This document shows, in pieces, positions 1-64,000 of a stretch of 64,000 nucleotides of DNA. The DNA is taken from positions 2,501 to 66,500 of the forward strand of contig NZ_CYSA01000007.1 of NCBI RefSeq assembly GCF_001458355.1, read 5' to 3'. The position numbers were made by a program, and so were the translations under genes. This stretch comes from Thalassovita gelatinovora. Its GTDB lineage: Bacteria; Pseudomonadota; Alphaproteobacteria; Rhodobacterales; Rhodobacteraceae. The notes beneath the pieces were generated by a model. It did no database searches. It was not told the DNA's origin and saw only the letters and a program-made list of their open reading frames with translations. Position 1 is the first letter of the stretch. Every line of letters starts with the position of its first letter.

Positions 1-290
1 CAGTCCCAGTGTTGCTGATCATCCTCTAAAACCAGCTATAGATCGTAGACTTGGTAGGCCATTACCCCACCAACTATCTAATCTAACGCGGGCCAATCCC
101 TCACCGAAATTCTTTCCCCCGAAGGGCGTATAAGGTATTACTCACCGTTTCCAGTGGCTATTCCTTAGTGAAGGGTATGTTCCCACGCGTTACTAACCCG
201 TCCGCCGCTCACCCCGAAGGGTGCGCTCGACTTGCATGTGTTAAGCCTGCCGCCAGCGTTCGTTCTGAGCCAGGATCAAACTCTCAAGTT
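1..290 (-). rRNA. rrs: 16S ribosomal RNA, 5' part, cut by the window edge
   Basis: Read on the minus strand, the segment begins near 290 with the universal 16S 5' end (AGAGTTTGATCCTGGCTCAG, about 266-285) and runs through the AACGAACGCTGGCGGCAGG block and the V1/V2 region to the left edge. Variable positions look like Rhodobacterales 16S. Only about the first 290 nt of the gene are inside the window; the rest of the operon lies to the left. The exact mature 5' end is estimated from the conserved sequence. Confidence 0.97.
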
Positions 291-704
291 GAAAAGCACT
301 TACATGCTTATCCTTGACGTTCGAACCTCTGCACATCACTTCCCGATCGGCTAAGATCGGGAATTGTCTCTGTTTGTTGTGCTTCGGGTTTCATCAGAAA
401 CCGAAAGCCGTACAAACAGTGAAGCTGACTATCCATCATCGGACCGAAATCCTAGGTAGTTGATATGTGCAGTTGTTTGTTCATCGAATGAACCAAACCG
501 CCCACATATCTCTTCAGATACCAAATTGTCAAAGAGCGCGGACCCGAAAGTCCAGAGACAAAATCAACCGACTGCGCTAAATACTAACTAGCGCCGCCCG
601 CTTCATAAACCTCAATAATGTGCCGCTTCGCTTCCCTCAAGAGCACCGCCCCGTCGTTCCGTCCCGCGTCCCAACCGCGCCTCAGCGCCGCCGGTGAAGT
701 TGGC
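291..704 (-). promoter_or_regulatory. rRNA operon leader with boxA and stem-loops
   Basis: This is the transcribed leader between the probable rrn promoter and 16S. A boxA-like antitermination site, GCTCTTTGACAA, lies at 526-537 and differs from the E. coli core GCTCTTTAACAA at one base. Three possible stems are visible: 462-469 with 503-510 (GATATGTG with CACATATC), a small hairpin inside it at 479-493 (GTTCAT with ATGAAC), and a 9-bp hairpin at 340-363. Such elements bind Nus factors and guide pre-16S processing in known rrn operons; these roles are inferred here. Confidence 0.7.
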
Positions 705-768
705 TTCTAAGGATGGTTCGGATGAGTCGCAAGTCCTTTTTACCAAATATGATATTTTTTTCCGATTT
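705..768 (-). promoter_or_regulatory. rrnP: probable rrn promoter with AT-rich upstream element
   Basis: On the minus strand a TTGCGA -35 candidate (727-732) is followed 16 bp later by TTAGAA (705-710) as -10 candidate. Directly upstream, 733-768 is unusually rich in A and T, like an UP element. The position about 400 nt before 16S suits an rrn promoter. The hexamers are imperfect and tandem promoters are possible. Confidence 0.45.
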
Positions 769-899
769 ACCCCTCCCTGATCGCTCACACACATGCGTAG
801 TCGCCTTATGAACAGTATCCGCCGCCCCTCCTTTTCCTTCGGAGTCCTGCTGTCCAGGCCAGTACGGGAACGGTGCTGGGTTCCTTTTTTCAACGTCAT

Positions 900-1004
900 T
901 TAACCGTCCGCAACTCGGTTCAATCCGGTTTGGGTGGCATCGGAGTTGATGTCAGCGTCGATCTTCTGCGCATCCGTGAACTTCGACGCTTTCATGCGTT
1001 TCAT
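900..1004 (-). pseudogene. 5' fragment of an IS3-family OrfA (transposase helix-turn-helix protein)
   Basis: On the minus strand an AGGAG ribosome site precedes ATG codons at 1004 and 995. From 995 the peptide begins MKASKFTDAQK, the usual opening of IS3-family OrfA proteins of the MKxSKFSEAQK type. After about 11 residues the similarity stops, and the frame ends at a TAA at 900-902 instead of continuing for about 90 residues. This looks like the left end of an insertion sequence whose remainder has been lost. The call rests on a short match. Confidence 0.55.
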
Positions 1005-1523
1005 CTCCTTTTCCCAGCAGGGGATGGGTTGCAGAAAACTCTAAGCGATTGCGGTCCAGTTTTCGCGGATCACATCACCCGATAAATTCATTGCACAGTT
1101 CAGCATGTTCATTTCATAGGCCACCATTTTCGTTTCACGAAAGACAGAAATTGCTGTCTTTTTCCATGGTTGCATCAAAGCTTGCTAAATACTGCGGGCA
1201 TATAATTTTCGTGAAGCTGGGTTCAGACCCCATTAATCGGGTAGCGATGACCCGCCAACTGATGCCGCGGCTTCTAGATCAGAACGGCTTGCGGCTTTTC
1301 TTCACCTGTACAAAGTCGCTTCGTCCCTCGCGACATGTCCAGCCCCACAGTGCCCGCGATCCAAAGCGGCCACTGTCGATCATACTTTTTCATCGATAGA
1401 GCAGTCACACCGTTCGCTTACAGTAGAGTTGACTTCGCCAGATACCATCCAACGATTGGGGCGTAGCTCACTTTTCATTCCGGCGACCGCTGCCTAGGGT
1501 GGATGGGACAGAAGGAGACTGGA
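1005..1523. other. gene-poor spacer between the IS remnant and glycerate kinase
   Basis: No believable gene is seen on either strand: the open frames lack ribosome sites and protein-like composition. A short hairpin lies at 1140-1161 (AAAGACAG, 6-nt loop, CTGTCTTT) followed by two further T residues, a weak terminator candidate on the plus strand. The 1005-1085 part may still belong to the IS leader. The glycerate kinase promoter should lie in this stretch but could not be singled out. Confidence 0.5.
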
Positions 1524-2792
1524 ATGGATGAACGCGCCTTCCTGACAGATTTGTTCAACGCGGCGATCCGCGCGGCCGACCCGAAAACCGCATTGCAGGC
1601 CTGCTTGCCCGACAAACCCAAAGGCCGCACCGTGGTCATCGGTGCCGGCAAGGGCGCGGCGCAATTGGCATGCGCTTTTGAAGATCTGTGGGGGGAACCA
1701 GTCGAGGGCGTTGTGGTGACGCGCTATGGCTATGGCTGCGCTTGCCGTCATGTGACCCTGCTGGAAGCCGCCCACCCGGTCCCGGATGACGCAGGAAAAC
1801 GCGCTGCGAAAGCAATGGTCGAAGCCGTCTCAGGATTGGGCAAAGACGATCTGGTGGTGGCGTTGATTTGCGGCGGTGGATCCGCTTTGCTGGCCGCCCC
1901 GGCCGAAGGATTGGATCTGGCGGACGAGATCGCGCTCAACCAAGCACTTTTGGCCAGCGGCGCACCGATCGGGGCGATGAACGCGGTGCGCAAACAGATC
2001 AGCCAGATCAAGGGAGGTCGGTTGGCAGCGGCGGCATTCCCGGCCAAAGTGGTGTCGCTGATCGTATCGGATGTTCCCGGCGATGATCCGGCCCAAGTGG
2101 CCAGCGGCCCGACCGTGCCGGATCAGGTGGGCCGGGCCGAGGCGTTGGCGGCGATCCGCGATTACGGGATTGAATTGCCGCAACGGCTGGTCGATTTTTT
2201 GACCACTGCGCCCGAAGACGCCCCCGCCCCGGACGATCCGCGCTTTGCCGGTCACGAGGTGCATGTCATCGCGTCGGCCGCCAAATCTCTGGATGCTGCG
2301 GCTGCGCTGGCTGAAGCCAGAGGCGTGTCGGCGGCGGTCCTGTCGGACGCCATCGAAGGTGAAGCGCGCGATGTGGCCAAAGTCCATGCCGCCATTGCCC
2401 GCGAAGTGGAAGGCAAAGCGCGCCCATTTGCGCCACCTGTCGTGTTGCTGTCGGGGGGCGAAACCACTGTGACACTGCGCGGCACTGGCAAAGGCGGTCG
2501 CAACAGTGAATTCCTGTTGTCTCTGGCGCTGGAAATCGACGGCTGCACCGGTATCACCGCGTTGGCGGCAGATACTGACGGGATTGACGGCTCCGAAAAC
2601 AATGCCGGCGCCTTTGCCGATGGCACCACAGCAAAGGCGATGCGGGTGGCGGGGGTCGATCCGGCAGGGGCATTGGCCGACAACGATGCCTATACAGCCT
2701 TTCACGCGGTCGGAGGATTGTTCGAACCCGGTCCGACGGGAACGAACGTCAATGATTTCCGGGCGATCCTGATCCGCGATGACCGGGACTGA
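1524..2792 (+). CDS. glycerate 2-kinase (MOFRL family)
   Basis: This enzyme phosphorylates D-glycerate with ATP to 2-phosphoglycerate, the last step of glyoxylate/serine and tartrate routes into glycolysis; it acts in the cytoplasm. Visible motifs are [10 protein letters not shown] (40-49), CGGGSALL (116-123), [10 protein letters not shown] with SGPT (181-197), and a C-terminal MOFRL domain from about residue 305 with SGGETT and GKGGRNSEF. The length of 422 residues fits the GckA/TtuD group. The ATG at 1524 was chosen over the in-frame ATG at 1503 because AGAAGGAG stands just before it. It is a single gene, convergent with the OmpA-like gene. The glycolate oxidase genes elsewhere in this window would feed the same route. 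Confidence 0.93.
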
Positions 2793-2809
2793 CCTTCAGG
2801 CCCGCAATA

Positions 2810-3751
2810 TCAGTCGGTATTCAACAACACCGCTTCAACCCGACGGTTGGTATCGCGGCCCGCAGCGGTCTGATTCGGCGCGATCGGGGCGAGATAGCCC
2901 ATGCCTTCGGCGCTCAATTGTCCGCGCGCCACGCTATATCGGCTGACCAGCCGTTCCAGAACCGACGCGGCACGTTTTTTAGACAACGCGATGTTTTGAT
3001 CCAGATTGCCGACGGCATCGGTATGACCGACCAATGCGATACGCCGGGTTTGATCTGCGTTTAGGAACACTGAAAGCGCTTCGAGCGAGGCATAGCTGCC
3101 TTCGCCCAGCGATGACGACCCGGTTTCAAAGGCCAAATCATCCAGAACCACATGGCCTTGGGCCACGAGCAATCCGGTCATGTCAGAGGACAGCAGGCTT
3201 TTGTCGGGACTGATCCCGGGGATGATGACATTGACCCCCGTATCGGCGCCTTGATTCTGGGACAGTTCCACCACCCGGATCAACTGTATGAACCCGGCAT
3301 TGGCGCTGCGACTGACCAGCAGGCCGAGGTGATCGTCAGGCCCGTGCCGCGCTGACAGAAACCGGAAATCGCCCAGATCGACATGCATCAGTGGGGCAGG
3401 CAGAACTTCGGTTTCGAAACGAAAATCGAAGCCGCCGCATCTCAGCGTATCGCATTCGAAAAGAACATCATACCCCGCCGCCAGCAACTGTTCGCGCAAC
3501 GGCGCCAACAGTTGCAGCGACGTCATCCCCTGTGCCGCGACGCGCCAGCTTTGCCTTGTAACACGGCCTTCTACCGAATCTGTCCACTGAGAGTTGTCGC
3601 TGTATGGGCCAAGCGGCAGGGCGTAACTGTCCAGATCGACCTTTTCATCGGCCAGAAGATCGGCCGCGCCCGGCAGTTGCAGTTCCAAAGCCGCGGCCGG
3701 TCCCGCAAGGGACAGGCCGAAAGCCAGAAATATAACCGACCCGATCCGCAT
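2810..3751 (-). CDS. OmpA-family outer-membrane/periplasmic protein
   Basis: A 313-residue exported protein. A signal peptide (MRIGSVIFLAFGLSLAG then AAA) is followed by a central region of about 180 residues that I do not recognise. The C-terminal OmpA-like domain lies at about 200-310, with the peptidoglycan-binding core GHTDAVGNLDQNIALSKKRA and the usual NRRVE end. Such domains anchor the outer membrane to peptidoglycan. The ATG at 3751 overlaps the TGA stop of the gene before it by one base (TGATG), so translation is probably coupled; a TTG one codon earlier is open but less likely. It is the last gene of a four-gene operon. Confidence 0.88.
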   Translation of the reverse strand: MRIGSVIFLAFGLSLAGPAAALELQLPGAADLLADEKVDLDSYALPLGPYSDNSQWTDSVEGRVTRQSWRVAAQGMTSLQLLAPLREQLLAAGYDVLFECDTLRCGGFDFRFETEVLPAPLMHVDLGDFRFLSARHGPDDHLGLLVSRSANAGFIQLIRVVELSQNQGADTGVNVIIPGISPDKSLLSSDMTGLLVAQGHVVLDDLAFETGSSSLGEGSYASLEALSVFLNADQTRRIALVGHTDAVGNLDQNIALSKKRAASVLERLVSRYSVARGQLSAEGMGYLAPIAPNQTAAGRDTNRRVEAVLLNTD

Positions 3752-4323
3752 CAACGGTGGCTGGCGTGATATTCATCATTGGGGCGCATATCGATCGCGG
3801 CGGCGACCCGGTTCGACATGTTGTAGAACCCGGTCGTATTGGCGATGTCGAAAATGTCGTGATCGCTGAACCCGACGTCGCGCAGCGCCTGGCGGTGATG
3901 TTCTTCTATCGTGGCGGGCGCATTGGTCAGCAGAACCGCAAAATCCAGCATCGCCTTTTGCCGCGGCGGCAGGTCGGCGACCCGGTAATTCATCACCAGC
4001 ATTTCACCCAGCTTTGCATCGCCGGACAATTCGCGCACCGCCGCGCCATGGGCGGTCAGGCAGTAAAAACATTTATTTTCTGCCGACACCGTCACCGCGA
4101 TCATTTCGCGTTCCAGCTTGCTGAGCCCGCTTTTGGCCAGCATCACGTTGTTATATAGCCCCGAAAAGGCATTCAGCTTGTCGATGTCGAACGCATGAGC
4201 GGCCAGAACATTGGGCACCAGCCCCAACTTTTCCTCGCAGATATTGAAATATTTCTGCGTTGCTTCCGGCAACGGATCGACCTGCGACAGGTTTAGCGCG
4301 GTGATCTTGTTTGTGTCACTCAT
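3751..4323 (-). CDS. AhpD-like peroxidase-related protein (carboxymuconolactone decarboxylase fold)
   Basis: A 190-residue protein of the uncharacterised peroxidase-related branch of the AhpD superfamily. The redox motif C85-F-Y-C88 with H92 a few residues later is present, as in AhpD proteins that reduce peroxides through a CxxC pair and a proton-relay His. It has no signal peptide, so it is cytoplasmic. The start at 4323 is preceded by GGGAG at good spacing, and a longer frame upstream only overlaps the preceding gene. The ATG overlaps the TGA of the GNAT gene (ATGA), and the stop overlaps the OmpA-like start. Its substrate is unknown. Confidence 0.87.
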   Translation of the reverse strand: MSDTNKITALNLSQVDPLPEATQKYFNICEEKLGLVPNVLAAHAFDIDKLNAFSGLYNNVMLAKSGLSKLEREMIAVTVSAENKCFYCLTAHGAAVRELSGDAKLGEMLVMNYRVADLPPRQKAMLDFAVLLTNAPATIEEHHRQALRDVGFSDHDIFDIANTTGFYNMSNRVAAAIDMRPNDEYHASHR

Positions 4324-5051
4324 GACATATCTCCCTGGTGTTTTCGGTAATGGTATTGTCCACAACGGGACATGCCCAAGCTTTGATATAGCGCATTCGC
4401 AGCGGCGTTTTCTTGTGTGCAGACGACGGAAATATGGCTGGCGCCGTTATCGCGGGCCCAGAATGCCGCCAACCGCATGAACCAGCGCGCCATGCCCTGT
4501 TTGCGCTGATGCGGCAGGACTTCCAGCGCATGCAGCATCGCGATGCCGTCATGGATGGCGACAAAGGCGGTACCGGCAGGGCTGTCTTTCAGGCGGCCCA
4601 GCAAAGATGTCTTGGGATCAGCGGCACGGTACATCACCGCGATTCGGCCCGGCCCGATTCCCCCTTTGGCCCAGATGTCGATTTGAATCGCCAATGGGTC
4701 CCAGACCGAAAAGGCCGTGACCGGCGGCGGGAATTCGGTGGCGATGTCGTCCACCGGCGCGATCCAGACATTTACCGGATCGACCACCGCGTATCCGCGG
4801 TCGGCCAGCATCGCATCGAGATCGTCCTGCCCCTGACGGATCTGGAACAGTCGAGGCTGCCCCAATTCCTGCATCGCCGCTTCGGCCAGTGGAATGTCGT
4901 CGACCGTTACCGGCTGTTTGGCGGTGGTGGCCGATACCCTTTGGCCGCCACCCTGACCTTCGCGGATCAGCCAGGGACCGAGGTCACGTGCCCCGGCGGC
5001 AGGCCAGGTTGCATCGATCACCGCGTATAGCTTTTCGAGGTCTTGATTCAT
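4320..5051 (-). CDS. GNAT-family N-acetyltransferase
   Basis: A 243-residue protein with a C-terminal GNAT acetyl-CoA-binding domain: a beta-strand ending in LEVLPHQRKQGMARWFM (the R/Q-x-x-G-x-G/A loop, here QRKQGMA) and later ENAAANALYQSLGM, the typical last GNAT motif. The N-terminal 130 residues are divergent. The acceptor substrate cannot be read from the sequence. It sits second in an operon with ATGA overlaps on both sides (5048-5051 with the CinA-like gene, 4320-4323 with the AhpD-like gene), so the four products are made together. Confidence 0.87.
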   Translation of the reverse strand: MNQDLEKLYAVIDATWPAAGARDLGPWLIREGQGGGQRVSATTAKQPVTVDDIPLAEAAMQELGQPRLFQIRQGQDDLDAMLADRGYAVVDPVNVWIAPVDDIATEFPPPVTAFSVWDPLAIQIDIWAKGGIGPGRIAVMYRAADPKTSLLGRLKDSPAGTAFVAIHDGIAMLHALEVLPHQRKQGMARWFMRLAAFWARDNGASHISVVCTQENAAANALYQSLGMSRCGQYHYRKHQGDMS

Positions 5052-5770
5052 TGTTGTACCATCCGCGCCAATTCGGTCATCGCCACATCCACTTTGGCAC
5101 CGTCTTGACCCCGGACCACGATATTGGTGCCGAACGCGCCGTTATGATTGAACGGGTAAGACCCGAAGGACAGATCGGGGAAATCCTTGGCCAACTGGCC
5201 CAGCGGCGCGGCGATTTCACCTTCCCCTCGCTCCACCCGAAGGCTTTGAGATAGCAACGGGGCACCGCCGGTCAAGGTAGGCAGAACACTGGCGACCATC
5301 GCCTCGAAAATGGTGGGGACACCGGCCATGACATGCACGTTTTCGATCGTGAAGCCGGGGGCGATGGAAATCGGATTGTCGATCAGCGTGGCCCCTGCGG
5401 GAATGCGTGCCATGCGCAGCCGAGCGTCGTTCAGTTCGGTCCCTGTGCGGGCATAATGCGCTTCCAGCAGAGCGCGGGCATCGGCGCGCACGTCGATCGA
5501 TACGCCAAAAGCCGCCGCGATGCTATCGGCGGTGATGTCATCATGGGTCGGCCCGATCCCGCCCGAGGTGAAGACATGGTCGTAACCCTGCGACAGCGCC
5601 CGCACCGACGCGACGATGGCGTCGGGATCATCGGCAACAAAACGGGCTTCGGCCAGGGTGATGCCATGTTTGGTCAATTCACCGGCAAGATGATGCATGT
5701 TGCTGTCGCGGGTACGGCCGGACAAAATTTCATCGCCAATGACCAGCATGGCGGCGGTTGGATTGATCAT
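5048..5770 (-). CDS. CinA-like N-terminal domain protein (MoCF/molybdopterin-binding fold)
   Basis: A 240-residue protein matching only the N-terminal half of CinA (competence/damage-inducible protein A): VIGDEILSGRTRDSN at residues 10-25 and SGGIGPTHDDIT further on are hallmarks of the MoCF fold. The C-terminal pyridine-nucleotide deamidase half of full-length CinA is absent, as in many alphaproteobacterial stand-alone forms. Such proteins have been linked to repair of NAD-type nucleotides; the exact role here is not shown. The start at 5770 has AGGAGA eight bases upstream, while a longer frame to 5818 has no ribosome site. First gene of the operon 5770-2810, divergent from sfsA. Confidence 0.9.
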   Translation of the reverse strand: MINPTAAMLVIGDEILSGRTRDSNMHHLAGELTKHGITLAEARFVADDPDAIVASVRALSQGYDHVFTSGGIGPTHDDITADSIAAAFGVSIDVRADARALLEAHYARTGTELNDARLRMARIPAGATLIDNPISIAPGFTIENVHVMAGVPTIFEAMVASVLPTLTGGAPLLSQSLRVERGEGEIAAPLGQLAKDFPDLSFGSYPFNHNGAFGTNIVVRGQDGAKVDVAMTELARMVQQ

Positions 5771-5816
5771 CGCCCCTCTCCTTGCGAAAGCGTCAGTCCC
5801 GGTATAGGCGCGGGAC

Positions 5817-6518
5817 ATGCGCTTTCAAACCCCTCTTGTGCCCGCAGTGCTGATCCGCCGCTACAAACGGTTCCTGGCCGATGCCCGGCTTGAAGACGGA
5901 CGGGAAATTACTGCCCATTGCGCCAATCCCGGGTCGATGATGGGGCTGGCAGAACCGGGAATGCGGATTTGGCTGGAACCCAATGACGATCCTAAAAAAA
6001 AACTGAAATATGGCTGGCGTTTGGTCGAACATGACCACGGTCATTTCACCGGCGTCGATACGTCAGTGCCGAACCGGGCGCTGAAAGCAGCGTTGCAGGC
6101 GGGCACAGTGCCGGGGTTGCAATACCCGCAAGTGCGTCCCGAGGTAAAATACGGCGAAAATAGCCGCATTGATTTCCTGCTTTCCGATGACACGTCCCGC
6201 GCCTTCGTCGAGGTGAAGTCGGTCACGCTGTGCCGCCGGGCAGGGTTTGCCGAATTTCCCGACAGCGTCACCGCACGGGGGTTGAAACATCTGGACGAAT
6301 TGGCACGGGTCGCAGCAGAAGGAGACCGCGCGGTCATGTTGTATCTGGTGCAGCGCACCGATTGCGACAGGGTCGGCATCGCGGCCGATATCGATCAGGC
6401 CTATGCGGCCGGCCTGACCCGGGCGCGGGACGCTGGGGTCGAGGTGATGGCCTTCGATTGCCGGATTTCGCCCCAGGAGATCAAACTGGGCACGGCGCTT
6501 CCCTTCGTTGAGGCGTGA
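5817..6518 (+). CDS. sfsA: SfsA family nuclease-like DNA-binding protein
   Basis: A 233-residue protein with the classic SfsA features: an N-terminal OB-like domain (LIRRYKRFLADARLEDG, HCANPGSM), then a PD-(D/E)XK-like nuclease core with RIDFLL, FVEVKSVTL, FPDSVTARGLKHL and LYLVQRTDC. E. coli SfsA was first described as a sugar-fermentation stimulator and binds DNA; nuclease activity has been proposed for the family. The ATG has no clear ribosome site, and the promoter must lie in the 46-bp gap facing the CinA-like gene. Length is normal for the family. Confidence 0.95.
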   Translation: MRFQTPLVPAVLIRRYKRFLADARLEDGREITAHCANPGSMMGLAEPGMRIWLEPNDDPKKKLKYGWRLVEHDHGHFTGVDTSVPNRALKAALQAGTVPGLQYPQVRPEVKYGENSRIDFLLSDDTSRAFVEVKSVTLCRRAGFAEFPDSVTARGLKHLDELARVAAEGDRAVMLYLVQRTDCDRVGIAADIDQAYAAGLTRARDAGVEVMAFDCRISPQEIKLGTALPFVEA

Positions 6519-6600
6519 TCAGCGCCATATCCTGCCCATGGGAAAAGGGGATGGCATTCGTCCTCTGGCACTTACTGATCATCTGTCTTAAATAGAGACC

Positions 6601-7449
6601 ATGATTTTCAATTTCGGCAAGAAGGTGGACCCGGTGAACGAAACGCATCAGGGACGTATGACGCGCGATGGTATTCGCATCCATGAATCCGGCGATTTCG
6701 CGGGCATGCACAAGGCGGGGGCCTTGGCGGCCCAAATTCTGGACGAGATGATCGAGCATGTGTTTCCCGGTCAGACCACCGCAGAAATCGACCGTATTAT
6801 CGAGGACAAGGTGAATGCGGCCGGAGCGAAATCCGCCACGATCGGCTATAAGGGCTACAAGCACGCCAGTTGCATCAGCATCAACCATGTGGTCTGCCAC
6901 GGCATTCCGGGCGACAAGAAATTGAAGGATGGCGATATCCTGAATATCGACGTCACCGTGATCGTCGATGGCTGGTTCGGCGATACCAGCCGGATGTATG
7001 TCGCTGGAAAGCTGAACCGCAAGGCCGAGCGCTTGATCCAGATTACCCATGATGCCCTGTTCATGGGCATCGAGATGGTCCGCCCCGGCAACACCTTCGG
7101 CGATATCGGTCATGCGATTCAGGCTTATGTCGAAGGGCACCGGATGAGTGTAGTGCGCGATTTTTGCGGTCATGGGTTGGGTCGCGTGTTCCACGCACCG
7201 CCCAATGTGCTGCATTACGGCCGCCCCGGCACCGGACCGGTTCTGGAAGAAGGCATGTTCTTCACCATCGAACCGATGGTGAATTTGGGTCGGCCGGAAA
7301 CCAAGGTTCTGGCAGATGACTGGACCGCGGTGACCCGCGATAAATCGCTGAGTGCGCAGTTCGAGCATTCGATCGGTGTGACGGCGGACGGCTATGACAT
7401 TTTCACCCTGTCACCTGCGGGTAAGTTCCACCCGACCTATTCGGCGTGA
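6601..7449 (+). CDS. map: methionine aminopeptidase, type I
   Basis: Removes the initiator methionine from new proteins in the cytoplasm using two metal ions. The metal-ligand and catalytic motifs can be read: HVVCHGIPG, NIDVTVIVDGWFGDTSRM (two Asp ligands), CGHGLGRVFH (His), FTIEPMV (Glu) and QFEHSIGV (Glu). At 282 residues with ATG 6601 it has about 20 extra N-terminal residues. A GTG at 6634 with AAGGTGG just before it is a strong alternative start, and ATG 6658 is also possible. It follows sfsA by 82 bp in the same direction, possibly with its own promoter. Confidence 0.96.
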   Translation: MIFNFGKKVDPVNETHQGRMTRDGIRIHESGDFAGMHKAGALAAQILDEMIEHVFPGQTTAEIDRIIEDKVNAAGAKSATIGYKGYKHASCISINHVVCHGIPGDKKLKDGDILNIDVTVIVDGWFGDTSRMYVAGKLNRKAERLIQITHDALFMGIEMVRPGNTFGDIGHAIQAYVEGHRMSVVRDFCGHGLGRVFHAPPNVLHYGRPGTGPVLEEGMFFTIEPMVNLGRPETKVLADDWTAVTRDKSLSAQFEHSIGVTADGYDIFTLSPAGKFHPTYSA

Positions 7450-7672
7450 AACGGGGCAAGGGGGCGCTGCCCGGCCTTTGATTGCATATAAACACTCGGA
7501 TCAATGTCTGCCTTCATCTGTATCTTTCGATCGACGATGTGAGTTCAAAAATCGCACCGGGGCGGCGAGCTGAAGACACCATTGTATTTGGTTTCTGCCG
7601 CCGCAGTCATGGCCGTTCCGATTTCGTCGAATGCAACTGAACACAAGACTGAAGTTCACTGACAACGACGGC

Positions 7673-8809
7673 TCATCCGCTGGATTCAATAGAGCGGCGA
7701 AAAAGGACAAGGCTGATTGATAGGAAAACGGTGCCAAGCCCTGCAATTGTCAGGACTTGAGGCCAGACCACGTCGAACCCAGCGGCCCGGAACAGCACAG
7801 AATTGGCAAAGTCGAGGTAATGCCGCGAGGGCAACAACCAAGTGACATGTTGCAGGAGTTCAGGCTGGTTTTCAACTGGGCTGACGCCACCGGAAAGCTG
7901 CATGATCGGCAAGTAGGTCAGCATGAACAACATGGCGAATTGCGCCATCGAACGGGCTAGAGTGGCCAGCATGATGCCGATGGCGGCGGTGGCAAAGATG
8001 AACAGCCCCGTGCCGACAAGCAACAGCGGCACCGAGCCGACGAGAGGCACTGCCATGGCCCCCTGTACGACGAAAACAAGCGACATGGCGAAGGCCGCGA
8101 TGAGGATCAACCCGTTGGCCCAGATCTTGGCGAGCGCGATGTCGAAGGAGGTGAGCGGCATGACCATCAGGTGTTCGATCGTGCCGCGTTCGCGCTCGCG
8201 GATCAGCGCGGCGCCCGTCAGCAGGATCGTCAGCATCGAAAGGTTGTCCAGCAACGCGGAGATCGGCCCAGTCCAGGAGGCGTCGCCGGTCGGGTTGAAA
8301 GCCAACCGGGTGACGAGAGTGGCACCGCCCTCCTCGCTTGGATCGGTGCGGGTGAGGAACCGCGCCACTTCGGTTTCCAGTACCAAAGCGATCATCGTTG
8401 CCCCGTCAGAGACGATGGCGGCCCGGGTGGCGTCGATGGTCAGCAAGAGTTCGGTCAGTCGGCCCCGGCGCAGATCGGCCTCGAACCCGGCAGGCAGCGA
8501 CAGCGCGAACATGAATGCCCCGTTGTCAAGGCCCGCCCCGATCTCGTCGGCGCTGATATAGGTCGGAGGCAAGAAATCCGGTGCCAGGAATCCGGCGGCA
8601 ATGGCGCGGCTGAGTGCCGAGTTGTCTTCGTCGACGATCGCGATAGTCATGTTGGTGGTGCCGCCGCCGCCCGGGCTGTGGTCCTCGCCACCGCCTGCCA
8701 CGACCATTAGCGTGAACGCCATGATGATCATCACCACCAGGGAGACATCCGACAGCACGGCCCTCAGCTCTTTCGTGCCCAGCCAGAAGATGCGCGTCAT
8801 CCTGTCCAT
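7673..8809 (-). CDS. ABC-2 type transport permease, YhhJ-like
   Basis: A 378-residue inner-membrane protein of the ABC-2 permease family: one N-terminal membrane segment (about residues 18-38), a large periplasmic loop (about 45-180), then five hydrophobic segments to the C-terminus. Size and context match E. coli YhhJ. The ATG at 8809 is two bases after the stop of the RbbA-like gene and has GGAG upstream; the open frame continues further upstream but only inside that gene. It is the last gene of an adaptor / ATPase-permease / permease export operon. The exported substrate is unknown; relatives have been linked to drug or toxic-compound efflux. Confidence 0.88.
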   Translation of the reverse strand: MDRMTRIFWLGTKELRAVLSDVSLVVMIIMAFTLMVVAGGGEDHSPGGGGTTNMTIAIVDEDNSALSRAIAAGFLAPDFLPPTYISADEIGAGLDNGAFMFALSLPAGFEADLRRGRLTELLLTIDATRAAIVSDGATMIALVLETEVARFLTRTDPSEEGGATLVTRLAFNPTGDASWTGPISALLDNLSMLTILLTGAALIRERERGTIEHLMVMPLTSFDIALAKIWANGLILIAAFAMSLVFVVQGAMAVPLVGSVPLLLVGTGLFIFATAAIGIMLATLARSMAQFAMLFMLTYLPIMQLSGGVSPVENQPELLQHVTWLLPSRHYLDFANSVLFRAAGFDVVWPQVLTIAGLGTVFLSISLVLFRRSIESSG

Positions 8810-8811
8810 GC

Positions 8812-11571
8812 TCAGCGCTCCTGCTTTTTGAGAAACAGCGTGGCGATCAACAGGAACACCGGGCCGAATACCGCCAGCCCCACCAGATCGGTCCACAAAT
8901 ACTCCAGATCCAGCCCCTTGGTATAGCTGCCAACGCTCAGGTTCAGGTAATAGGAAGCCGGCCAGATCGCACCGATGGTCTGGCCCGTTGCCGACATCGT
9001 CGACAGCGGTTGCACCAGCCCCGAATAGGTCACCGTTGGCAACACCGAGAGAAGCGAGGCAACGGTCACCGCCGCCACCTGATTTTTCACCATCGACGAG
9101 ACGATGAGCCCGAAGCCCGTGGCCGCGAAGCCAAACAAGGCCGATCCGGCCAAAAGTGTCAGGAAGCTTCCTTTCAATGGCACGTCCAACCCGATCGTCA
9201 CGATTAGCGTCAGAAGCAGGAAGTTGAACAAAGCAAGCGCAACATACGGTAATTGCTTACCCAACAGAAATTCCACCCTGTTGGTCGGGGTCACATAAAA
9301 GTTGGTGATGGTTCCCACCTCTTTTTCGCGCGCAACCGATACAGCCATAAGGATCGCCGGGAACAGCATCAACAAAATCGCCGGGACTGCGGGGCCCATT
9401 GCCATCATGATCTCGACATTCGGATTGTACAAAAACCGCGTCGAAACATCGAGTCCCACAACGGTTTGTTCGCGCACATGATAGCTTTGGCGCTGCTGAT
9501 CCGCGAGCCAGGCGGTGTGGGCCTCTTCAAGACTGGCCAGCACGGTTTCACCGCGATCGACATTGCTGCCATCAACTAGGGTAAAGATATCCGTGTGGCG
9601 CCCTAGCGCCATATCCAAGCCGAAACCGGCAGGGATTTCGATACCGGCATCCACCTCCCCGGTGACCAGCCGGTCACGCAGTGCATCAAGCGTCAGCACC
9701 GGTGCAACCTCGGTGAGATCGGGCGACGCATTGAGCGCGGCGACATAGGCGCGGCTGGCCGGTGTCCGGTCGGAATCGAGCACGGCAAATTCCGCGGCTG
9801 CATCTTCACTGCCCATGCCGAACGACAGCACCACCAACAAGATAGCACTGCCGAACACGGCAAAGGCCAGCCGGATCGGATCTCGCAGCACCTCGAGCGT
9901 CTCGCGGTGGCTGAGCGCGAACAGCCTTTTCAGGCTGAAACGGCCGAGCCCGTCGATGGACGCCGCCTCGGACGTGGCCGCCCCAAGCGCAAGCACGGTA
10001 GGTTGACTGGCCGCGCTGGTGTCCGAAGCCTGCTCGATATAGTGGATGAAGGCCGCCTCCAGCGTGTGATAGCCGGACTGTTCAATGATCCTTTCGGGGG
10101 GATCACTGATCAACACTTGACCGGCATGCATCAACGATATCCGGTCACAGCGCATGGCTTCGTTCATGAAATGGGTGGAGATGAAAATCGTCACCCCGTC
10201 GTTCCGCGACAATTCTACCAGCAGTTCCCAGAACTGGTCGCGCGCCACCGGATCAACACCCGAGGTCGGCTCGTCAAGAATCAGCACTTCTGGTTCGTGC
10301 AGCACCGCCACTGCCAGCGACAGGCGCTGGCGCAGTCCAAGCGGCAGGTCGTCTGCGCGCTTGTCCATGTAGGACCCGAGCCCGAACCTGTCGCGCATGA
10401 GGTCAATCCGGGTACTTGCGTTGCCTCGTTTCAACTTGAACAGCCGGGCGTGAAGCCAGAGATTCTGACTTACCGTTAGCTCGCCGTACAGCGAAAAGGC
10501 CTGGCTCATGAAACCGACCCGGTTGCGTGTGGCCATATCATGCGCATCGACCGGCTGACCAAACAACATCGCCTCGCCCTCGGATGCCGGCAACAGCCCG
10601 GTCAGCATCTTCATGGTCGTCGTCTTGCCACAGCCGTTGGACCCCAGAAAGCCAAAGATCTCACCGGGGCGGATGTCAAAACTGACGTCGCTGACGGCGG
10701 TAAAATCCCCGAACCGTTTGGTCAGGCCCCGCGCGGTGATCGCCGGTGCGCCGCCATCGTCGCTCAGCGGTGGGATTTCCAACGGCCCTGTATCGTCGCC
10801 CGCACCGTCGGGCAACAGGCGGACAAAGGCCTCTTCCAGTGTCTTGGTGCCAGTTTGGGCCTTCAGCTCCGCTGCCGTGCCGGTGCCGATCACCCGGCCC
10901 GCATCCATCGCCACCAGCCAGTCGAACCCGTCGGCCTCGTCCATATAGGCTGTCGAGACCAAGACCGACATGCCCATCCGCTCGGCGCGGATAGCGTCGA
11001 TCAACATCCAGAACTGGCGTCGCGACAGTGGATCAACGCCGGTGGTCGGTTCGTCAAGAATCAAAAGGTCCGGATCGTGCAAAAGCGAACAACACAGGCC
11101 AAGCTTCTGCTTCATCCCGCCTGAGAGTTTTCCCGCAGGACGGTCGAGAAAGGATTCCAGCCCCGTCGCACGGGTCAGCCGTTCGATCCGCGCCTCGCGT
11201 TCGTCTCTGTCCTGCCCGAAAAGCTGGCCGAAAAAGGTCAGGTTCTCATGCACCGAAAGGGTTTGATACAGGTTCTTACCCAGACCCTGCGGCATATAGG
11301 CGATGCGCGGGCCAATGCGGCGCCGATGCGCGGCATCGCACATCGGGCCGCCCAACACATCCAAGCTACCATCTTGCAAAACCCTTGCCCCGGCGATTAG
11401 GTCAAGCAGTGTCGATTTTCCTACGCCGTCCGGACCGAGTAATCCGACGATCTGTCCGGGTGGTAAATCAAGCGTGACCGCGTCGAGCGCAACAACAGAT
11501 TTGTAGCGCTGGCTCAGCCCAGAGATACGAACAACCGCATCTTGCCCGCCGGGTTCGGTTGCATTGATCAT
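8812..11571 (-). CDS. rbbA: double-ATPase ABC transporter fused to ABC-2 permease, RbbA/YhiH-like
   Basis: A 919-residue fusion with two ABC ATPase domains followed by an ABC-2 permease. NBD1 has Walker A GPDGVGKST (46-54), signature LSGGMKQKL and Walker B LLILDEPTTGVDP. NBD2 has GSNGCGKTTT, a weaker signature region with LGLRQRLSLA, and LILDEPTSGVDP. The last 360 residues hold six hydrophobic segments. E. coli RbbA (about 911 residues) has the same layout and is reported as a ribosome-associated ATPase, but its neighbours yhiI and yhhJ make an exporter more natural. Here too a HlyD-type adaptor lies upstream (7-bp gap, with GGAG inside the adaptor stop region) and a YhhJ-like permease downstream. 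Confidence 0.92.
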   Translation of the reverse strand: MINATEPGGQDAVVRISGLSQRYKSVVALDAVTLDLPPGQIVGLLGPDGVGKSTLLDLIAGARVLQDGSLDVLGGPMCDAAHRRRIGPRIAYMPQGLGKNLYQTLSVHENLTFFGQLFGQDRDEREARIERLTRATGLESFLDRPAGKLSGGMKQKLGLCCSLLHDPDLLILDEPTTGVDPLSRRQFWMLIDAIRAERMGMSVLVSTAYMDEADGFDWLVAMDAGRVIGTGTAAELKAQTGTKTLEEAFVRLLPDGAGDDTGPLEIPPLSDDGGAPAITARGLTKRFGDFTAVSDVSFDIRPGEIFGFLGSNGCGKTTTMKMLTGLLPASEGEAMLFGQPVDAHDMATRNRVGFMSQAFSLYGELTVSQNLWLHARLFKLKRGNASTRIDLMRDRFGLGSYMDKRADDLPLGLRQRLSLAVAVLHEPEVLILDEPTSGVDPVARDQFWELLVELSRNDGVTIFISTHFMNEAMRCDRISLMHAGQVLISDPPERIIEQSGYHTLEAAFIHYIEQASDTSAASQPTVLALGAATSEAASIDGLGRFSLKRLFALSHRETLEVLRDPIRLAFAVFGSAILLVVLSFGMGSEDAAAEFAVLDSDRTPASRAYVAALNASPDLTEVAPVLTLDALRDRLVTGEVDAGIEIPAGFGLDMALGRHTDIFTLVDGSNVDRGETVLASLEEAHTAWLADQQRQSYHVREQTVVGLDVSTRFLYNPNVEIMMAMGPAVPAILLMLFPAILMAVSVAREKEVGTITNFYVTPTNRVEFLLGKQLPYVALALFNFLLLTLIVTIGLDVPLKGSFLTLLAGSALFGFAATGFGLIVSSMVKNQVAAVTVASLLSVLPTVTYSGLVQPLSTMSATGQTIGAIWPASYYLNLSVGSYTKGLDLEYLWTDLVGLAVFGPVFLLIATLFLKKQER

Positions 11572-11578
11572 GGCAAGC

Positions 11579-12571
11579 CTACTCCGTAACCGGCGGAATA
11601 TTGACGGTCAGATAATCCGGCCACTCCGAAGGCTCGGGGCTGGTCAAGCGGACATAGACCACGGCGCGCATACCGGTCTTGATCATCTGAATTCGCTCCA
11701 TCACCAGTTCCTCAGCAACCCGGACGCGAACGCGAAAGACCAACTCGGCGCGCGTATCCTCGATCTCGACTTGGCTAGGGGTAAATTGTGAAACCGGCGA
11801 GACAAACGACACCTGAGCCGGCACAACGAGATCCGGGGCAATATCAAACTTGATGCGTGCCTCGTTGCCGATGGCGATGCGGTGCGCGTCAAGCTCCGAG
11901 AGATAGAATTCGAGGTAGATATTGCCAAGGTCGACCATTGACACCACCTGACCGCCGGAAGCGACCATCTCTCCCGGTTCGGCCAGACGATAGAGCACCC
12001 GGCCAGGACGGGACGCCACGAGCGTGGCATCCTCGATATTCGTCTGCGCCTCTTCAACGGCTGCGCGTGCCACTTCGGCCAACGCCTTCTGTGCGTGCAA
12101 TGACGCGATCGCGGCCTGCACGTTAGCCTCTGCCACCGCATGTTCGCTTTCGCTTGCATCAAGCTGGGCGTCTGTCGAGGTGCCGCGTTCGTTCAATTCA
12201 CGGGTGCGATCTAGGCTGTGTGCGGCAAGCGCAAGCGTCGCCTCGGCCTGCACGACGTTGGCCTCGGCTGAGGCGGTCTGTGCTTCGGCACTTGCCACTT
12301 GCGCCTTGGCGCTGGCCAACTGGGTTTGAAGGAGCCTTGTGTCGATGCTGGCGACCTGCTGGCCCACCTCAACCAATTCGCCCTCAAGCACGTCAACGCT
12401 TTCGACCCGGCCCGCAATGCGTGATACGATGTCGATCTGTACGCCCTCAACCCGCCCATTACCAAGGGCGAAATCTTCGGGTAATTCCGGCCCCGTATCC
12501 AGATTCAAATAATACGCACCAGCCCCCAAGATGGCGGCAACCAGAACGGTGATCCAAACACGCATGTTCAT
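11579..12571 (-). CDS. HlyD-family periplasmic adaptor (membrane fusion protein), YhiI-like
   Basis: A 330-residue membrane fusion protein. A single N-terminal membrane anchor (VWITVLVAAILGAGAYYL) precedes a biotinyl-lipoyl half (RIAGRVESVDVLEGELVEVGQ), a long Ala/Gln/Glu-rich coiled coil (about 85-190), and the second lipoyl half with beta-barrel (ASRPGRVLYRLAEPGEMV). It should bridge the inner-membrane RbbA/YhhJ-like pump to an outer-membrane channel, which is not encoded here. The start has AAGGA nine bases upstream. First gene of the operon; a perfect inverted repeat at 12665-12678 lies about 95 bp upstream. Confidence 0.92.
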   Translation of the reverse strand: MNMRVWITVLVAAILGAGAYYLNLDTGPELPEDFALGNGRVEGVQIDIVSRIAGRVESVDVLEGELVEVGQQVASIDTRLLQTQLASAKAQVASAEAQTASAEANVVQAEATLALAAHSLDRTRELNERGTSTDAQLDASESEHAVAEANVQAAIASLHAQKALAEVARAAVEEAQTNIEDATLVASRPGRVLYRLAEPGEMVASGGQVVSMVDLGNIYLEFYLSELDAHRIAIGNEARIKFDIAPDLVVPAQVSFVSPVSQFTPSQVEIEDTRAELVFRVRVRVAEELVMERIQMIKTGMRAVVYVRLTSPEPSEWPDYLTVNIPPVTE

Positions 12572-13083
12572 TCTCAGAAATCCTTAATTAGCCTGACGAA
12601 ACAGCAAGCATGAAGACTTTCGAACGCCCCGGCAAAGAACTATCCCCGATTGGAAGGTAATGATTTGACACATGTCAACGCTCTCGGGCGCACAGCCGGG
12701 CTCATTGCCCAATGCGGCACATCTTATGAAACGGTGCAAAGCGCCAGAAGCCACTAAACAAGCGATGGCAATCGGAACCGCAAAGCCGACATCCAATGCT
12801 ATTCAATGGGTGTCAGCTTTGGGCCGATTGCTTCAGTTTGCAAAGCCCTCATCCTGCGCAAAGCTACCATTGGACTTGACCACAGTGAGGGCATCTTCCT
12901 GCCGTTGACGTCAGCGATACCATTCATCGCCGATGCGTCCGCTATCGGCACCTCTGTCTAAGTCACATGTCGAAACGGTGTCTGATTCATTATAGCTCTG
13001 AATTGCGCCGCGAGTAGCTATACGGGACTCCAACGGCGCGCCCCTAGCCCGGAGTATTTCGGCCAAGATGAGATCGTTGCACC
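12572..13083. other. intergenic region upstream of the rbbA-type operon
   Basis: About 510 bp without a convincing gene. Short open frames exist on both strands, including a plus-strand frame ending at 12959-12961, but none has a ribosome site or a recognisable family. A decayed gene cannot be excluded. The promoter and operator of the adaptor gene (minus strand) should lie in the left third. Confidence 0.5.
12665..12678 (-). promoter_or_regulatory. inverted repeat, possible operator of the yhiI-rbbA-yhhJ-like operon
   Basis: The site TTGACA-CA-TGTCAA has two perfect 6-bp arms around a 2-bp centre. It lies 94 bp upstream of the adaptor start, and one arm also reads as a perfect -35 hexamer on the minus strand. 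A dimeric repressor sitting on the promoter is a reasonable guess, but no regulator gene is adjacent and no good -10 was found. Confidence 0.4.
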
Positions 13084-13947
13084 TCAGTCCGGGAACCGGA
13101 CAGCGGCACGATAAAGGTGCCAAGTGGTGTGGCCGAGGATCGGCAGCGCCAGTATCAGTCCCAGAAAGACCGGGATCGAGGCGGCTACAAGGATCGCCGC
13201 GACGGTGAGCCCCCAAAAACCAACCACGCGGGGGCTTTGCCGGGCGAGCCGAAAAGACGCAGCCACAGCAACGGGCACCCCGACCCGGCGGTCGATCAGC
13301 ATCGGAAACGAAATCAGCCCGGTGATCAGCACCAGCAGCGCAAAGACAAGGCCGGTGGCGAGCCCGAGGGTCATCATTGCATAGCCCTCGGACGTGGTCA
13401 TAACCTCTGTGGCGAAGCCGCGCAGCGTTGCGGGCAGATCCGGCCCGAGCGTGATCTGGTAAATCCAGGCCGCCGCCACGAGCCAAATTGCATATAGCGC
13501 CATTAAATAGAGCCCGAGCGCAAAGACCGGTCCTGCGACAGCAGGTCGAAATACGGTAATCGCCTGCGCCCAGCTTACTGTTTCTCCTGCTTCGCGGCGA
13601 CGGCTGAGTTCGTAAAGACCGATGGCGACAAATGGCCCGATCAGCGCGAAACCTGCTGCCATTGGAAAAATCAGGTGCAACAGGTTTTGCTGAAATGCGG
13701 CGAAGGCCAGCAAGATGCCGATGGCGGGATAGATCAGCACCATGACAAACACGTCACTGCGGAAATGAGCGAAATCGTTTATGCCTTTATCCAGCGCCAT
13801 ACGGATATCAGCCAGTGTCAGCGGACGAATTTCCGGCAACACAGAATCATGACTGCCAATGTTTTCGGCCGCCGTTTCGAGAGCATGTCCCGCTTGAGAA
13901 AGCGTAGCACCCCCCCAACTGAGCGGGTTTCCAATCGTTTTGACCAT
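13084..13947 (-). CDS. DUF2189 family integral membrane protein
   Basis: A 287-residue inner-membrane protein with a soluble N-terminus of about 65 residues and then about six hydrophobic segments (for example VFVMVLIYPAIGILLAFAAF, LIFPMAAGFALIGPFVAIGLY, AVAGPVFALGLYLMALYAIW). The PLTLADIRMALDKGINDF lead-in to the first membrane segment and the FALIGPFVAIGLYELSRRREAGE stretch are typical of DUF2189 proteins of alphaproteobacteria. Function is unknown for the family. The start at 13947 has GGGAGGA upstream. Monocistronic as far as can be seen. Confidence 0.85.
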   Translation of the reverse strand: MVKTIGNPLSWGGATLSQAGHALETAAENIGSHDSVLPEIRPLTLADIRMALDKGINDFAHFRSDVFVMVLIYPAIGILLAFAAFQQNLLHLIFPMAAGFALIGPFVAIGLYELSRRREAGETVSWAQAITVFRPAVAGPVFALGLYLMALYAIWLVAAAWIYQITLGPDLPATLRGFATEVMTTSEGYAMMTLGLATGLVFALLVLITGLISFPMLIDRRVGVPVAVAASFRLARQSPRVVGFWGLTVAAILVAASIPVFLGLILALPILGHTTWHLYRAAVRFPD

Positions 13948-14273
13948 TGTCTGTCCTCCCTTGATCCAAGGCAGGCCGGCGTGATCAGGCTGTGTTGGGC
14001 CTCATCTTCGGAATTGAAGGCGTGGTCGAAACACCGTCGGCCTTATCCCTACAATAGCATGAAATGAGCCATTGACGGTTCAATTTGTCTCGATTGGAGG
14101 TTTCAAAGGGCTGAAACCCCGATATCGCCCGCGCATGGGTTGCGATCCTGCCGATGCGGGATATAAGCGCCGCGAATGCGTGAACGGTCCGTTGCGGCCA
14201 GATTTGCAGATCCGAAAGAAACTGACCCACCGGTGCCCGACAGGGACGGTCGGGAACGGAGGCCCGATTGCCG
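13948..14273. other. divergent intergenic region between DUF2189 gene and sulP, with an inverted repeat
   Basis: No gene is seen. On the plus strand a TTGACG hexamer (14072-14077) is followed by a perfect inverted repeat at 14099-14118 (GGTTTCA, 6-nt spacer, TGAAACC), which could be an operator or a leader hairpin about 155 bp before the SulP start. No clear -10 hexamer was identified. Confidence 0.4.
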
Positions 14274-15758
14274 ATGATGTCCCTTTCTTCCTACAAACAT
14301 GAATGGTTCGGAAACATCCGGCCCGATTTGCTGTCCGGGCTGGTGGTGGCGCTGGCGCTGATCCCCGAAGCCATCGCTTTTTCGATCATTGCAGGCGTCG
14401 ACCCCAAGGTCGGACTGTATGCGTCCTTTTCCATCGCGGTGATCACCGCGATCGTCGGCGGGCGTCCGGGGATGATTTCGGCGGCCACGGCGGCCACGGC
14501 GGTGTTGATGGTGACGCTGGTCAAGGATCACGGTCTGCAATATCTGCTGGCCGCAACGATCTTGGCAGGTGTGTTGCAGATTGGCGCGGGGTTGCTCCGG
14601 CTGGGCTATGTGATGCGGTTCGTGTCGCGCTCGGTGATGACCGGCTTCGTTAACGCGCTGGCGATCCTGATCTTCATGGCGCAATTGCCGGAACTGATTG
14701 ATGTGCCACCGCTGACCTATGTGATGGTCGCCGCCGGGCTGGCGATCATTTACATGTTCCCGCTTCTGACCAAGGCGATCCCGTCGCCGCTGGTCTGTAT
14801 CGTCATTCTGACTGTTGTGTCGCTGTGGCTGGGGCTAGATCTGCGGACGGTGGGCGATATGGGTGAATTGCCTGATACCTTGCCGATTTTCCTGTTGCCG
14901 GATATTCCGCTGAACCTGGAAACGCTGATGATCATCCTGCCCTATTCGGCAGCGGTGGCCGCTGTGGGCCTGCTGGAAAGCTTGATGACCCAGAACCTGG
15001 TGGACGAGCTGACCGATACCAATTCGGACAAGAACCAGGAATGCGTCGGCCAAGGCGTTGCGAATTTATGCACTGGATTTATTGGCGGCATGGCGGGTTG
15101 TGCGATGATCGGCCAGTCGATGATCAACGTGAAATCAGGCGGGCGCGGACGGCTGTCGACCTTTGTCGCTGGGGTGGTCCTGTTGATCATGGTCGTGTTC
15201 TTGGGCGATCTGGTGGCGCGTATTCCGATGGCCGCGCTGGTGGCCATCATGATCATGGTATCGGTCGGCACCTTTAGCTGGTCCTCAATAAGATCGCTGC
15301 GCGAACATCCGACATCATCCAGCATCGTGATGGTCGCGACTGTGGTTTTCGTAGTCTTTACCCACAACCTGGCGATTGGTGTTCTGGTCGGCGTGCTGTT
15401 GTCCGGCATCTTCTTTGCCTGGAAAATCGCGCAGCTTTTCGCTGTGCGGTCCGAGCTGTCAGAGGATGGCCGCGAACGCCGGTATATCGTCGAGGGGCAG
15501 CTGTTTTTCGCTTCGTCAGATGATTTCATGAAAGCTTTCGATTTCCGTGAAGCGCTGGAAAAGGTCGTGATCGATGTCAGCCGCGCCCATATCTGGGATA
15601 TTTCTTCGGTTGCGGCATTGGACATGGCTGTGCTCAAGTTCCGTCGGGATGGGGCCGAGGTGGAAATCGTCGGAATGAATGAAGCATCGAGCACCATCGT
15701 CGACAAGCTGGGCGAGCACGACAAGCCCGGCGCAATGGACAAGTTGTTGGCGCATTGA
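14274..15758 (+). CDS. SulP-family anion transporter with STAS domain
   Basis: A 494-residue inner-membrane transporter of the SLC26/SulP family (sulfate, bicarbonate or other anions). The N-terminal family signature is clear: [17 protein letters not shown] then [12 protein letters not shown] and [18 protein letters not shown]. About ten to twelve hydrophobic segments reach residue 385, followed by a C-terminal cytoplasmic STAS domain (about 400-490). Compact SulP proteins of this kind include BicA-like bicarbonate carriers; the substrate cannot be read. ATG 14274 (or 14277) fits the GGAGG upstream; a TTG at 14268 is open but less likely. A Usp gene follows 10 bp later. Confidence 0.92.
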
Positions 15759-15768
15759 GGGGGTGGAA

Positions 15769-16617
15769 ATGAGCAAGATCATCGCATTGGTGGACGGATC
15801 GGATTATTCCGAAAGCGTCTGCCATCATGTCGGCTGGATCGCGGGCCGGATCGGGGCTTCGGTGGACCTGTTTCATGTATTGGGGCGGCGCGAAGGCGGC
15901 AATGGAGATCTGAGCGGCAATCTGCGGCTGGGTGCGCGGAGCAAGATCATGAGCGATCTGGCGGAACTCGACGCGCAGCGGGCCAAATTGGCGCAAGCAC
16001 AGGGGCGTGCGATACTGGAAGACGCCAAGGCGCTGATCGAAGGCGATGGCGTCACGGGTGTCACGCCGCATCTGCGCATCGGTGATATTGTCGAAACCGT
16101 CACCAGTCAGGAACAAGGGGCCGACTTGATCGTGGTCGGCAAGCGCGGCGAAGCGGCCGATTTCGCCAAGATGCATCTTGGATCGAATTTGGAACGGATC
16201 GTGCGGGCGGCTTCGACACCGGTTTTCGTCGCCAACCGGGCGTTCAAGCCAATTGAGAAAGTTCTGATTGCCTTTGACGGCGGTATCAGCGCGATGAAAG
16301 CGGTGGATTACGTGGCACGCGATCCGTTGTTTGCCGGGCTGGATTGTACGGTGGTGACGGTGGGAACCCCGAATGAAAGCGTCCGGCGCGGACTGGACGA
16401 CGCCAAGGCAACGCTGGCGGCTGGCGGGCATCAGGCGCAGGTCAAGGTGGTCGAAGGACAGCCGGACACCGCATTGGGCAATATGGTCGACACCGAAGGT
16501 CATGACCTGCTGGTGATGGGGGCCTATGGCCATTCCCGTATCCGCACCATGATCATCGGATCGACCACCACCCAGATGATCCGCACCTGCAAGGTACCGG
16601 TGGTTTTGGTGAAGTAA
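15769..16617 (+). CDS. universal stress protein with two Usp domains
   Basis: A 282-residue cytoplasmic protein made of two UspA domains (about 1-150 and 155-282). The second carries the ATP-binding pattern G-x2-G-x9-G-S/T in GAYGHSRIRTMIIGST; the first has a similar GKRG...LGSN stretch with one residue extra. It starts 10 bp after the SulP stop with GGGGGTGG upstream, so the two form an operon. Usp proteins often accompany SulP transporters and may regulate them or sense ATP; that is inference here. The ATG at 15769 was chosen because the longer frame lies inside sulP. Confidence 0.92.
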   Translation: MSKIIALVDGSDYSESVCHHVGWIAGRIGASVDLFHVLGRREGGNGDLSGNLRLGARSKIMSDLAELDAQRAKLAQAQGRAILEDAKALIEGDGVTGVTPHLRIGDIVETVTSQEQGADLIVVGKRGEAADFAKMHLGSNLERIVRAASTPVFVANRAFKPIEKVLIAFDGGISAMKAVDYVARDPLFAGLDCTVVTVGTPNESVRRGLDDAKATLAAGGHQAQVKVVEGQPDTALGNMVDTEGHDLLVMGAYGHSRIRTMIIGSTTTQMIRTCKVPVVLVK

Positions 16618-16620
16618 CGG

Positions 16621-16690
16621 GGGATTGGGGGCGCTGCCCCCGTCGCCGCAAACGGCGCCTCCCCCAGGATATTTTCAAACAGAAGAAGTC
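16621..16690 (+). repeat. dispersed GC-hairpin intergenic repeat, copy 1
   Basis: The unit has a GGGGGC/GCCCCC hairpin (16627-16641), a second hairpin CGCCG-CAAA-CGGCG (16644-16657), then CCCCCAGGATATTTTC and AACAGAAGAAG. It lies between convergent usp and rsmD, so it may end transcription. A second copy, on the minus strand, lies at 48595-48659 and shares the hairpin plan and the GGATATTTT ... AACAGAAGAAG tail. Confidence 0.75.
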
Positions 16691-17248
16691 TTAGGCTTGC
16701 AGCAGGGTGATGGTGGTATCGCCATATTTGCGTGCGTCAAGATAAGTCAACTCTTCGGGCGGGGCAATCGTGGCGCTTTCTTCCCAGACGATCAGAGCGT
16801 CTTTGGCGATCCAGTTCTGCTTCAGTGCCTGTGTCAGGGCGGTTTCGCCCAATCCCTTGCCATAGGGTGGGTCGAGAAAGATCAGGTCATAAGGCGCACC
16901 GGGGTTTTCCGGCAGTTTGCGGGCGTCGCGGCGGATCAGTTTGGTTTGCGCCTGCGCCTCGCAAATGCCGATATTCTGCTTGATCAGGCTTGTCGATTTG
17001 GTGCCGTCATCGACAAAGGTGGCATGGGTGGCCCCGCGCGACAGCGCTTCGAGGCCAAGCGCGCCGGTCCCGGCAAACAGGTCCAGCACCCGGGCGTCAG
17101 TGATCGGGTCGCCAAAGCGCCCCCCCGACAGCATGTTAAACAGGCTTTCGCGGGTGCGGTCTGTGGTGGGGCGCAGATGGGCACCGGGATCGCCCTTGCC
17201 GACCGAGGCCAATGCACGGCCCTTGAATGCCCCCGCGACGATCCTCAT
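16691..17248 (-). CDS. rsmD: 16S rRNA (guanine(966)-N2)-methyltransferase
   Basis: A 185-residue S-adenosylmethionine-dependent methyltransferase that modifies G966 in the 30S subunit. It has MRIVAGAFKGR at the start, RPTTDRTRESLFNML, the SAM-binding DLFAGTGALGLEALSRGA, and the catalytic FLDPPYGKG; all are signatures of RsmD. Length is normal. Its ATG overlaps the stop of the flavoenzyme gene by 4 bp (17245-17248), so the two are co-transcribed and translationally coupled, although no functional tie is known. Confidence 0.95.
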   Translation of the reverse strand: MRIVAGAFKGRALASVGKGDPGAHLRPTTDRTRESLFNMLSGGRFGDPITDARVLDLFAGTGALGLEALSRGATHATFVDDGTKSTSLIKQNIGICEAQAQTKLIRRDARKLPENPGAPYDLIFLDPPYGKGLGETALTQALKQNWIAKDALIVWEESATIAPPEELTYLDARKYGDTTITLLQA

Positions 17249-18456
17249 GCCTTCATCAGGGCTTTCATATCCGTCGCCGGATCGGCGATCAGATCGGGCG
17301 CGGGCGATTTGCCACCTTCGATCAGGCGCTTGCCGATCATATAGGCGCGCGGATCATTGGCAGCATCGACCGCCAGCAGGTCATCACCCTTGTAATACCA
17401 GAACGAAACCGATCCATCCTTGTCGCCCGGCCGCGTGATCACCCGGTCATAGCCGGTATTGAGCCCGGCGATTTGCAGTTTGGTGTCGTATTGGTCGGAC
17501 CAGAACCACGGTTTGGGCACATAGGTTTTCTGCCCACCCATTATGTTTTCAGCAATGCATTCGGCCTGATCGATCGCATTGGGCACCGATTCCAGCCGCA
17601 GCCGACCGTCTTTATAAGGGAACGAAGCACAATCGCCTGCGGCCCAGATATGCGGGTCGCTGGTTTGGCCCATTTCGTTGGTCTTGATCCCGTTCTCGAT
17701 TTCGATCCCGGCGGCTTCGGCCAGCGCGGTAGCCGGGGTAATGCCGACACCGACGATGACGAAATCGACCTGAAGATCGCTGCCATCGGTGAGTTTTGCC
17801 CCCGATACGCGACCATCCCCAATCAGAGTGTCCAAACCGACGCCTTCGCGGATGTCGACGCCATGGGATTTGTGCAGGTTGCGAAAGAAATCCGACGTTT
17901 CAGGGGCTGCCACGCGTTGCAGGATACGGTCGGCCATTTCGACCAACGTCACTTTCAGACCCTTCTTGGCCGCTACAGCGGCTGCCTCCAATCCGATATA
18001 GCCACCACCGACGATCAACACCCGTGCCCCGTCGCGAAATTCCGGGGCCATCGCATCGACGTCTTTCAGATCTCGCACGACATAGACACCGTCAAGTTCG
18101 CCTCCGATCGCACCGGGCAGACGGCGCGGCACCGATCCGGTAGTCAGAACCAGATCATCATAGGCAATCTGTTGCCCCCCCGTGATCACCACCTTGTCGG
18201 ACCGGTCAATCGACTGGACCACTTGGTCGAGATGCAGGGTGATGCCATTTTCGCTGTAAAAACTTTCGGGACGCAGGAACAACCGTTCCAGATCCATATC
18301 GCCAAGCAGGTATTTCTTGGATAAGGGCGGGCGCTGATAGGGGGGGACATGTTCCTCACCGATCAGGGTGATTGATCCAGTGAAGCCTTCGTTGCGCAAT
18401 TTTGCCACCAGAGACGATCCCGCCTGACCTGCCCCGATTACGACGACCTTTTTCAT
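17245..18456 (-). CDS. FAD/NAD(P)H-dependent ferredoxin reductase-like oxidoreductase
   Basis: A 403-residue flavoprotein of the rhodocoxin/putidaredoxin reductase group. It has an N-terminal FAD Rossmann motif GAGQAGSSLVAKL (about 8-20), PPYQRPPLSKKYL, a second dinucleotide motif GGGYIGLEAAAVAAKKG in the middle, and IWAAGDCA near residue 280 for FAD binding. Such enzymes pass electrons from NAD(P)H to a 2Fe-2S ferredoxin, often for a P450 or dioxygenase; neither partner is in the window. The gene is divergent from the peroxiredoxin gene, with only 88 bp between starts. Confidence 0.9.
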   Translation of the reverse strand: MKKVVVIGAGQAGSSLVAKLRNEGFTGSITLIGEEHVPPYQRPPLSKKYLLGDMDLERLFLRPESFYSENGITLHLDQVVQSIDRSDKVVITGGQQIAYDDLVLTTGSVPRRLPGAIGGELDGVYVVRDLKDVDAMAPEFRDGARVLIVGGGYIGLEAAAVAAKKGLKVTLVEMADRILQRVAAPETSDFFRNLHKSHGVDIREGVGLDTLIGDGRVSGAKLTDGSDLQVDFVIVGVGITPATALAEAAGIEIENGIKTNEMGQTSDPHIWAAGDCASFPYKDGRLRLESVPNAIDQAECIAENIMGGQKTYVPKPWFWSDQYDTKLQIAGLNTGYDRVITRPGDKDGSVSFWYYKGDDLLAVDAANDPRAYMIGKRLIEGGKSPAPDLIADPATDMKALMKA

Positions 18457-18544
18457 AATTTTCCCTCTTGATCGAGATTTTTCTGGCTGGCTTTGCGGCG
18501 AACCCTATATGACCGGTTACTGAAAAAGCAATCAAGGACATTAA

Positions 18545-19036
18545 TTGACAATGACAATTTCTATAGGGGACCACCTGCCCGAGGCCAGCTTCATCCGTAT
18601 GGGGGCTGAAGGGCCGGAAACCGTATCGTTGGAAGATAAGGTCAAGGGTCGTAAAGTGGCGATTTTTGCGGTGCCAGCGGCGTTTTCAACCACGTGTCAG
18701 ACGGCACATATGCCCAGCTTCATCCGCAACAAGGACCGCTTTGCCGAAAAAGGCGTAGAGGAAATCATCTGTATCGCCGTGAACGATCCTTTCGTGATGA
18801 CCGAATGGGCCAAAGCGACCGGCGCGAATGAGGCCGGGATTACGATGCTGGCAGATCCCGATGGGGCCTATACCCGTGCGATTGGTATGACATTCGACGC
18901 CCCGGTGGTAGGACTTTATGGTCGGTCGAAACGCTATGCTATGCTGGTCGAGGATGGCAAGGTGACAGTATTTCAACCGGAACTCACCCGCGGTTGCGAA
19001 ACCTCTTCGGGGGAAGCCTTGTTGGCGGAAATGTAA
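18545..19036 (+). CDS. peroxiredoxin, Prx5 (AhpE/atypical 2-Cys) type
   Basis: A thiol peroxidase of about 163 residues. The Prx5 core can be read: KVAIFAVPAAFSTTCQTAHMPSF, with the peroxidatic Cys in the PxxFxxTC position, then AVNDPFVMTEW and a C-terminal RGCETSSGEALL that holds a second Cys. It lowers peroxides and alkyl hydroperoxides in the cytoplasm. AAGGA at 18534-18538 is 6 bases from a TTG at 18545 but 12 from ATG 18551, so TTG is the better-spaced start. It is divergent from the flavoenzyme gene. Confidence 0.93.
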   Translation: MTMTISIGDHLPEASFIRMGAEGPETVSLEDKVKGRKVAIFAVPAAFSTTCQTAHMPSFIRNKDRFAEKGVEEIICIAVNDPFVMTEWAKATGANEAGITMLADPDGAYTRAIGMTFDAPVVGLYGRSKRYAMLVEDGKVTVFQPELTRGCETSSGEALLAEM

Positions 19037-19220
19037 CAACGCGCGATCTGGCAAATTAGAACCGCCAAGTGCCGCTGAGCAGCGCTCGCCGACCCAAATC
19101 CGGGCGCTGCACTTCGAAATTCGCAGAAATACTTGCAAATAATATAGTCGGCTATCCCCTTAAAGAGCCATGGAATTATGGCGTTTTCGGACGAGCATCG
19201 CTTGATGCAGACCGGGCGCA

Positions 19221-19257
19221 CCCTAAACAGGCTTCGAAACCTGTCCGTTAGTTAGGG
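19221..19257. promoter_or_regulatory. nested palindrome upstream of the EF-hand gene
   Basis: An 18-bp near-perfect palindrome, ACAGG-C-TTCGAA-A-CCTGT (19227-19244), is flanked by a second inverted pair, CCCTAA (19221-19226) and TTAGGG (19252-19257). It ends 30 bp before the EF-hand start codon. It could be a dimer-binding operator or a leader stem-loop; the two readings cannot be separated by eye. Confidence 0.45.
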
Positions 19258-19287
19258 AGACAAGGTATTTAGTATTGGAGTAGACCG

Positions 19288-20151
19288 ATGAACGTGATGT
19301 CATCGATATCCGCATCCGTGATGAGTTGGTCGTCACACAGCCAGGAAACCCAGGAATCCACACGCGGTGAAAAGCTTGTCGCGCGACTGGATCAGGATCA
19401 GGATGGCGGCATTTCGGCAGAGGAATTGAAAGACACTCGGCTGGGTCGGCGCATGAGCGTCGACACGTTTTCCAAGATCGACGACGACAACGATGGCAAG
19501 CTTACAGCCGACGAAATCGATTCCTTCAGGGCAGACAACGATCTGTCGGATCGTCGTACCGGCAGTGCGCGCCGCGGCCATCATCATCGCCCGCCCCCCC
19601 CGCCAAGCGATACCGCAGACACGGTGTCGCAACTGGCCGATCTGCAAAGTGGGTCTTCAAGCGAAACGGAAACTTCGTTTACCATCGTGTCGTTTGAATC
19701 GACAACGACCAAAAGTTCAGGCGAAACGACAACGACGAACTTCCTGGCGATTCAAGCCTATTCGAGAACGTCTTCATCGGCTGGAACCGACACGTCGAGC
19801 GATGCGACGGTGGATGCCGAGGCGATCGACGTCACCCCGGGCACCATGGCTGATGCGGGCGCAGGTGCTGAAACCGCCGTGGTCACAGAGACTGCGGATA
19901 ACAGCGCGATGACCGCATCGGCCGAAACAAGCGATGCCGTCATTCTTGCCCAGACGATCAACGCGACCAACGAGCCTGACAGTGCTGCGGAAATTCTTGA
20001 TGAAGTCGCTGCCGCCGAGGCCGCCGAAGCCGCAGCGGCAACAGAGGAGGTTGCGACCGCCGATGAGACCGCCAAGATTGTGACCTCATCGATCAATATG
20101 ACGGCGCTGTTTGCTTATTCGAAAACCGTAGAAATGGCGACTTCGGCTTGA
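19288..20151 (+). CDS. EF-hand calcium-binding protein with low-complexity Ser/Thr/Ala-rich tail
   Basis: A 287-residue protein with no hydrophobic signal. It has a Ser-rich N-terminus (1-25), two canonical EF-hand loops (D35, D37, D39, G40, S43, E46 and D65, D67, D69, K71, T73, E76), a His/Pro patch (HHHRPPPPP, 98-106), then about 180 residues of Ser/Thr/Ala/Glu-rich low complexity. Two short similar stretches, AIQAYSRTS near 155 and ALFAYSKTV near 274, may be a repeated element. TTGGAG precedes the ATG. EF-hand proteins with a Ser-rich start of this kind are seen in proteobacteria without a known role. Calcium binding is strongly suggested; location and function are open. Confidence 0.85.
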   Translation: MNVMSSISASVMSWSSHSQETQESTRGEKLVARLDQDQDGGISAEELKDTRLGRRMSVDTFSKIDDDNDGKLTADEIDSFRADNDLSDRRTGSARRGHHHRPPPPPSDTADTVSQLADLQSGSSSETETSFTIVSFESTTTKSSGETTTTNFLAIQAYSRTSSSAGTDTSSDATVDAEAIDVTPGTMADAGAGAETAVVTETADNSAMTASAETSDAVILAQTINATNEPDSAAEILDEVAAAEAAEAAAATEEVATADETAKIVTSSINMTALFAYSKTVEMATSA

Positions 20152-20197
20152 TAACAGCTAAAAAGGCATGGTGGCGCATCAGTCGCGCCGCCAATTG

Positions 20198-21043
20198 TCA
20201 GCCCTGAACGATGGTCCGGGTCGGGAAGGGAATATCGACCCCGGCGGCGTCCAGTGCTTCTTTCACCTTGCGTTTCATGTCGGCCTGGTAGGTGAAATAA
20301 TCTGACGAATTCACCCATGTCCGGGCCAGGAAATCGACCGAAGACGCACCCAAATTGTTGACCTGCACGAATTCGGCCGGATCTTTCAGCGTCCGCGGAT
20401 CGGCCATCAGCGTCGTTCGAATGGTGTCTTCAGCCAGTTTCAGATCGGCACCATAGCCAACCCCGAATACCCATTCGGCGCGCCGGGTGCCATTGGTCGA
20501 ATAATTGGTGATCGTATTGCCCCAGACATTGGCGTTGGGAATGATGACTTGCACATTGTCGGGCCGCGCCAGTTCCGTGCAATTGAGCGATATGGTCATG
20601 ACCGTGCCCATTTGTCCCGAAACTTCAACGAAATCGCCCAGTTTGAAGGGGCGGAACACCACGATCATCACCCCGGCGGCGACGTTGGACAATGTCCCTT
20701 GCAGCGCCAGACCGATGGCCAGACCCGCCGCACCGATGACCGCCACGATCGATGTGGTTTGCACCCCGAATGTGTTCAGCACGAACAAAACGGCAAAGGT
20801 CAGAATCGCGTAGCGCGCCAAATTACCAAGGAAGGTAAACAACGTATCGTCCAGCTCCTTGTATTTCTGCCCCAACCGGATCAGCCGCCGTCGGACCCAG
20901 CCCGAAACGAAATAACCCAGCACCAGAAGCGCGACCGCCCCAAGCACCGATCCGACCGCCGACGCTAGGAATTCCACGGACAACAGGTCGGCGACAGTTT
21001 GGCCGTTCCAGACCTCGGTCATCATCAAATCAGTCAGGGTCAT
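20198..21043 (-). CDS. mscS: small-conductance mechanosensitive channel, MscS type
   Basis: A 281-residue inner-membrane channel that opens under membrane tension to relieve hypo-osmotic shock. It has three membrane helices; the pore helix reads [25 protein letters not shown], followed by [12 protein letters not shown], the hallmark lead into the beta domain, then [16 protein letters not shown]. Length is that of the basic MscS form. The start overlaps the pterin dehydratase stop by 4 bp (21040-21043), placing it last in a minus-strand operon. Confidence 0.95.
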
Positions 21044-21336
21044 TCTGCAAGTTGATCCATTTTACGTGCCAGTTTCGCGTCCTGCGCGCTAAGCCCGCCG
21101 ACGTCGTGGGTGGATAACGTGACCTGCACTCGGTTGTAAACGTTATTCCATTCCGGATGATGACCCCATTTTTCCGCCCAAAGCGCACAGCGCGTCATGA
21201 AGGCGAAAGCGCCGGTAAAATCATCGAAATCGAAGGTCTTAGTGATCGCGTCGCGGCCTTCGGCCATCGCCCATCCAGCTTTGAACAGCGGTTCCAGCAT
21301 GGTCTTGCGACCGGTATCGCTGAGAAGTTCGGTCAT
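21040..21336 (-). CDS. phhB: 4a-hydroxytetrahydrobiopterin dehydratase (pterin-4a-carbinolamine dehydratase)
   Basis: A 98-residue enzyme that dehydrates 4a-hydroxytetrahydrobiopterin to regenerate the pterin cofactor of aromatic amino acid hydroxylases. The active-site pattern is clear: F-x-F-M ... [17 protein letters not shown] followed by [10 protein letters not shown]. No phenylalanine hydroxylase gene is in the window. ATG 21336 overlaps the TGA of the FemAB-like gene (ATGA), so the longer open frame is not the real start. Homologues without a hydroxylase partner may serve molybdopterin-type metabolism, which is only an inference. Confidence 0.93.
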
Positions 21337-22520
21337 TCTTGTTCCTCCGCTTGTGTCTTTCGAAACGGGCCATAGGCGGTGAGGATTTCGATATCCTCGG
21401 CCACTGCGGCCCGTTCGGCCTGCAAATATTGTCCGACCGCTTCGGCGAAACCGGGATCGGCGATCCAGTGTAGCGAATGAGTGGTCGCAGGCAGGTAGCC
21501 GCGCGCCAGTTTGTGTTCGCCCTGCGCGCCCGCCTCGACCCGTTGCAGACCGGTATCGATGGCGAACTCGATGGCGCGATAGTAGCACGCTTCGAAATGC
21601 AGACAGGGATGATCTTCGATACAGCCCCAATATCGGCCAAAAAGCGTGTCGGACCCGATGAAATTCAGGGCCCCGGCAACGGGTTGGCCGTTTCGTTCAG
21701 CGATCATCAGAAGGATGTCGTCGCGCATGGTTTCATGGATCAGATCAAAAAATGGCCGGGTCAGATAGGGTGTCCCCCATTTACGCGACCCGGTGTCCTG
21801 ATAAAAATTCCAGAACGCCTGCCAATGATGCGGCTGGATATCATCACCGGTCAGCATGCGGATGTCGCCACCGAATGCATTGGCCGTGCGGCGTTCCTTG
21901 CGGATCGTTTTGCGCTTGCGCGAACTGAGCGAGGCAAGAAAATCATCGAAATCGGTGTAGTCTTGATTGAACCAGTGGAATTGCTGGCTGGTGCGGTGCA
22001 TCAGCCCCATCTGCGCACCGGCCAAAGCTTCGGCTTCGGTACAGAACGTGACGTGCAGCGACGACAGCCCGCTATCTGATCCAATTTGCACCGCGCCTTG
22101 GATCAGGGCGCTCATTCCAACGGCATCGAAACCTGGGCGGGTCAGGAACCGCCGTCCGGTGGCGGGCGTAAACGGCACCGCAATTTGCAGTTTGGGATAA
22201 TAGCGCCCACCCGCGCGTTCATAGGCTTGGGCCCAGTTGTGATCGAAGATATATTCGCCCTGACTATGCGACTTGGCATAAAGAGGCGCACAGGCGATGA
22301 CCTGTCCGCCCAAGCGCGCGATCAGGTATTGCGGTTGCCAGCCAGTGCCGGGGCCGACTGAACCGCTGTCTTCCAATGCCTTGAGGAAACGGTATGTGGT
22401 AAACGGATCAGTGGCCCGTCCGGTCTGGGTGGTTCCGGGACAGGCGCAAGCATCCCAATCGACCGGATCGACTTGATCCAGCGATGCAAGCAGCTGAATT
22501 TCCACGGTTTGACCCGTCAT
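21333..22520 (-). CDS. FemAB-like / GNAT-fold acyltransferase (peptidogalycan biosynthesis family)
   Basis: A 395-residue protein of the PF04339-type family, built of GNAT-like folds related to FemAB aminoacyltransferases. Features seen are [17 protein letters not shown] near the start, [45 protein letters not shown] at mid length, and [17 protein letters not shown] with [14 protein letters not shown] near the end, all typical of this conserved family. The acceptor is not known; cell-wall or other peptide modification is often suggested. Cytoplasmic. It follows the GDPD gene by 49 bp and overlaps the pterin dehydratase gene. Confidence 0.87.
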
Positions 22521-22569
22521 GCCTCAATCCCTTACCCTAAGCTACTATCTGGGGTGTGGGTGGTTTGGA

Positions 22570-23337
22570 TCAAGCCGGATTATCCGCCAGATACCCTTCG
22601 AAGGTCACATTCTGTGCGATTTTGCGCGCCTCTGCCTCGGCTTCGGGCGACCGGATCGTCCAACACAGCACAGCCGCGCCCCGCCGTTTCAAGTCGGTTA
22701 CACGCGGACGATTCAAGTCGTTGGCTTCATGGCTGATAAAACAGCTGCCGGTGTGGTCATAATCGGGAATGTCGCGCAGCCGGTCGCGGATGCCCTTAGG
22801 CAGCAATTTCCAATCTTCCTGAGTGTAAGAAGAAGTGGTCAGTCCGCGCGGGATATCTGGGCAAAGGATTGCCATTTTTAGAACCGAATGGGGATTGAAA
22901 GACATCAGGGCAACCGGTCCGTCATAGCCTTGCAGCGCGGCTGCGGCCGCAGCCTCCAATTTGCCGACATTTGCCCCCATCACGCCATCCTGATCCTTGA
23001 TTTCGATCAGCAGCGGCACCTGGCCTGCGACTTGATCCAAAACCTGGCGCAGGGTTGGCACAGTGTCGGTCCCGCCCAGCAGAGTGATCCGGCCCAAGTC
23101 TTCGGCGGTGCGCCGCTGTATCGGGCCGGGTTCTCCGGTCAGCCGGGTCAGGTCGTAATCGTGAAACACGATTGCCTGCCCGTCTGCCGACAGTTGCAGA
23201 TCGATTTCAATGCCGTACCCGGCATTGATCGCGGCAGCAATTGCGGCCGGAGAATTTTCCGCGCGGCCTTGCACGACATCGTGCAAGGCTCGATGCGCAA
23301 TCGGGCGGCGCAGAAAATCTTCGGGCAACCGGGTCAT
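22570..23337 (-). CDS. glycerophosphodiester phosphodiesterase
   Basis: A 255-residue enzyme of the GDPD family that splits glycerophosphodiesters into glycerol-3-phosphate and an alcohol. Catalytic features are AHRALHD with a nearby E-N pair (residues about 14-30), the EIDLQLSADG metal site, VFHDYDLTR, and LIEIKDQ. No signal peptide, so it is cytoplasmic, unlike GlpQ. Its ATG overlaps the RidA gene stop by 4 bp (23334-23337). Phospholipid turnover is the likely role. Confidence 0.93.
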   Translation of the reverse strand: MTRLPEDFLRRPIAHRALHDVVQGRAENSPAAIAAAINAGYGIEIDLQLSADGQAIVFHDYDLTRLTGEPGPIQRRTAEDLGRITLLGGTDTVPTLRQVLDQVAGQVPLLIEIKDQDGVMGANVGKLEAAAAAALQGYDGPVALMSFNPHSVLKMAILCPDIPRGLTTSSYTQEDWKLLPKGIRDRLRDIPDYDHTGSCFISHEANDLNRPRVTDLKRRGAAVLCWTIRSPEAEAEARKIAQNVTFEGYLADNPA

Positions 23338-23798
23338 TTGATTTGAAAAATCGCTTCAATTTCCACAGCAACGCCCAGCGGCAACGAGGCGGCAGAAACC
23401 GCAGATCGTGAATGACGGCCGATATCGCCTAACGCTTCGACCAGAAAATCGGAACAGCCATTGATGACCTGCGGCTGTTCGGTGAAGTCAGCGGTCGAAT
23501 TGACAAAACCGGTCAGTTTCACCACCTGTACCAGCCGGTCCAGATTGCCACCACAGGCCGACTTGCATTGCGCCAGCAAAGCAATGGCACAGGCTTTGGC
23601 TGCGGCAGCGCCGTCCGCTGTGGTCAAATCTGCCCCCAGCTTGCCGGTGATAAGCCCATCGGGACCATTGGAAATCTGGCCGGAAACGAACACCAAATCG
23701 CCGATCTGTACGAAGGGCACGTAATTGGCTGCGGGCGCCGGCGCTTCGGGCAAGCTGACACCCAATTCCGCAAGGCGGGTTTCGAGTTGTCCAGTCAT
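23334..23798 (-). CDS. RidA family protein (reactive imine/enamine deaminase type)
   Basis: A 154-residue member of the YjgF/YER057c/UK114 family. RidA enzymes hydrolyse 2-aminoacrylate-type enamines that damage PLP enzymes. Visible features are FVSGQISNGPDG, the ACAIALLAQCKSACG helix, and the C-terminal SRSAVSAASLPLGVAVEIEAIF with the conserved Arg before it. The start at 23798 has GAAAGGAG upstream; a longer frame to 23864 is not supported. First gene of the minus-strand operon RidA, GDPD, FemAB-like, phhB, mscS. Confidence 0.93.
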   Translation of the reverse strand: MTGQLETRLAELGVSLPEAPAPAANYVPFVQIGDLVFVSGQISNGPDGLITGKLGADLTTADGAAAAKACAIALLAQCKSACGGNLDRLVQVVKLTGFVNSTADFTEQPQVINGCSDFLVEALGDIGRHSRSAVSAASLPLGVAVEIEAIFQIK

Positions 23799-23890
23799 GG
23801 GGTTTCTCCTTTCGTCGTGGTTTGGGCGGGACGCTAACGCCGTGAACGGCGAATGCAATGCCAAACCTCCCTGCCCCGTGGCGGCATCCT

Positions 23891-25198
23891 TTATTCGCGA
23901 AACGCCTTTACGAAATAGTCGGTCACCGGTTTGAGCAGATAGGCTAACGGTGTACGGTCAGCAGTACGGATAAAGGATTCCACCGGCATGCCGGGCACCA
24001 ATACGACACCTTCAGGAAGCCGTTCCATTTCACCGTCCTTGATCAGGATTTCCGCCCGGTAATATGAACGCCCCGAGTTTTCATCGGTAAAGGCGTCAGC
24101 GGACACTTTGCTGACCCTGCCGAACAGTTCCGGCGTGGTCCGCTGATCCAGCGCGGGCAAGCGCAGGATCACGTCCTGACCGGGATAAACCTGATCGATG
24201 TTGATGGTTTCAACCTGGCTGGCGATCACCAACGGGCGGTCCTGTGGCACCAGAAACATCACCGGATCGGCTGGGCGGATCACAGACCGGGGGGCAAAGA
24301 ACCGCATTCCGTAAACAACACCGGAAACCGGTGCGCGGATGTCGAGACGGCCAAGCCGGCTGATCAGAGACCGACGATTTTCGGCCAGTTCCAATTCGCG
24401 ATATTGCAAATCGCGCAGCCGCGATACGGCTTCTTCCCGACGGGTGGTATCAAGCTTGAGAATCTCGATCTCGATCTCGGTGATCCGACCTTCGGCCTGT
24501 GCGGCCTGTGCAATCAGGTTGCCAACTTGTCCGCTAAGCCCGGCCTGTTCGCGCTGCAAACCAAGAACGCGTGACGATTGCGCCAATCCGCGCTCCAGCA
24601 GAGATTGTTGATTTTCGAGTTCTTCATCGATCAGCGCCTGCTGTTTTTCTAACGCACTTTGCTGCGCCTTGATGCCGTCGATTTGGCTGCTGATCTGCGC
24701 TTTGCGTTTCTGTAGCTGATCGATTTCCTGCGCTTCAGAGGCATCACGTGCTCGCACCAGCCGGACTTGACCTTCGATCAAATCATAAACGTCGGGGTTT
24801 TCCTTGGCAGCCTGCAGCAGCTCCGGTTCAAACTCGATATCAGACTTGCCGTCTTGTTCTGCTTCCAGACGGCCGCGCCGGGCCATCAATTCGAATAATT
24901 GCCCCTCGACGATGGACAATTCGGATTGCAGGTCGGTCGGATCAAGGCGCACCAGCAGTTGATCGGCTTCGACGAAATCGCCTTCTTCGACCAACAATTC
25001 GGAAATTACACCACCATCGGGGTGTTGCACCACCTGACGATTTTGCTCGACCTCAATCTGACCGCTGGCAACGATTGCGCCCGCGATCTGGGTCAGTGAC
25101 GCCCAGACGCCGAACCCTCCGACCAGCAGCGCCAACGCGAAGACCCCAATGACAAACGGTATCCGGACGGGGTAAGGTTTGGGTCCTTGCGGCGTCAT
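23891..25198 (-). CDS. prsE: type I secretion adaptor, HlyD family (PrsE/PrtE-like)
   Basis: A 435-residue membrane fusion protein. One membrane anchor (VIGVFALALLVGGFGVWASL, about 15-34) leads to a lipoyl domain (GGVISELLVEEGDFVEADQLLVRLDPTD), a long coiled coil (about 85-270) and a C-terminal beta-barrel region (RAPVSGVVYGMRFFAPRSVIRPADPVMFLVPQD). This is the standard layout of RTX exporter adaptors. Its start overlaps the stop of the ATPase gene by 4 bp (25195-25198). The outer-membrane TolC partner is not in the window. Confidence 0.93.
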   Translation of the reverse strand: MTPQGPKPYPVRIPFVIGVFALALLVGGFGVWASLTQIAGAIVASGQIEVEQNRQVVQHPDGGVISELLVEEGDFVEADQLLVRLDPTDLQSELSIVEGQLFELMARRGRLEAEQDGKSDIEFEPELLQAAKENPDVYDLIEGQVRLVRARDASEAQEIDQLQKRKAQISSQIDGIKAQQSALEKQQALIDEELENQQSLLERGLAQSSRVLGLQREQAGLSGQVGNLIAQAAQAEGRITEIEIEILKLDTTRREEAVSRLRDLQYRELELAENRRSLISRLGRLDIRAPVSGVVYGMRFFAPRSVIRPADPVMFLVPQDRPLVIASQVETINIDQVYPGQDVILRLPALDQRTTPELFGRVSKVSADAFTDENSGRSYYRAEILIKDGEMERLPEGVVLVPGMPVESFIRTADRTPLAYLLKPVTDYFVKAFRE

Positions 25199-26937
25199 TG
25201 TACCCCCCCCTGACCAGTTGCTTTTTGCAACTGTTGCGAATTTTTAACCACTTCTCGCAATACCTCGTCCTTGGGACCAAACGCCTTGGCCGCGCCGTTT
25301 TCCAGCATCAATAGCAGATCGCATTCCTGAATCGCCGCAGGACGATGCGCCATGATGATCACTGATTTGCCTTCGGATTTTAGCGTCCGGATGGCCGAAT
25401 TCAGCGCCATGGAACCTTCGTTGTCGAGGTTGGAATTGGGTTCATCCAGGACCAAAATGACCGGGGCGGAATACATCGCGCGTGCCAGCCCGATCCGTTG
25501 AATCTGACCGCCGGACAACCGCCCGCCTGATGCGGTGACGCGGGTATCATAACCATTGGGCAGTTTAAGGATCATCGCATGGGCATCGGCGCGTTTGGCG
25601 GCGGCAACGACTTTTTCAGGATCCGGGTCGGGGGACAGGCGGGCGATATTTTCGGAAATGGTACCGTCAAACAGTTCCACCCGTTGCGGCAGATAGCCGA
25701 TCAACTGGCCTAGAACCGTGGGATCGTATTGGTCCAGTGTCGCCCCGTCGAGCCGTATCTTGCCGCCTGCGGGCCGCCAAAGCCCGGTGATTGCCCGCGC
25801 CAGCGAAGATTTGCCCGCACCGGACGGACCGATTACCCCCAGCGCGGTGCCTGGTGGCAGCAAGAAGTTGATCATCCGCAGCGTCGCCTGTGCTTCGCCC
25901 GGGGGTACCACGGTCATGCTTTGAACTTCCAGCTTCGCCTGTGGGGTCGGCAACGGTGTCCGTTCGGTTTCCGGCGGCACCAGGGACAGCAATTCGGCCA
26001 AGTTGCTCCAGCCTTTGCTGGCGCGCTGCACCACCGACCACTGATTGATCAGCATCTCGATCGGGGCCAAAGCCCGCCCCATCAGGATCGACCCGGCAAT
26101 CATCGCGCCGGGCGATAATTCGCCCTGCAACACCAGATAGGCGCCCAGACCCAACATCGCCGATTGCAGGAATTGCCGGAAGGTTTTCGACAAAACCGAA
26201 AAACCACCACCGGAATCGGTGGCGGTGATATATTGGCTCAGCGCCCGATTTCGACTTTTCTCCCAACGATGGAAGGTGGCTTCACGCATCCCCATCGCCT
26301 GCACAGATTCAGCCTCGGCTTGCAGTTGCGATGCGAAATGCTCAGACGTCACAACTGACTGATTGGCCTGTGCCATCGGTTGTCGGGTCAAGGTCTGGTT
26401 GGCCAAAGTAATCAGAACAAGAACGACACCGCCGCTAATCGCCAAATAGCCAAGCCAAGGATGGAAGATCATGATCCCGAACAGGAAAAATGGCGTCCAG
26501 GGGATGTCGAAAAATGCGGTCAGCGCCGGTGAGCTGATCAGCCGCTGCACCGCTTCCAGATCGCGCAGACCGGTGGCGGTCAGTTGGTCGGGTTTCAGCG
26601 CTGACTTGCGGATCACCGCGTCAAAGACACGGCGGTCCAGCCGTGACTGAAACCGCGCACCGACACGCGCCATGATCCTGGTCCGGGCGACATCCAGCAA
26701 TCCCATCATCAAGAACAGGAACGCCACCAGTAGGGTCAGACCAAACAGGGTTTCGACTGATCGGCTGCCTAATACGCGGTCATAAACCTGCAACATGTAA
26801 AGCGGGCTGGTCAGCATCAAAAGATTAACGAAGAAGCTGAACAGCGCGACCGCCCAATAAAGCCCTCGGCTTTCGCGCCGTGCTGCCAGCAATTCCTGCC
26901 GACCGGTTTCCATCTGTCTGGGAGTCATCCGCGTCAT
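25195..26937 (-). CDS. prsD: type I secretion ABC transporter, permease/ATPase (PrsD/PrtD-like)
   Basis: A 580-residue half-transporter of the PrtD/PrsD/RsaD class. Five or six membrane helices (residues about 28-290) come first, with the family-typical LTSPLYMLQVYDRVLGSRS after the first helix. The ATPase domain has Walker A GPSGAGKS (370-377), signature LSGGQIQR (474-481) and Walker B VILVLDEP (493-500). There is no C39 peptidase domain, so cargo with C-terminal signals, such as RTX proteins, is expected. The RTX/Hint protein at 38249-40930 is the only visible candidate cargo. Divergent from mlaA. Confidence 0.95.
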   Translation of the reverse strand: MTRMTPRQMETGRQELLAARRESRGLYWAVALFSFFVNLLMLTSPLYMLQVYDRVLGSRSVETLFGLTLLVAFLFLMMGLLDVARTRIMARVGARFQSRLDRRVFDAVIRKSALKPDQLTATGLRDLEAVQRLISSPALTAFFDIPWTPFFLFGIMIFHPWLGYLAISGGVVLVLITLANQTLTRQPMAQANQSVVTSEHFASQLQAEAESVQAMGMREATFHRWEKSRNRALSQYITATDSGGGFSVLSKTFRQFLQSAMLGLGAYLVLQGELSPGAMIAGSILMGRALAPIEMLINQWSVVQRASKGWSNLAELLSLVPPETERTPLPTPQAKLEVQSMTVVPPGEAQATLRMINFLLPPGTALGVIGPSGAGKSSLARAITGLWRPAGGKIRLDGATLDQYDPTVLGQLIGYLPQRVELFDGTISENIARLSPDPDPEKVVAAAKRADAHAMILKLPNGYDTRVTASGGRLSGGQIQRIGLARAMYSAPVILVLDEPNSNLDNEGSMALNSAIRTLKSEGKSVIIMAHRPAAIQECDLLLMLENGAAKAFGPKDEVLREVVKNSQQLQKATGQGGVQ

Positions 26938-27126
26938 TCCGCCAATTTTACAAATAATGTCATTCGCGTGATAGTCCGCCTTGTATTGTCACGCTATAAG
27001 GCGCCAAAGGTGTTTCCAGTCCGCCACATCGGTTGCATATGCTTTTCGAATGGGTTGAGATGTGGGATACGCGAAGACGAGACAAACCTCAAAATTTAGA
27101 ATTCGGCTGTAGATTTGACTGATCAT

Positions 27127-27918
27127 ATGAACAAATACAAGCGGACCTTTGTTGGCAGAACCATATTGATCGGCTTTGCGCTGTCTTTGACGCTGGCGGC
27201 CTGTACCCCGGTCGACCCGTCATTGATGACCAGCGGCGGCGTCTTCGACCCATACGAAGACACCAACCGCAACAATCACGAATTCAACCGGTCCATTGAT
27301 CGCGCTTTACTGCGCCCGGTGGGCAAGGGCTATTCCAGCGTCATCCCCAGCGATATCCAGACAAGCATTGGAAATTTCGGGGACAACTTGTCCGAACCCA
27401 GCATGGCGGTAAACCACGTGTTGCAGGGTGACGTGGTAGGTTTTGGCGTCAATTTTTACCGATTTCTGATCAATTCCACGCTTGGTATGGCGGGCCTGTT
27501 CGATGTCGCAGCTGAATTCGGCGTGAACAAGAACGATACGGATTTTGGTGAAACTTTGCATGTCTGGGGGGCGCCGGAAGGGGCCTATGTCGAATTGCCG
27601 CTGTTAGGGCCGTCGAATGAACGCGATGCGGTGGGTAAATTTGTCGATCTGTTCACCGATCCGCTGTCCCATGCCATTCCCAGTCCCGAAAAATATTATG
27701 GCACTGCTGCGCGGGTGGCTTCCAAGGTCGGGGATCGCGGTCGTTATTCGAATACAGTTGATTCCGTTCTTTACGACAGCGCTGACAGCTACGCACAGAG
27801 CCGTTTGATATTTACACAAAATCGCCGCTTTGAACTTGGCGGGGGCGGTTCGGATACCTATTCTGATCCTTATTCCGACCCTTATTCTGATCCGTATGAG
27901 GACCCCTATGCCGAATAA
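27127..27918 (+). CDS. mlaA: MlaA-family outer-membrane lipoprotein with Asp-Pro-Tyr repeat tail
   Basis: A 263-residue VacJ/MlaA protein that removes misplaced phospholipids from the outer leaflet of the outer membrane. A signal peptide with lipobox LAAC (Cys about residue 26) is followed by the family core: FDPYEDTNRNNHEFNRSIDRALLRP, DNLSEPSMAVNHVLQGD, INSTLGMAGLFDVAAEFG, DFGETLHVWG and YVELPLLGPSN. The end is unusual: about 20 residues built of SDPY units closing on EDPYAE. ATG 27127 was preferred to an upstream TTG at 27115; no clear ribosome site stands before either. mlaC overlaps its 3' end. Confidence 0.93.
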   Translation: MNKYKRTFVGRTILIGFALSLTLAACTPVDPSLMTSGGVFDPYEDTNRNNHEFNRSIDRALLRPVGKGYSSVIPSDIQTSIGNFGDNLSEPSMAVNHVLQGDVVGFGVNFYRFLINSTLGMAGLFDVAAEFGVNKNDTDFGETLHVWGAPEGAYVELPLLGPSNERDAVGKFVDLFTDPLSHAIPSPEKYYGTAARVASKVGDRGRYSNTVDSVLYDSADSYAQSRLIFTQNRRFELGGGGSDTYSDPYSDPYSDPYEDPYAE

Positions 27919-28513
27919 ATTGTCCCGCCGGTCTTTCATGTCGCATATCAGCGCCGCGGCGCTGGCTGCGGTGGTGCCAATGCCTGCTTTCGCGCTCAGC
28001 GCCTCAAGCGCCAAATCGCTGGTCGACAAATTGGTTGCTGATATCAATCGGGTAATCGATTCGGGTAAGTCCGAAAGCGCAATGCTCAAGGAATTCGAAA
28101 GAATTTTTGATCGCTACGCAGATGTCCCGACTATTGCGCGCTATGCGCTGGGGGTCGAAGCTCGCCGCGCCAGTGCAGCACAATTGCGTGAATTCACCCA
28201 AGTGTTCCAGCGCTATATTTCGATCAAATACGGCAAACGATTCCGCGAATTCATTGGCGGCAAAATCGTGGTGGATTCGGCGCGTCAGATCAAAAGCTTC
28301 ATCGAGGTAAAGACCACTGCCCATCTGCGTGGCGAAGCGCCGTTCGACGTGACGTTTCTGGTGTCGGATAAAAGCGGCCAGGAAAAGTTCTTCAACTTGT
28401 TCATTGAAGGGATCAACATGTTGTTGACCGAACGTACTGAAATCGGCGCAATGCTGGATCAGCGCGGTGGCAATATTGACGCAATGATCGCGGATTTGCG
28501 CAAGGCATCTTAA
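27908..28513 (+). CDS. mlaC: MlaC-like phospholipid-binding periplasmic protein with Tat-type signal
   Basis: A 201-residue MlaC-family protein that shuttles phospholipid between MlaA and an inner-membrane Mla ABC transporter. The N-terminus, KLSRRSFMSHIS then AAALAAVVPMPAFA, carries a twin-arginine motif, pointing to Tat export. The body shows IFDRYADVPTIARYALG, FTQVFQRYISIKYGKRF and LLTERTEIGAMLDQRGGNIDAMIADL, typical of the family. ATG 27908 lies 11 bp inside the end of mlaA with GAGGA just upstream. The mlaFEDB genes are not in the window, so the partner transporter must be elsewhere. Confidence 0.92.
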   Translation: MPNKLSRRSFMSHISAAALAAVVPMPAFALSASSAKSLVDKLVADINRVIDSGKSESAMLKEFERIFDRYADVPTIARYALGVEARRASAAQLREFTQVFQRYISIKYGKRFREFIGGKIVVDSARQIKSFIEVKTTAHLRGEAPFDVTFLVSDKSGQEKFFNLFIEGINMLLTERTEIGAMLDQRGGNIDAMIADLRKAS

Positions 28514-28534
28514 CGTTGGAATTCATTGATAAAA

Positions 28535-28564
28535 AAACGGCGCGGTCAAGCCGCGCCGTTTTTG
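28535..28564. terminator. bidirectional intrinsic terminator between mlaC and the PBP gene
   Basis: An 11-bp stem, AAACGGCGCGG (28535-28545) and CCGCGCCGTTT (28551-28561), with a 5-nt loop. T residues follow on the plus strand and a run of A residues (28531-28537) gives T's on the minus strand, so it can stop both convergent genes. Confidence 0.92.
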
Positions 28565-30745
28565 TTACCGATCCCCCGCGCCCAGAAGATCGCGCAACAG
28601 CTTGTCGATACCGCCCCGGGTGTCGTTGCTGCCGTCATTGTTGCTGCGGGTTTTCTTTGGCGGGCTGCCATCACGCAGCATCGGTAGCGGTTTGGGATCG
28701 ATCCCTTCATGTACGCGCGCCATGGTTTCATGCCAGATTTCGGCCGGAAGACCAGAACCGGTCACCCCGGACAGCGGCGTGTTATTGTCATAGCCCATCC
28801 AGACCCCGGCCACGTAATCGGCAGTGAAGCCGATAAACCATGCATCCTTGGCGTCTGATGAGGTGCCGGTTTTGCCCGCCACTTCTCGGTCAGGCAGGTT
28901 GGCGCGGCGGCCCGATCCACGGGTCGCCACATTATACATCATCCAAGTCAGTTCGCGGGCAGCGTTTTCGCTGATCACGCGCTCACGGATGCCGCCGGTG
29001 GCGGTCATCAGCGGATCGTCATCGCCCTGCATCCGCAATTCGACCAACCCGTAAGGCGTCACCGAACTGCCACCATTCAAGATCCCGGCATAAGCCCCGG
29101 TCATTTCGATCAGTGTGGTTTCCGATGCCCCAAGCGCCAGCGCCGGACCCTGCGCCAGATCGGACCGGATGCCGAATCCTTCCGCCACCCGTCGCACATT
29201 ATCAAGCCCGGCCGACCGCGCCATCTTGACCGCAGGAATGTTGAGAGAACTGCGCAGCGCTTCGGTCAGGGTGACTTCGCCATGATATTTCTTGTCGTAA
29301 TTCTTTGGCGACCAAGGGCCAGATCCGGGAATATTGATGGTAAGAGGTTCGTCCATCACCGTATCATTGGAGGACCAACCCAGTTCCAACGCAGTGGCAT
29401 AGACGAAGGGTTTGAAGGCCGAACCCGATTGCCGTTTTGCGGTCGTGGCACGGTTGAACACCCCCGATACCCTTGTTTCACGCCCGCCGACCATGGCGCG
29501 CACTGCGCCGTCAGCCGACATCACCACAATAGCTGCCTGTGCCTCCGACCCTTGTTTGATCTTTTCACTGTAGATGTAATTCATCGCCGCTTCGGCGGCT
29601 TTCTGAATGCGCTGATCCAGAGTGGTGCGGATGACCACATCTGAGGTGCTGTTGCGGGTAAAAAACTCCGGTCCCGAAGACATCACCCAATCGGCAAAAT
29701 ACCCGCCTGCCCGTGCCTCAGCTGCGGGCGAAAGCTGTGCCGGATGATCCAAGGCATTCTGTGCCGCCGTATCCGACAAATAGTCCTGATCGCGCATTAG
29801 GGCGATCACCACTCCGGCGCGGTTTTGCGACCGTTGCAGATTGTTGGTTGGTGCCAGCGATGTCGGCGCAGTCAACAGCCCTGCTAGCATCGCGCCTTCA
29901 GCCGGGTCCAGCGCCGAAGCGGGTTTGCCGAAAAACCGCTGCGCGGCAGCTTCGGCACCATAAGCCCCGCCGCCCATATAGGCACGGTTCAGATAGATCG
30001 AAAGGATTTCGTCCTTGCTGTACTTGCTTTCCATCGCCAGCGCATAGACGGCTTCCTTGACTTTGCGCCACAGCGACCCTTGGCGGCAATCAGATTCATA
30101 CGCGGCTTCGCTTTCCCAATCATCGGAATTGTATTCAACACCTAGGCAAAGCAGCTTGGCGGTCTGCTGGGTGATGGTCGATCCGCCATGTCCCGAAAGC
30201 GGTCCGCGCCCTTCGCGCAGGTTGATCCGCACCGCGCTGGCAACACCGCGCGGGGAAATGCCGAAATGGCGATAGAACCGTTTGTCTTCGGTCGCGACCA
30301 CGGCATTTTTCAGATGCGGCGACACTGCGTCGGCCGTCACCACCCCGCCGAATTGGTCACCGCGCCAAGCGAAGACCTTGCCATCCCGGTCTGTCATCGT
30401 GACCGATCCTTTGGCGCGACCGTCCAGCAGCGTTTCGGCTGCCGGCAAGGTGGTAAAGACATAGCCCACCGCCAAAGCCAGGATCAGCGCGAAGGTCGCA
30501 CCGATGCGCCAACTGAACCCCCATACAATGCGCAGGATCAGACCAATCAGCCGCTTGAAGAACCGCGTGATCGGATTGCCGACGGGTTTGGCCGATGCCT
30601 TGCGATTGGGCGAACGGCGCTTCGGTTTCGCCTTTTTTGGTGCGGCTGCCTTTTTCGGCGAAGAGGCTTTCGATTTGGCCTTGGATGTTTTGGAATAACG
30701 TCGTTCGGCCACCAAGGGCGGCTTTTTTCGACCTGAATCACTCAT
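28565..30745 (-). CDS. class A penicillin-binding protein (PBP1A family)
   Basis: A 726-residue bifunctional peptidoglycan synthase. A Lys-rich cytoplasmic tail (20-55) precedes one membrane anchor (about 80-100). The transglycosylase domain shows ATEDKRFYRHFG with catalytic E153, GGSTITQQTAKLL and KDEILSIYLNRAYMGGGAYG. The transpeptidase domain has S442-A-F-K445, S500-L-N502 and K625-T-G. ATG 30745 was chosen because AGGA stands seven bases upstream; the frame is open for 13 more codons. Monocistronic, bounded by the terminator at 28535-28564. Confidence 0.95.
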   Translation of the reverse strand: MSDSGRKKPPLVAERRYSKTSKAKSKASSPKKAAAPKKAKPKRRSPNRKASAKPVGNPITRFFKRLIGLILRIVWGFSWRIGATFALILALAVGYVFTTLPAAETLLDGRAKGSVTMTDRDGKVFAWRGDQFGGVVTADAVSPHLKNAVVATEDKRFYRHFGISPRGVASAVRINLREGRGPLSGHGGSTITQQTAKLLCLGVEYNSDDWESEAAYESDCRQGSLWRKVKEAVYALAMESKYSKDEILSIYLNRAYMGGGAYGAEAAAQRFFGKPASALDPAEGAMLAGLLTAPTSLAPTNNLQRSQNRAGVVIALMRDQDYLSDTAAQNALDHPAQLSPAAEARAGGYFADWVMSSGPEFFTRNSTSDVVIRTTLDQRIQKAAEAAMNYIYSEKIKQGSEAQAAIVVMSADGAVRAMVGGRETRVSGVFNRATTAKRQSGSAFKPFVYATALELGWSSNDTVMDEPLTINIPGSGPWSPKNYDKKYHGEVTLTEALRSSLNIPAVKMARSAGLDNVRRVAEGFGIRSDLAQGPALALGASETTLIEMTGAYAGILNGGSSVTPYGLVELRMQGDDDPLMTATGGIRERVISENAARELTWMMYNVATRGSGRRANLPDREVAGKTGTSSDAKDAWFIGFTADYVAGVWMGYDNNTPLSGVTGSGLPAEIWHETMARVHEGIDPKPLPMLRDGSPPKKTRSNNDGSNDTRGGIDKLLRDLLGAGDR

Positions 30746-30851
30746 GTCAAATCCTGCTCGGCTTGTTTTTTTTGCATGATACATGTCGAAAACGCGAATG
30801 TTGAGGCCCTCAATGCGCGCTTAAACCGTTTTCATTTTGATTAATAATTAA

Positions 30852-30892
30852 GCGTATACGCATATGCGATCATTTTTTATGCAAATACGCAT
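30852..30892. promoter_or_regulatory. cluster of overlapping palindromes between the PBP gene and glnK
   Basis: Two perfect 10-bp palindromes overlap: GCGTATACGC (30852-30861) and CGCATATGCG (30859-30868). The half-site is repeated downstream as TACGCAT (30886-30892). The cluster lies about 107 bp from the PBP start and 111 bp from the glnK start, in an AT-rich promoter region. It looks like a regulator-binding region; no match to the NtrC consensus was found. Confidence 0.45.
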
Positions 30893-31002
30893 GAGTATTG
30901 GCGCAATTTTGGGCCAATCGCTTCTCCCAAGCACACAGGTTCGTGTTCATTAGCCCTGTAATCCAGCGGGAGTACCCGCACCATAACGACAAGGGGATCA
31001 AG

Positions 31003-31341
31003 GTGAAACTCATCATTGCAACGATCAAACCGTTCAAGCTGGAGGAGGTCCGTGAAGCACTGACCGACATCGGTGTGCGCGGCATGATGGTGACAGAAAT
31101 CAAAGGGTTCGGTTCGCAGTCGGGTCATACGGAAATTTATCGCGGTGCTGAATACGCGGTGAATTTCGTGCCCAAAGTGAAACTGGAAATCGTAGTGGAC
31201 ACAGCCATGGCCGATCAGGTGGTCGAAACTATCACCAATACGGCACGCACCGGCAAGATCGGTGACGGCAAGATTTTCGTGCTGGACGTGGCGCAGGCCG
31301 TGCGCGTGCGGACCGGCGAAACGAATGACGACGCGTTGTAA
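31003..31341 (+). CDS. glnK: PII nitrogen regulatory protein GlnK
   Basis: A 112-residue PII signal protein that senses 2-oxoglutarate and ATP/ADP and blocks AmtB when nitrogen is plentiful. It begins KLIIATIKPFKLEEVREAL, has the T-loop with GHTEIYRGAEY (the Tyr in EIYRG being the uridylylation site), and ends with GKIGDGKIFVLDVAQAVRVRTGE. The start is a GTG at 31003 with AAGGGG at good spacing. amtB follows 23 bp later, the usual glnK-amtB pair. Confidence 0.97.
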   Translation: MKLIIATIKPFKLEEVREALTDIGVRGMMVTEIKGFGSQSGHTEIYRGAEYAVNFVPKVKLEIVVDTAMADQVVETITNTARTGKIGDGKIFVLDVAQAVRVRTGETNDDAL

Positions 31342-31364
31342 GCCGCGGACAGGGGAATAAAGAA

Positions 31365-32696
31365 ATGAAAATGAACCGTATCACGAAATTTGGCTTGGCC
31401 GCCGCGTTGATCGCGCTGCCCAGCCTGGGTCTGGCCCAAGAGGCCGATGTGACCCCGCCGAACGAAGAAATCGGCTATATCCTGAATACCTTCCTGTTCC
31501 TCGTCACTGGTTTCTTGGTGATGTGGATGGGGGCCGGCTTCTCAATGCTAGAAGCTGGTCTGGTGCGTTCCAAGAACGTTGCCATGCAGTCGCTCAAGAA
31601 CGTCGCTTTGTTTTCTATCGCGGCGATCATGTATTATCTGGTCGGCTATAACTTGATGTATCCGGGCGATGGCTGGACCATCACTAACGTTCTGGGTGCT
31701 TTCAGCAGCGCATCGATGGAACCGGTTGGTCTTGCCGATACCGAAACCGATCTGACCTATGCGTCTGTTGGGTCGGACTTCTTCTTCCAGCTGATGTTCT
31801 GCGCCACAACCGCATCGATCGTTTCGGGCACCTTGGCTGAACGTATCAAGCTGTGGCCGTTCCTGATCTTCACCGTTGTTCTGACCGGTTTCATCTACCC
31901 GATCCAAGCGTCTTGGAAATGGGGCGGTGGCTTCTTGGATGCGAATTACGGTTTCCTGGATTTCGCAGGCTCGACCGTTGTGCATTCGGTTGGCGGCTGG
32001 GCGGCTCTGGCTGGCGCGCTGATCCTTGGTCCGCGTATCGGCAAGTATAAGGGCGGCAAAACCCACCCGATGCCCGGCTCGAACCTGACTCTCGCCACCT
32101 TGGGGACGTTCATCCTGTGGCTGGGTTGGTTCGGCTTCAACGGCGGTTCGCAGCTCTACATGGACACTGCGGGCAACGTTGCTGACATCAGCCGCATCTT
32201 TGCAAACACCAACACCGCTGCGGCCGGTGGTGCGATTGCCGCGCTGATCCTGACCCAGTTGCTGTACAAAAAGCCGGATATCACCATGGTGCTGAACGGT
32301 GCATTGGCCGGTCTGGTTTCGATCACCGCCGAACCGCTGACCCCGTCCTTGGGCGCCGCGACCCTGATCGGTGCTGTGGGCGGCATTCTGGTGGTCTTCG
32401 CCGTGCCGTTCCTAGACAAGCTGAAGATCGACGACGTTGTCGGCGCGATCCCGGTACACCTGATCTGCGGCATCTGGGGCACCATCGCCGTGGTCCTGAC
32501 CAATGGTGACGCGACCTTTGGTGGTCAGCTGATTTCGATCATCATCGTCGGTGTCTTCACCTTCGTGGTTTCGGCAGTGGTTTGGTTTATTCTCAAAGCC
32601 ACCATGGGTATCCGTGTGAGCGAAGAATCTGAAATTTCGGGTCTCGACATGGCGGAACTGGGGATGGAAGCCTATCCCGAATTCACCAAGGGCTGA
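31365..32696 (+). CDS. amtB: ammonium transporter
   Basis: A 443-residue Amt/Mep channel for ammonium uptake. A cleavable signal (about 1-24, ending GLAQ) is followed by eleven membrane helices. Typical stretches are FLVMWMGAGFSMLEAGLVRSKN, FFFQLMFCATTASIVSGTLAERIK, the pore DFAGSTVVHSVGGWAALAGALILGPR with the first pore His, and IPVHLICGIWGTIA with the second. Regulation by GlnK, encoded just upstream, is well established for the family. A strong terminator follows. Confidence 0.97.
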   Translation: MKMNRITKFGLAAALIALPSLGLAQEADVTPPNEEIGYILNTFLFLVTGFLVMWMGAGFSMLEAGLVRSKNVAMQSLKNVALFSIAAIMYYLVGYNLMYPGDGWTITNVLGAFSSASMEPVGLADTETDLTYASVGSDFFFQLMFCATTASIVSGTLAERIKLWPFLIFTVVLTGFIYPIQASWKWGGGFLDANYGFLDFAGSTVVHSVGGWAALAGALILGPRIGKYKGGKTHPMPGSNLTLATLGTFILWLGWFGFNGGSQLYMDTAGNVADISRIFANTNTAAAGGAIAALILTQLLYKKPDITMVLNGALAGLVSITAEPLTPSLGAATLIGAVGGILVVFAVPFLDKLKIDDVVGAIPVHLICGIWGTIAVVLTNGDATFGGQLISIIIVGVFTFVVSAVVWFILKATMGIRVSEESEISGLDMAELGMEAYPEFTKG

Positions 32697-32725
32697 TATT
32701 CCTTCCTGATCAGTCTGAATGATCA

Positions 32726-32757
32726 GGCCCGGGCGTGCAAAGCGCCCGGGCCTTTTC
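32726..32757 (+). terminator. intrinsic terminator after amtB
   Basis: A perfect 10-bp GC-rich stem (32726-32735 with 32743-32752), a 7-nt loop and a trailing TTTTCT on the plus strand. Confidence 0.93.
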
Positions 32758-32843
32758 TATTGCCGGAGCCGGAGCTTTCCGCCTTGCGTGGCATCAAAGG
32801 AGGGCTATGGTGTCTCTCCCTGACTTCAAGATTTCGGATCCCC

Positions 32844-35153
32844 ATGACCAAAGCCTCTTCGCATCGTATCCTTCAAACAATCGCCCACGATATCGCGGCC
32901 CGCCCCGAACAGGTGAATGCAGCCGTGCAATTGCTGGATGACGGCGCGACGGTTCCCTTTGTGGCGCGGTATCGGAAAGAAGCAACCGGGGGGTTGGACG
33001 ATTCGCAATTACGTCTGCTGTCTGAGCGCTTGACCTATCTGCGTGATCTTGAAGCGCGCCGCGAAACGATTGTGAAATCGATCAAGGATCAGGACAAGCT
33101 AACCGAGGATCTGGCCCGCGCAATTGCACAGGCCGATACCAAGGCGCAGTTGGAAGATCTCTATCTGCCTTACAAGCCCAAGCGCCGGACCCGAGCGATG
33201 ATCGCGCGGGAAAACGGGTTAGGCCCGCTGGTTGAGGCAATTCTGGCCGATCGCAATGCCGATCCCGAAACCTTGGCGCAAGCTTTTGTCACCGAGACGG
33301 TGCCGAGCGTAAAAGATGCGCTGAATGGTGCCCGTGACATTGTCGCTGAATCCCTGAGCGAAAACGCGGAGCTGATCGGGCGGTTGCGCGATTTCATGCA
33401 AAAAGACGCCATTCTCAGCGCCAAGGTAATTGAAGGTCAGGAGCAGAAAGGCGCGAAATTTTCCGACTATTTTACCCATTCCGAATCTTGGGCCGATGTA
33501 CCCAGTCATCGCGCCTTGGCGATGATGCGGGCCAGCAACGAAGGTGTGCTGAGCGTCGATATCGCGCCTGATCCAGAAACCGGAACCGCCCGGGCCGAAG
33601 CGATGGTCGCCGCTGTTCTGCAGACTGCGAGCGAAGGCCCCGGCGATCAATGGCTGCGCAAGGTGGCTGGCTGGACCTGGCGGGTGAAGCTTAGCCTGAC
33701 GATGATGCTCGACCTGATGGGCGATCTGCGCAAACGGGCACAGGACGAAGCAATCCGGGTCTTTGCCCGCAATCTGAAGGATCTGTTGCTGGCAGCACCC
33801 GCTGGAGCAAAATGCACCATCGGGCTCGATCCTGGCATCCGTACCGGGGTCAAGGTTGCGGTGGTTGATGCCACCGGTAAGGTGCTGGAGACCGACACGA
33901 TTTATCCGTTCCAGCCGAAAAACGATCTGCGCGGGGCGCAGGCCGCATTGGCCGCATTGATCGGCAAATACCCGGTCGAATTGATCGCCATCGGCAATGG
34001 CACCGCCAGCCGCGAAACTGAAAAAATGGTTGCCGATCTGTTGCAGGATATTACCGGGCCGAAACCGACCAAGGTGGTGGTGAGCGAGGCCGGTGCCTCG
34101 GTCTATTCCGCGTCAGAACTGGCGGCGCGGGAATTCCCGGACCTTGATGTATCCTTGCGAGGGGCGGTGTCGATTGCCCGCCGGTTGCAGGATCCGCTGG
34201 CCGAACTGGTCAAGATCGAACCGAAATCCATCGGCGTTGGTCAGTATCAGCACGATGTCGACCAGTATCAGCTGGGTCGCGCGTTGGAAGCGGTGGTCGA
34301 GGATGCAGTAAATGCGGTCGGTGTCGATCTGAACATGGCCTCGGCCCCGCTGCTGGCTCGGGTTTCCGGGCTGGGAGAGGCGCTGGCCGAAGCGGTGGTG
34401 GCCCACCGCAACGCCAATGGCGCATTCCGCACCCGTCGGCAGTTGCTGAATGTCGCCCGGCTTGGACCTCGTGCGTTTGAGCAATGCGCGGGATTTCTGC
34501 GCATCGCGAATGGCGATGAACCGCTCGATGCCTCGGCCGTGCATCCCGAAGCCTACGGTGTCGCACGTCGGATCGTGCAGGCCTGCGGCCGTGATTTGCG
34601 CACGTTGATGGGGGACGAACAGCGCCTGCGCAACGTGCAGGCCGAAGATTTCGTCGATGATCAGTTTGGTTTGCCGACGGTGCGCGATATCCTGTCGGAA
34701 CTGGAAAAACCCGGCCGCGATCCGCGCCCCGGGTTCAAAACCGCCAGCTTTGCCGACGGGATCGAGGATATCAAAGACCTCAAGCCGGGGCTCTTGCTGG
34801 AAGGGACCGTGACCAATGTCGCGGCATTCGGGGCCTTCGTCGATATCGGGGTGCATCAGGACGGTTTGGTTCATGTCAGCCAATTGGCCGACCGCTTCGT
34901 CAAGGATCCGCATGAGGTGGTGAAAGCTGGCGACGTGGTCAAAGTCCGGGTGACTGAGATTGATATTCCGCGCAAACGCATCGGGCTATCGATGCGAAAA
35001 GACGCCGGCAAACCCGATCCCAAGCCGCGTGCCGACACCCAGAAACCCGGCAAGATCCACAAAAAAGCTCCGCAACACGGCAAGTCAACGCCTGTCGGCA
35101 ACCCGAATGGCGCACTCGGCGCGGCGCTGCTGAATGCGATGAAACAACGCTGA
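32844..35153 (+). CDS. tex: Tex family RNA-binding transcription accessory protein
   Basis: A 769-residue cytoplasmic protein of the Tex/Spt6-like family. Domains in order: an N-terminal helical region ([21 protein letters not shown]), an RNase H-like YqgF domain ([18 protein letters not shown]), helix-hairpin-helix repeats ([40 protein letters not shown]), and a C-terminal S1 RNA-binding domain ([19 protein letters not shown] ... LSMR). ATG 32844 is the family start; the open frame upstream overlaps the amtB terminator. The Lys-rich tail after S1 is common. It affects transcription and stress tolerance in other bacteria. Confidence 0.95.
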
Positions 35154-35220
35154 AAGCCGGGCTTGCCCTTGCAAGCGAACTCCGCTTTGCTTGGCCGAAG
35201 CTTAAAAACAGGGGGCTGGA

Positions 35221-35727
35221 ATGCGGATTGGCTATGTCATGACGGAAGGGCGTGGAGCAACCAACCGGCTGTTGGCGACGCTGGCGGATCAGTTGACAGC
35301 GCAAGGGCTGCGCCTGGCCGGGACGGTGCAGTTCGATCAGGAATGCGATGACGGTAATAAATGCGACATGGATCTGCGACTTCTACCCGATGGCCCGGTG
35401 ATCCGCATTTCGCAAAACCTCGGTGCTGCGGCGCAAGGATGCCGGCTTGATCCGCATGCGCTGGAACAGGCCGTCGCCATGACTGATCAGCAGATTGAAA
35501 AGGGCGCCGATCTGCTGATTATCAATAAGTTCGGCAAACACGAAGCCGAAGGTCGCGGTTTTCGTAATACCATTGCTTTGGCGCTTGATGCTGATATCCC
35601 GGTCCTGATCGGTACCAATCCGACCAATTTTAACGCCTTTCAGGATTATACCAGCGGGGTGGCGGACAATGCCGGCAGCAATCTGCAATCCCTGCTCAAC
35701 TGGTTGGCGCTGCCGCCTTCGGCCTAA
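35221..35727 (+). CDS. DUF2478 family protein
   Basis: A 168-residue cytoplasmic protein. It begins MRIGYVMTEGRGATNRLLATLAD, contains LRLLPDGPVIRISQNLG, and has the signature LLIINKFGKHEAEGRGFR with a predicted beta-strand core. This matches DUF2478, a family often found near molybdate transport or molybdenum-enzyme genes in alphaproteobacteria. No molybdenum gene is next to it here, apart from the MoCF-fold protein far upstream. GGGGGCTGG precedes the ATG. Function unknown. Confidence 0.83.
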   Translation: MRIGYVMTEGRGATNRLLATLADQLTAQGLRLAGTVQFDQECDDGNKCDMDLRLLPDGPVIRISQNLGAAAQGCRLDPHALEQAVAMTDQQIEKGADLLIINKFGKHEAEGRGFRNTIALALDADIPVLIGTNPTNFNAFQDYTSGVADNAGSNLQSLLNWLALPPSA

Positions 35728-35800
35728 TCATTTCATCGTTCCCGAAATACTCCCGCCGGAAGCATCTGCATTACCCACACGCGCCGAAAGCGGGCGGAAT

Positions 35801-36595
35801 TCAATCTGGCAGCAACCGCTTCATCATCCGGCTGGCCGGATCGGCCAACCCCTCGATTACATCGAAATGGTGTCGCCCCGGATCAACCACGCAGTCACAG
35901 CGCCAGGCCTCGGCCAGCGCGGTGGCCTGTTCCAGGAAAGCCGGGCGTTCCTCCGCCCCGACCCAGACCACAATATCCATGCCCGGCATTGGCAACATCA
36001 GGGTCGGGCTTTCCATTGCGGCATCGGCCATTTCCATCTTGAAATCGGCGTTCATCGAGGTTTTCACCATCGGCCTGAGATCGGCCACCGGCGAAATCGG
36101 CATGATCCGCGCCACCCGGATTGCCACATCTGCCGGCAACATGCCCGGCATCGCCATCCGCGCCACCAGATGGCCGCCCGCCGAATGACCGGCCAGCACG
36201 ATCGGACCGGCAACCATCGCAGCCGCCTGCGGAATCATGTGGGCAATCTGGCGGGTGATATCGGCAATCCGCACTTCGGGGCACAGATCATATGACGGCA
36301 TCGCCACCGCCCAGCCCTGTTCCAACGCACCCGCGGCCAGATGCGACCAAAAGGATTTGTCGAACCGCAACCAATAACCGCCATGTACGAAAATCATCAA
36401 TCCCTTGGCTTGGCCGTCCGGCAAGAACAGATCGAACACTTCGCGCGGGCGGTCGCCATAAGAAATATCCAGTTCGGCCAAGCCCTGTTCCAACATGCCT
36501 TCCCGGAATCCGGCGGCAGCGGCGGCCCATCGGTCAGGATAGGTCGCACCGTTTTCGATATGTGTCGCATTGGCGTAAGCGTCGTCCAATTCCAT
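35801..36595 (-). CDS. alpha/beta hydrolase, kynurenine formamidase-like esterase
   Basis: A 264-residue alpha/beta-hydrolase. It has the oxyanion motif HGGYW, as in kynurenine formamidases and carboxylesterases, and the nucleophile elbow GHSAGGH; a late His (PGRHHFDVIEGL) can complete the triad. No signal peptide. The substrate cannot be decided: N-formylkynurenine or a short ester is possible, and no other tryptophan-degradation gene is near. ATG 36595 with GGGGAC upstream was chosen over a longer frame to 36655. Divergent from the succinate-semialdehyde dehydrogenase gene. Confidence 0.87.
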   Translation of the reverse strand: MELDDAYANATHIENGATYPDRWAAAAAGFREGMLEQGLAELDISYGDRPREVFDLFLPDGQAKGLMIFVHGGYWLRFDKSFWSHLAAGALEQGWAVAMPSYDLCPEVRIADITRQIAHMIPQAAAMVAGPIVLAGHSAGGHLVARMAMPGMLPADVAIRVARIMPISPVADLRPMVKTSMNADFKMEMADAAMESPTLMLPMPGMDIVVWVGAEERPAFLEQATALAEAWRCDCVVDPGRHHFDVIEGLADPASRMMKRLLPD

Positions 36596-36675
36596 CTTTG
36601 TCCCCGTACTTGCTCTAGACAACCCTAGCGCCAGATGATTTGCCTGTTCCAGCATAATTACTGGAGGGCTGTCCG

Positions 36676-38157
36676 ATGCTGGATCAAAAAACCGATCTCA
36701 AATCCTTGTTGAAGGATCCATCACTTCTTTCCGAGCAAGCCTATATAGGCGGTGAATGGGTCGCATCGGAAACCGGCGCGACCTATGCGGTCACCAACCC
36801 CGCGCGGGGCGATGTGATCGCCAATGTCGCCGATCCGACCCGCGCCCAAGTGGCGCTGGCGATTGCCAAAGCCTCCGAGGCGCAAAAGGACTGGGCCAGC
36901 TGGACCGGCAAAGAACGCGCCAACGTGTTGCGTCGCTGGTTCGACCTGATGATGGAAAATCAGGACGATCTGGCCACCATCCTGACCGCCGAACAAGGCA
37001 AGCCGCTGGCCGAAGCGAAGGGCGAGATCGCCTATGGCGCGTCCTTCGTGGAATTCTTCGCAGAAGAAGCCAAGCGGATTTACGGCGAAACCATCCCCGG
37101 CCATCAGCGCGACAAACGCATCATGGTGCTGAAGCAGCCGATCGGGGTGGCCGCGTCGATCACACCATGGAATTTCCCCAACGCGATGATCACCCGTAAG
37201 GCCGCCCCCGCGCTGGCCGCTGGCTGTGGTTTCGTGGCGCGGCCATCGGAACTGACCCCGCTTTCTGCTTTGGCGCTTGGTGTATTGGCGGAACGCGCCG
37301 GTTTGCCGAAAGGCATTTTTTCGGTCGTACCAACGACGGATGCGCCCGGCACCGGACAGGAATTCTGCGAAAATCCGACCGTGCGGAAAATCACCTTCAC
37401 CGGTTCGACCAATGTCGGTCGTATCCTGCTGCGTCAGGCTGCCGATCAGGTGATGAAATGTTCGATGGAACTGGGCGGCAATGCTCCCTTCATCGTGTTC
37501 GACGATGCCGATCTGGATGAAGCCGTCGCGGGTGCCATCATGTGCAAGTTCCGCAACAATGGTCAGACCTGCGTCTGTGCCAACCGGATTTATGTGCAGG
37601 AAGGCGTCTATGATGCCTTTGCCGAAAAGCTGAAAACGGCCGTCGAAGCGCTGAAAATTGGGGACGGGCTGGAAACCGGCACCGATCTTGGTCCGCTGAT
37701 CAACGAGAACGCGATCAAGAAGGTACAAGAACATGTCGCTGACGCCACCTCCAAAGGGGCGCAAGTGATTTTGGGCGGTGGCGATCCAATGCAGGGGCCG
37801 GGCAATTTCCTGCCGCCGACCATCGTAACCGGCGCAACCCAGGACATGATCTTTGCACAGGACGAAACCTTTGGCCCGCTGGCGCCGCTGTTTGCCTTCA
37901 AGGACGAAGACGACGTGATCGCGATGGCCAATGACACCATCTTTGGTCTGGCATCCTATTTCTATGCCAAGGACCTGAGCCGCGTCTACAAGGTGGCCGA
38001 AGCTCTGGAATATGGCATCGTCGGGGTCAACACCGGTATCATTTCGACCGAGGTTGCCCCTTTCGGCGGCGTCAAGCAATCCGGGCTTGGCCGCGAAGGC
38101 AGCCATCACGGCATCGAAGAATTTCTGGAAATGAAATACGTTTGCCTGTCGGTGTGA
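36676..38157 (+). CDS. gabD: NAD(P)-dependent succinate-semialdehyde dehydrogenase
   Basis: A 493-residue aldehyde dehydrogenase that oxidises succinate semialdehyde to succinate, feeding GABA carbon into the TCA cycle. It has the family motifs ITPWNFPNAMITRKAAPALAAG, FTGSTNVGR, the catalytic Glu region MELGGNAPFIVFDDADLD, and the nucleophilic Cys in FRNNGQTCVCANRIYV. The GQTCVCANR form and the ending KQSGLGREGSHHGIEEFLEMKYVCL are typical of GabD. GGAGG stands eight bases before ATG. A strong terminator follows. No GABA transaminase gene is adjacent. Confidence 0.95.
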   Translation: MLDQKTDLKSLLKDPSLLSEQAYIGGEWVASETGATYAVTNPARGDVIANVADPTRAQVALAIAKASEAQKDWASWTGKERANVLRRWFDLMMENQDDLATILTAEQGKPLAEAKGEIAYGASFVEFFAEEAKRIYGETIPGHQRDKRIMVLKQPIGVAASITPWNFPNAMITRKAAPALAAGCGFVARPSELTPLSALALGVLAERAGLPKGIFSVVPTTDAPGTGQEFCENPTVRKITFTGSTNVGRILLRQAADQVMKCSMELGGNAPFIVFDDADLDEAVAGAIMCKFRNNGQTCVCANRIYVQEGVYDAFAEKLKTAVEALKIGDGLETGTDLGPLINENAIKKVQEHVADATSKGAQVILGGGDPMQGPGNFLPPTIVTGATQDMIFAQDETFGPLAPLFAFKDEDDVIAMANDTIFGLASYFYAKDLSRVYKVAEALEYGIVGVNTGIISTEVAPFGGVKQSGLGREGSHHGIEEFLEMKYVCLSV

Positions 38158-38192
38158 TCCGGCCAAACCGTCTAACGGTATGACTTAAAACG

Positions 38193-38231
38193 AAACGGGC
38201 GGGGCCAATATGGACCCCGCCCGTTTTTTAT
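38193..38231. terminator. bidirectional terminator between gabD and the RTX/Hint gene
   Basis: A 12-bp stem, AAACGGGCGGGG (38193-38204) with CCCCGCCCGTTT (38215-38226), a 10-nt loop, and T residues after it on the plus strand; A residues before it serve the minus strand. Confidence 0.93.
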
Positions 38232-38248
38232 TCAGCAGCGGTACCGGT

Positions 38249-40930
38249 TCAGCAAACCGGCTCCAACTCGTAAATCCGGGGCGTATCGATCTGCTTCAGT
38301 GAACGCACCCTGCGACCACTGAGCAGCGGGCAAACCCGCGACCCATAGATGCCCTCGACCGCGACATCACCATTCAGTGCCGGAATCAGCTGCGGCGCTG
38401 CGATTGCGATTTCAATCTGCGCCTGCGGTCCCAGCGCCGCCAGTGCCAACGGGCCGGGCCACATGCTTTCCGCCAGCATTCCATCGGTCCAAAGCAGCGC
38501 GTGCCGCGGCAACAACAAGTGGTGATACTCCACCGATTTCGTGCCATGCGCCACGCGGAAACGCGGGTCGCGATGTTCGGCCAAATGGATCGCCCGGACC
38601 AGTCTCAGCCCGTTTTTGGTTTGGACTGGAACCGCATGCTGCGGCGACAAACGCAATTCACGATCATTGCCCAGCGCACCGCGCCGGAACACGACCGGGC
38701 GCAGACGCGGGTGCGCGTCAAGAATATCCCGGTCCAGATGTCGCCCACCGGCCCAAAGGATTGGTTGCACCGATCCGTCGGCACAGCTGACCAAATCGCC
38801 CGCTTGCAACGTTTCGACCGGCACCTCACCCCGTGGGGTAGCAATTAGGCTGCCCTTGACGAAACAAGGGACACCCATCGCATAAAGTTGCCCGGGGTTG
38901 GAAACAGATGCCGGGCTGACGCCAGACAGCAGCATGGATTCGCCATTCGGGAAGGTCAGAACCGCATTGCCCGACCCATCGTCACTGACCACCACATCCC
39001 AGGTTTCGACCGCTTCGCCATCGGCATCGATCAGTGACGAAACATCAAGCTGGTCGTTGGTGAACCCATCGCGATCGTCGTCCCCCATATTGAAATCCGA
39101 AATGGTGTCGTCACCGGAATCGTTCGTCGCCACGAAAGTGTCGTATCCAGTGCCACCCGACAGCACGTCATTGCCAGCATCACCCGATAGGGTGTCATTG
39201 CCGTCGCCACCCGACAGCGTATCATTGCCGTCGCCACCCGACAGCGTATCATGGCCGGTGCCGCCAGACAGAGCATCATCCCCGCCATCCCCTGACAGCA
39301 CATCGTTGCCGTCGCCACCCGACAGCGCATCATTACCGTCGCCGCCAGACAGTGTATCATGGCCGGTGCCGCCAGACAGAACATCATTCCCGCCATCCCC
39401 TGACAGCACATCGTTGCCGTCGTCACCCGAAAGCGTATCATTACCGTCGCCACCAGACAGCGTGTCTTGGCCAGTACCACCAGACAGTACATCGTTGCCT
39501 GCGTCTCCCGACAGCACATCATCCCCATCGCCGCCTGACAGTGTATCGTCGCCAGATCCGGCATAGATCGTGTCATCCCCGGCCCCGCCATCGATCTGAT
39601 CGTCATCGGTCATGCCGGTGGCGAATTCGGCATCCCAGCGGCTTTGGGCGAGGTAATCTATCGAATTGCGATCGTTGCCCGAGATCAGCGAATTCAGCGT
39701 AATGGAATCGATTGGTCCGGCTTCCAACGCGGCCTGATCACTGTTGTAATTGTATTCCGGAGCCATAAACAGATCGCCATCAACGGTCTGGAAAACGACA
39801 GCGCTGATCGTGGCGCTGGACCCGTCTGCATAAGTAAGCGTGGCATCGTAGACCAGAACCGAGTCGATGTAGGTCTGCTCGCCATTAATGAAAATGGCAT
39901 CCGCTGAACCGCTGGTGCTGTCGGTGGCAACTGCCCGGACACCATGCACGTTCGCCGACGCGTTGGGGGCATCCATATCGGCGAAATGATCCGTGAGTGG
40001 ATCGCTGTCTGAACCATAAGTGCCAAGTGCCGAATTAGCGTTTTCGGCACCATAGTTCGAATTGTCGCGGCTTTGATATTCGTCGGGGTCCAGGTCCCGG
40101 GCCGTGCCGAGGCTGATCACGGTGTAAGACGTGCTCTGTCCCCCGCTACCACCTGTGGTGGCGGCACCGCCACCGCCCATGATCAGATCGTTGCCGTCGC
40201 CACCATCGATGGAGTCATCGCCACCGCCACCTTGGATCGTATCGTCCTCGGCGCCGCCGCTGAGAATGTCATCGCCGTCACCACCTTCGATCGAATCGGT
40301 ACCGGCACCACCTTCTATGGAATCGTCGCCTTTCCCGGCATCAATCGAGTCATTGCCGGAACCGCCATCTACGGTATCGTCCCCATCATTTGCGGTGATG
40401 GTGTCGTGCCTATCTCCGCCAACCAACGATTCGTCGCCTTCGCTGGCATACATTTCATTGGCCGCACCGGATTCGTATGTTTGGGAATCAATCTCGCGAA
40501 AGCTCGGCTCGGTGCCCGGGCCGACATCCTCGATAGACGTGACTTCATAGTGAACGCCGGGCGTTATGTGGCCATCGACGACATAGCCCTGAAAAACACC
40601 GTTAATTTCTATCGAATAAACATTGATATTGGTGCCATCAGGTGCGCTGAGGGTGATCCGATCTTCTGCATAACCTTGTCCGCGCCCGGTGAGGGTTCCG
40701 TTTTCATCGTAGACGGCCAGATACTGATTGGTGTCATCCCCCGTTTCATCGGAAGTCTGATCCCCATTGAGGAGAGCATCCTCGGAATCGTAGAAATCAA
40801 AGGTGATTGCATTCGCGGAACTGCTCCAGCCTGAATCCAACACCAGACTGTCACCGGTCGTAAAGGAACCACTTCCATCCGTATTTGCCAGCTGATCGGG
40901 GCTGAAACCTGCAAAAGAAATCTGTGCCAT
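38249..40930 (-). CDS. RTX-type calcium-binding protein with C-terminal Hint domain, probable type I secretion cargo
   Basis: An 893-residue acidic protein without a classical signal. In order: an unrecognised N-terminal domain (1-164), a first RTX block of GGxGxDx(L/I) nonapeptides (165-255), a domain I cannot place (265-440), a larger RTX block of about 16 units (443-600, DNA 39131-39604), a linker (600-688), and a Hint_2 domain starting at C689 ([24 protein letters not shown], later LSPQHAV). RTX blocks fold on calcium outside the cell; Hint domains descend from self-cleaving proteins, and cleavage before C689 is possible. The prsDE-like exporter at 23.9-26.9 kb is the natural partner. GAGG precedes the ATG, just after a hairpin. 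Confidence 0.92.
39131..39604 (-). repeat. tandem 27-bp coding repeats of the second RTX block
   Basis: About 17 units of 27 bp encode GGxGxD-type nonapeptides. Neighbouring units are close to identical in DNA: the codons for [10 protein letters not shown] and its variants return in the same spelling many times, and longer multi-unit blocks are repeated too. This marks recent duplication or gene conversion and makes the region prone to length change and to assembly error. Confidence 0.9.
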
Positions 40931-40942
40931 TCAAAAAACCTC

Positions 40943-40964
40943 GTTACTATACTTCCCTAGTAAC
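40943..40964 (-). promoter_or_regulatory. leader hairpin just upstream of the RTX/Hint ribosome site
   Basis: Perfect 7-bp arms, GTTACTA and TAGTAAC, surround an 8-nt loop. On the minus strand the hairpin ends two bases before GAGG, the probable ribosome-binding site of the RTX/Hint gene. It could control translation or be a protein-binding operator. Confidence 0.45.
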
Positions 40965-41220
40965 AACGGTCTTCGGCGTGCTGGCCTTACTGCCCCGACC
41001 TGCGCAAAAGTCCAGATATCTTTATCATTGGTCGACGTCGCCTATACCAAAGCCAATAGACGGCAAGTGGGAGCCATCTGAATTTCGCTTGCCCATGCCA
41101 AAGGCCAGGCAATACGCCTTCTGAACTGGTAAAGTTTTCAAATTCTATTCTGCTGCCGTGACCGAGGTAGCGATGCAAAGCGTTCCACTGCCCGATAGAC
41201 TCTTAAGGATTGGTCCAATT

Positions 41221-42450
41221 TTAACTGGATTGCCCACCTGTCGAACAGTCCCGCAGAACCCGGCCCAACCGCGTGATCCCTTCTTCGATCTGCATCGGAT
41301 CTGGACTGGAAAAATTCAGCCGCATACTGTTGCGCCCCGATCCATCAGCATAAAAGGCCGCACCGGGTACGAAAGCCACGCGTTCAGTTTTTAACGCATG
41401 CTGTAACAGATCAGCGCCATCCATCCCCTTGGGCAGGGTCAACCAGACGAACATGCCACCTTCGGGCCGGGTCCAGCTGACACCGGGCGGCATATGCCGT
41501 TCCAACGCCGCCAGCATGCGGTCGCGCCGGTGGCTGTAATGTCGGCAAAGCGCGGCGATATGATCGTCGAATCCGTTCGCTGCAACTTCGGCAATCGCGA
41601 CTTGATTCAAGGTCGGGGTATGCAAATCACCAGCCTGTTTCAGCAACACCAACCGGTCGATCACCGATCTGGCGGCGCAGACCCAGCCGACCCGCAGCCC
41701 GGGCGACAGGGTTTTGGAAAAAGATCCGCAATAAATCGTGCGACAAGCCTCAATATCGCCCTTGCGCGCGTATTCCAGCGCCAGAATGGGTGGCACCGGT
41801 TCACCCTCATAGCGTAATGACTGGTAAGCGGCATCTTCGATCACCGCACAATCCAGATCTTCCGCCAGTTGCAATATGTTTTCGCGTTCTGTCCGGGTCA
41901 GTGTGACTCCGGTGGGATTGGCAAAATCAGGCGACAGATAGGCAAATTTCACCCGCCCGCCCTTGGCTTCGGCCTGAGCGCGGAAGTCATTCGCCGAACG
42001 GTTTCCATTCGGGTCCAACCGGTCGAACTCAGGCTCATAAGCGTTAAACGCACCCAACGCACCCAAATAGGTCGGCCAGCCGACCAGCGCGGTATCGCAC
42101 GGGGACAAAAACAATTTGCCCAGATAGTCCAGCGCCTGCTGCGATCCCGAAGTGATCTGAATGTTGTCTTCATCGCAGTCGATCCCCAGCCCACGCATAT
42201 GATCCGCGATCCAGCGGCGCAGCGGTGGGTAGCCTTCGGAGGTCGAATATTGCAGCGACTGTGCCTGTTGACCGTCGCTTAACGCCCGCGTCATCGCATC
42301 TCGGAATGCCGCCGCAGGGAACATTGCCGGATCAGGAATACCACCAGCAAACGAAATGACATCTGGTTGATCCAGCAGCTTCAGAAGTTCGCGGATTTCT
42401 GATGCTATCATACGGGAGATACGGGTGGCGAAAAACTGATCCAGCGACAT
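41221..42450 (-). CDS. PLP-dependent aminotransferase, class I (2-aminoadipate/aromatic-type)
   Basis: A 409-residue fold-type I aminotransferase. It starts FATRISRMIASEIRELLKLLDQPDVISFAGGIPDP, has ITSGSQQALDYLGKLFLSP, YLSPDFANPTGVTLTRTER, EDAAYQSLRY and the PLP-binding Lys in GSFSKTLSPGLRVGWV, and ends with the substrate Arg in SMRLNFSS. This group includes LysN (2-aminoadipate), kynurenine and valine-pyruvate-type enzymes and resembles the catalytic part of MocR proteins. The true substrate cannot be told. There is no N-terminal DNA-binding domain. Divergent from the MDR gene. Confidence 0.9.
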   Translation of the reverse strand: MSLDQFFATRISRMIASEIRELLKLLDQPDVISFAGGIPDPAMFPAAAFRDAMTRALSDGQQAQSLQYSTSEGYPPLRRWIADHMRGLGIDCDEDNIQITSGSQQALDYLGKLFLSPCDTALVGWPTYLGALGAFNAYEPEFDRLDPNGNRSANDFRAQAEAKGGRVKFAYLSPDFANPTGVTLTRTERENILQLAEDLDCAVIEDAAYQSLRYEGEPVPPILALEYARKGDIEACRTIYCGSFSKTLSPGLRVGWVCAARSVIDRLVLLKQAGDLHTPTLNQVAIAEVAANGFDDHIAALCRHYSHRRDRMLAALERHMPPGVSWTRPEGGMFVWLTLPKGMDGADLLQHALKTERVAFVPGAAFYADGSGRNSMRLNFSSPDPMQIEEGITRLGRVLRDCSTGGQSS

Positions 42451-42783
42451 GGCGGGGACTCCTAGGCGCGCGAGAATGCTCGCGCCAATAGACTAAGTCA
42501 ATATAGTTGACATGATTTGTGATCCCGCGACAGACGCTTAGATATCATGCCAATCTGTCAGGACCCACCCACCTCAATCCATAAAAAAATTAGATATTTC
42601 TCCGCGGTCATTGTCTGATTCCGGGCTCGCGCGGATAGGGTAAACGCCAGCGTAGCCGGGCCGGTTATGCGCGGCCGCAATCCATACAAATATGCATGAA
42701 ACCCACACTGATTTCGGCAATTCACCCAAATTTCCCGAACAGGTATCTTCTGCATCAAGAATTCAGACACCAAGGAATTTATC
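42451..42783. promoter_or_regulatory. divergent promoter region with two inverted repeats
   Basis: This 333-bp gap holds no gene. Two inverted repeats lie near the aminotransferase start: GCGCGAG-AATG-CTCGCGC (42468-42485) and GTCAA-TATAG-TTGAC (42497-42511). The second contains TTGACA (42507-42512) as a possible plus-strand -35 element and TTGACT as a possible minus-strand one. An A-rich stretch lies near 42585. AAGGAA stands close before the MDR start. Confidence 0.45.
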
Positions 42784-43773
42784 ATGAAAGCGATGACCTA
42801 TCACCGTTACGGTCCAGCAGAGAACGTCCAGCCTGCCGAATTACCCCGTCCGATTCCGGGCAAATCCGACCTTCTGATCAAGGTGCATACCGCGACCGTC
42901 ACCACCGCGGATTGGCGCCTGCGGGCCTCTGCCTTTCCGGGTGGTATGTGGTTGCCCGGACGTTTGATGTTCGGCCTGTTCCGCCCGCGCAAAAAGGTGC
43001 TGGGCGGCGAATTTTCCGGCACTGTGATGGAAACCGGGACGGATGTCTGTGACTTTGCTCCGGGCGATCCGGTCTTCGGCTTTGCCGGACTGGGGGCCCA
43101 TGCTGAATATCTGACAATTCCAGCCAAGGGTTGCGTGACAAAAAAACCTGCGCGGCTTAGCCACGCCGAAGCGGCGGCCATGCCCTTTGGTGGGCTGTCG
43201 TCTCTGGTTTTCCTGCGCGACTTCGCGAAGCTGAAGCCGGGTCACAAAGTGCTGATCCTGGGGGCTTCGGGGGGTGTCGGTGTCTACGCTGTGCAGATCG
43301 CCAAAGCGATGGGGGCCGAAGTGACCGCCATGGCCAGCACCGCCAAGCTGGACCTGCTGCGCGATCTGGGGGCGGATCAGGTACTTGATTACACGGTTCA
43401 GCAGCTCAACGATGCGGGGCGTGATTTCGATCTGGTCTTTGATCCGGCGGGCAATGCCAAATTTCCTGAGGTCAAAGCCTTGTTGAAACCAACCGGCCTT
43501 TTCATCCCTCTGACGTTTAACTTCCGTGAGGTGTGGCAAGCACTGAGGGCCAAGTTGACAGGTGGTCCGCAAATCGGGATCGGCGTGAACGGGGATCACA
43601 AAACGGATTTGTTGGAATTAGCAAATCTGATCGAAACTGGGGCGCTCCGCCCAGTGGTCGATCAGCGTTTTGATCTCGTCAACATCGCGGCGGCCTACGG
43701 GGTAGTGGAAAGCCGCCACCGTAAAGGCAGTATCGTACTTGAGGTACTGCCAACCCATGAGGAGCTGAGCTGA
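42784..43773 (+). CDS. zinc-independent MDR family NAD(P)-dependent oxidoreductase (quinone oxidoreductase-like)
   Basis: A 329-residue medium-chain dehydrogenase/reductase. The N-terminal GroES-like domain reads MKAMTYHRYGPAENVQ and lacks the Cys/His ligands of zinc alcohol dehydrogenases. The Rossmann domain has LILGASGGVGVYAVQIAKAMGAEVTA (the AxxGxxG form) and ends with DLVNIAAAYGVVESRHRKGSIVLEV. This fits NADPH-dependent quinone or enone reductases. Substrate unknown. A clear terminator follows. It is divergent from the aminotransferase. Confidence 0.9.
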   Translation: MKAMTYHRYGPAENVQPAELPRPIPGKSDLLIKVHTATVTTADWRLRASAFPGGMWLPGRLMFGLFRPRKKVLGGEFSGTVMETGTDVCDFAPGDPVFGFAGLGAHAEYLTIPAKGCVTKKPARLSHAEAAAMPFGGLSSLVFLRDFAKLKPGHKVLILGASGGVGVYAVQIAKAMGAEVTAMASTAKLDLLRDLGADQVLDYTVQQLNDAGRDFDLVFDPAGNAKFPEVKALLKPTGLFIPLTFNFREVWQALRAKLTGGPQIGIGVNGDHKTDLLELANLIETGALRPVVDQRFDLVNIAAAYGVVESRHRKGSIVLEVLPTHEELS

Positions 43774-43802
43774 AAAGGGCGGGCCTTGGCCCGCCCTTTA
43801 TC
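43774..43802. terminator. bidirectional terminator between the MDR and hsp20 genes
   Basis: A perfect 11-bp stem, AAAGGGCGGGC (43774-43784) and GCCCGCCCTTT (43789-43799), with a 4-nt loop. It sits between convergent genes; the flanking A and T runs are short. Confidence 0.88.
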
Positions 43803-43818
43803 CAATTTCGCGCAAGTC

Positions 43819-44286
43819 TCAGTTGACGGCTTTGGCGTCCACGATATCCTTTTCGACCGTTTGACCGCTGGCGATTTCAACCCGGCGCGGTTTCAGCGTT
43901 TCGGGCATTTCCCGGACCAGATCGATATGCAGCATGCCATCGGCATGGGTTGCCCCGGTCACGCGCACATGATCAGCCAGTGTGAAGCGGCGCTCAAAGG
44001 CACGGGTTGCAATACCGCGATGCAGATAGACATGCTCCTTGTCTTCCTCGGCTTTGCGGGCGGCGACGATCAGGGCACTTTCCTTCACTTCGACCGATAG
44101 GTCGACGTCCGAAAACCCTGCCACCGCGATCGAAATACGGTAAGCGTTTTCGTCAATCTTTTCTATGTTATAGGGGGGATAACTTGGCTGTGGGGCTTCG
44201 TTGGTAAAAACGCGGTCCATCATGTCGGCGATCTGGTCGAAACCGACGCTGGCGCGATAAAGCGGTGCAAAATCAAAACTACGCAT
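43819..44286 (-). CDS. Hsp20 family small heat-shock chaperone (IbpA-like)
   Basis: A 155-residue alpha-crystallin-type chaperone that holds unfolding proteins in the cytoplasm. It begins MRSFDFAPLYRASVGFDQIADMMD, as IbpA-like proteins do, continues with YPPYNIEKIDENAYRISIAVAGF, and carries YLHRGIATRAFERRFTLADHVRV and DLVREMPETLKPRRVEI. GGAGGA lies seven bases before ATG 44286; the longer frame is not supported. No heat-shock hairpin or sigma-32 promoter was identified with confidence. Confidence 0.94.
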   Translation of the reverse strand: MRSFDFAPLYRASVGFDQIADMMDRVFTNEAPQPSYPPYNIEKIDENAYRISIAVAGFSDVDLSVEVKESALIVAARKAEEDKEHVYLHRGIATRAFERRFTLADHVRVTGATHADGMLHIDLVREMPETLKPRRVEIASGQTVEKDIVDAKAVN

Positions 44287-44403
44287 AGGGCGATCCTCCA
44301 TCTGAGCGATACCTGATTGGTGCCTTCCAACTGGACAGGCAAATTCAGCGGGACCCAAGGTGGCGCCCCGATAAAGATCATGTGGGGGGTTTAAATGAGC
44401 GTT

Positions 44404-45219
44404 TCAACCCCCGCCGGGACGGACAAAACGCGCCCCTGTGCTGTTGCGCCCGGCCCCGGGCGCCAACCGCTTGATGCGCCGGTCAGGGGCTGTGACCGGG
44501 TTGCGCCGCAATTGCGCCTTTAGTTCTGCAATCCGCTGCGGCAGCACCATGCCGAACCCCACCTTTTTGCCGTCGAAGTTCCCGCCAGCCGACACCAGCG
44601 ACAGGATACGCCCACGCCCGCCCACCCGGACGAAAACCGGTGCGCCGGACGATCCAAAGGTCACGTTGCAATCAAAGGCGATGACTTCGTTTCTTTCGGC
44701 CAGCAGCGTACATTTGCGCTGCCGCGACAGGGCTTCGGCCCGATTTACCCCATAGGACGCCACCGAAATCTGATTACCGGCATTCTGACCGGAATGAATT
44801 ACAAATGGATCGGCATCCCGGCTGGTAATCGGTTCGGACAACCGGATCAGCGCGACATCATAGCGAATGTTTTCAACACTCGGCGGTTGCTCCGGATCAT
44901 AATCCGGATGCGCTGCGATCTGTAATCCGCGTCGTTCAGCAATCGCCACCCCGTCGCGCAATCCGGCCCGGAACATGATCTTGTCCGCAGGGCGCAAATC
45001 CCTGATATTTCCGTCATAAACGCAATGCGCCGCAGTCAGCACCAGATCGGGCGCGATCAGGGTACCGGTGCAAAACCCCCTGCCATCCAGATCCAGACGA
45101 CCGACCGCTTCCCATCCCAGCAAGTCTTCGCGATCCGTCAACCGCCGCAGCCCATCCGCTGTGGCAGGCAGCACAAGCACCAGAATGATCAGAATCGCTA
45201 TGATGCCGGATCGTTTCAT
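44404..45219 (-). CDS. secreted trypsin-like serine protease (S1 family), copy A
   Basis: A 271-residue protease with an N-terminal signal (IIAILIILVLVLPATA). The S1 triad can be read: H65 in LTAAHC, D121 in DVALIRL, and S191 in GSSGAP, a variant of the usual GDSGGP. It should act in the periplasm or outside. Its ATG overlaps the stop of copy B by 4 bp (45216-45219). Both copies are exactly 271 residues and share the GWE-VGRLDL-GRGFCTG-LIAPDLVLTAAHC block and a similar C-terminal tail, so they arose by tandem duplication. Confidence 0.92.
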   Translation of the reverse strand: MKRSGIIAILIILVLVLPATADGLRRLTDREDLLGWEAVGRLDLDGRGFCTGTLIAPDLVLTAAHCVYDGNIRDLRPADKIMFRAGLRDGVAIAERRGLQIAAHPDYDPEQPPSVENIRYDVALIRLSEPITSRDADPFVIHSGQNAGNQISVASYGVNRAEALSRQRKCTLLAERNEVIAFDCNVTFGSSGAPVFVRVGGRGRILSLVSAGGNFDGKKVGFGMVLPQRIAELKAQLRRNPVTAPDRRIKRLAPGAGRNSTGARFVRPGGG

Positions 45220-46031
45220 TGTTTAAGGAATTTGGCACCCGACGCATTTCGCGCCGCGCCCACACGCACGCGCCGCGCTTGGGATAAAGTGGATTTCAAT
45301 ACCCCAACGCCCGCAGCAAGCTGGTTGCGCAGCAGGTCGACGGAGCCGTCTAATTGACTGCCCAGCGCCACCCGTTCGCCATCGACATGGGCCTTGGCCG
45401 AAATAACCGACACGATCTGCGTACGGCCTCCGTCAAAACTGAACACCGGCGATCCCGACGCGCCGAAATCGACATCGCAAGACATGACCAAAATCCCTTG
45501 CTGTCGCCCGGTCACCGAACAGATGTCCTGCATCGACGGGGCTTCGGCACGGTCGTGGGCATAAGACACAACGCCGACTTGGTCCCCAGCACCCACGGCG
45601 CGTGCCACATCGAACGGGATCACGCTGCCGTTTCGGATCGGTTGCGCCAGTTCCAACAACGCCAGATCATTGCGCACCCGGTCGGCCGAAACCGGACCGT
45701 CAAAATGATAGGACGGATGCACCACCGCGCGCCGGACCCAACGATAGGCTTCGGCCCGGCCATTGCGCATCCCAGCCTGAAATTCGATCCGGCTATAATC
45801 AACCTTTTCGCCGGTTTCGCGGTCAAACAGGCAATGCGCCGCAGTCAGCACCAGATCAGGCGCAATCAGCGCCCCAGTGCAAAACCCACGACCGGCCAGA
45901 TCAAGCCGCCCAACCCCTTCCCAGCCTTTTCCGTCTTCTCCAGTATCCAGTCGCCGCAAAGCACTGTTTTCTGATATCGCACTTGTAGCGCTCAGGGTCA
46001 GGCACAGAAAAATCAAAACTCGCCGCAGCAT
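45216..46031 (-). CDS. secreted trypsin-like serine protease (S1 family), copy B
   Basis: A 271-residue paralogue of the gene after it, with a signal peptide (VLIFLCLTLSATSAIS). The triad is H66 in LTAAHC, D122 in NDLALLEL, and S192 in GASGSP. Outside the catalytic blocks the two copies have drifted well apart, so the duplication is old and the substrates may differ. It is the first gene of the two-gene unit. The Asp usually found before the catalytic Ser (GDSGG) is Ala here and Ser in copy A. Confidence 0.92.
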   Translation of the reverse strand: MLRRVLIFLCLTLSATSAISENSALRRLDTGEDGKGWEGVGRLDLAGRGFCTGALIAPDLVLTAAHCLFDRETGEKVDYSRIEFQAGMRNGRAEAYRWVRRAVVHPSYHFDGPVSADRVRNDLALLELAQPIRNGSVIPFDVARAVGAGDQVGVVSYAHDRAEAPSMQDICSVTGRQQGILVMSCDVDFGASGSPVFSFDGGRTQIVSVISAKAHVDGERVALGSQLDGSVDLLRNQLAAGVGVLKSTLSQARRVRVGAARNASGAKFLKQ

Positions 46032-46170
46032 GAGCGTTCCTTCCAGTCACGATCTCATGATTGGATAAACGGCAGATTTGTCGAAAATAGGGCATCATTT
46101 TTACCGGACCCCACGGAAATGCGGCACGGCAGGCGATGACACAGACCCCGCTTCGCGACATCCTGTCCCA

Positions 46171-47460
46171 TCAGATATCTTTCAGCGCCGGAGGCTGCGG
46201 TCCTCCGGTGGCCCAGTCCAGCAATTCAACCGTATGCACCACCGGCACGTCGCTGCCCGATCCGATCTGCATCATGCAGCCGATATTGCCTGCGGCGATG
46301 ATATCGGGATTCTTGGCCTGCAAGGTGCGCAGCTTGCGATCCTTCAACTGCTTGGAAATTTCCGGCTGCATCAGGTTGTAGGTCCCCGCCGACCCACAGC
46401 ACAAATGACTATCAGCTGGTTCCACCACCTTGAACCCGGACCTTTTCAGCAGATCCTTGGGAAAGGTCTTGATCTTCTGCCCATGCTGCAACGAACAGGC
46501 GGCGTGGTAGGCCACGGTCAGCCCCTTATCCGCCCCTTCCGGCAGATCCAGTTGCATCAGAACTTCGGACACGTCCATTGCAATCGCCGCCACCCGTGCG
46601 GCCTGTTCGGCCAAGGGATCGTTGCGGAACATGTGACCGTAATCCTTCACCGTGGTGCCGCAGCCTGAGGTATTGATGACAATGGCGTCCAACCCATCGC
46701 CGTCCATTTCGGCCACCCAGGCGCGGATATTTTTGGCCGCCGAGGCATGGCTTTCACCGGTTTTCCCCATGTGATGGGTCAGCGCCCCACAACAGCCCGC
46801 CCCTTCGGCAATCACCACCTCGCAGCCCAGCCGTTTCAGTAGCCGGATAGTGGCATCGTTGATATCGGTATTCAGCGCCTTTTGCGCGCAACCCGTCATC
46901 AGCGCCACCCGCTTACGGCGTGGGATTTCGGCAGCAAAGCTTTGTGGATCGTCATTGCGGCTGACCGGTGGGATTCGTTTCGGCGCCATTTCCAACATTG
47001 CTTTCAGCCGCGCATCCGGCATCAAAAACGCGAAAGGCCGGCCGATCTTCGCCCCGAGAAGCGCCAACCGAAACCGGCTGGGATAGGGCAAGATACGCGC
47101 CAGTATCCAACGCAGGGCACGGTCGCTGAAGGGACGTTTGTATTTCTGTTCGATATAGTCGCGCGCGTGATCGACCAGATGCATGTAATGCACCCCCGAC
47201 GGGCATGTCGTCATACAGGCCAGACAACTGAGGCAGCGGTCGATATGCATGACCGTCTTGGCATCCGGCACGCGTTCGTTTTCCAACATATCCTTAATCT
47301 GGTAGATTCGCCCACGCGGGCTGTCCAATTCGTCGCCCAGCACCTGATAGGTCGGACAGGTCGCGGTGCAAAACCCGCAATGCACACAAGCGCGCAAGAT
47401 TTCATTGGCCCGTTCGATACCGGGGTCCCGCAATTGATCTTCGGTGAAATTGGTCTGCAT
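46171..47460 (-). CDS. glcF: glycolate oxidase iron-sulfur subunit
   Basis: A 429-residue electron-transfer subunit of membrane-linked glycolate oxidase. Two 4Fe-4S motifs are seen near the N-terminus: CVHCGFCTATCP and CLSCLACMTTCP. Two CCG-type cysteine-rich domains follow (AEGAGCCGALTHHMG and DSHLCCGSAGTYN). GlcF passes electrons from the GlcDE flavin units to the quinone pool. It starts 3 bp after glcE, last in glcDEF. Confidence 0.96.
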   Translation of the reverse strand: MQTNFTEDQLRDPGIERANEILRACVHCGFCTATCPTYQVLGDELDSPRGRIYQIKDMLENERVPDAKTVMHIDRCLSCLACMTTCPSGVHYMHLVDHARDYIEQKYKRPFSDRALRWILARILPYPSRFRLALLGAKIGRPFAFLMPDARLKAMLEMAPKRIPPVSRNDDPQSFAAEIPRRKRVALMTGCAQKALNTDINDATIRLLKRLGCEVVIAEGAGCCGALTHHMGKTGESHASAAKNIRAWVAEMDGDGLDAIVINTSGCGTTVKDYGHMFRNDPLAEQAARVAAIAMDVSEVLMQLDLPEGADKGLTVAYHAACSLQHGQKIKTFPKDLLKRSGFKVVEPADSHLCCGSAGTYNLMQPEISKQLKDRKLRTLQAKNPDIIAAGNIGCMMQIGSGSDVPVVHTVELLDWATGGPQPPALKDI

Positions 47461-47463
47461 CTC

Positions 47464-48594
47464 TTATCCCATCAGTCCCGGATTGAGAATCCCACGCGGA
47501 TCGAATTTCGCCCGCACTCCCCGGCTCAGCGCTGCTACCGGTGCCGGTTCAGGTTGAAAGGCCGGAATTGTCGCACGGGTCGCTTCGTCGGCCCGGACCA
47601 GCGTCGCATGTCCGCCGATCCCTGCCATTGCGGGGCGAATATCGCGCCCCGGTGCGACCAGCGCCCAGATCAACCCGCCGCCCCAGTCATAAAGCATTTG
47701 CTCTGCCTGCAACGCCGCGCCGACGCGCGGACCATCAGAAGGCTTTACCGAAATGCGCCAGACATCACCGGGCTGATCGGCAAAGGCTTCAACATCGCGC
47801 AGCCACTGCCAATCCGCCGCGACCTTCTCCGCCTGCGTTTCCACTGCGATCTCGCCAAAGATCGACAGGCGTGACTTCAACTGTTCTGCCCGGTAGGTCA
47901 CCGATTTCTCGAACCCCTCAATCCGGATCATGGTGATCGGTACTCCGCCCTGACCTTTCGGCATATGCGCCGCCCCGGTCACGTCAAAGGGCGATCCCAA
48001 CGCCGCCGCCATCGCTTCGACAGCACGCGCATCACTCAACCCGCCAATCTGGATCACCGCGCTGGTTTCCGGCTTGGGCAGCACCTTGAAACTGACCTCG
48101 CTCAACACGCCCAGAGTCCCGAAAGACCCAGCCATCAGTTTGACCAGATCATAGCCGGTGACGTTCTTCATCACTCGGCCCCCATTTTTCAACACCCGGC
48201 CCATGCCATCGACAAAACGCACCCCCAGCATGAAATCGCGGCAGGCTCCGACTTGTATACGCCGCGATCCCGATACGTTCGCCGCCGCCATGCCGCCAAC
48301 CGTCGGTGTGCCCGTAGTCCCCAGCAGAGCGCGATGATCCATCGGCTCAAACGGCAACCTCTGGCCCTCTGCGTCCAGTGCCGCCTCGACCTCGGAAAGC
48401 GGTGTACCCGCCCCGGCCACCAGCGTCAGCGCCCCGGGTTCATAAAGATGGATTCCGCGCATCCCTCCGGTTTCCAGAACTGCGCCTTCCACCGGGCCTC
48501 CGATAGGCCGGGTGCCGCCGCCATGAACGCGTAACGGCCCCGTAGCGCTTGCAATCATTTCTGCCAGTTCGGCCTCTGTCTGTGGTGTCATCAT
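47464..48594 (-). CDS. glcE: glycolate oxidase FAD-binding subunit
   Basis: A 376-residue FAD-binding subunit. It shows the PCMH-type fold with LRVHGGGTRPIGG, LTLVAGAGTPLSEVEAAL, TGTPTVGGMAAANVSGSRRIQVGACRDFMLGV and VMKNVTGYDLVKLMAGSFGTLGV. The length matches GlcE, a shortened relative of GlcD. Two ATG codons in a row (48594 and 48591) are possible; the only ribosome site is the AGAAGAAG contributed by the intergenic repeat in front of it. Confidence 0.95.
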   Translation of the reverse strand: MMTPQTEAELAEMIASATGPLRVHGGGTRPIGGPVEGAVLETGGMRGIHLYEPGALTLVAGAGTPLSEVEAALDAEGQRLPFEPMDHRALLGTTGTPTVGGMAAANVSGSRRIQVGACRDFMLGVRFVDGMGRVLKNGGRVMKNVTGYDLVKLMAGSFGTLGVLSEVSFKVLPKPETSAVIQIGGLSDARAVEAMAAALGSPFDVTGAAHMPKGQGGVPITMIRIEGFEKSVTYRAEQLKSRLSIFGEIAVETQAEKVAADWQWLRDVEAFADQPGDVWRISVKPSDGPRVGAALQAEQMLYDWGGGLIWALVAPGRDIRPAMAGIGGHATLVRADEATRATIPAFQPEPAPVAALSRGVRAKFDPRGILNPGLMG

Positions 48595-48659
48595 CTTCTT
48601 CTGTTCAAAAATATCCTAGGGGGAATGCACACGTCGCGCGCAGGGGACAACGCCCCCTA
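48595..48659 (-). repeat. dispersed GC-hairpin intergenic repeat, copy 2
   Basis: On the minus strand the unit reads GGGGGCG then CGCCCCC-like arms (imperfect here), CCCCCTAGGATATTTTTG and AACAGAAGAAG, the same order as copy 1 at 16621-16690. It fills the glcD-glcE gap, and its tail supplies the ribosome site of glcE. Confidence 0.7.
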
Positions 48660-50096
48660 TTCGGCCGCAATCCTGCGCCTCTCGCTTGCCGCCAAAGGAA
48701 ACACTTTCGCCGGGTTCAGCAACCAGGCGGGATCGAACGCATCTTTCACCGCCATCTGGATATCCAGATCGTCAGGATCGAACTGATCCACCATTAGGTC
48801 GCGCTTTTCGATGCCGACCCCGTGTTCGCCGGTCAGGCACCCGCCCACTTCAACGCACAGTTTCAGGATATCCGCCCCGAACCGTTCGCACAGTTCCAGA
48901 TCGCCGGGTTTATTGGCATCAAACAGGATCAGCGGATGCATGTTGCCGTCCCCGGCATGAAACACATTACCGACACCCAGACCGTATTGCTTGCTCATCT
49001 CGCCGATCCGGCGCAGCACATAGGGCAACTGGTTCACCGGGATGGTACCGTCGAGACACATGTAATCGTTGATTTGCCCCATCGCGCCAAAGGCCGATTT
49101 TCGACCCAGCCAGATGCGAGCGCTTTCTTCCGCGCTGGTGCTTTCGCGCAGTTCGACCGGGTTGTGGCTGCGAGCAATCGCCAGAATCTTTTCCAACTGT
49201 TCTTCGATTTCGCCCTCGGATCCTTCGACCTCGACAATCAGCAAAGCTTCACAATCGGGATAGCCCGCCCCGGCAAAGGCTTCGGTAGCGCGGATGCAGG
49301 GGCGATCCATGAATTCGATTGCCACCGGCAACAGCCCCGCCTGAATGATTTCACTAACGCATTCACCCGCGACTTCATTGCTGTCAAAGCCCATCAGGAC
49401 AGGCCGTGCGCCTTCGGGTTTGTGCAGGATGCGCAGGGTGGCTTCAGTTACCACGCCAAGTTGGCCTTCGGATCCGCATATCACGCCCAACAAATCAATT
49501 CCACCGGCATCCAGATGCGCACCGCCCAGTTCGACCACCGCTCCATCCATCAAAACCATGGTCACGCCCATCAGGTTATTGGTGGTCACGCCGTATTTCA
49601 GGCAATGCGCCCCGCCTGAATTCATCGCCACATTGCCAGCGATTGCACAGGCCAACTGGGAGGACGGATCGGGAGCATAGAAGAAATCTTCTTCTTCCAC
49701 CGCCCCGGTCACGCTCAGATTGGTGCGCCCTGACTGTACCTTGATGAAACGGTTGTCGTAATCGGTCTCCAACACCTCGTTCATCCGTGACACGCCTAGG
49801 ATCACACAGTCGGCGGTGGGCAGCGCCCCCCCGGCAAGCGATGTACCCGATCCGCGTGGCACCACCGGAACGCCCAGTTCATGGCAGATGGACAATACCG
49901 CAGACACCTCATTAGTATTCGCGGGAAGCACAGCCACCAGCGGCGGACAGCGATACGCCGTCAGCGCGTCGCATTCATAAGCACGGGTTTCCGCCTCTTC
50001 ATGAATCACTGCGACGGCAGGCAGGACCTGTAACAGACGTTTTACCAATACCGGCTTCAACGCTAGTATTTTTGCATTGGGTTCGGGCATCTGCAT
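48657..50096 (-). CDS. glcD: glycolate oxidase catalytic FAD subunit
   Basis: A 479-residue flavoprotein that oxidises glycolate to glyoxylate. The FAD-binding segment VVPRGSGTSLAGGALPTADCVILGVSRMNE is clear, as are NVAMNSGGAHCLKYGVTTNNLMGV, VFHAGDGNMHPLILFDANKPGD and GGCLTGEHGVGIEKRDLM near the end, the usual GlcD/FAD-oxidase C signatures. AGGAGGT lies just before ATG 50096. First gene of glcDEF; no GlcC-type regulator is adjacent. The product glyoxylate can lead to glycerate, the substrate of the kinase at 1524-2792. Confidence 0.97.
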   Translation of the reverse strand: MQMPEPNAKILALKPVLVKRLLQVLPAVAVIHEEAETRAYECDALTAYRCPPLVAVLPANTNEVSAVLSICHELGVPVVPRGSGTSLAGGALPTADCVILGVSRMNEVLETDYDNRFIKVQSGRTNLSVTGAVEEEDFFYAPDPSSQLACAIAGNVAMNSGGAHCLKYGVTTNNLMGVTMVLMDGAVVELGGAHLDAGGIDLLGVICGSEGQLGVVTEATLRILHKPEGARPVLMGFDSNEVAGECVSEIIQAGLLPVAIEFMDRPCIRATEAFAGAGYPDCEALLIVEVEGSEGEIEEQLEKILAIARSHNPVELRESTSAEESARIWLGRKSAFGAMGQINDYMCLDGTIPVNQLPYVLRRIGEMSKQYGLGVGNVFHAGDGNMHPLILFDANKPGDLELCERFGADILKLCVEVGGCLTGEHGVGIEKRDLMVDQFDPDDLDIQMAVKDAFDPAWLLNPAKVFPLAASERRRIAAE

Positions 50097-50215
50097 GACG
50101 CACCTCCTATAATTGGTAAAGTATTATAACCAAATCGATAGGGCCGCAATTCTTTTCGCAACCCCCGTCACGTCACTGACTTGCGAAAACCTGTCCGGAC
50201 GGGCAGTAAGAGCAC

Positions 50216-50626
50216 ATGGACTGGATAAAAATCATACATATTCTAAGCGTCATGGGATGGATGACCAGCATCTTCGCGGTGCCGCGGGCATTGATTTTCT
50301 GGAAACGCGAATATGACCGGCTGGGCGAATTCGGACCTTTGGGCGACCTGACGATCCGGCTGTATCGGTTTTCCACCGGGTTGGCACTCATCGCGCTGGC
50401 AACCGGGCTCTGGCTGGGCTGGAACTTGGGCTTTCCCGGCTGGGTCTGGTTGAAGCTGGGACTGGTTTCGGCGCTGGCGGTTCATTACGCTTGGACCGGT
50501 AAAATGGTCATGGCCGCGCGCAAGGGGGTATTCCGCGAAAGTGACATGTTCCTGCGCATTTTCAATGAAATCAGCGTCTTTGGCGTGATCGCGGTGCTGT
50601 GGACCGTCGTCGTGCAACCGTTCTGA
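50216..50626 (+). CDS. CopD family / HemJ-like membrane protein
   Basis: A 136-residue integral membrane protein with four hydrophobic segments. The start, IKIIHILSVMGWMTSIFAVPRALIFW, and LKLGLVSALAVHYAWTGKMV are close in form to HemJ, the oxygen-independent protoporphyrinogen oxidase of many alphaproteobacteria, and to CopD proteins. The His in IKIIHIL is the one conserved in HemJ. Whether this is the main HemJ or a paralogue cannot be decided. The DUF599 gene follows 3 bp later. Confidence 0.8.
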   Translation: MDWIKIIHILSVMGWMTSIFAVPRALIFWKREYDRLGEFGPLGDLTIRLYRFSTGLALIALATGLWLGWNLGFPGWVWLKLGLVSALAVHYAWTGKMVMAARKGVFRESDMFLRIFNEISVFGVIAVLWTVVVQPF

Positions 50627-50629
50627 ACC

Positions 50630-51349
50630 ATGGCGATCACCGACAGCCTGACTCTGTTCACTGCCTTGGATTTCGCCGCAGTTACGCTGTTGTTTCTGGC
50701 TTGGATCATCATCGGCTGGCTGATCCAGAATCCAACTCGCAAACGACCGTCGGTTTCGGTGCTTATGGCGGAATACCGACGCGAATGGATGCGCCAGATG
50801 GTCACCCGACAGCCGCGCATCTTCGATGCCCAAACCCTGTCGACCCTGCGTCAGAGCACCTCTTTTTTCGCCTCCGCTTCGCTGATCGCCATCGGCGGGG
50901 CGCTGGCGGCGATCGGCAACGCCAACCAGCTTGCTGATGTGGCCAAGGATCTGACGCTCAGCGCCGATCCCAAGCTGGTCTGGGAGGTCAAGTTGTTGGT
51001 ATCGCTGCTGCTGCTGACCAATGCGTTCCTGAAATTCGTCTGGTCGCACCGGTTGTTCGGCTATTGTGCGGTACTGATGGGCGCGGTGCCCAACGATGCC
51101 GAAGATTCGGTTGCCATGCCGCGTGCGATAAAGGCAGCAGAAATCAATATCACCGCCGCGCGCAGCTACAATCAGGGGCTGCGTTCGATCTATTTCGCTT
51201 TGGCCAGCTCCGCCTGGCTGCTTGGGGCGACGGCCTTAATCGTAGCGATCGTGGTAACTTTCGCGGTGTTGTGGCGGCGGGAATTCGCATCGAAATCCCG
51301 CTCGATTCTGGTACAGAACGACGATCAAATAGGGCACACGCAGTCGTGA
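50630..51349 (+). CDS. DUF599 family membrane protein
   Basis: A 239-residue protein with four predicted membrane helices (about 10-32, 75-98, 118-138, 185-215). It contains RREWMRQMVTRQPRIFDAQTLSTLRQSTSFFASASLIAIGG and NAFLKFVWSHRLFGYCAVLMGAVP, both characteristic of DUF599. Function is unknown for the family. It begins 3 bp after the HemJ-like gene and is likely coupled to it. Confidence 0.88.
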   Translation: MAITDSLTLFTALDFAAVTLLFLAWIIIGWLIQNPTRKRPSVSVLMAEYRREWMRQMVTRQPRIFDAQTLSTLRQSTSFFASASLIAIGGALAAIGNANQLADVAKDLTLSADPKLVWEVKLLVSLLLLTNAFLKFVWSHRLFGYCAVLMGAVPNDAEDSVAMPRAIKAAEINITAARSYNQGLRSIYFALASSAWLLGATALIVAIVVTFAVLWRREFASKSRSILVQNDDQIGHTQS

Positions 51350-51384
51350 CTCCACCTGACAAAGCGCAGTGCTAAACTGGCACC

Positions 51385-51747
51385 ATGATAAAGCTTTTCG
51401 CACTCCTGACAGCCTCGGTGCTGTCCGCCTCTGCCGCCTTGGCCGAAATCCCGGAAATCCTTGCGGTCGAAACGTCCCGCGTCGGTATGGGCTGGCGTAT
51501 CGATGTGACGATGCAGCACCCGGACACCGGGTGGGATCATTTCGCCGATGCTTGGGAAGTTCTGGATGCTGACGGAAACCGGCTTGGCATTCGCAAACTG
51601 ATGCATCCGCATATGGATGAACAGCCTTTCACCAGGTCGCTGATGAATGTGATGGTGCCGGACGGCACCCACGAAGTGTTCGTCCGCTCCCATTGCATGG
51701 TTCACGGTTGGTCGCAGGACACCGTTCAGGTATTGTTGGAACGCTAA
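51385..51747 (+). CDS. small exported protein of unknown function
   Basis: A 120-residue protein with a clear signal peptide (IKLFALLTASVLSASAALA, cleavage near residue 20). The mature part of about 100 residues looks like one beta-sandwich domain. It holds several His residues (HPDTGWDHFADAW, MHPHMDE, SHCMVHGW) and a single Cys, which could bind metal. I do not recognise the family. It lies 35 bp after the DUF599 gene and ends 9 bp before the stop of the convergent GATase-like gene. Confidence 0.75.
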   Translation: MIKLFALLTASVLSASAALAEIPEILAVETSRVGMGWRIDVTMQHPDTGWDHFADAWEVLDADGNRLGIRKLMHPHMDEQPFTRSLMNVMVPDGTHEVFVRSHCMVHGWSQDTVQVLLER

Positions 51748-51756
51748 TCCGCCCGT

Positions 51757-53805
51757 TTATCGTCGGCCTTCCCGCAGCCATGCGGCCAGAATCAGACCCA
51801 GACTCAACAGCAGGACCAGCCAAGGCGGCAACAGCGGAATGCGCTTGACCGACAAGGTTTCGGACGCCGCCCGCGGCGTGATCCCGATCCAGCCGCGCCC
51901 CGACGCCGGACGGCCGACGCGCACATCCCGAAAACGCGGTACCCCGTCCGACAGGTGCAGCACGCCGCCGCGCAGGGGATCGATCACCGGACGCAGCGAT
52001 TCACCACTGGCGATGGTTTCTTCGAACTCACGCGGTGCAGCGGGACCCATCCCGATCACCGTCTCGGCATCGGCCTGTTGCAGCCGGTAAAGCCCGATTT
52101 CGTCGCCATGGAATTCGGCCACGTGCTGCCCCGGTGTGGTCTGTTGCATCTGCAATGTCACAGTTTCGCCTGACGGGGTGGTGATTTCGACCGGGCCGAC
52201 GGTTTCCTGCAAGGTCCGACGCAGGATATGCAAATCCTGCCCGGTCGCGGCGGCAGTCAACAGTTCCTCTTCCAGTTCGGGTTCCTTCATCATCCAATGT
52301 GCCAGCCGCCGCAGCAATTCCAGTTGAGGCCCACCACCTTCGAAGCCACGCGCCCAAAGCCACGCCTGATCCGAGGCCAACAGTGCGATCCGCCCTTCCC
52401 CAACCCGGTTCAGGATCAACAGCGGGGCGTCTTCGGCCCCTGTCATCACCACTTCGCCGTCTTCCGGTTCCAACTCGACCTGACGCATCCAGCGACCCCA
52501 GTCGGTGGGCCATTCGGCCTGTAGCCCTGCCGTGACCGGGTGGCGTTCGCCCAGGTCCGTGACTTTTGGCCGGTAGCCTTGTTCGATCACCCGCGCGGTT
52601 GGACGCGCCGGGACAATCGTTGCCAAAGGCGAATGATAGATTGAATCCGCGCTGGCGAAATCGGGACCGGCAGCGATCAGCACCGCACCGCCTTCGCTGA
52701 CATAGCGGCGCACGTTTTCAAGATAGAGCGCTGGCAGAATGCCGCGCCTTTTATAGCGGTCGAAGATGATCAGATCGAAATCGTCGATCTTTTCCAGAAA
52801 CAATTCGCGGGTCGGAAAGGCAATCAGCGACAATTCCGCCACCGGCACGCCGTCCTGTTTTTCCGGTGGCCGTAGGATGGTGAAATGCACTAGATCGACC
52901 GAACTGTCGGATTTCAGCAAATTACGCCAGGTGCGCCCGCCCGGATGCGGTTCACCACTGACCAACAACACCCGCAAACGATCACGCACACCGTTGATCT
53001 GTATCAACGCTGTATTGTTACGGTCGGTCAATTCGCCCGCAGCTTCGGGCACCGAAAACTGAATCACGTTGCGCCCCCCATGGGGCAGCGTCACCGGCAA
53101 TTCAAAGGTTCGGCCCAGCGGCACCATGATGCGGGACGTTTCGCCACCGTTCAGAGTCAGATCCAGTGGTGCCTGATCAGCCCCGAGCGGTGCAGCCCCA
53201 GTATCTTCGATCCGGAAGGTTAGCGTCACCGGTTCGCCCAGAATGGCAAAGGCAGGGGCGGTTTCCACCACCAACCGCCGGTCCCAGTCATCGGGTTGCC
53301 CGCTCAGCAACAGATGCATCGGCGCTGGCAGGTCCGGCACCCGGTCCAGGTCATGCACCTGACCGTCGCTCAACGCGATGATCCCGGCGATCCGGGTTTG
53401 CGGTTCCTGAGCCAACGCATCGGACAACGCGCTGAGCAGCAAGGTGCCGCTATTGTCCGGCCCATCCCCCAGCGCGACCCGCCGCACTTCGGTATTGGGT
53501 CGTGCGATCAACCGCTGTGCCAACAGATCTGCCGCCGCTTTGGTCTGACCCGCCCGACCAGCCAGTTCCTGGCTGGCGGATTGATCTTCCAGCAGCACGA
53601 CGATATCGCTCAGCGCAGCGCGGTCTTCCTGCCGGTAGGACGGTCCTGACAGTGCCGCAACTATCACTACCCCAGCCAACAGGCGCAGCGCCCAACCCGC
53701 CAGACCACGCCAATAGGCCAGCCACGCAGCCGCCAGCACCATTGTACCCAGCACCAGAAACACGCCCCAGGGCAGCAGCGGATCGAAAGTGATTTCCCCG
53801 TTCAT
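51757..53805 (-). CDS. membrane protein with glutamine-amidotransferase-like domain, end of the MoxR operon
   Basis: A 682-residue envelope protein. Two membrane helices lie at the N-terminus (about 10-32 and 36-54), a periplasmic part of about 590 residues follows, and a last helix (LPPWLVLLLSLGLILAAWL) ends in a short basic tail. The middle, DLIIFDRYKRRGILPALYLENVRRYVSEGGAVLIAAGPDF, resembles the class I GATase-like/ThuA-type fold seen in such operons, without a catalytic Cys. It overlaps the DUF4159 gene by 4 bp (53802-53805). The role is unknown; relatives go with MoxR ATPases in envelope stress. Confidence 0.82.
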   Translation of the reverse strand: MNGEITFDPLLPWGVFLVLGTMVLAAAWLAYWRGLAGWALRLLAGVVIVAALSGPSYRQEDRAALSDIVVLLEDQSASQELAGRAGQTKAAADLLAQRLIARPNTEVRRVALGDGPDNSGTLLLSALSDALAQEPQTRIAGIIALSDGQVHDLDRVPDLPAPMHLLLSGQPDDWDRRLVVETAPAFAILGEPVTLTFRIEDTGAAPLGADQAPLDLTLNGGETSRIMVPLGRTFELPVTLPHGGRNVIQFSVPEAAGELTDRNNTALIQINGVRDRLRVLLVSGEPHPGGRTWRNLLKSDSSVDLVHFTILRPPEKQDGVPVAELSLIAFPTRELFLEKIDDFDLIIFDRYKRRGILPALYLENVRRYVSEGGAVLIAAGPDFASADSIYHSPLATIVPARPTARVIEQGYRPKVTDLGERHPVTAGLQAEWPTDWGRWMRQVELEPEDGEVVMTGAEDAPLLILNRVGEGRIALLASDQAWLWARGFEGGGPQLELLRRLAHWMMKEPELEEELLTAAATGQDLHILRRTLQETVGPVEITTPSGETVTLQMQQTTPGQHVAEFHGDEIGLYRLQQADAETVIGMGPAAPREFEETIASGESLRPVIDPLRGGVLHLSDGVPRFRDVRVGRPASGRGWIGITPRAASETLSVKRIPLLPPWLVLLLSLGLILAAWLREGRR

Positions 53806-56594
53806 TGACCCAGCCTGTCCAATAGCGCAGGCACGTGCACCTGATCGGATTTATAATTACCAGTCAGCACATGCATGACCAGATTGACCCCGAAACGATA
53901 GGCCAGTTCGCGCTGACGCTCCCCGGAATATCCGCGCCCGACCGGATAAAGAGGATTGCCCTGCGGGTCGGTGGCCCAGGCCGCCGCCCAGTCATTGCCG
54001 CCGATCACCACCGGCGTCACCCCGTCATTGAGATTGCGAAACGGCATACCGTCGACCTTTTCTGCCCCCGGCGGTGCCGCTTCAACCCAGATATCGCGCC
54101 CGCTGAACCTGCCCGGAAAATCCTGCAACAGGTAGAAGGTGCGGGTCAGCACGTGATCTCCCGGCAAGGGTTCCAGCGGCGGAATTGCCAATGGTTCGGC
54201 CAGTTGGCGCAATTTACGCCCGTTCGGGCTGGCGGTGCCAAACCCGGCGATATCGGCGTCACGGGTATCGAACACAATCATGCCGCCGGTTCTGAGATAC
54301 CGATTAAGCCGCTCGTAAGCATCCACCGTCGGGACCGGCTGATCTTCGGTGATTGGCCAGTATAGCAACGGGTAAAACGCCAATTCGTCACGTTCCAGAT
54401 CGACGCCGATCGGCAGGTCGGGTTCCACCGATGTGCGGAAAAACAGGGTATCGGACAGACCCGTCAACCCGGCGCGGGACACATCGTCGACCCGGGCGTT
54501 TCCGGTCAAAACATAAGCCAGCACCACTTCGGAAGTGGCGCTGAGCACGTGCCGGTCTTCTTGCGTGTCTTGCGCCCCGGCACCGGACGGAGCCAGCGCG
54601 ATCAACCCCGGACCCAGCGCCAGCAACAGGACCGGCACCACGGCTTTTCCACCACGCAGCAATATCCGTCCGGAAAGGGCCAACGTCGCGATCACATCAG
54701 CCAGCAAGATCAGCACCGCCAAAGCCAAAAGATAGCCCGCCAACGGCACTTGCTCGGGCCGGTCCAGCCCCACGACCGACACCGATGCGGGCCAGGTCGT
54801 GGCAGTCAATTCACGATCGGCCGTCATGACATTTCGGGCTATCAGGCGGGCTTCACCTTGATAAAGACCCGGTTGCAGGTCGCGGCTCAATGGGGCCTGG
54901 ATCAGGTCTTCACCTGCAACGCCAATCAGGTTTCCTGCATCCTGCAAACGCCCAAACCCGTCCAGCACGCGCAGCGGCTGCCAGACCGACCCGGCCAGAT
55001 CCTCGGCATCGGGCTGACTTGTGACCGAAGACACCGCCAACCGGTCCAGCATGCGCATGAACAAACCCGACAAGGGCAGGCTTGACCATTCGGCATTGGC
55101 CGAGACATGGAACAGAACCACCTTGCCCTGCCCCAGCGTTTTGCGCGTGACCAACGGGGTTCCATCGGACAATTGCGCAATCACCCGTTCGGCCAGCGAC
55201 GGATCGGGCTGCGCCATCACTTGCGCCGATACTGTGACATCTTCAGGGATCGCCAACCCGTAGAAAGGGCTGGTATCGGCAAAGGGGGCCAACGTCTTGG
55301 GTTCACCCCAGCTCATCGCGCCGCCTACCGTTCGACCACCTGATCGCAGCCGCACCGGCATCAGCGGATGCTCTTCGCTGCGGCTCAGATCACTGGCCGC
55401 AAGATGCGGCCCGGCGAACCGCAGCAACATACCGCCTTGGTTCACCCATTCCCGCAACGCCTTTTCTTCAGCTTCGGGTAACCCGGCGATATCGGCCAGA
55501 ATGATTGCATCGGGATTGGCGGGCAGGATATCGCTCAGGCTGCCTTGCAACAGATCCGCCGAAGGCAACAATGCCTGATGCAGGTAATGCAGTGGCGACA
55601 GCAATTCCAACCCTTCACGGTCGTCCCGTTCGGTGATCAACGCCACTTCACGGCGCTGCAAGCTGTCATCGCTCAGCACCACCGCTCCGGCGCTGCGCTG
55701 TCCCAGAATATCGAACCGGCTGATCCGCGCCCGCAGCTCCGCCGGTAGGGACAGACGCGCTTCGGCGCTTTTGGCCCCAGCTTCGATCTGCACTGGCAAA
55801 GTCGCCAGCACCCGTTCCACCCCAGTCGGATCACGACCGTGAGCCCGCAGCTCCAGCGCCATGGCACCCTGCCCCCGGTTGCGTACGGCTGTCAGATGAA
55901 TTTCGCCATCCTCGAAAACCGGCGGCAGCAGCGCCACCGCGCCGAGATCGTCTTCGAAAACCCGAATTTGACCCCGTTCCTGCAACGCCGCGACCAGTCG
56001 GTCATGACCGGCAAATTCCAAACCGTCCGACATCCAGATGGTGTCAAACCCGCCATGGATATCTTGCAGGATCGCCAATGCGTCTTCGATCCCGGCAGCC
56101 GTCGGTTCCCAGGCCAACGGTTGCAGACCGGGCAAATGCGCACGCAAATCGCCCGCCGGCTGAAAATTCGACGGTTCGGGGGCGCTCAGTTGCAACACTG
56201 CGGCGGTGCGCCCGGCACGATCGGCATCGGCCAGCAACCGGTCCGCCAGATCAAGTCGCGCTTCCCAATCCCCCGCCCCGGCCCAACCGCCATCCAACAG
56301 CAACAACACAGGACCGGAGCGTGCCTGTCCTTCGGCGTCTGGGTTCAGCACCGGGCCAGCCAGCCCGACAATCACCGCAGCCGCCGCCAGCATCCGCAAC
56401 AGGATCAGCCACCACGGCGTTTTGTCGGTAACAGCGTCATCGTCCTTCAGCCCGAGCAACAACACGACGCCGGGAAACAGTCGGCGCAACGGTGCCGGTG
56501 GTACCGCGCGTAACAACATCCACAGCACCGGCAACACCACCAATGCCCAAAGCAGCCACGGCGTCGCAAAGCCGATTTGTGCCAACCCGGCCAT
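53802..56594 (-). CDS. BatA-like / DUF4159 domain membrane protein
   Basis: A 930-residue protein. The N-terminus (WLLWALVVLPVLWMLL, then LILLRMLAAAAVIVGLAGPVLNP) matches the BatA/aerotolerance N-terminal membrane domain. A long middle part with a vWA-like start (GPVLLLLDGGW) but degenerate metal site follows, then two further membrane segments near 640 and 675, and a C-terminal DUF4159 domain (about 715-930: LIGVDLERDEL-like stretch, FYPLLYWPI, YLRTGGMIVFDTRD). ATG 56594 overlaps the DUF58 gene stop by one base. This is the fusion form common in alphaproteobacterial MoxR operons. Confidence 0.87.
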   Translation of the reverse strand: MAGLAQIGFATPWLLWALVVLPVLWMLLRAVPPAPLRRLFPGVVLLLGLKDDDAVTDKTPWWLILLRMLAAAAVIVGLAGPVLNPDAEGQARSGPVLLLLDGGWAGAGDWEARLDLADRLLADADRAGRTAAVLQLSAPEPSNFQPAGDLRAHLPGLQPLAWEPTAAGIEDALAILQDIHGGFDTIWMSDGLEFAGHDRLVAALQERGQIRVFEDDLGAVALLPPVFEDGEIHLTAVRNRGQGAMALELRAHGRDPTGVERVLATLPVQIEAGAKSAEARLSLPAELRARISRFDILGQRSAGAVVLSDDSLQRREVALITERDDREGLELLSPLHYLHQALLPSADLLQGSLSDILPANPDAIILADIAGLPEAEEKALREWVNQGGMLLRFAGPHLAASDLSRSEEHPLMPVRLRSGGRTVGGAMSWGEPKTLAPFADTSPFYGLAIPEDVTVSAQVMAQPDPSLAERVIAQLSDGTPLVTRKTLGQGKVVLFHVSANAEWSSLPLSGLFMRMLDRLAVSSVTSQPDAEDLAGSVWQPLRVLDGFGRLQDAGNLIGVAGEDLIQAPLSRDLQPGLYQGEARLIARNVMTADRELTATTWPASVSVVGLDRPEQVPLAGYLLALAVLILLADVIATLALSGRILLRGGKAVVPVLLLALGPGLIALAPSGAGAQDTQEDRHVLSATSEVVLAYVLTGNARVDDVSRAGLTGLSDTLFFRTSVEPDLPIGVDLERDELAFYPLLYWPITEDQPVPTVDAYERLNRYLRTGGMIVFDTRDADIAGFGTASPNGRKLRQLAEPLAIPPLEPLPGDHVLTRTFYLLQDFPGRFSGRDIWVEAAPPGAEKVDGMPFRNLNDGVTPVVIGGNDWAAAWATDPQGNPLYPVGRGYSGERQRELAYRFGVNLVMHVLTGNYKSDQVHVPALLDRLGQ

Positions 56595-57469
56595 CACACG
56601 GTTCCCCGGTTCAGCGCCTGCCACAGCCATAACAAAGCGACTTGGGCGCTGTCACTGCTGTGATGGGTGTGAAACTGCCAGCCTGTGATCGTGCAAAGAT
56701 CAGCCAGCTCCGCCTTGCGCCGATTCAGCCGCTGGAGATACCGATCCCGCAATTCACCCGCTTTCAGGGTTTCGTGGCTGACCGTTCCACCGACGCTTTC
56801 GAAAATCGTGCGGCCCTGAAACGGGAAGGCTTCTTCGGACGGGTCCAGCACTTGCAACAGGATGCCGCGCACACCGCGATCAGCAGCCTTGGTCAGGGCC
56901 TGCCGGACCGCATCGATATCGGCCATGAAATCGGACAGGAATACGGCGCGCGCCTGCGGGATCATCGCGCGCGCTTCGGGCACGCCGTAATCGACAGGGT
57001 CATCAACGGACAAGAATTCGGCCAGCCGCAGAATCTGGTTATTGCCCCGCCGTGGTGGCAGCAAGGTCCCGGTTAGCCCGACCCGTTCACCGCCACGCAC
57101 CAGCAAGATCGCTACCGCCAGCGCCAGCAATCGGGCGCGGTCGGCCTTTTCGGGCAGGTTGTTATGCGATGCAAACCGCATCGAAGCAGCCTGATCAACC
57201 CAAAGCATCACGCTTTGAGCGATCTGCCATTCGCGTTCGCGGACATATTGCGCATCGCCCCGCGCCGAACGGCGCCAGTCGATCATCCGCCTTGAATCCC
57301 CCGGCTGTACGGGCCGGTATTGCCAAAAATCATCCCCCATGCCCGAACGCCGCCGACCATGTTCACCCAACAAAACCGTCCCGGCCAGATGTTCAGCCCG
57401 GGCCAGCAGCGGCGGAAGCGACGCGGCCTGTTCTTCGGCACGCGCCCGAAGGGGCGGTGCCAGGGTCAA
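56594..57469 (-). CDS. DUF58 domain protein
   Basis: A 291-residue protein of the DUF58 family, always found near MoxR. It has GEHGRRRSGMGDDFWQYRPVQPGDSRRMIDWRRSARGDAQYV, the family hallmark (the YRPYxPGDDxRxIDWR pattern), followed by a vWA-like part (VMLWVDQAASMRF) and AVFLSDFMADID. It is thought to be an adaptor between the ATPase and membrane proteins. It overlaps moxR by 4 bp (57466-57469) and the DUF4159 gene by one base. Confidence 0.93.
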   Translation of the reverse strand: MTLAPPLRARAEEQAASLPPLLARAEHLAGTVLLGEHGRRRSGMGDDFWQYRPVQPGDSRRMIDWRRSARGDAQYVREREWQIAQSVMLWVDQAASMRFASHNNLPEKADRARLLALAVAILLVRGGERVGLTGTLLPPRRGNNQILRLAEFLSVDDPVDYGVPEARAMIPQARAVFLSDFMADIDAVRQALTKAADRGVRGILLQVLDPSEEAFPFQGRTIFESVGGTVSHETLKAGELRDRYLQRLNRRKAELADLCTITGWQFHTHHSSDSAQVALLWLWQALNRGTV

Positions 57470-58479
57470 GCGGCGGCCTCGATTCGCATCGTGCGCGCCA
57501 CAGTGGCCGCGATCAGGTCGGCCAGACTGTCACCCCGCGCCCGAGCGGCAAAATTCAACGCCATCCGGTGGCTCAGCACCGGCTGCGCCATTGCCACCAC
57601 ATCCTCAATAGACGGTGCCAGCCGCCCCTGTAGCATCGCCCGCGCCCGCACCGTCAGCATCAGCGCCTGCGCCGCGCGCGGCCCCGGTCCCCAAGCGACG
57701 GTCTGTTTCACCCGTTCGTCAGCGGTTTCGTCATCAGGGCGAAAGGCTCGGACCAAATCGAGGATCGCTTCAACCACGCTGTCGCCGACCGGCATTTGCC
57801 GCAACAGCGTCTGGGCACGGATCAATTCTGCGGCGGTGAAAACCTGATGCGCCTTGTCTTCTTTGACCCCGGTGGTAGCCAGCAGAATATCGCGTTCGGT
57901 CTGACGGTCGGGATAGGCAACATCGATCTGGACCAAAAACCGGTCCAGCTGTGCTTCGGGCAACGGATAGGTACCTTCCTGTTCGATCGGGTTCTGCGTC
58001 GCCAATACGTGAAACGGTTCGCCCAGCGCCCGATCTTCGCCCGCCACGGTAATGTGATGTTCCTGCATCGCTTGTAGCAGCGCCGATTGGGTCCGCGGGC
58101 TGGCGCGGTTGATTTCGTCGGCCATCAGCAACTGACAAAAAATCGGGCCGGACACGAATCGGAAAGACCGGCGGCCTTCGCTATCGGTTTCCAGAACTTC
58201 GGACCCGAGAATATCTGCGGGCATCAGATCCGGGGTGAACTGAATCCGGTTACCGTCCAACCCCATCACTGTGCTGAGCGTATCGACCAGACGGGTTTTA
58301 CCCAAGCCCGGCAGGCCAATCAGCAACGCATGACCACCACACAGAAGCGCCGACAGGGTCAGATCGACGACCTGTTCCTGACCGATAAACCGCTTTGTGA
58401 TCGACCCCTTCGCTTCGGCCAGTTTTTCTTCTAGCGCTTCGATCTCGACCAAAAGGTCATTGGGATCGGTCATGGTCAA
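57466..58479 (-). CDS. MoxR family AAA+ ATPase
   Basis: A 337-residue AAA+ chaperone-like ATPase. Walker A is GLPGLGKTR (about 55-63); Walker B is [22 protein letters not shown], with sensor-1 [19 protein letters not shown] and the usual arginine finger after it. MoxR proteins help assemble or activate metal enzymes or envelope complexes with vWA partners. First gene of a four-gene operon (MoxR, DUF58, BatA/DUF4159, GATase-like) with overlapping ends throughout. Divergent from the DUF1285 gene. Confidence 0.95.
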
Positions 58480-58542
58480 ACTCCGTTATCAGGGATACGT
58501 TTGGTATTGAGTGTATCGCGACAAACGCAAATGGCAAAAACT

Positions 58543-59136
58543 ATGAGCAAACAAAAGTCCGTGAAGCCATCGTCAGAAAGCCTGACCGCCGCCGCCCGTG
58601 CCGCCTCCAAGGGCAAGGGCCTGCCGCCTGTGCATCTGTGGAATCCACCGTTTTGCGGTGATCTGGATATGCGCATTGCCCGCGATGGAACATGGTTCTA
58701 TCAGGGCACCCCGATCGGGCGACCCGAACTTGTCCGTCTGTTTTCCACGATTTTGCGAAAGGATGATGACAAGTATTTTCTTGTCACACCGGTCGAAATG
58801 GTCGGCATCACGGTAGATGACGCGCCTTTCGTGGCAGTGGATTTCGAAACCGAGGGCGACGGACAGAATCAGGTTCTGACCTTTACCACCAATGTCGGCG
58901 ACAAGGTCGCCGCCGGCCCCAAGGCGCCGATCCGTGTGGTCCGCGATCCGGAAACCGGGGAACCGTCACCCTATGTGCTGGTCCGTACCAATCTTGAGGC
59001 GCTGATCGACCGCAAAAGCTTCTACCGGCTGGTCGATCTATCGTTGCATCACGATGTCGACGGTGCAAGCTGGTTCGGGCTGTGGTCGGGCGGTCAGTTT
59101 TTCCCAATCATCCCGTCGGATGAACTTCCGGATTGA
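58543..59136 (+). CDS. DUF1285 family protein
   Basis: A 197-residue cytoplasmic protein. The block [44 protein letters not shown], followed by [22 protein letters not shown], identifies DUF1285, whose members have a beta-rich PH-like fold. The ATG at 58543 gives the family-like start [10 protein letters not shown]; an ATG at 58531 is also possible. Neither has a good ribosome site. It lies head to head with moxR, a linkage also seen in related genomes from memory. Function unknown. Confidence 0.87.
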
Positions 59137-59152
59137 TCGGCCCGCTGAAACA

Positions 59153-59176
59153 CTGCTGACGGAATGCTGTCAGCAG
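59153..59176 (+). terminator. possible hairpin terminator after the DUF1285 gene
   Basis: Perfect 8-bp arms, CTGCTGAC and GTCAGCAG, surround an 8-nt loop. No T run follows, so it is a weak intrinsic terminator or a leader hairpin of the VOC gene 47 bp downstream. Confidence 0.4.
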
Positions 59177-59223
59177 CCCTGTGTCATAGGTTGTCCGTCA
59201 ATCAATGATGCGAGGAAAAACAC

Positions 59224-59595
59224 ATGACACAGAAACCCATCGTCGTTTGGTCCGAAATCCCGGTTTCGGATATGCAGAAATCCATGGTCTTCTACCAAAC
59301 CGTTTTCGGATATGACATTACATTGGATGTAACCGGGTCCAATCCCATCGCCGTTCTTGGCAACGCCATGGGAACCGTGGGTGGGCATCTGTACCCGGGT
59401 AACCCGGCCCAAACGGGTCAGGGTCCGACCCTGCATCTGGCGGTCCCTGACAAGCTGGAAGACGCAGCCAACCGCTGCGCCCAAGCAGGCGGTAGAGTGT
59501 TGAGTGAACCGATCGCGATCCCTCCGGGTCGCTTTGTCTATGCTCAAGATCTCGACGGCAATTCGGTGGGCCTGTTCGAACCGGCAGCCGCCTGA
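59224..59595 (+). CDS. VOC family (glyoxalase/bleomycin-resistance fold) protein
   Basis: A 123-residue metalloprotein of the vicinal-oxygen-chelate fold with paired beta-alpha-beta-beta-beta units. It has WSEIPVSDMQKSMVFYQTVFGYDI, as in glyoxalase-like proteins, GGHLYPG, LHLAVPDKLEDAANRCAQAGGRVLSEP, and ends QDLDGNSVGLFEP with the metal-binding Glu. Substrate unknown. Its TGA overlaps the ATG of the WYL regulator by one base (TGATG), so the two are co-translated. Confidence 0.9.
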   Translation: MTQKPIVVWSEIPVSDMQKSMVFYQTVFGYDITLDVTGSNPIAVLGNAMGTVGGHLYPGNPAQTGQGPTLHLAVPDKLEDAANRCAQAGGRVLSEPIAIPPGRFVYAQDLDGNSVGLFEPAAA

Positions 59596-60284
59596 TGCGC
59601 CGCGCCGACCGCTTGTTCCAGATCGTGCAATATCTGCGCGGTGGGCGGTTGGTGACGGCGGCACAGCTGGCCGAAAAGCTGGAGGTCACGCCGCGGACAA
59701 TCTACCGCGACGTGGCCGATCTGATCGGCTCGGGCGTTCCAATCGAGGGTGAAGCCGGGGTCGGCTATCTGATGAGCGACGGCTATGACCTGCCACCCTT
59801 GATGTTCAGCTCGGACGAAATCGTGGCGCTGGTGACCGGGGCAAGAATGATCCGTGCGTGGGGCGGCACTGCGATGGCAGCCGCCGCCGAAGAGGCGCTG
59901 GTCAAGATCAATGCGGTTCTGCCCAAGGCGGCCCGCGACAGAGCCAAAGAGGTGCAGGTGCATGCCCTTGCTTTGCAGGGCATGACCGACGATCTGCGCG
60001 ATCTGATCGACCGTGTCGAGGCCGCTGCCAACGCCCATATCCGTCTGCAAATCAACTACGAAGACGAAGCCGGCACCGCGTCCAGCCGCAGCGTCCGCCC
60101 GCTGGGGCTGTGGTTCTGGGGCAAAATCTGGACCATGGTCTGCTGGTGCGAATTGCGCGAAGATTTCCGCATGTTCCGGCTGGATAGGGTCCAAAGCCTG
60201 ACCGAGAGAGAAAGATTCAAACCCCAGCCCGGTCAGACTTTGCGTGATTTCTATCGACTGAAAGCTTACAACCGTCGCAGCTAA
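59595..60284 (+). CDS. YafY-type transcriptional regulator (HTH_11 and WYL domains)
   Basis: A 229-residue DNA-binding regulator. An N-terminal DeoR-like winged helix (RADRLFQIVQYLRGGRLVTAAQLAEKLEVTPRTIYRDVADLI) leads to a PIEGEAGVGYLM wing and a C-terminal WYL-type ligand-sensing region (RPLGLWFWGKIWTMVCWCELREDFRMFRLDRV). Proteins of this kind often act on the gene beside them, here the VOC protein. The WYL triplet itself is replaced by IWTMVCW, as in other YafY proteins. Confidence 0.93.
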   Translation: MRRADRLFQIVQYLRGGRLVTAAQLAEKLEVTPRTIYRDVADLIGSGVPIEGEAGVGYLMSDGYDLPPLMFSSDEIVALVTGARMIRAWGGTAMAAAAEEALVKINAVLPKAARDRAKEVQVHALALQGMTDDLRDLIDRVEAAANAHIRLQINYEDEAGTASSRSVRPLGLWFWGKIWTMVCWCELREDFRMFRLDRVQSLTERERFKPQPGQTLRDFYRLKAYNRRS

Positions 60285-61165
60285 CCTCTAGGTGTCATCT
60301 GCCGGATCAACCCTTCCTGCGCGGTTGAGGCCACCAGCCGCCCGTCGCGGGTAAATATCTGGCCGCGGTTGAACCCGCGTGCACCACCGGACCAGGGACT
60401 GTCCATTGCATAAAGCAACCATTCGTCCATGCGGAAATCATCATGGAACCAAACCGCGTGATCAAGGCTTGCAAATTGCATGTCGGGATCGACGAACGCC
60501 TTGGCAAAGGGCAAAACCGATGTGCCCAGCAAACCGTAATCCGATGTATAGGCCAGCGCCGCCCGGTGCAGGTTGGGATCGTCGCCAAAAGGGCCACGCA
60601 CCTTGAACCACATGTTCTGAACCGGTTCCTGCGGGTCGCGGGTAAAAGGCGCGCGCAACCCAACGGGGCGCATTTCGATCGGACGCGGGACGCGCAGCCA
60701 GTTCAGGAAGGCTTCGGGCAGTTGATCCTTCATCCGTTCGCCGATCTGTTCGTCGCTTTCCAAATCTTCCGGCATCGGCACATCGGGCATTTGCACCTGA
60801 TGGCTCAAGCCGGGTTCGACAACGTGGAACGATGCTGCCAAGTTTAAAATCGGTTTGCCTGACTGGACAGCCACCACCCGGCGGGTGGCGAAACTGCGCC
60901 CGTCGCGGTCACGGTCGACCTGATAAAGCACCGGCTTGGTCGCGTCGCCCGGGCGCATGAAATAGGCGTGCAAGGAATGCACCGGACGGTCCGCCCCGAC
61001 AGTACGGATCGCCGCCATCAATGCCTGGCCGATCACCTGACCGCCAAAGGATCTCCCGCGCCCCTGCGGCGTTGCGATGCCGCGGAAAAAGTTTTCCTCA
61101 ACCGTTTCGACCTCAAGCACATCATGAAGCCATTTCGCCATGTTGATTTTTGGCTGATCCGCCAT
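60281..61165 (-). CDS. tesB: acyl-CoA thioesterase II
   Basis: A 294-residue thioesterase with two hot-dog domains that splits acyl-CoA into free acid and CoA. It has ENFFRGIATPQGRGRSFGGQVIGQAL, VHSLHAYFMRPGD, and in the second half YTSDYGLLGTSVLP and SLDHAVWFHDDFRMDEWLLY with the catalytic Asp region DHAVWFH, then ARGFNRGQIFTRDGRLVAS; all are TesB signatures. ATG 61165 is preferred; the frame is open for 15 more codons. It is convergent with the YafY-type gene, overlapping its stop by 4 bp. Confidence 0.95.
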   Translation of the reverse strand: MADQPKINMAKWLHDVLEVETVEENFFRGIATPQGRGRSFGGQVIGQALMAAIRTVGADRPVHSLHAYFMRPGDATKPVLYQVDRDRDGRSFATRRVVAVQSGKPILNLAASFHVVEPGLSHQVQMPDVPMPEDLESDEQIGERMKDQLPEAFLNWLRVPRPIEMRPVGLRAPFTRDPQEPVQNMWFKVRGPFGDDPNLHRAALAYTSDYGLLGTSVLPFAKAFVDPDMQFASLDHAVWFHDDFRMDEWLLYAMDSPWSGGARGFNRGQIFTRDGRLVASTAQEGLIRQMTPRG

Positions 61166-61268
61166 CTTTTTTCCCGTTACAGCACCGAATTGGCCCTCAA
61201 TCGACGACAATGCGCGGGAAGTTGCAAGCCTAAACAGGAGTTTCGTGTTTGTATCCCAACGTCCGCTT

Positions 61269-62183
61269 TCAATGACCGATCAGTCTGGCGTCATCACAAG
61301 TTTCGCCCGCGGTTTCCAGCTCCAGAACCGCATGCACGATACTGAACTGATCCCTAAGCAGCCGTTTGACATCGCGTTTGACCACCTCGGCCGCGACCCT
61401 GCCATCCAGAACGACATGGCTTTCCAGCGCGGTTTCGTGTTCCTGCATACGCCAGACATGAAGATGGTGGATACCTTTAACCCCGTCGATACCGCGCAGC
61501 CCGGCCAGCACCAGATCGAGATCGGTATCTTCCGGTGCGCCCAACATCAGGATACGGATCACCGGCACCACACCTTGCCAGGAATGCCACAGGATATATC
61601 CCGCGATCAGCAGCGTCACGATCGGGTCCACCAACCGCCAATCGTACAGCAGGATCAGGGTCCCGCCGACAATCACCGCGACAGATCCCAAAGCGTCGGC
61701 CACGTTATGCAGGAAAGCCGCGCGCATGTTGACGCTGTCCTTGCTGAACCGCATGATCAGCAGCGCTGTCACCGTGTCGATGACCAGCGCAACAGCCGCG
61801 ATCACAACCACGATCCAGCCTTCCACTTCGGCCGGGTTGAACAACCGCTGAACACCTTCCGCCGTCAGATAAAACGCCACCACGATCAGTGTGGTGTAAT
61901 TGATCAGTGCCGCGACGACTTCTGCGCGGCCATAGCCGAAGGTCATTTGCGGATCGGCGGGACGCTTGCCGATGCGACGGGCGAAAAAGGCGATCACCAG
62001 AGACAGCGCATCAGACAGGTTGTGGATCGCATCCGCGATCAGTGCCAGCGATCCCGAAATTACGCCCGCCACGATCTGCACCAGTGTCAGAAGGAAATTG
62101 ACCGCGACCGCCAGCGCCACGCGTTTATCCCCGAGATCGAGATCGGCCCCGTGGTGGTGGTGACCATGATGATCGTTCGGCAT
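61269..62183 (-). CDS. cation diffusion facilitator metal exporter with His-rich N-terminus
   Basis: A 304-residue CDF transporter that exports Zn2+, Cd2+ or Co2+ in exchange for protons. A His-rich start (HHGHHHHG, about 5-12) precedes six membrane helices. Metal-site patterns are ALIADAIHNLSDALSLV (helix 2) and AFLHNVADALGSVAVIVGG (helix 5), with MTFGYGRAEVVAALIN between them. The cytoplasmic C-terminal domain includes HLHVWRMQEHETALESHVVL. It follows the ABC ATPase gene by 8 bp. Confidence 0.94.
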   Translation of the reverse strand: MPNDHHGHHHHGADLDLGDKRVALAVAVNFLLTLVQIVAGVISGSLALIADAIHNLSDALSLVIAFFARRIGKRPADPQMTFGYGRAEVVAALINYTTLIVVAFYLTAEGVQRLFNPAEVEGWIVVVIAAVALVIDTVTALLIMRFSKDSVNMRAAFLHNVADALGSVAVIVGGTLILLYDWRLVDPIVTLLIAGYILWHSWQGVVPVIRILMLGAPEDTDLDLVLAGLRGIDGVKGIHHLHVWRMQEHETALESHVVLDGRVAAEVVKRDVKRLLRDQFSIVHAVLELETAGETCDDARLIGH

Positions 62184-62191
62184 GTCGCCCC

Positions 62192-63118
62192 TCAGCCCCG
62201 CGTCAGTTCCAGGAAAATATCTTCGAGATCAGCCTCTTCGGTTTTGACATCGCGTATGCGTATCCCGGCATTGCGCACAGCGGCCAGAACCGCCTCGGCG
62301 CTGGTTTCATTGGCGTGATAATTCAATGCCAAGGCCCCATCTGGTCGGGCTTCCACGGTTATGCCTTCGGCCTGAGGCATAGAGGCGGCTGCTTCCTCGG
62401 GATGAATGACCATAGTCTTGGCGTCGATCCGGTTCAGCAGGTTCACCTTGCTGTCGCGCGCCACCACCTCGCCTTGGCTGATGATGGCGATCTCGTCGCA
62501 CATTTCTTCGGCTTCTTCGAGATAATGGGTGGTCAGGATGATGGTCATGCCCTGCTCATTCAGCTTGCGGACATTCGACCACAGCATTTGGCGCAGTTCG
62601 ATATCCACCCCAGCCGTTGGTTCATCCAGCACTAGAATATGCGGCGCATGAACTAACGCCTTGCCCAACAACAACCGCCGCCGCATACCGCCCGACAGGG
62701 TGCGGGCATAGGCTTCGGCTTTATCTTCCAGACCGATCAGTTTCAGAATCTCGTCGGTGCGGCGCTGCGCTTTGGGCACACCATAAAGCCCAGCCTGCAC
62801 CTCCAGCGCTCCCCGAGGCGAAAAAAATGCATCCAGATTCAATTCCTGCGGCATCACCCCGATAGAAGCACGCGACTGGCGTGGATTCACATCCTGATCG
62901 AAGCCCCATATCGTCACCTGACCGCTGGTTTTGACCACCAGCCCGGCCAGAATATTGATCAGCGTCGATTTCCCGGCTCCGTTCGGTCCCAGCAGCCCAA
63001 AAACAGACCCTTGCGGAATATCCAGATCGATTCCCTTCAGCGCCAGCTTTTCCGGTTGTCCCTTGGCGCCGCGATAGGTCTTGCGCAGCCCCCGGATTTC
63101 AATGGCATTCCCGCTCAT
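62192..63118 (-). CDS. ABC transporter ATP-binding protein, YadG-like, without adjacent permease
   Basis: A 308-residue ATPase. Walker A is GPNGAGKST (about 46-54), the signature is LSGGMRRRL, and Walker B is ILVLDEPTAGVD; a C-terminal extension (about 220-308) is typical of the YadG/CcmA export group. These normally pair with an ABC-2 permease, but the next gene is a CDF transporter and no permease is seen. ATG 63118 (MSGNAIEIRGL) was chosen; the open frame reaches further upstream without a ribosome site. The permease may be elsewhere or lost. Confidence 0.88.
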   Translation of the reverse strand: MSGNAIEIRGLRKTYRGAKGQPEKLALKGIDLDIPQGSVFGLLGPNGAGKSTLINILAGLVVKTSGQVTIWGFDQDVNPRQSRASIGVMPQELNLDAFFSPRGALEVQAGLYGVPKAQRRTDEILKLIGLEDKAEAYARTLSGGMRRRLLLGKALVHAPHILVLDEPTAGVDIELRQMLWSNVRKLNEQGMTIILTTHYLEEAEEMCDEIAIISQGEVVARDSKVNLLNRIDAKTMVIHPEEAAASMPQAEGITVEARPDGALALNYHANETSAEAVLAAVRNAGIRIRDVKTEEADLEDIFLELTRG

Positions 63119-63193
63119 GGCCCACTTGCCCCTAGCTTTGTGATCGCTCATAACAGCACCTAGTTCTTTTGCAGCCAAAAGGAAACGTCCCAG

Positions 63194-63379
63194 ATGACGA
63201 CGCAAGCGCCCGAAACCAAAATTGTCGAGAGCTCCAAGATTGCCTGCGACGGCGGCGAAGGCGCCCTTGGCCACCCGCGCGTCTGGCTGCACATCCCGGA
63301 AGAAACGGGTTTCGTCGAATGCCCCTATTGCGACGCCAAATATATCCTGAAGGGATCAGCGGCGGATCAGGTGGGCTGA
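63194..63379 (+). CDS. zinc-finger (zf-CHCC) domain protein, NDUFS6-like
   Basis: A 61-residue protein with the pattern Cys (IACDGG), His (GHPRVWLH) and CPYC near the end, as in the zf-CHCC domain. Mitochondrial NDUFS6, a complex I subunit, carries the same zinc domain, and alphaproteobacterial homologues are thought to be complex I-related. The ORF is short but strongly family-like. GTCCCAG-type context gives no clear ribosome site. It lies 143 bp upstream of polA. Confidence 0.88.
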   Translation: MTTQAPETKIVESSKIACDGGEGALGHPRVWLHIPEETGFVECPYCDAKYILKGSAADQVG

Positions 63380-63522
63380 GCCACGCAGATTTTTGCGGAC
63401 GGCAACCGTCCGATTTAAGTATTTATTGCAAGATGAAATGCATTCGACGTCCGGCGGTCTGGCCGTGCGGGGCTTTGCATGGCATGAAAGACCGTGCCTG
63501 ATCGAACCATGGGAGAGACAGC

Positions 63523-64000
63523 ATGACATTCGGCAAGGGGTGCCACCTGCACCTGATCGACGGATCGGCCTTCATCTTCCGCGCCTATCACGCGCTGCCG
63601 CCGCTGACGCGGAAATCCGACGGCTTGCCGATCGGCGCGGTGGCCGGGTTCTGCAACATGCTGCAACGCTATGTCGACGGCAATCACGGGTCGGACGCAC
63701 CGACCCATGTGGCGGTGATTTTTGATCATTCCGGCAAAACTTTCCGCAACGATTTGTATGATCAGTACAAGGCACATCGCCCGCCCGCGCCCGAAGACCT
63801 GAAACCGCAATTTCCGCTGACCCGCGACGCCACCCGCGCCTTCAACATCGCCTGCGAAGAAATCGAAGGCTTCGAAGCCGATGACATCATCGCCACCCTG
63901 GCGGTGCAGGCGCGCGAAGCGGGCGGGCGGGTAACCATCGTCAGTTCCGACAAGGACCTGATGCAGTTGGTCGGTGACGGGGTTGAAATGCTTGACCCGA
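63523..64000 (+). CDS. polA: DNA polymerase I, N-terminal part (cut by the window edge)
   Basis: The first 159 residues of PolA, covering the 5'-3' exonuclease (FEN-type) domain. Visible are HLIDGSAFIFRAYHALPPL, VIFDHSGKTFRNDLYDQYKAHR (metal-binding Asp and the clamp Arg), and FEADDIIATLA with VSSDKDLMQLV (further metal ligands). PolA fills gaps and removes RNA primers. GGGAGAG stands just before ATG 63523. The polymerase domain is outside the window. Confidence 0.95.
   Translation, partial: MTFGKGCHLHLIDGSAFIFRAYHALPPLTRKSDGLPIGAVAGFCNMLQRYVDGNHGSDAPTHVAVIFDHSGKTFRNDLYDQYKAHRPPAPEDLKPQFPLTRDATRAFNIACEEIEGFEADDIIATLAVQAREAGGRVTIVSSDKDLMQLVGDGVEMLDP

What the first reader, a model, noticed from the sequence alone, without database searches (positions are those of the whole stretch)
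19288..20151. EF-hand protein with low-complexity tail and no signal peptide
Two canonical EF-hand loops are followed by a His/Pro patch and about 180 residues of Ser/Thr/Ala/Glu-rich sequence ending in AYSKT-type elements. There is no hydrophobic signal, no transmembrane segment and no known partner. The two AYS(R/K)T elements, near 155 and 274, suggest an internal repeat. It could be a calcium-responsive surface, exported or flagellum-linked protein.
Basis: partly seen in the sequence, partly recalled or inferred. Interest (0 to 1): 0.6.

Follow-up and report, generated by a model that had tools for sequence, protein, structure and literature searches.

The report
Calcium-binding protein with flagellar-type promoter
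A marine bacterium of the genus Thalassovita makes an unstudied calcium-binding protein that has no ordinary export signal but keeps a distinctive tail end in all six species that carry it, and the gene is preceded by a conserved switch like those of the late flagellar genes, so it may be a calcium sensor made together with the flagellum.

Summary
The gene at 19288-20151 (+) is real and much as described: two canonical EF-hand loops, a His/Pro patch, a disordered Ala/Thr/Ser tail, and no signal peptide or membrane segment. Both AYS(R/K)T elements are present, at residues 157 and 276. Only the terminal one is kept in all six orthologues. The family was found only in Thalassovita (6 of 9 genomes), next to a mechanosensitive-channel gene. 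The EF-hand pair resembles XopAW-type EF-hand proteins, but membership fails (31.8 bits against a cut-off of 120). One species has lost both EF-hand loops yet keeps the tail, so the tail has its own role. New here: a promoter element, TAAACA-N15-CCGT, lies 63-70 bases upstream of the start in every species. It resembles the sites upstream of fliD, fliC and flgM. All five genomes with FliA carry the gene, but the carriers form one clade, and one carrier has no detectable flagellum. Best reading: a calcium-binding protein co-expressed with late flagellar genes, probably exported without a Sec signal, with the C-terminal end as docking or export signal. EF-hand loops and promoter conservation are shown; FliA control is supported; export and function are inferred.

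The parts
19224..19250 (+). Conserved promoter-like element TAAACA-N15-CCGTTA, 64 nt upstream of the ATG; resembles FliA (sigma-28) promoters
   Evidence: Same boxes, spacing and position in G000, G001, G003, G008, and by eye in G002 and G004; no shared dyad of this kind in 200 shuffles of three lineages
19277..19280 (+). Ribosome-binding site GGAG, 7 nt before the ATG
   Evidence: Sequence
19288..20151 (+). EF-hand protein gene, 287 aa
   Evidence: orthologues in 6 of 9 Thalassovita genomes
19288..19365 (+). Ser-rich N-terminus (residues 1-26), 11 Ser/Thr in the first 25, highest of 57 window genes; no signal peptide
19390..19425 (+). EF-hand loop 1 (residues 35-46), DQDQDGGISAEE
19480..19515 (+). 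EF-hand loop 2 (residues 65-76), DDDNDGKLTADE
19579..19605 (+). His/Pro patch HHHRPPPPP (residues 98-106)
   Evidence: Sequence
19666..19776 (+). Internal copy of the tail module (residues 127-163), containing NFLAIQAYSRT; resembles the C-terminus of the T. autumnalis-group orthologues
20095..20133 (+). C-terminal motif N-x-x-A-[IL]-x-A-Y-[SA]-[KR]-T-x-E (residues 270-282); 8-11 residues follow the Tyr in all six orthologues
20198..21043 (-). MscS-type mechanosensitive channel gene, convergent neighbour, syntenic in the orthologues (13 kb away in T. mediterranea); probably not functionally linked
23891..26937 (-). HlyD-type membrane fusion protein and ABC transporter (type I secretion type); the HlyD gene is also kept at this locus in species without the EF-hand gene

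Best explanation
A genus-specific EF-hand calcium-binding protein transcribed from its own FliA (sigma-28)-type promoter, so made late in flagellar assembly with flagellin and the filament cap. The EF-hand pair binds calcium. The Ser-rich N-terminus and disordered tail keep it unfolded enough for Sec-independent export, most likely by the flagellar export apparatus, and the conserved C-terminal element is the docking or chaperone/export signal. Outside, at seawater calcium (about 10 mM, general knowledge), the EF-hand pair would fold and act at the filament or cell surface. Shown: EF loops, family range, promoter conservation, terminal motif, loss of EF loops in one species. Supported: FliA control. 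Inferred: export route, location and function.
For: EF-hands above Pfam cut-offs. Promoter element with identical spacing 63-70 nt upstream of the ATG; the upstream regions of three lineages share no other such dyad and shuffles give 0 of 200. Sites of the same kind lie upstream of fliD in G000, G002, G008 (TAAACAAAA...CGTT, spacing 17), flgM (TAAAAC...CGTTA, spacing 17) and fliC (TAAACTTTT...CGTT, spacing 16). Of 57 window genes only this one has the motif upstream, 0.42 expected. FliA directs fliC, fliD and some chemotaxis genes in Rhodobacter sphaeroides (PMC7277832). FliA is found in G000, G001, G002, G003, G008, all of which carry the gene; none of the three non-carriers has a FliA over the cut-off, and FlhA of G005 and G007 is of a distant type. 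Ser/Thr-richest N-terminus of the window. In T. mediterranea the EF loops are lost but the last 100 residues stay 63% identical to G002, so the tail is under its own constraint.
Against: Carriers form a single clade, so the co-occurrence with FliA is one event. G004 carries the gene but has no FliA over the cut-off and no FlhA or flagellin hit. The spacing (18 between TAAA and CGTT) is one longer than at flgM and fliD and two longer than at fliC. The exact pattern is not enriched genome-wide over its reversed control (5 against 9). The motif was found after looking. No export was tested, and structure models were poor (mean pLDDT 44 and 41).
Confidence: 0.42

Rival explanations
1. Type I secretion substrate: exported by an ABC/HlyD exporter such as the one at 23891-26937, with the conserved C-terminal end (invariant Glu followed by hydrophobic residues near the extreme C-terminus) as the uncleaved signal; folds on meeting external calcium.
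For: HlyD and ABC genes in the same neighbourhood; the motif stays near the C-terminus in all orthologues although tail length varies; in the window protein, which also has an internal copy, a copy sits at the C-terminus.
Against: The HlyD gene is kept at the locus in species lacking the EF-hand gene; no glycine-rich RTX repeats; does not explain the FliA-like promoter.
Confidence: 0.22
2. Cytosolic calcium buffer or sensor that is not exported; the conserved C-terminal end binds a cytosolic partner, for example a chemotaxis or motor-control protein, and the promoter couples it to motility.
For: No signal peptide or membrane segment; the promoter evidence fits equally well.
Against: The Ser-rich N-terminus and long disordered tail are unusual for a cytosolic EF-hand sensor (inference); no partner gene adjacent.
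Confidence: 0.22
3. Member of the XopAW / calsymin kind of signal-peptide-less EF-hand proteins that act on a eukaryotic partner (for example marine algae), secreted during association.
For: Best curated match is XopAW (E 1.2e-7); similar layout (Ser-rich start, EF pair, poly-Pro, Ser/Thr tail...IQAY... end) in an alphaproteobacterial XopAW-like protein (L082); R. etli calsymin is a secreted EF-hand protein (PMC10574481).
Against: 31.8 bits against a cut-off of 120; partial match; no dedicated type III secretion genes seen: at most one FlhA-family protein per genome, in the window's genome the one beside fliA and flhF.
Confidence: 0.08
4. A fast-evolving orphan protein with little function; the EF-hand pair is a relic.
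For: Most of the protein diverges fast; EF loops lost in T. mediterranea; N-terminal dN/dS about 0.30.
Against: Strong constraint on the EF pair (dN 0.07 against dS 1.6, G002-G004), conserved promoter and C-terminus.
Confidence: 0.06

Closest known systems
XopAW family (NCBIfam NF041410), type III secreted EF-hand effectors of Xanthomonas and relatives
   Same: EF-hand pair, low-complexity flanks; no signal peptide (for XopAW from general knowledge)
   Different: Score 31.8 against cut-off 120, partial alignment (profile 89-215 of 235); no dedicated type III system seen; own C-terminal motif
Calsymin (CasA) of Rhizobium etli
   Same: Secreted EF-hand protein of an alphaproteobacterium (PMC10574481)
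   Different: Calsymin has three domains with EF-hand motifs and is tied to symbiosis; sequence not compared here
EF-hand proteins of other Rhodobacterales genera, L040 (289 aa) and L041 (243 aa)
   Same: EF-hand pair 49% identical over 70 residues and 58% over 57 residues
   Different: Two EF pairs in tandem, no AY(S/A)(K/R)T end, no TAAA-N15..19-CGTT site upstream
Class IV (FliA-dependent) flagellar genes fliC and fliD
   Same: Similar promoter element with TAAAC and CGTT
   Different: Located outside the flagellar cluster; spacing 18 instead of 16-17; not a filament component by sequence

Membership tests
EF-hand calcium-binding proteins | Canonical 12-residue loops with D at 1, D/N at 3, D at 5, G at 6, E at 12 | tested here: met
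   Both loops; Pfam above cut-off
EF-hand calcium-binding proteins | Calcium binding measured | not testable with these tools
   Needs purified protein
XopAW family | Score above the curated cut-off (120 bits) | tested here: not met
   31.8 bits
XopAW family | Delivery by a type III secretion system | not testable with these tools
   At most one FlhA-family protein per genome; in the window's genome it lies beside fliA and flhF
FliA (sigma-28) regulon | TAAA and CGTT/CGAT boxes at the spacing of known FliA promoters | tested here: inconclusive
   Boxes match fliD, fliC, flgM of the same clade, but spacing is 18 against 16-17
FliA (sigma-28) regulon | Genome encodes FliA | tested here: met
   G000 218.6 bits, over the cut-off of 189.6; a FlgM-like gene is also present
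FliA (sigma-28) regulon | Expression depends on FliA | not testable with these tools
   Needs a fliA deletion
Type I secretion substrates of the RTX kind | Glycine-rich nonapeptide repeats | tested here: not met
   No HemolysinCabind match
Calsymin (CasA) | Three domains with EF-hand motifs (PMC10574481) | tested here: not met
   One EF-hand pair only

The most novel reading that the evidence does not exclude
A previously undescribed class of late flagellar gene product: a calcium-binding EF-hand protein made under FliA control and exported by the flagellum in marine Roseobacters, with a C-terminal AY(S/A)(K/R)T-x-E element as a new export or chaperone-docking signal, linking external calcium to the filament or to surface attachment.
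Probability: 0.2. Interest if true: 0.7.

Novelty: new variant of a known kind. Interest (0 to 1): 0.45.

Why it matters
Few bacterial EF-hand proteins have a known role. A gene of this kind with a conserved flagellar-type promoter gives a direct, testable link between calcium and motility or the swim-and-stick life of marine Roseobacters, and a short conserved C-terminal motif whose role in export can be tested by deletion.

Tried and rejected
Other protein families: only weak or partial NCBIfam matches, and the tail matches no Pfam family above its cut-off. Solved structures: only generic EF-hand matches, best E 0.002. Search for the tail module in 296 family genomes: nothing convincing outside Thalassovita. 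Exact promoter pattern over the own genome and the genus: not enriched over the reversed control; one of the other hits (L108) is intergenic, upstream of a small ORF between two genes that look like chemoreceptors, the others mostly lie inside genes or next to unrelated genes. EcfG-type sigma (GGAAC-N16/17-CGTT, from memory) considered: the AAC and CGTT parts also fit, but TAAAC matches fliC and fliD better; not excluded. AlphaFold models have pLDDT 44 and 41, so no structure search was run on them. Functional link to the MscS gene rejected as weak: convergent, and in T. mediterranea the two lie 13 kb apart. One hand-typed row of alignment A2 starts ADFSF where the locus reads EAFSF; A2 was not used in any search.

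Full report
WHAT IS THERE. The ORF 19288-20151 (+) encodes 287 residues, with a GGAG ribosome-binding site. It has a Ser-rich N-terminus (residues 1-26), two canonical EF-hand loops (35-46, 65-76), a His/Pro patch (98-106) and a 177-residue Ala/Thr/Ser/Glu tail with AYSRT at 157 and AYSKT at 276. Pfam EF-hand models score above cut-off. There is no signal peptide or transmembrane segment. Two AY[SA][RK]T motifs did not arise in 20000 shuffles of the tail.

FAMILY. Orthologues are in 6 of 9 Thalassovita genomes; genome records name Thalassobius sp. Cn5-15, Thalassovita autumnalis and T. mediterranea. All sit by the same MscS-type gene except in T. mediterranea, where they lie 13 kb apart. In four species a divergent leucine-rich-repeat gene of the STM4015 kind lies upstream. 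The orthologues share the terminal motif N-x-x-A-[IL]-x-A-Y-[SA]-[KR]-T-x-E, with 8-11 residues after the Tyr, and all but one share the EF pair. T. mediterranea has lost loop 1 and most of loop 2 yet keeps the tail end (last 100 residues 63% identical to G002). So the tail has a function that does not need the EF-hands. The first copy of AYSRT in the window protein resembles the C-terminal region of the T. autumnalis group; the second is the terminal copy. Between G002 and G004 dN/dS is about 0.30 in the N-terminus, 0.04 in the EF pair, 0.11 in the middle and 0.20 in the last 110 residues, where dS itself is low.

RELATIVES BEYOND THE GENUS. In 296 family genomes the tail module was not convincingly found elsewhere, whereas EF pairs with 49-58% identity over 57-70 residues exist (L040, L041). 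XopAW-like EF-hand proteins are common in Alphaproteobacteria (70 of 289 genomes at E 1e-8); many of those listed begin with what look like ordinary signal peptides, but a subset do not and have Ser-rich starts and poly-Pro patches (L074, L075, L082).

PROMOTER. All six upstream regions hold TAAACA-N15-CCGT 63-70 nt before the ATG (distances for G002 and G004 counted by eye). The shared spaced dyad did not occur in 200 shuffles of three lineages. In a scan for TAAA-N15..19-CGTT upstream of genes, the flagellar clusters gave fliD in three genomes, a response-regulator gene beside fliA and one further gene in G001, and the window gave only this gene; 1 of 57 window genes against 0.42 expected. 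flgM and fliC carry related sites. In R. sphaeroides FliA drives fliC, fliD and some chemotaxis genes (PMC7277832). The spacing here is 18, against 17 at flgM and fliD and 16 at fliC; the assignment to FliA is therefore supported, not shown. The names fliD, flgM and motA in the fetched clusters rest on reading their sequences, not on a family search.

CO-OCCURRENCE. FliA over the cut-off: G000, G001, G002, G003, G008. The gene: these five plus G004. G004 has no FliA over the cut-off and no flagellin or FlhA hit. G005 and G007 have a distant FlhA and lack the gene; G006 lacks FlhA and the gene. The carriers form one clade in the mscS tree, which does not include G007, so this is a single event and weak evidence. 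PMC12363192 reports that Rhodobacterales have three flagellar types, two spread horizontally; which type the FliA-bearing one here is was not tested.

MECHANISM. Most likely a calcium-binding protein made with late flagellar genes and exported without a Sec signal, with the terminal motif as docking or export signal. Export by the flagellum, by type I secretion, or none at all cannot be told apart here. Structure prediction was uninformative.

NOVELTY. The EF-hand fold is known. The combination of a conserved flagellar-type promoter, no signal peptide and a conserved terminal element appears to be a new variant; XopAW membership was tested and not met.

Noticed in passing
L069:16006-17022: T. 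mediterranea orthologue has lost EF loop 1 and most of loop 2 while keeping the tail: a natural separation of the two parts.
   Followed up: partly
L069:14974-15834 and the matching genes in L005, L006, L007: Leucine-rich-repeat gene of the STM4015 kind divergent from the EF-hand gene in four species; absent beside it in the window.
   Followed up: no
L108:1501-1889 (reverse complement): Site TAAACTTTT-N-CCGTTA 62 nt upstream of a 108-aa ORF of unknown kind, between two genes that look like chemoreceptors, in the window's own genome.
   Followed up: partly
window 38249-40930 (-): RTX-repeat protein with a Hint domain; its C-terminus does not resemble that of the EF-hand protein.
   Followed up: partly
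L114:10701-11333: Response-regulator gene beside fliA with a TAAA-N18-CGTT site 75 nt upstream, the same spacing as the EF-hand gene.
   Followed up: no
window 19161-19185 (+): Second TAAA-N17-CGTT site 127 nt upstream of the EF-hand gene; its conservation in the other species was not examined.
   Followed up: no

Follow-up and report, generated by a model that had tools for sequence, protein, structure and literature searches.

The activation mechanism of S1A serine proteases is not conserved in S1B, as stated in a passage of PMC3793935. In the staphylococcal Spl operon, sections of PMC7926377 describe several secreted S1 proteases with complementary specificities, which gain activity on removal of the signal peptide. 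Glutamyl endopeptidases of the V8/BIGEP type have His213 and Ser/Thr190 in the S1 site, and Lys216 matters for Glu cleavage by the staphylococcal toxins (passages of PMC5508998). Two trypsin-like proteins that serve one process, one of them catalytically lost, are known from magnetotactic bacteria as MamE and MamO (excerpts of PMC4794232). A further relative is E. coli YdgD (PDB 7uxg), a putative serine protease of 273 aa.

Here we compared with these systems a gene pair in the window, i.e. the whole 64,000 nt stretch of Thalassovita gelatinovora DNA that was analysed. Literature searches turned up no publication on the pair, and the matching passages of a paper on the Phaeobacter exoproteome (PMC3933643) did not mention it. 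As an earlier note on this DNA had described, two ORFs coding for 271-residue proteases were found at 45216..46031 and 44404..45219, with a 4 bp overlap. Both genes lie on the minus strand, which puts the gene at 45216-46031 first; it was named P2, and the downstream gene P1. Both products are S1 chymotrypsin-fold proteases with a signal-peptide-like N-terminus by eye, belonging to the P2-type and P1-type subfamilies, respectively. The stop/start overlap (ATGA, 45216..45219, minus) suggests translational coupling; beyond the window, 22 of 31 tandem loci likewise have a 4 bp overlap. The His-Asp-Ser triad reported earlier was likewise found in both proteins, as H66-D122-S192 in P2 and H65-D121-S191 in P1, as were the serine surroundings GASGSP (P2) and GSSGAP (P1). 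Computed from the residue numbers, the catalytic codons on the minus strand are 45834-45836 (His66), 45666-45668 (Asp122) and 45456..45458 (Ser192, equivalent to Ser195) for P2, and 45025-45027 (His65), 44857-44859 (Asp121) and 44647..44649 (Ser191, equivalent to Ser195) for P1.

At E≤0.001, Pfam assigned only Trypsin and Trypsin_2, with no PDZ domain after the protease domain (the HtrA/Deg hallmark), and an NCBIfam search gave nothing near the cut-offs. When P1 was used as the query against its own genome, only these two proteases were matched at E≤1. P1 and P2 are 43 % identical over query residues 9-267, and identity within a genome was 36-45 % across 30 tandem genomes, window included, so the low identity of the copies emphasized earlier was overstated. 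Their equal length holds in the window and is a matter of chance, this being the sole equal pair among the 30 (N-terminally trimmed rows); at the 31 other tandem loci, the two ORFs always differed in length.

In the window, the pair is preceded by glcF (46171-47460), glcE (47464-48594) and glcD (48657-50096), all minus (46171..50096), and followed by a gene for an Hsp20-type small heat-shock protein (43819..44286, minus); these names come from reading the sequences. The order glcD-glcE-glcF-P2-(P1)-Hsp20, with all genes pointing the same way, is found repeatedly in the family. The exceptions among 45 loci were off-locus copies (L067, L075-L078 and L091) and two loci with no glc genes seen (L101 and L105); in addition, L066 ends before Hsp20, and the glcF-P2 gap is wider in L085-L087 and L089. 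Matches to P1 were obtained in 34 of 61 genomes of relatives, and likewise for P2 (E≤1e-8). Of the 37 family genomes in this survey, own genome included, eight had a close-set pair (own, G010, G012, G015, G018, G027, G028 and G033) and four had no match. In a larger sample of 149 family genomes, 133 gave matches at E≤1e-20 and close-set pairs were present in at least 34, not every one of which is necessarily of the P2-P1 type. A P1 scan of named genomes, with a query that favours P1 carriers, gave 25 loci, 24 of them with a P2-type gene directly upstream. Plasmids contributed 10 records only, all distant matches (26-34 % identity). In Rhodobacteraceae, P2 is the constant enzyme of a glcDEF-P2-Hsp20 locus, and P1 is present or absent by lineage.

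Within the genus, no P1-type match was found in the eight other genomes searched, including G005, which is 83 % complete, and a further P2-like copy was found elsewhere in G002, G003, G004 and G008. The earlier note had asked for a survey of single versus paired copies and regarded an inactive copy missing in most relatives as telling against its reading; P1 was indeed missing from all eight other genus genomes, and as to inactivity its triad is intact by sequence. Two unusual arrangements were also seen. An uncultured Rhodobacteraceae MAG (L091:4974-5828) has a P1-type protease that keeps its tail, with no P2, glc or Hsp20 found beside it, and G012 carries a second, divergent kind of close-set pair (L067:5075-6649), with 32-43 % identity to the window proteins, no A[KR]F tail and no glcF match nearby.

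An RpoH-type promoter before Hsp20 was considered and rejected, as a consensus for such promoters matched four of 39 loci, the window not among them, and none before P2; sigma-70 and terminator scans were near shuffle level (4 versus 3.0 and 8 versus 7.2, respectively). A ROSE_2-like RNA thermosensor match lies directly before Hsp20 (window 44280-44352, minus; 23.7 bits, E 0.052, below the gathering score of 65), and none of 11 relatives' loci reached gathering. The leader RNA folded no better than shuffles (z -0.74); the leader pattern GCCTGTCC..GGA.GGC..ATCGCTCA..GAGGAT was conserved across 37 aligned leaders, window included. Elsewhere in the window, a near-perfect inverted repeat between two convergent genes (43774-43799) is probably a bidirectional terminator, with a weak Rfam STnc320 match on both strands, and 38249-40930 (minus) encodes an 893 aa protein in which inspection by eye shows many glycine/aspartate-rich repeats of calcium-binding type and a Hint-like C-terminal region.

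To define the family, 151 ORF matches were collapsed by identical C-termini to 91 rows, the window copies being merged, comprising 31 P1-type and 60 P2-type rows; the second protease of L066, cut by a contig end, was scored as P2-type in residue and tail counts, though the trees place it with the P1-type. The triad and Gly193 were present in all 91 rows (31/31 and 60/60), with the serine motif G[SATV]SG[AS][PA]. Position 194 held Ser, Ala, Thr or Val, and no row had Asp there (0/91), so that Asp194, the S1A zymogen hallmark that forms a salt bridge with Ile16, was lacking throughout. As the residue is absent from all 91 rows and YdgD has GDSGSP, its loss is a feature of the Rhodobacteraceae family rather than a special change of these two copies, as had been thought; moreover, published S1B proteases activate by other routes, according to passages of PMC3793935, PMC5508998 and PMC7926377. 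In structural alignments, thrombin residues 17/18 aligned to residues 22/23 of P1 and 23/24 of P2, near the signal-peptide cleavage sites assigned by eye, suggesting that a separate zymogen cut would be unnecessary. By analogy with the Spl proteases, P1 and P2 are predicted to become active through signal-peptide removal, without the Ile16-Asp194 switch. Eight of the 31 P1-type rows (e.g. L085-L087, L089, L090, L093, L094 and L100) had GSSGSA instead of GSSGAP, and hence had lost Pro198.

Both proteins end in a short motif placed after a low-confidence linker, GAKFLKQ in P2 (45219..45239, minus), which differs from the tails of all but one of the eight genus relatives, and GARFVRPGGG in P1 (44407..44436, minus). 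A[KR]F occurred within the last 14 residues of all 31 P1-type and 50 of 60 P2-type rows, and in 67 of 70 rows at the glc-Hsp20 locus as compared with one of seven off locus, with 14 of the 91 rows unsorted in this last count. The linker is variable, and YdgD stops short of the tail, its last residue (273) being aligned to residue 240 of the P2 model and 239 of the P1 model. A genome-wide sorting tag was rejected: GA[KR]F[VI], a pattern that misses the P2 tail (Leu after Phe), gave 45 sites in the own genome versus 22 in a reversed control, and one of them was P1 itself. Among 16 others, picked by eye for codons giving GA[KR]F, no convincing tagged protein was found; the frame stopped within 10 codons in three of the 16, of which one has only about nine codons ahead of the motif, one reads as the C-terminus of a histidine kinase and one lies opposite an ORF that looks better. 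Of all features of the pair, the A[KR]F tail is the most interesting and the best lead.

The origin of P1 was considered from trees, gene remnants and identities. The second genes of the glc-Hsp20 locus in the tree formed one clade of 32 rows (SH-aLRT 98 in the quick tree; UFBoot 89/SH-aLRT 99 in the careful tree, which left out the very long branch L067_5075; 100/97 for 29 rows), and the window P2 fell inside its own genus clade (nine rows, 100/98). The duplication is therefore old and, as far as this tree shows, happened once. G001, the nearest genome, has a P2-Hsp20 gap of 397 bp, versus 135-174 bp in six other genus members measured; this gap holds pieces that match a P1 start (residues 22-53) and a P1 end (residues 240-271) but no middle part, and it contains an in-frame stop and a frame change. 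P1 was thus present before the window and G001 split, and is dead in G001; remnant matches in G017 were rejected, as they arise from P2's own tail via 60 bp flanks. This remnant, together with the same position and order in tandem relatives, would agree with an old duplication in place, both copies being inherited directly by the window and P1 being lost several times independently in the genus. We regard this vertical history as doubtful, since it needs at least three losses on the genus P2 tree and leaves the following identity anomaly and the odd P2 tail unexplained. Over 435 genome pairs (with the collapsed P2 of L085 replaced by that of L086, and L066, L067 and L091 left out), P1-type identity exceeded P2-type identity in only 10; P1 minus P2 identity had a mean of -10.2 and a maximum of +0.8 in the 406 pairs without the window, while for the window it was +6.6 with L081 and +7.4 with L082. 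The P2 tail of the window was 50-55 % identical to those of L081-L084 versus 19-32 % to those of seven of eight genus members. Among the 60 P2-type rows, only L081-L084, the window and G001 end in Gln. This tail similarity alone is weak, because L055 and L018 also reached 50 % and five more rows 45 %, in a comparison spanning at most 22 residues. Identity of the P2 core to the window was 63-68 % for three genus members and 63-66 % for L081-L084, and the fork joining the window P1 with L081-L084 had UFBoot 95 and SH-aLRT 38. The identity anomaly is strong and the tail modest evidence that P1 and the 3' end of P2 were probably imported by homologous recombination from a Phaeobacter/Parasedimentitalea-like donor, although a slowed P1 rate could mimic part of the anomaly. 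A single import into the ancestor of the window and G001 would explain both anomaly and tail in one event.

As to function, we examined the S1 pocket, with positions 189, 190 and 216 set by alignment across a shortened loop and not from model coordinates. Counted back from Ser195 across this loop, the 189-equivalent is Asp in P2 and Asn in P1 of the window; P2-type rows had Asp in 33 and Glu in 11 of 60, and P1-type rows Asn in 21 and Asp in nine of 31. Position 191 was Thr in 30/31 P1-type and Asp in 45/60 P2-type rows, and the 216-equivalent was Gly in 23/31 and Lys in 47/60, respectively. Since the pocket differs between the types, different cleavage sites would be expected, and its split by subfamily predicts two active proteases with distinct specificity. 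The frequent Lys216, the role of this residue in the staphylococcal toxins and a glutamyl endopeptidase as the top VIA-align row for P2 would fit P2-type proteins being glutamyl endopeptidases in the style of the exfoliative toxins, in which Lys216 holds an acidic P1 residue, this property having been lost in the P1-type. We consider this unlikely: the 213-equivalent was Val, Ile or Leu and the 190-equivalent Val, Ala, Ile, Leu or Pro in all 91 rows, so His213 and Ser/Thr190 (each 0/91) are both missing and P2 was not filed as a glutamyl endopeptidase; moreover, Asp or Glu at 189 could attract Lys or Arg instead. It is more improbable still that P1 acts, or is on the way to acting, as a non-catalytic partner of P2, whether pseudoprotease or regulatory subunit, for which MamO beside MamE offers a precedent (excerpts of PMC4794232). 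P1-type proteins do diverge faster (mean identity 51 % versus 61 % for the P2-type over the same 435 pairs), some have also lost Pro198, and P1 is absent from the other genus genomes searched and decayed in the sister genome. Against this, a threonine substitution is described for MamO in the same source, along with Glu at position 193, whereas P1-type proteins keep the triad and Gly193 throughout, and their dN/dS was low in other species (0.06-0.19, and 0.02-0.10 for the P2-type; seven comparisons in five groups, three of them within one trio), consistent with purifying selection on both types there; the window P1 itself has no close intact orthologue. Given the intact triads and this selection, the pair most likely consists of two active proteases that differ in their S1 pockets. 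Control of the pair by the C-terminal tails, as pseudosubstrate or anchor in place of a zymogen cut, has an equally slim chance as a non-catalytic P1; the enrichment of A[KR]F at the locus and its position on a low-confidence linker past the end of YdgD speak for it, but the tail could equally be a sorting or stability signal. A long shot within this idea is that the tail replaces the zymogen switch by binding its own or the partner's active site, Lys/Arg facing the acidic pocket residue of the P2-type, and would keep the enzyme quiet until a target or the partner displaces it. The proposal that an old duplication was kept for two roles is thus only partly borne out: the age, the single clade of second genes, the intact triads and dN/dS below 0.2 in other species support it, but the genus genomes without P1, the remnant in the nearest one and the seeming import of the window P1 do not. 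Judged from sequence, the two-role idea is plausible.

Taken together, we somewhat favour two exported S1 proteases forming a coupled pair, in which P2 is constant and P1 is an old paralogue, probably imported. P2 and P1 would be translated as a coupled pair and exported by way of their putative signal peptides, would gain activity on removal of these without a zymogen switch, and would cleave different sites owing to their unlike S1 pockets; P1 may have entered this genome together with the P2 3' end by homologous recombination. One may guess at a role in the turnover of envelope proteins. The analysis defines two orthologous S1 subfamilies in Rhodobacteraceae, split by pocket residues, sets an Asp194-free family beside an Asp194-bearing relative and reveals a conserved C-terminal tail for which no established role was found; in addition, a gene seemingly enters a fixed chromosomal slot by recombination and then decays in a sister genome. 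P2/P1 is a genuine pair of genes from a known protease family, conserved and in part mobile, tidy but fairly ordinary, with one unexplained conserved tail.

With regard to known systems, AF2 models (mean pLDDT 87.7 for P2 and 89.1 for P1, with the signal peptide region and C-terminal linker of low confidence) showed the two-barrel S1 fold, with Z 23.6-26.5 to S1 structures among the matches listed. The first VIA-align row was the B. intermedius glutamyl endopeptidase 1p3c (Z 25.8 for P2 and 26.5 for P1; rmsd 2.5 and 203 aligned residues for both), and YdgD was third for P2 (Z 24.5, rmsd 2.8, 215 aligned) and second for P1 (Z 25.5, 2.6, 215), with many S1 enzymes within 1-3 Z units of the top. 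Foldseek ordered the matches to P2 differently, with MASP-3 first and YdgD ninth, so the nearest family is not singled out by fold alone. YdgD was the best sequence match among solved structures (profile E 1.1e-18, two matched stretches). It shares the fold and is close to P1 and P2 in full length, and all three have two Cys ahead of the active-site Ser, with equal Cys-to-Ser spacing; YdgD has one residue more between the two Cys, keeps Asp194, unlike P1 and P2, and stops where their extra tail starts. The glutamyl endopeptidases of Bacillus and staphylococci (1p3c, V8 and Esp; S1B) also share the fold, Esp and V8 being among the structural matches of P1, but they carry His213 and Ser/Thr190, which P1 and P2 do not, and P1 and P2 lack, by eye, their long propeptide. 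The Spl operon is Gram-positive and has six genes, and its likeness to P2/P1, set beside it by description, is one of arrangement only. MamE and MamO are of the HtrA type, and MamO lacks the catalytic Ser and Gly193, both of which P1 keeps. The P2/P1 pair is probably best placed among bacterial YdgD/glutamyl-endopeptidase-like S1 proteases.
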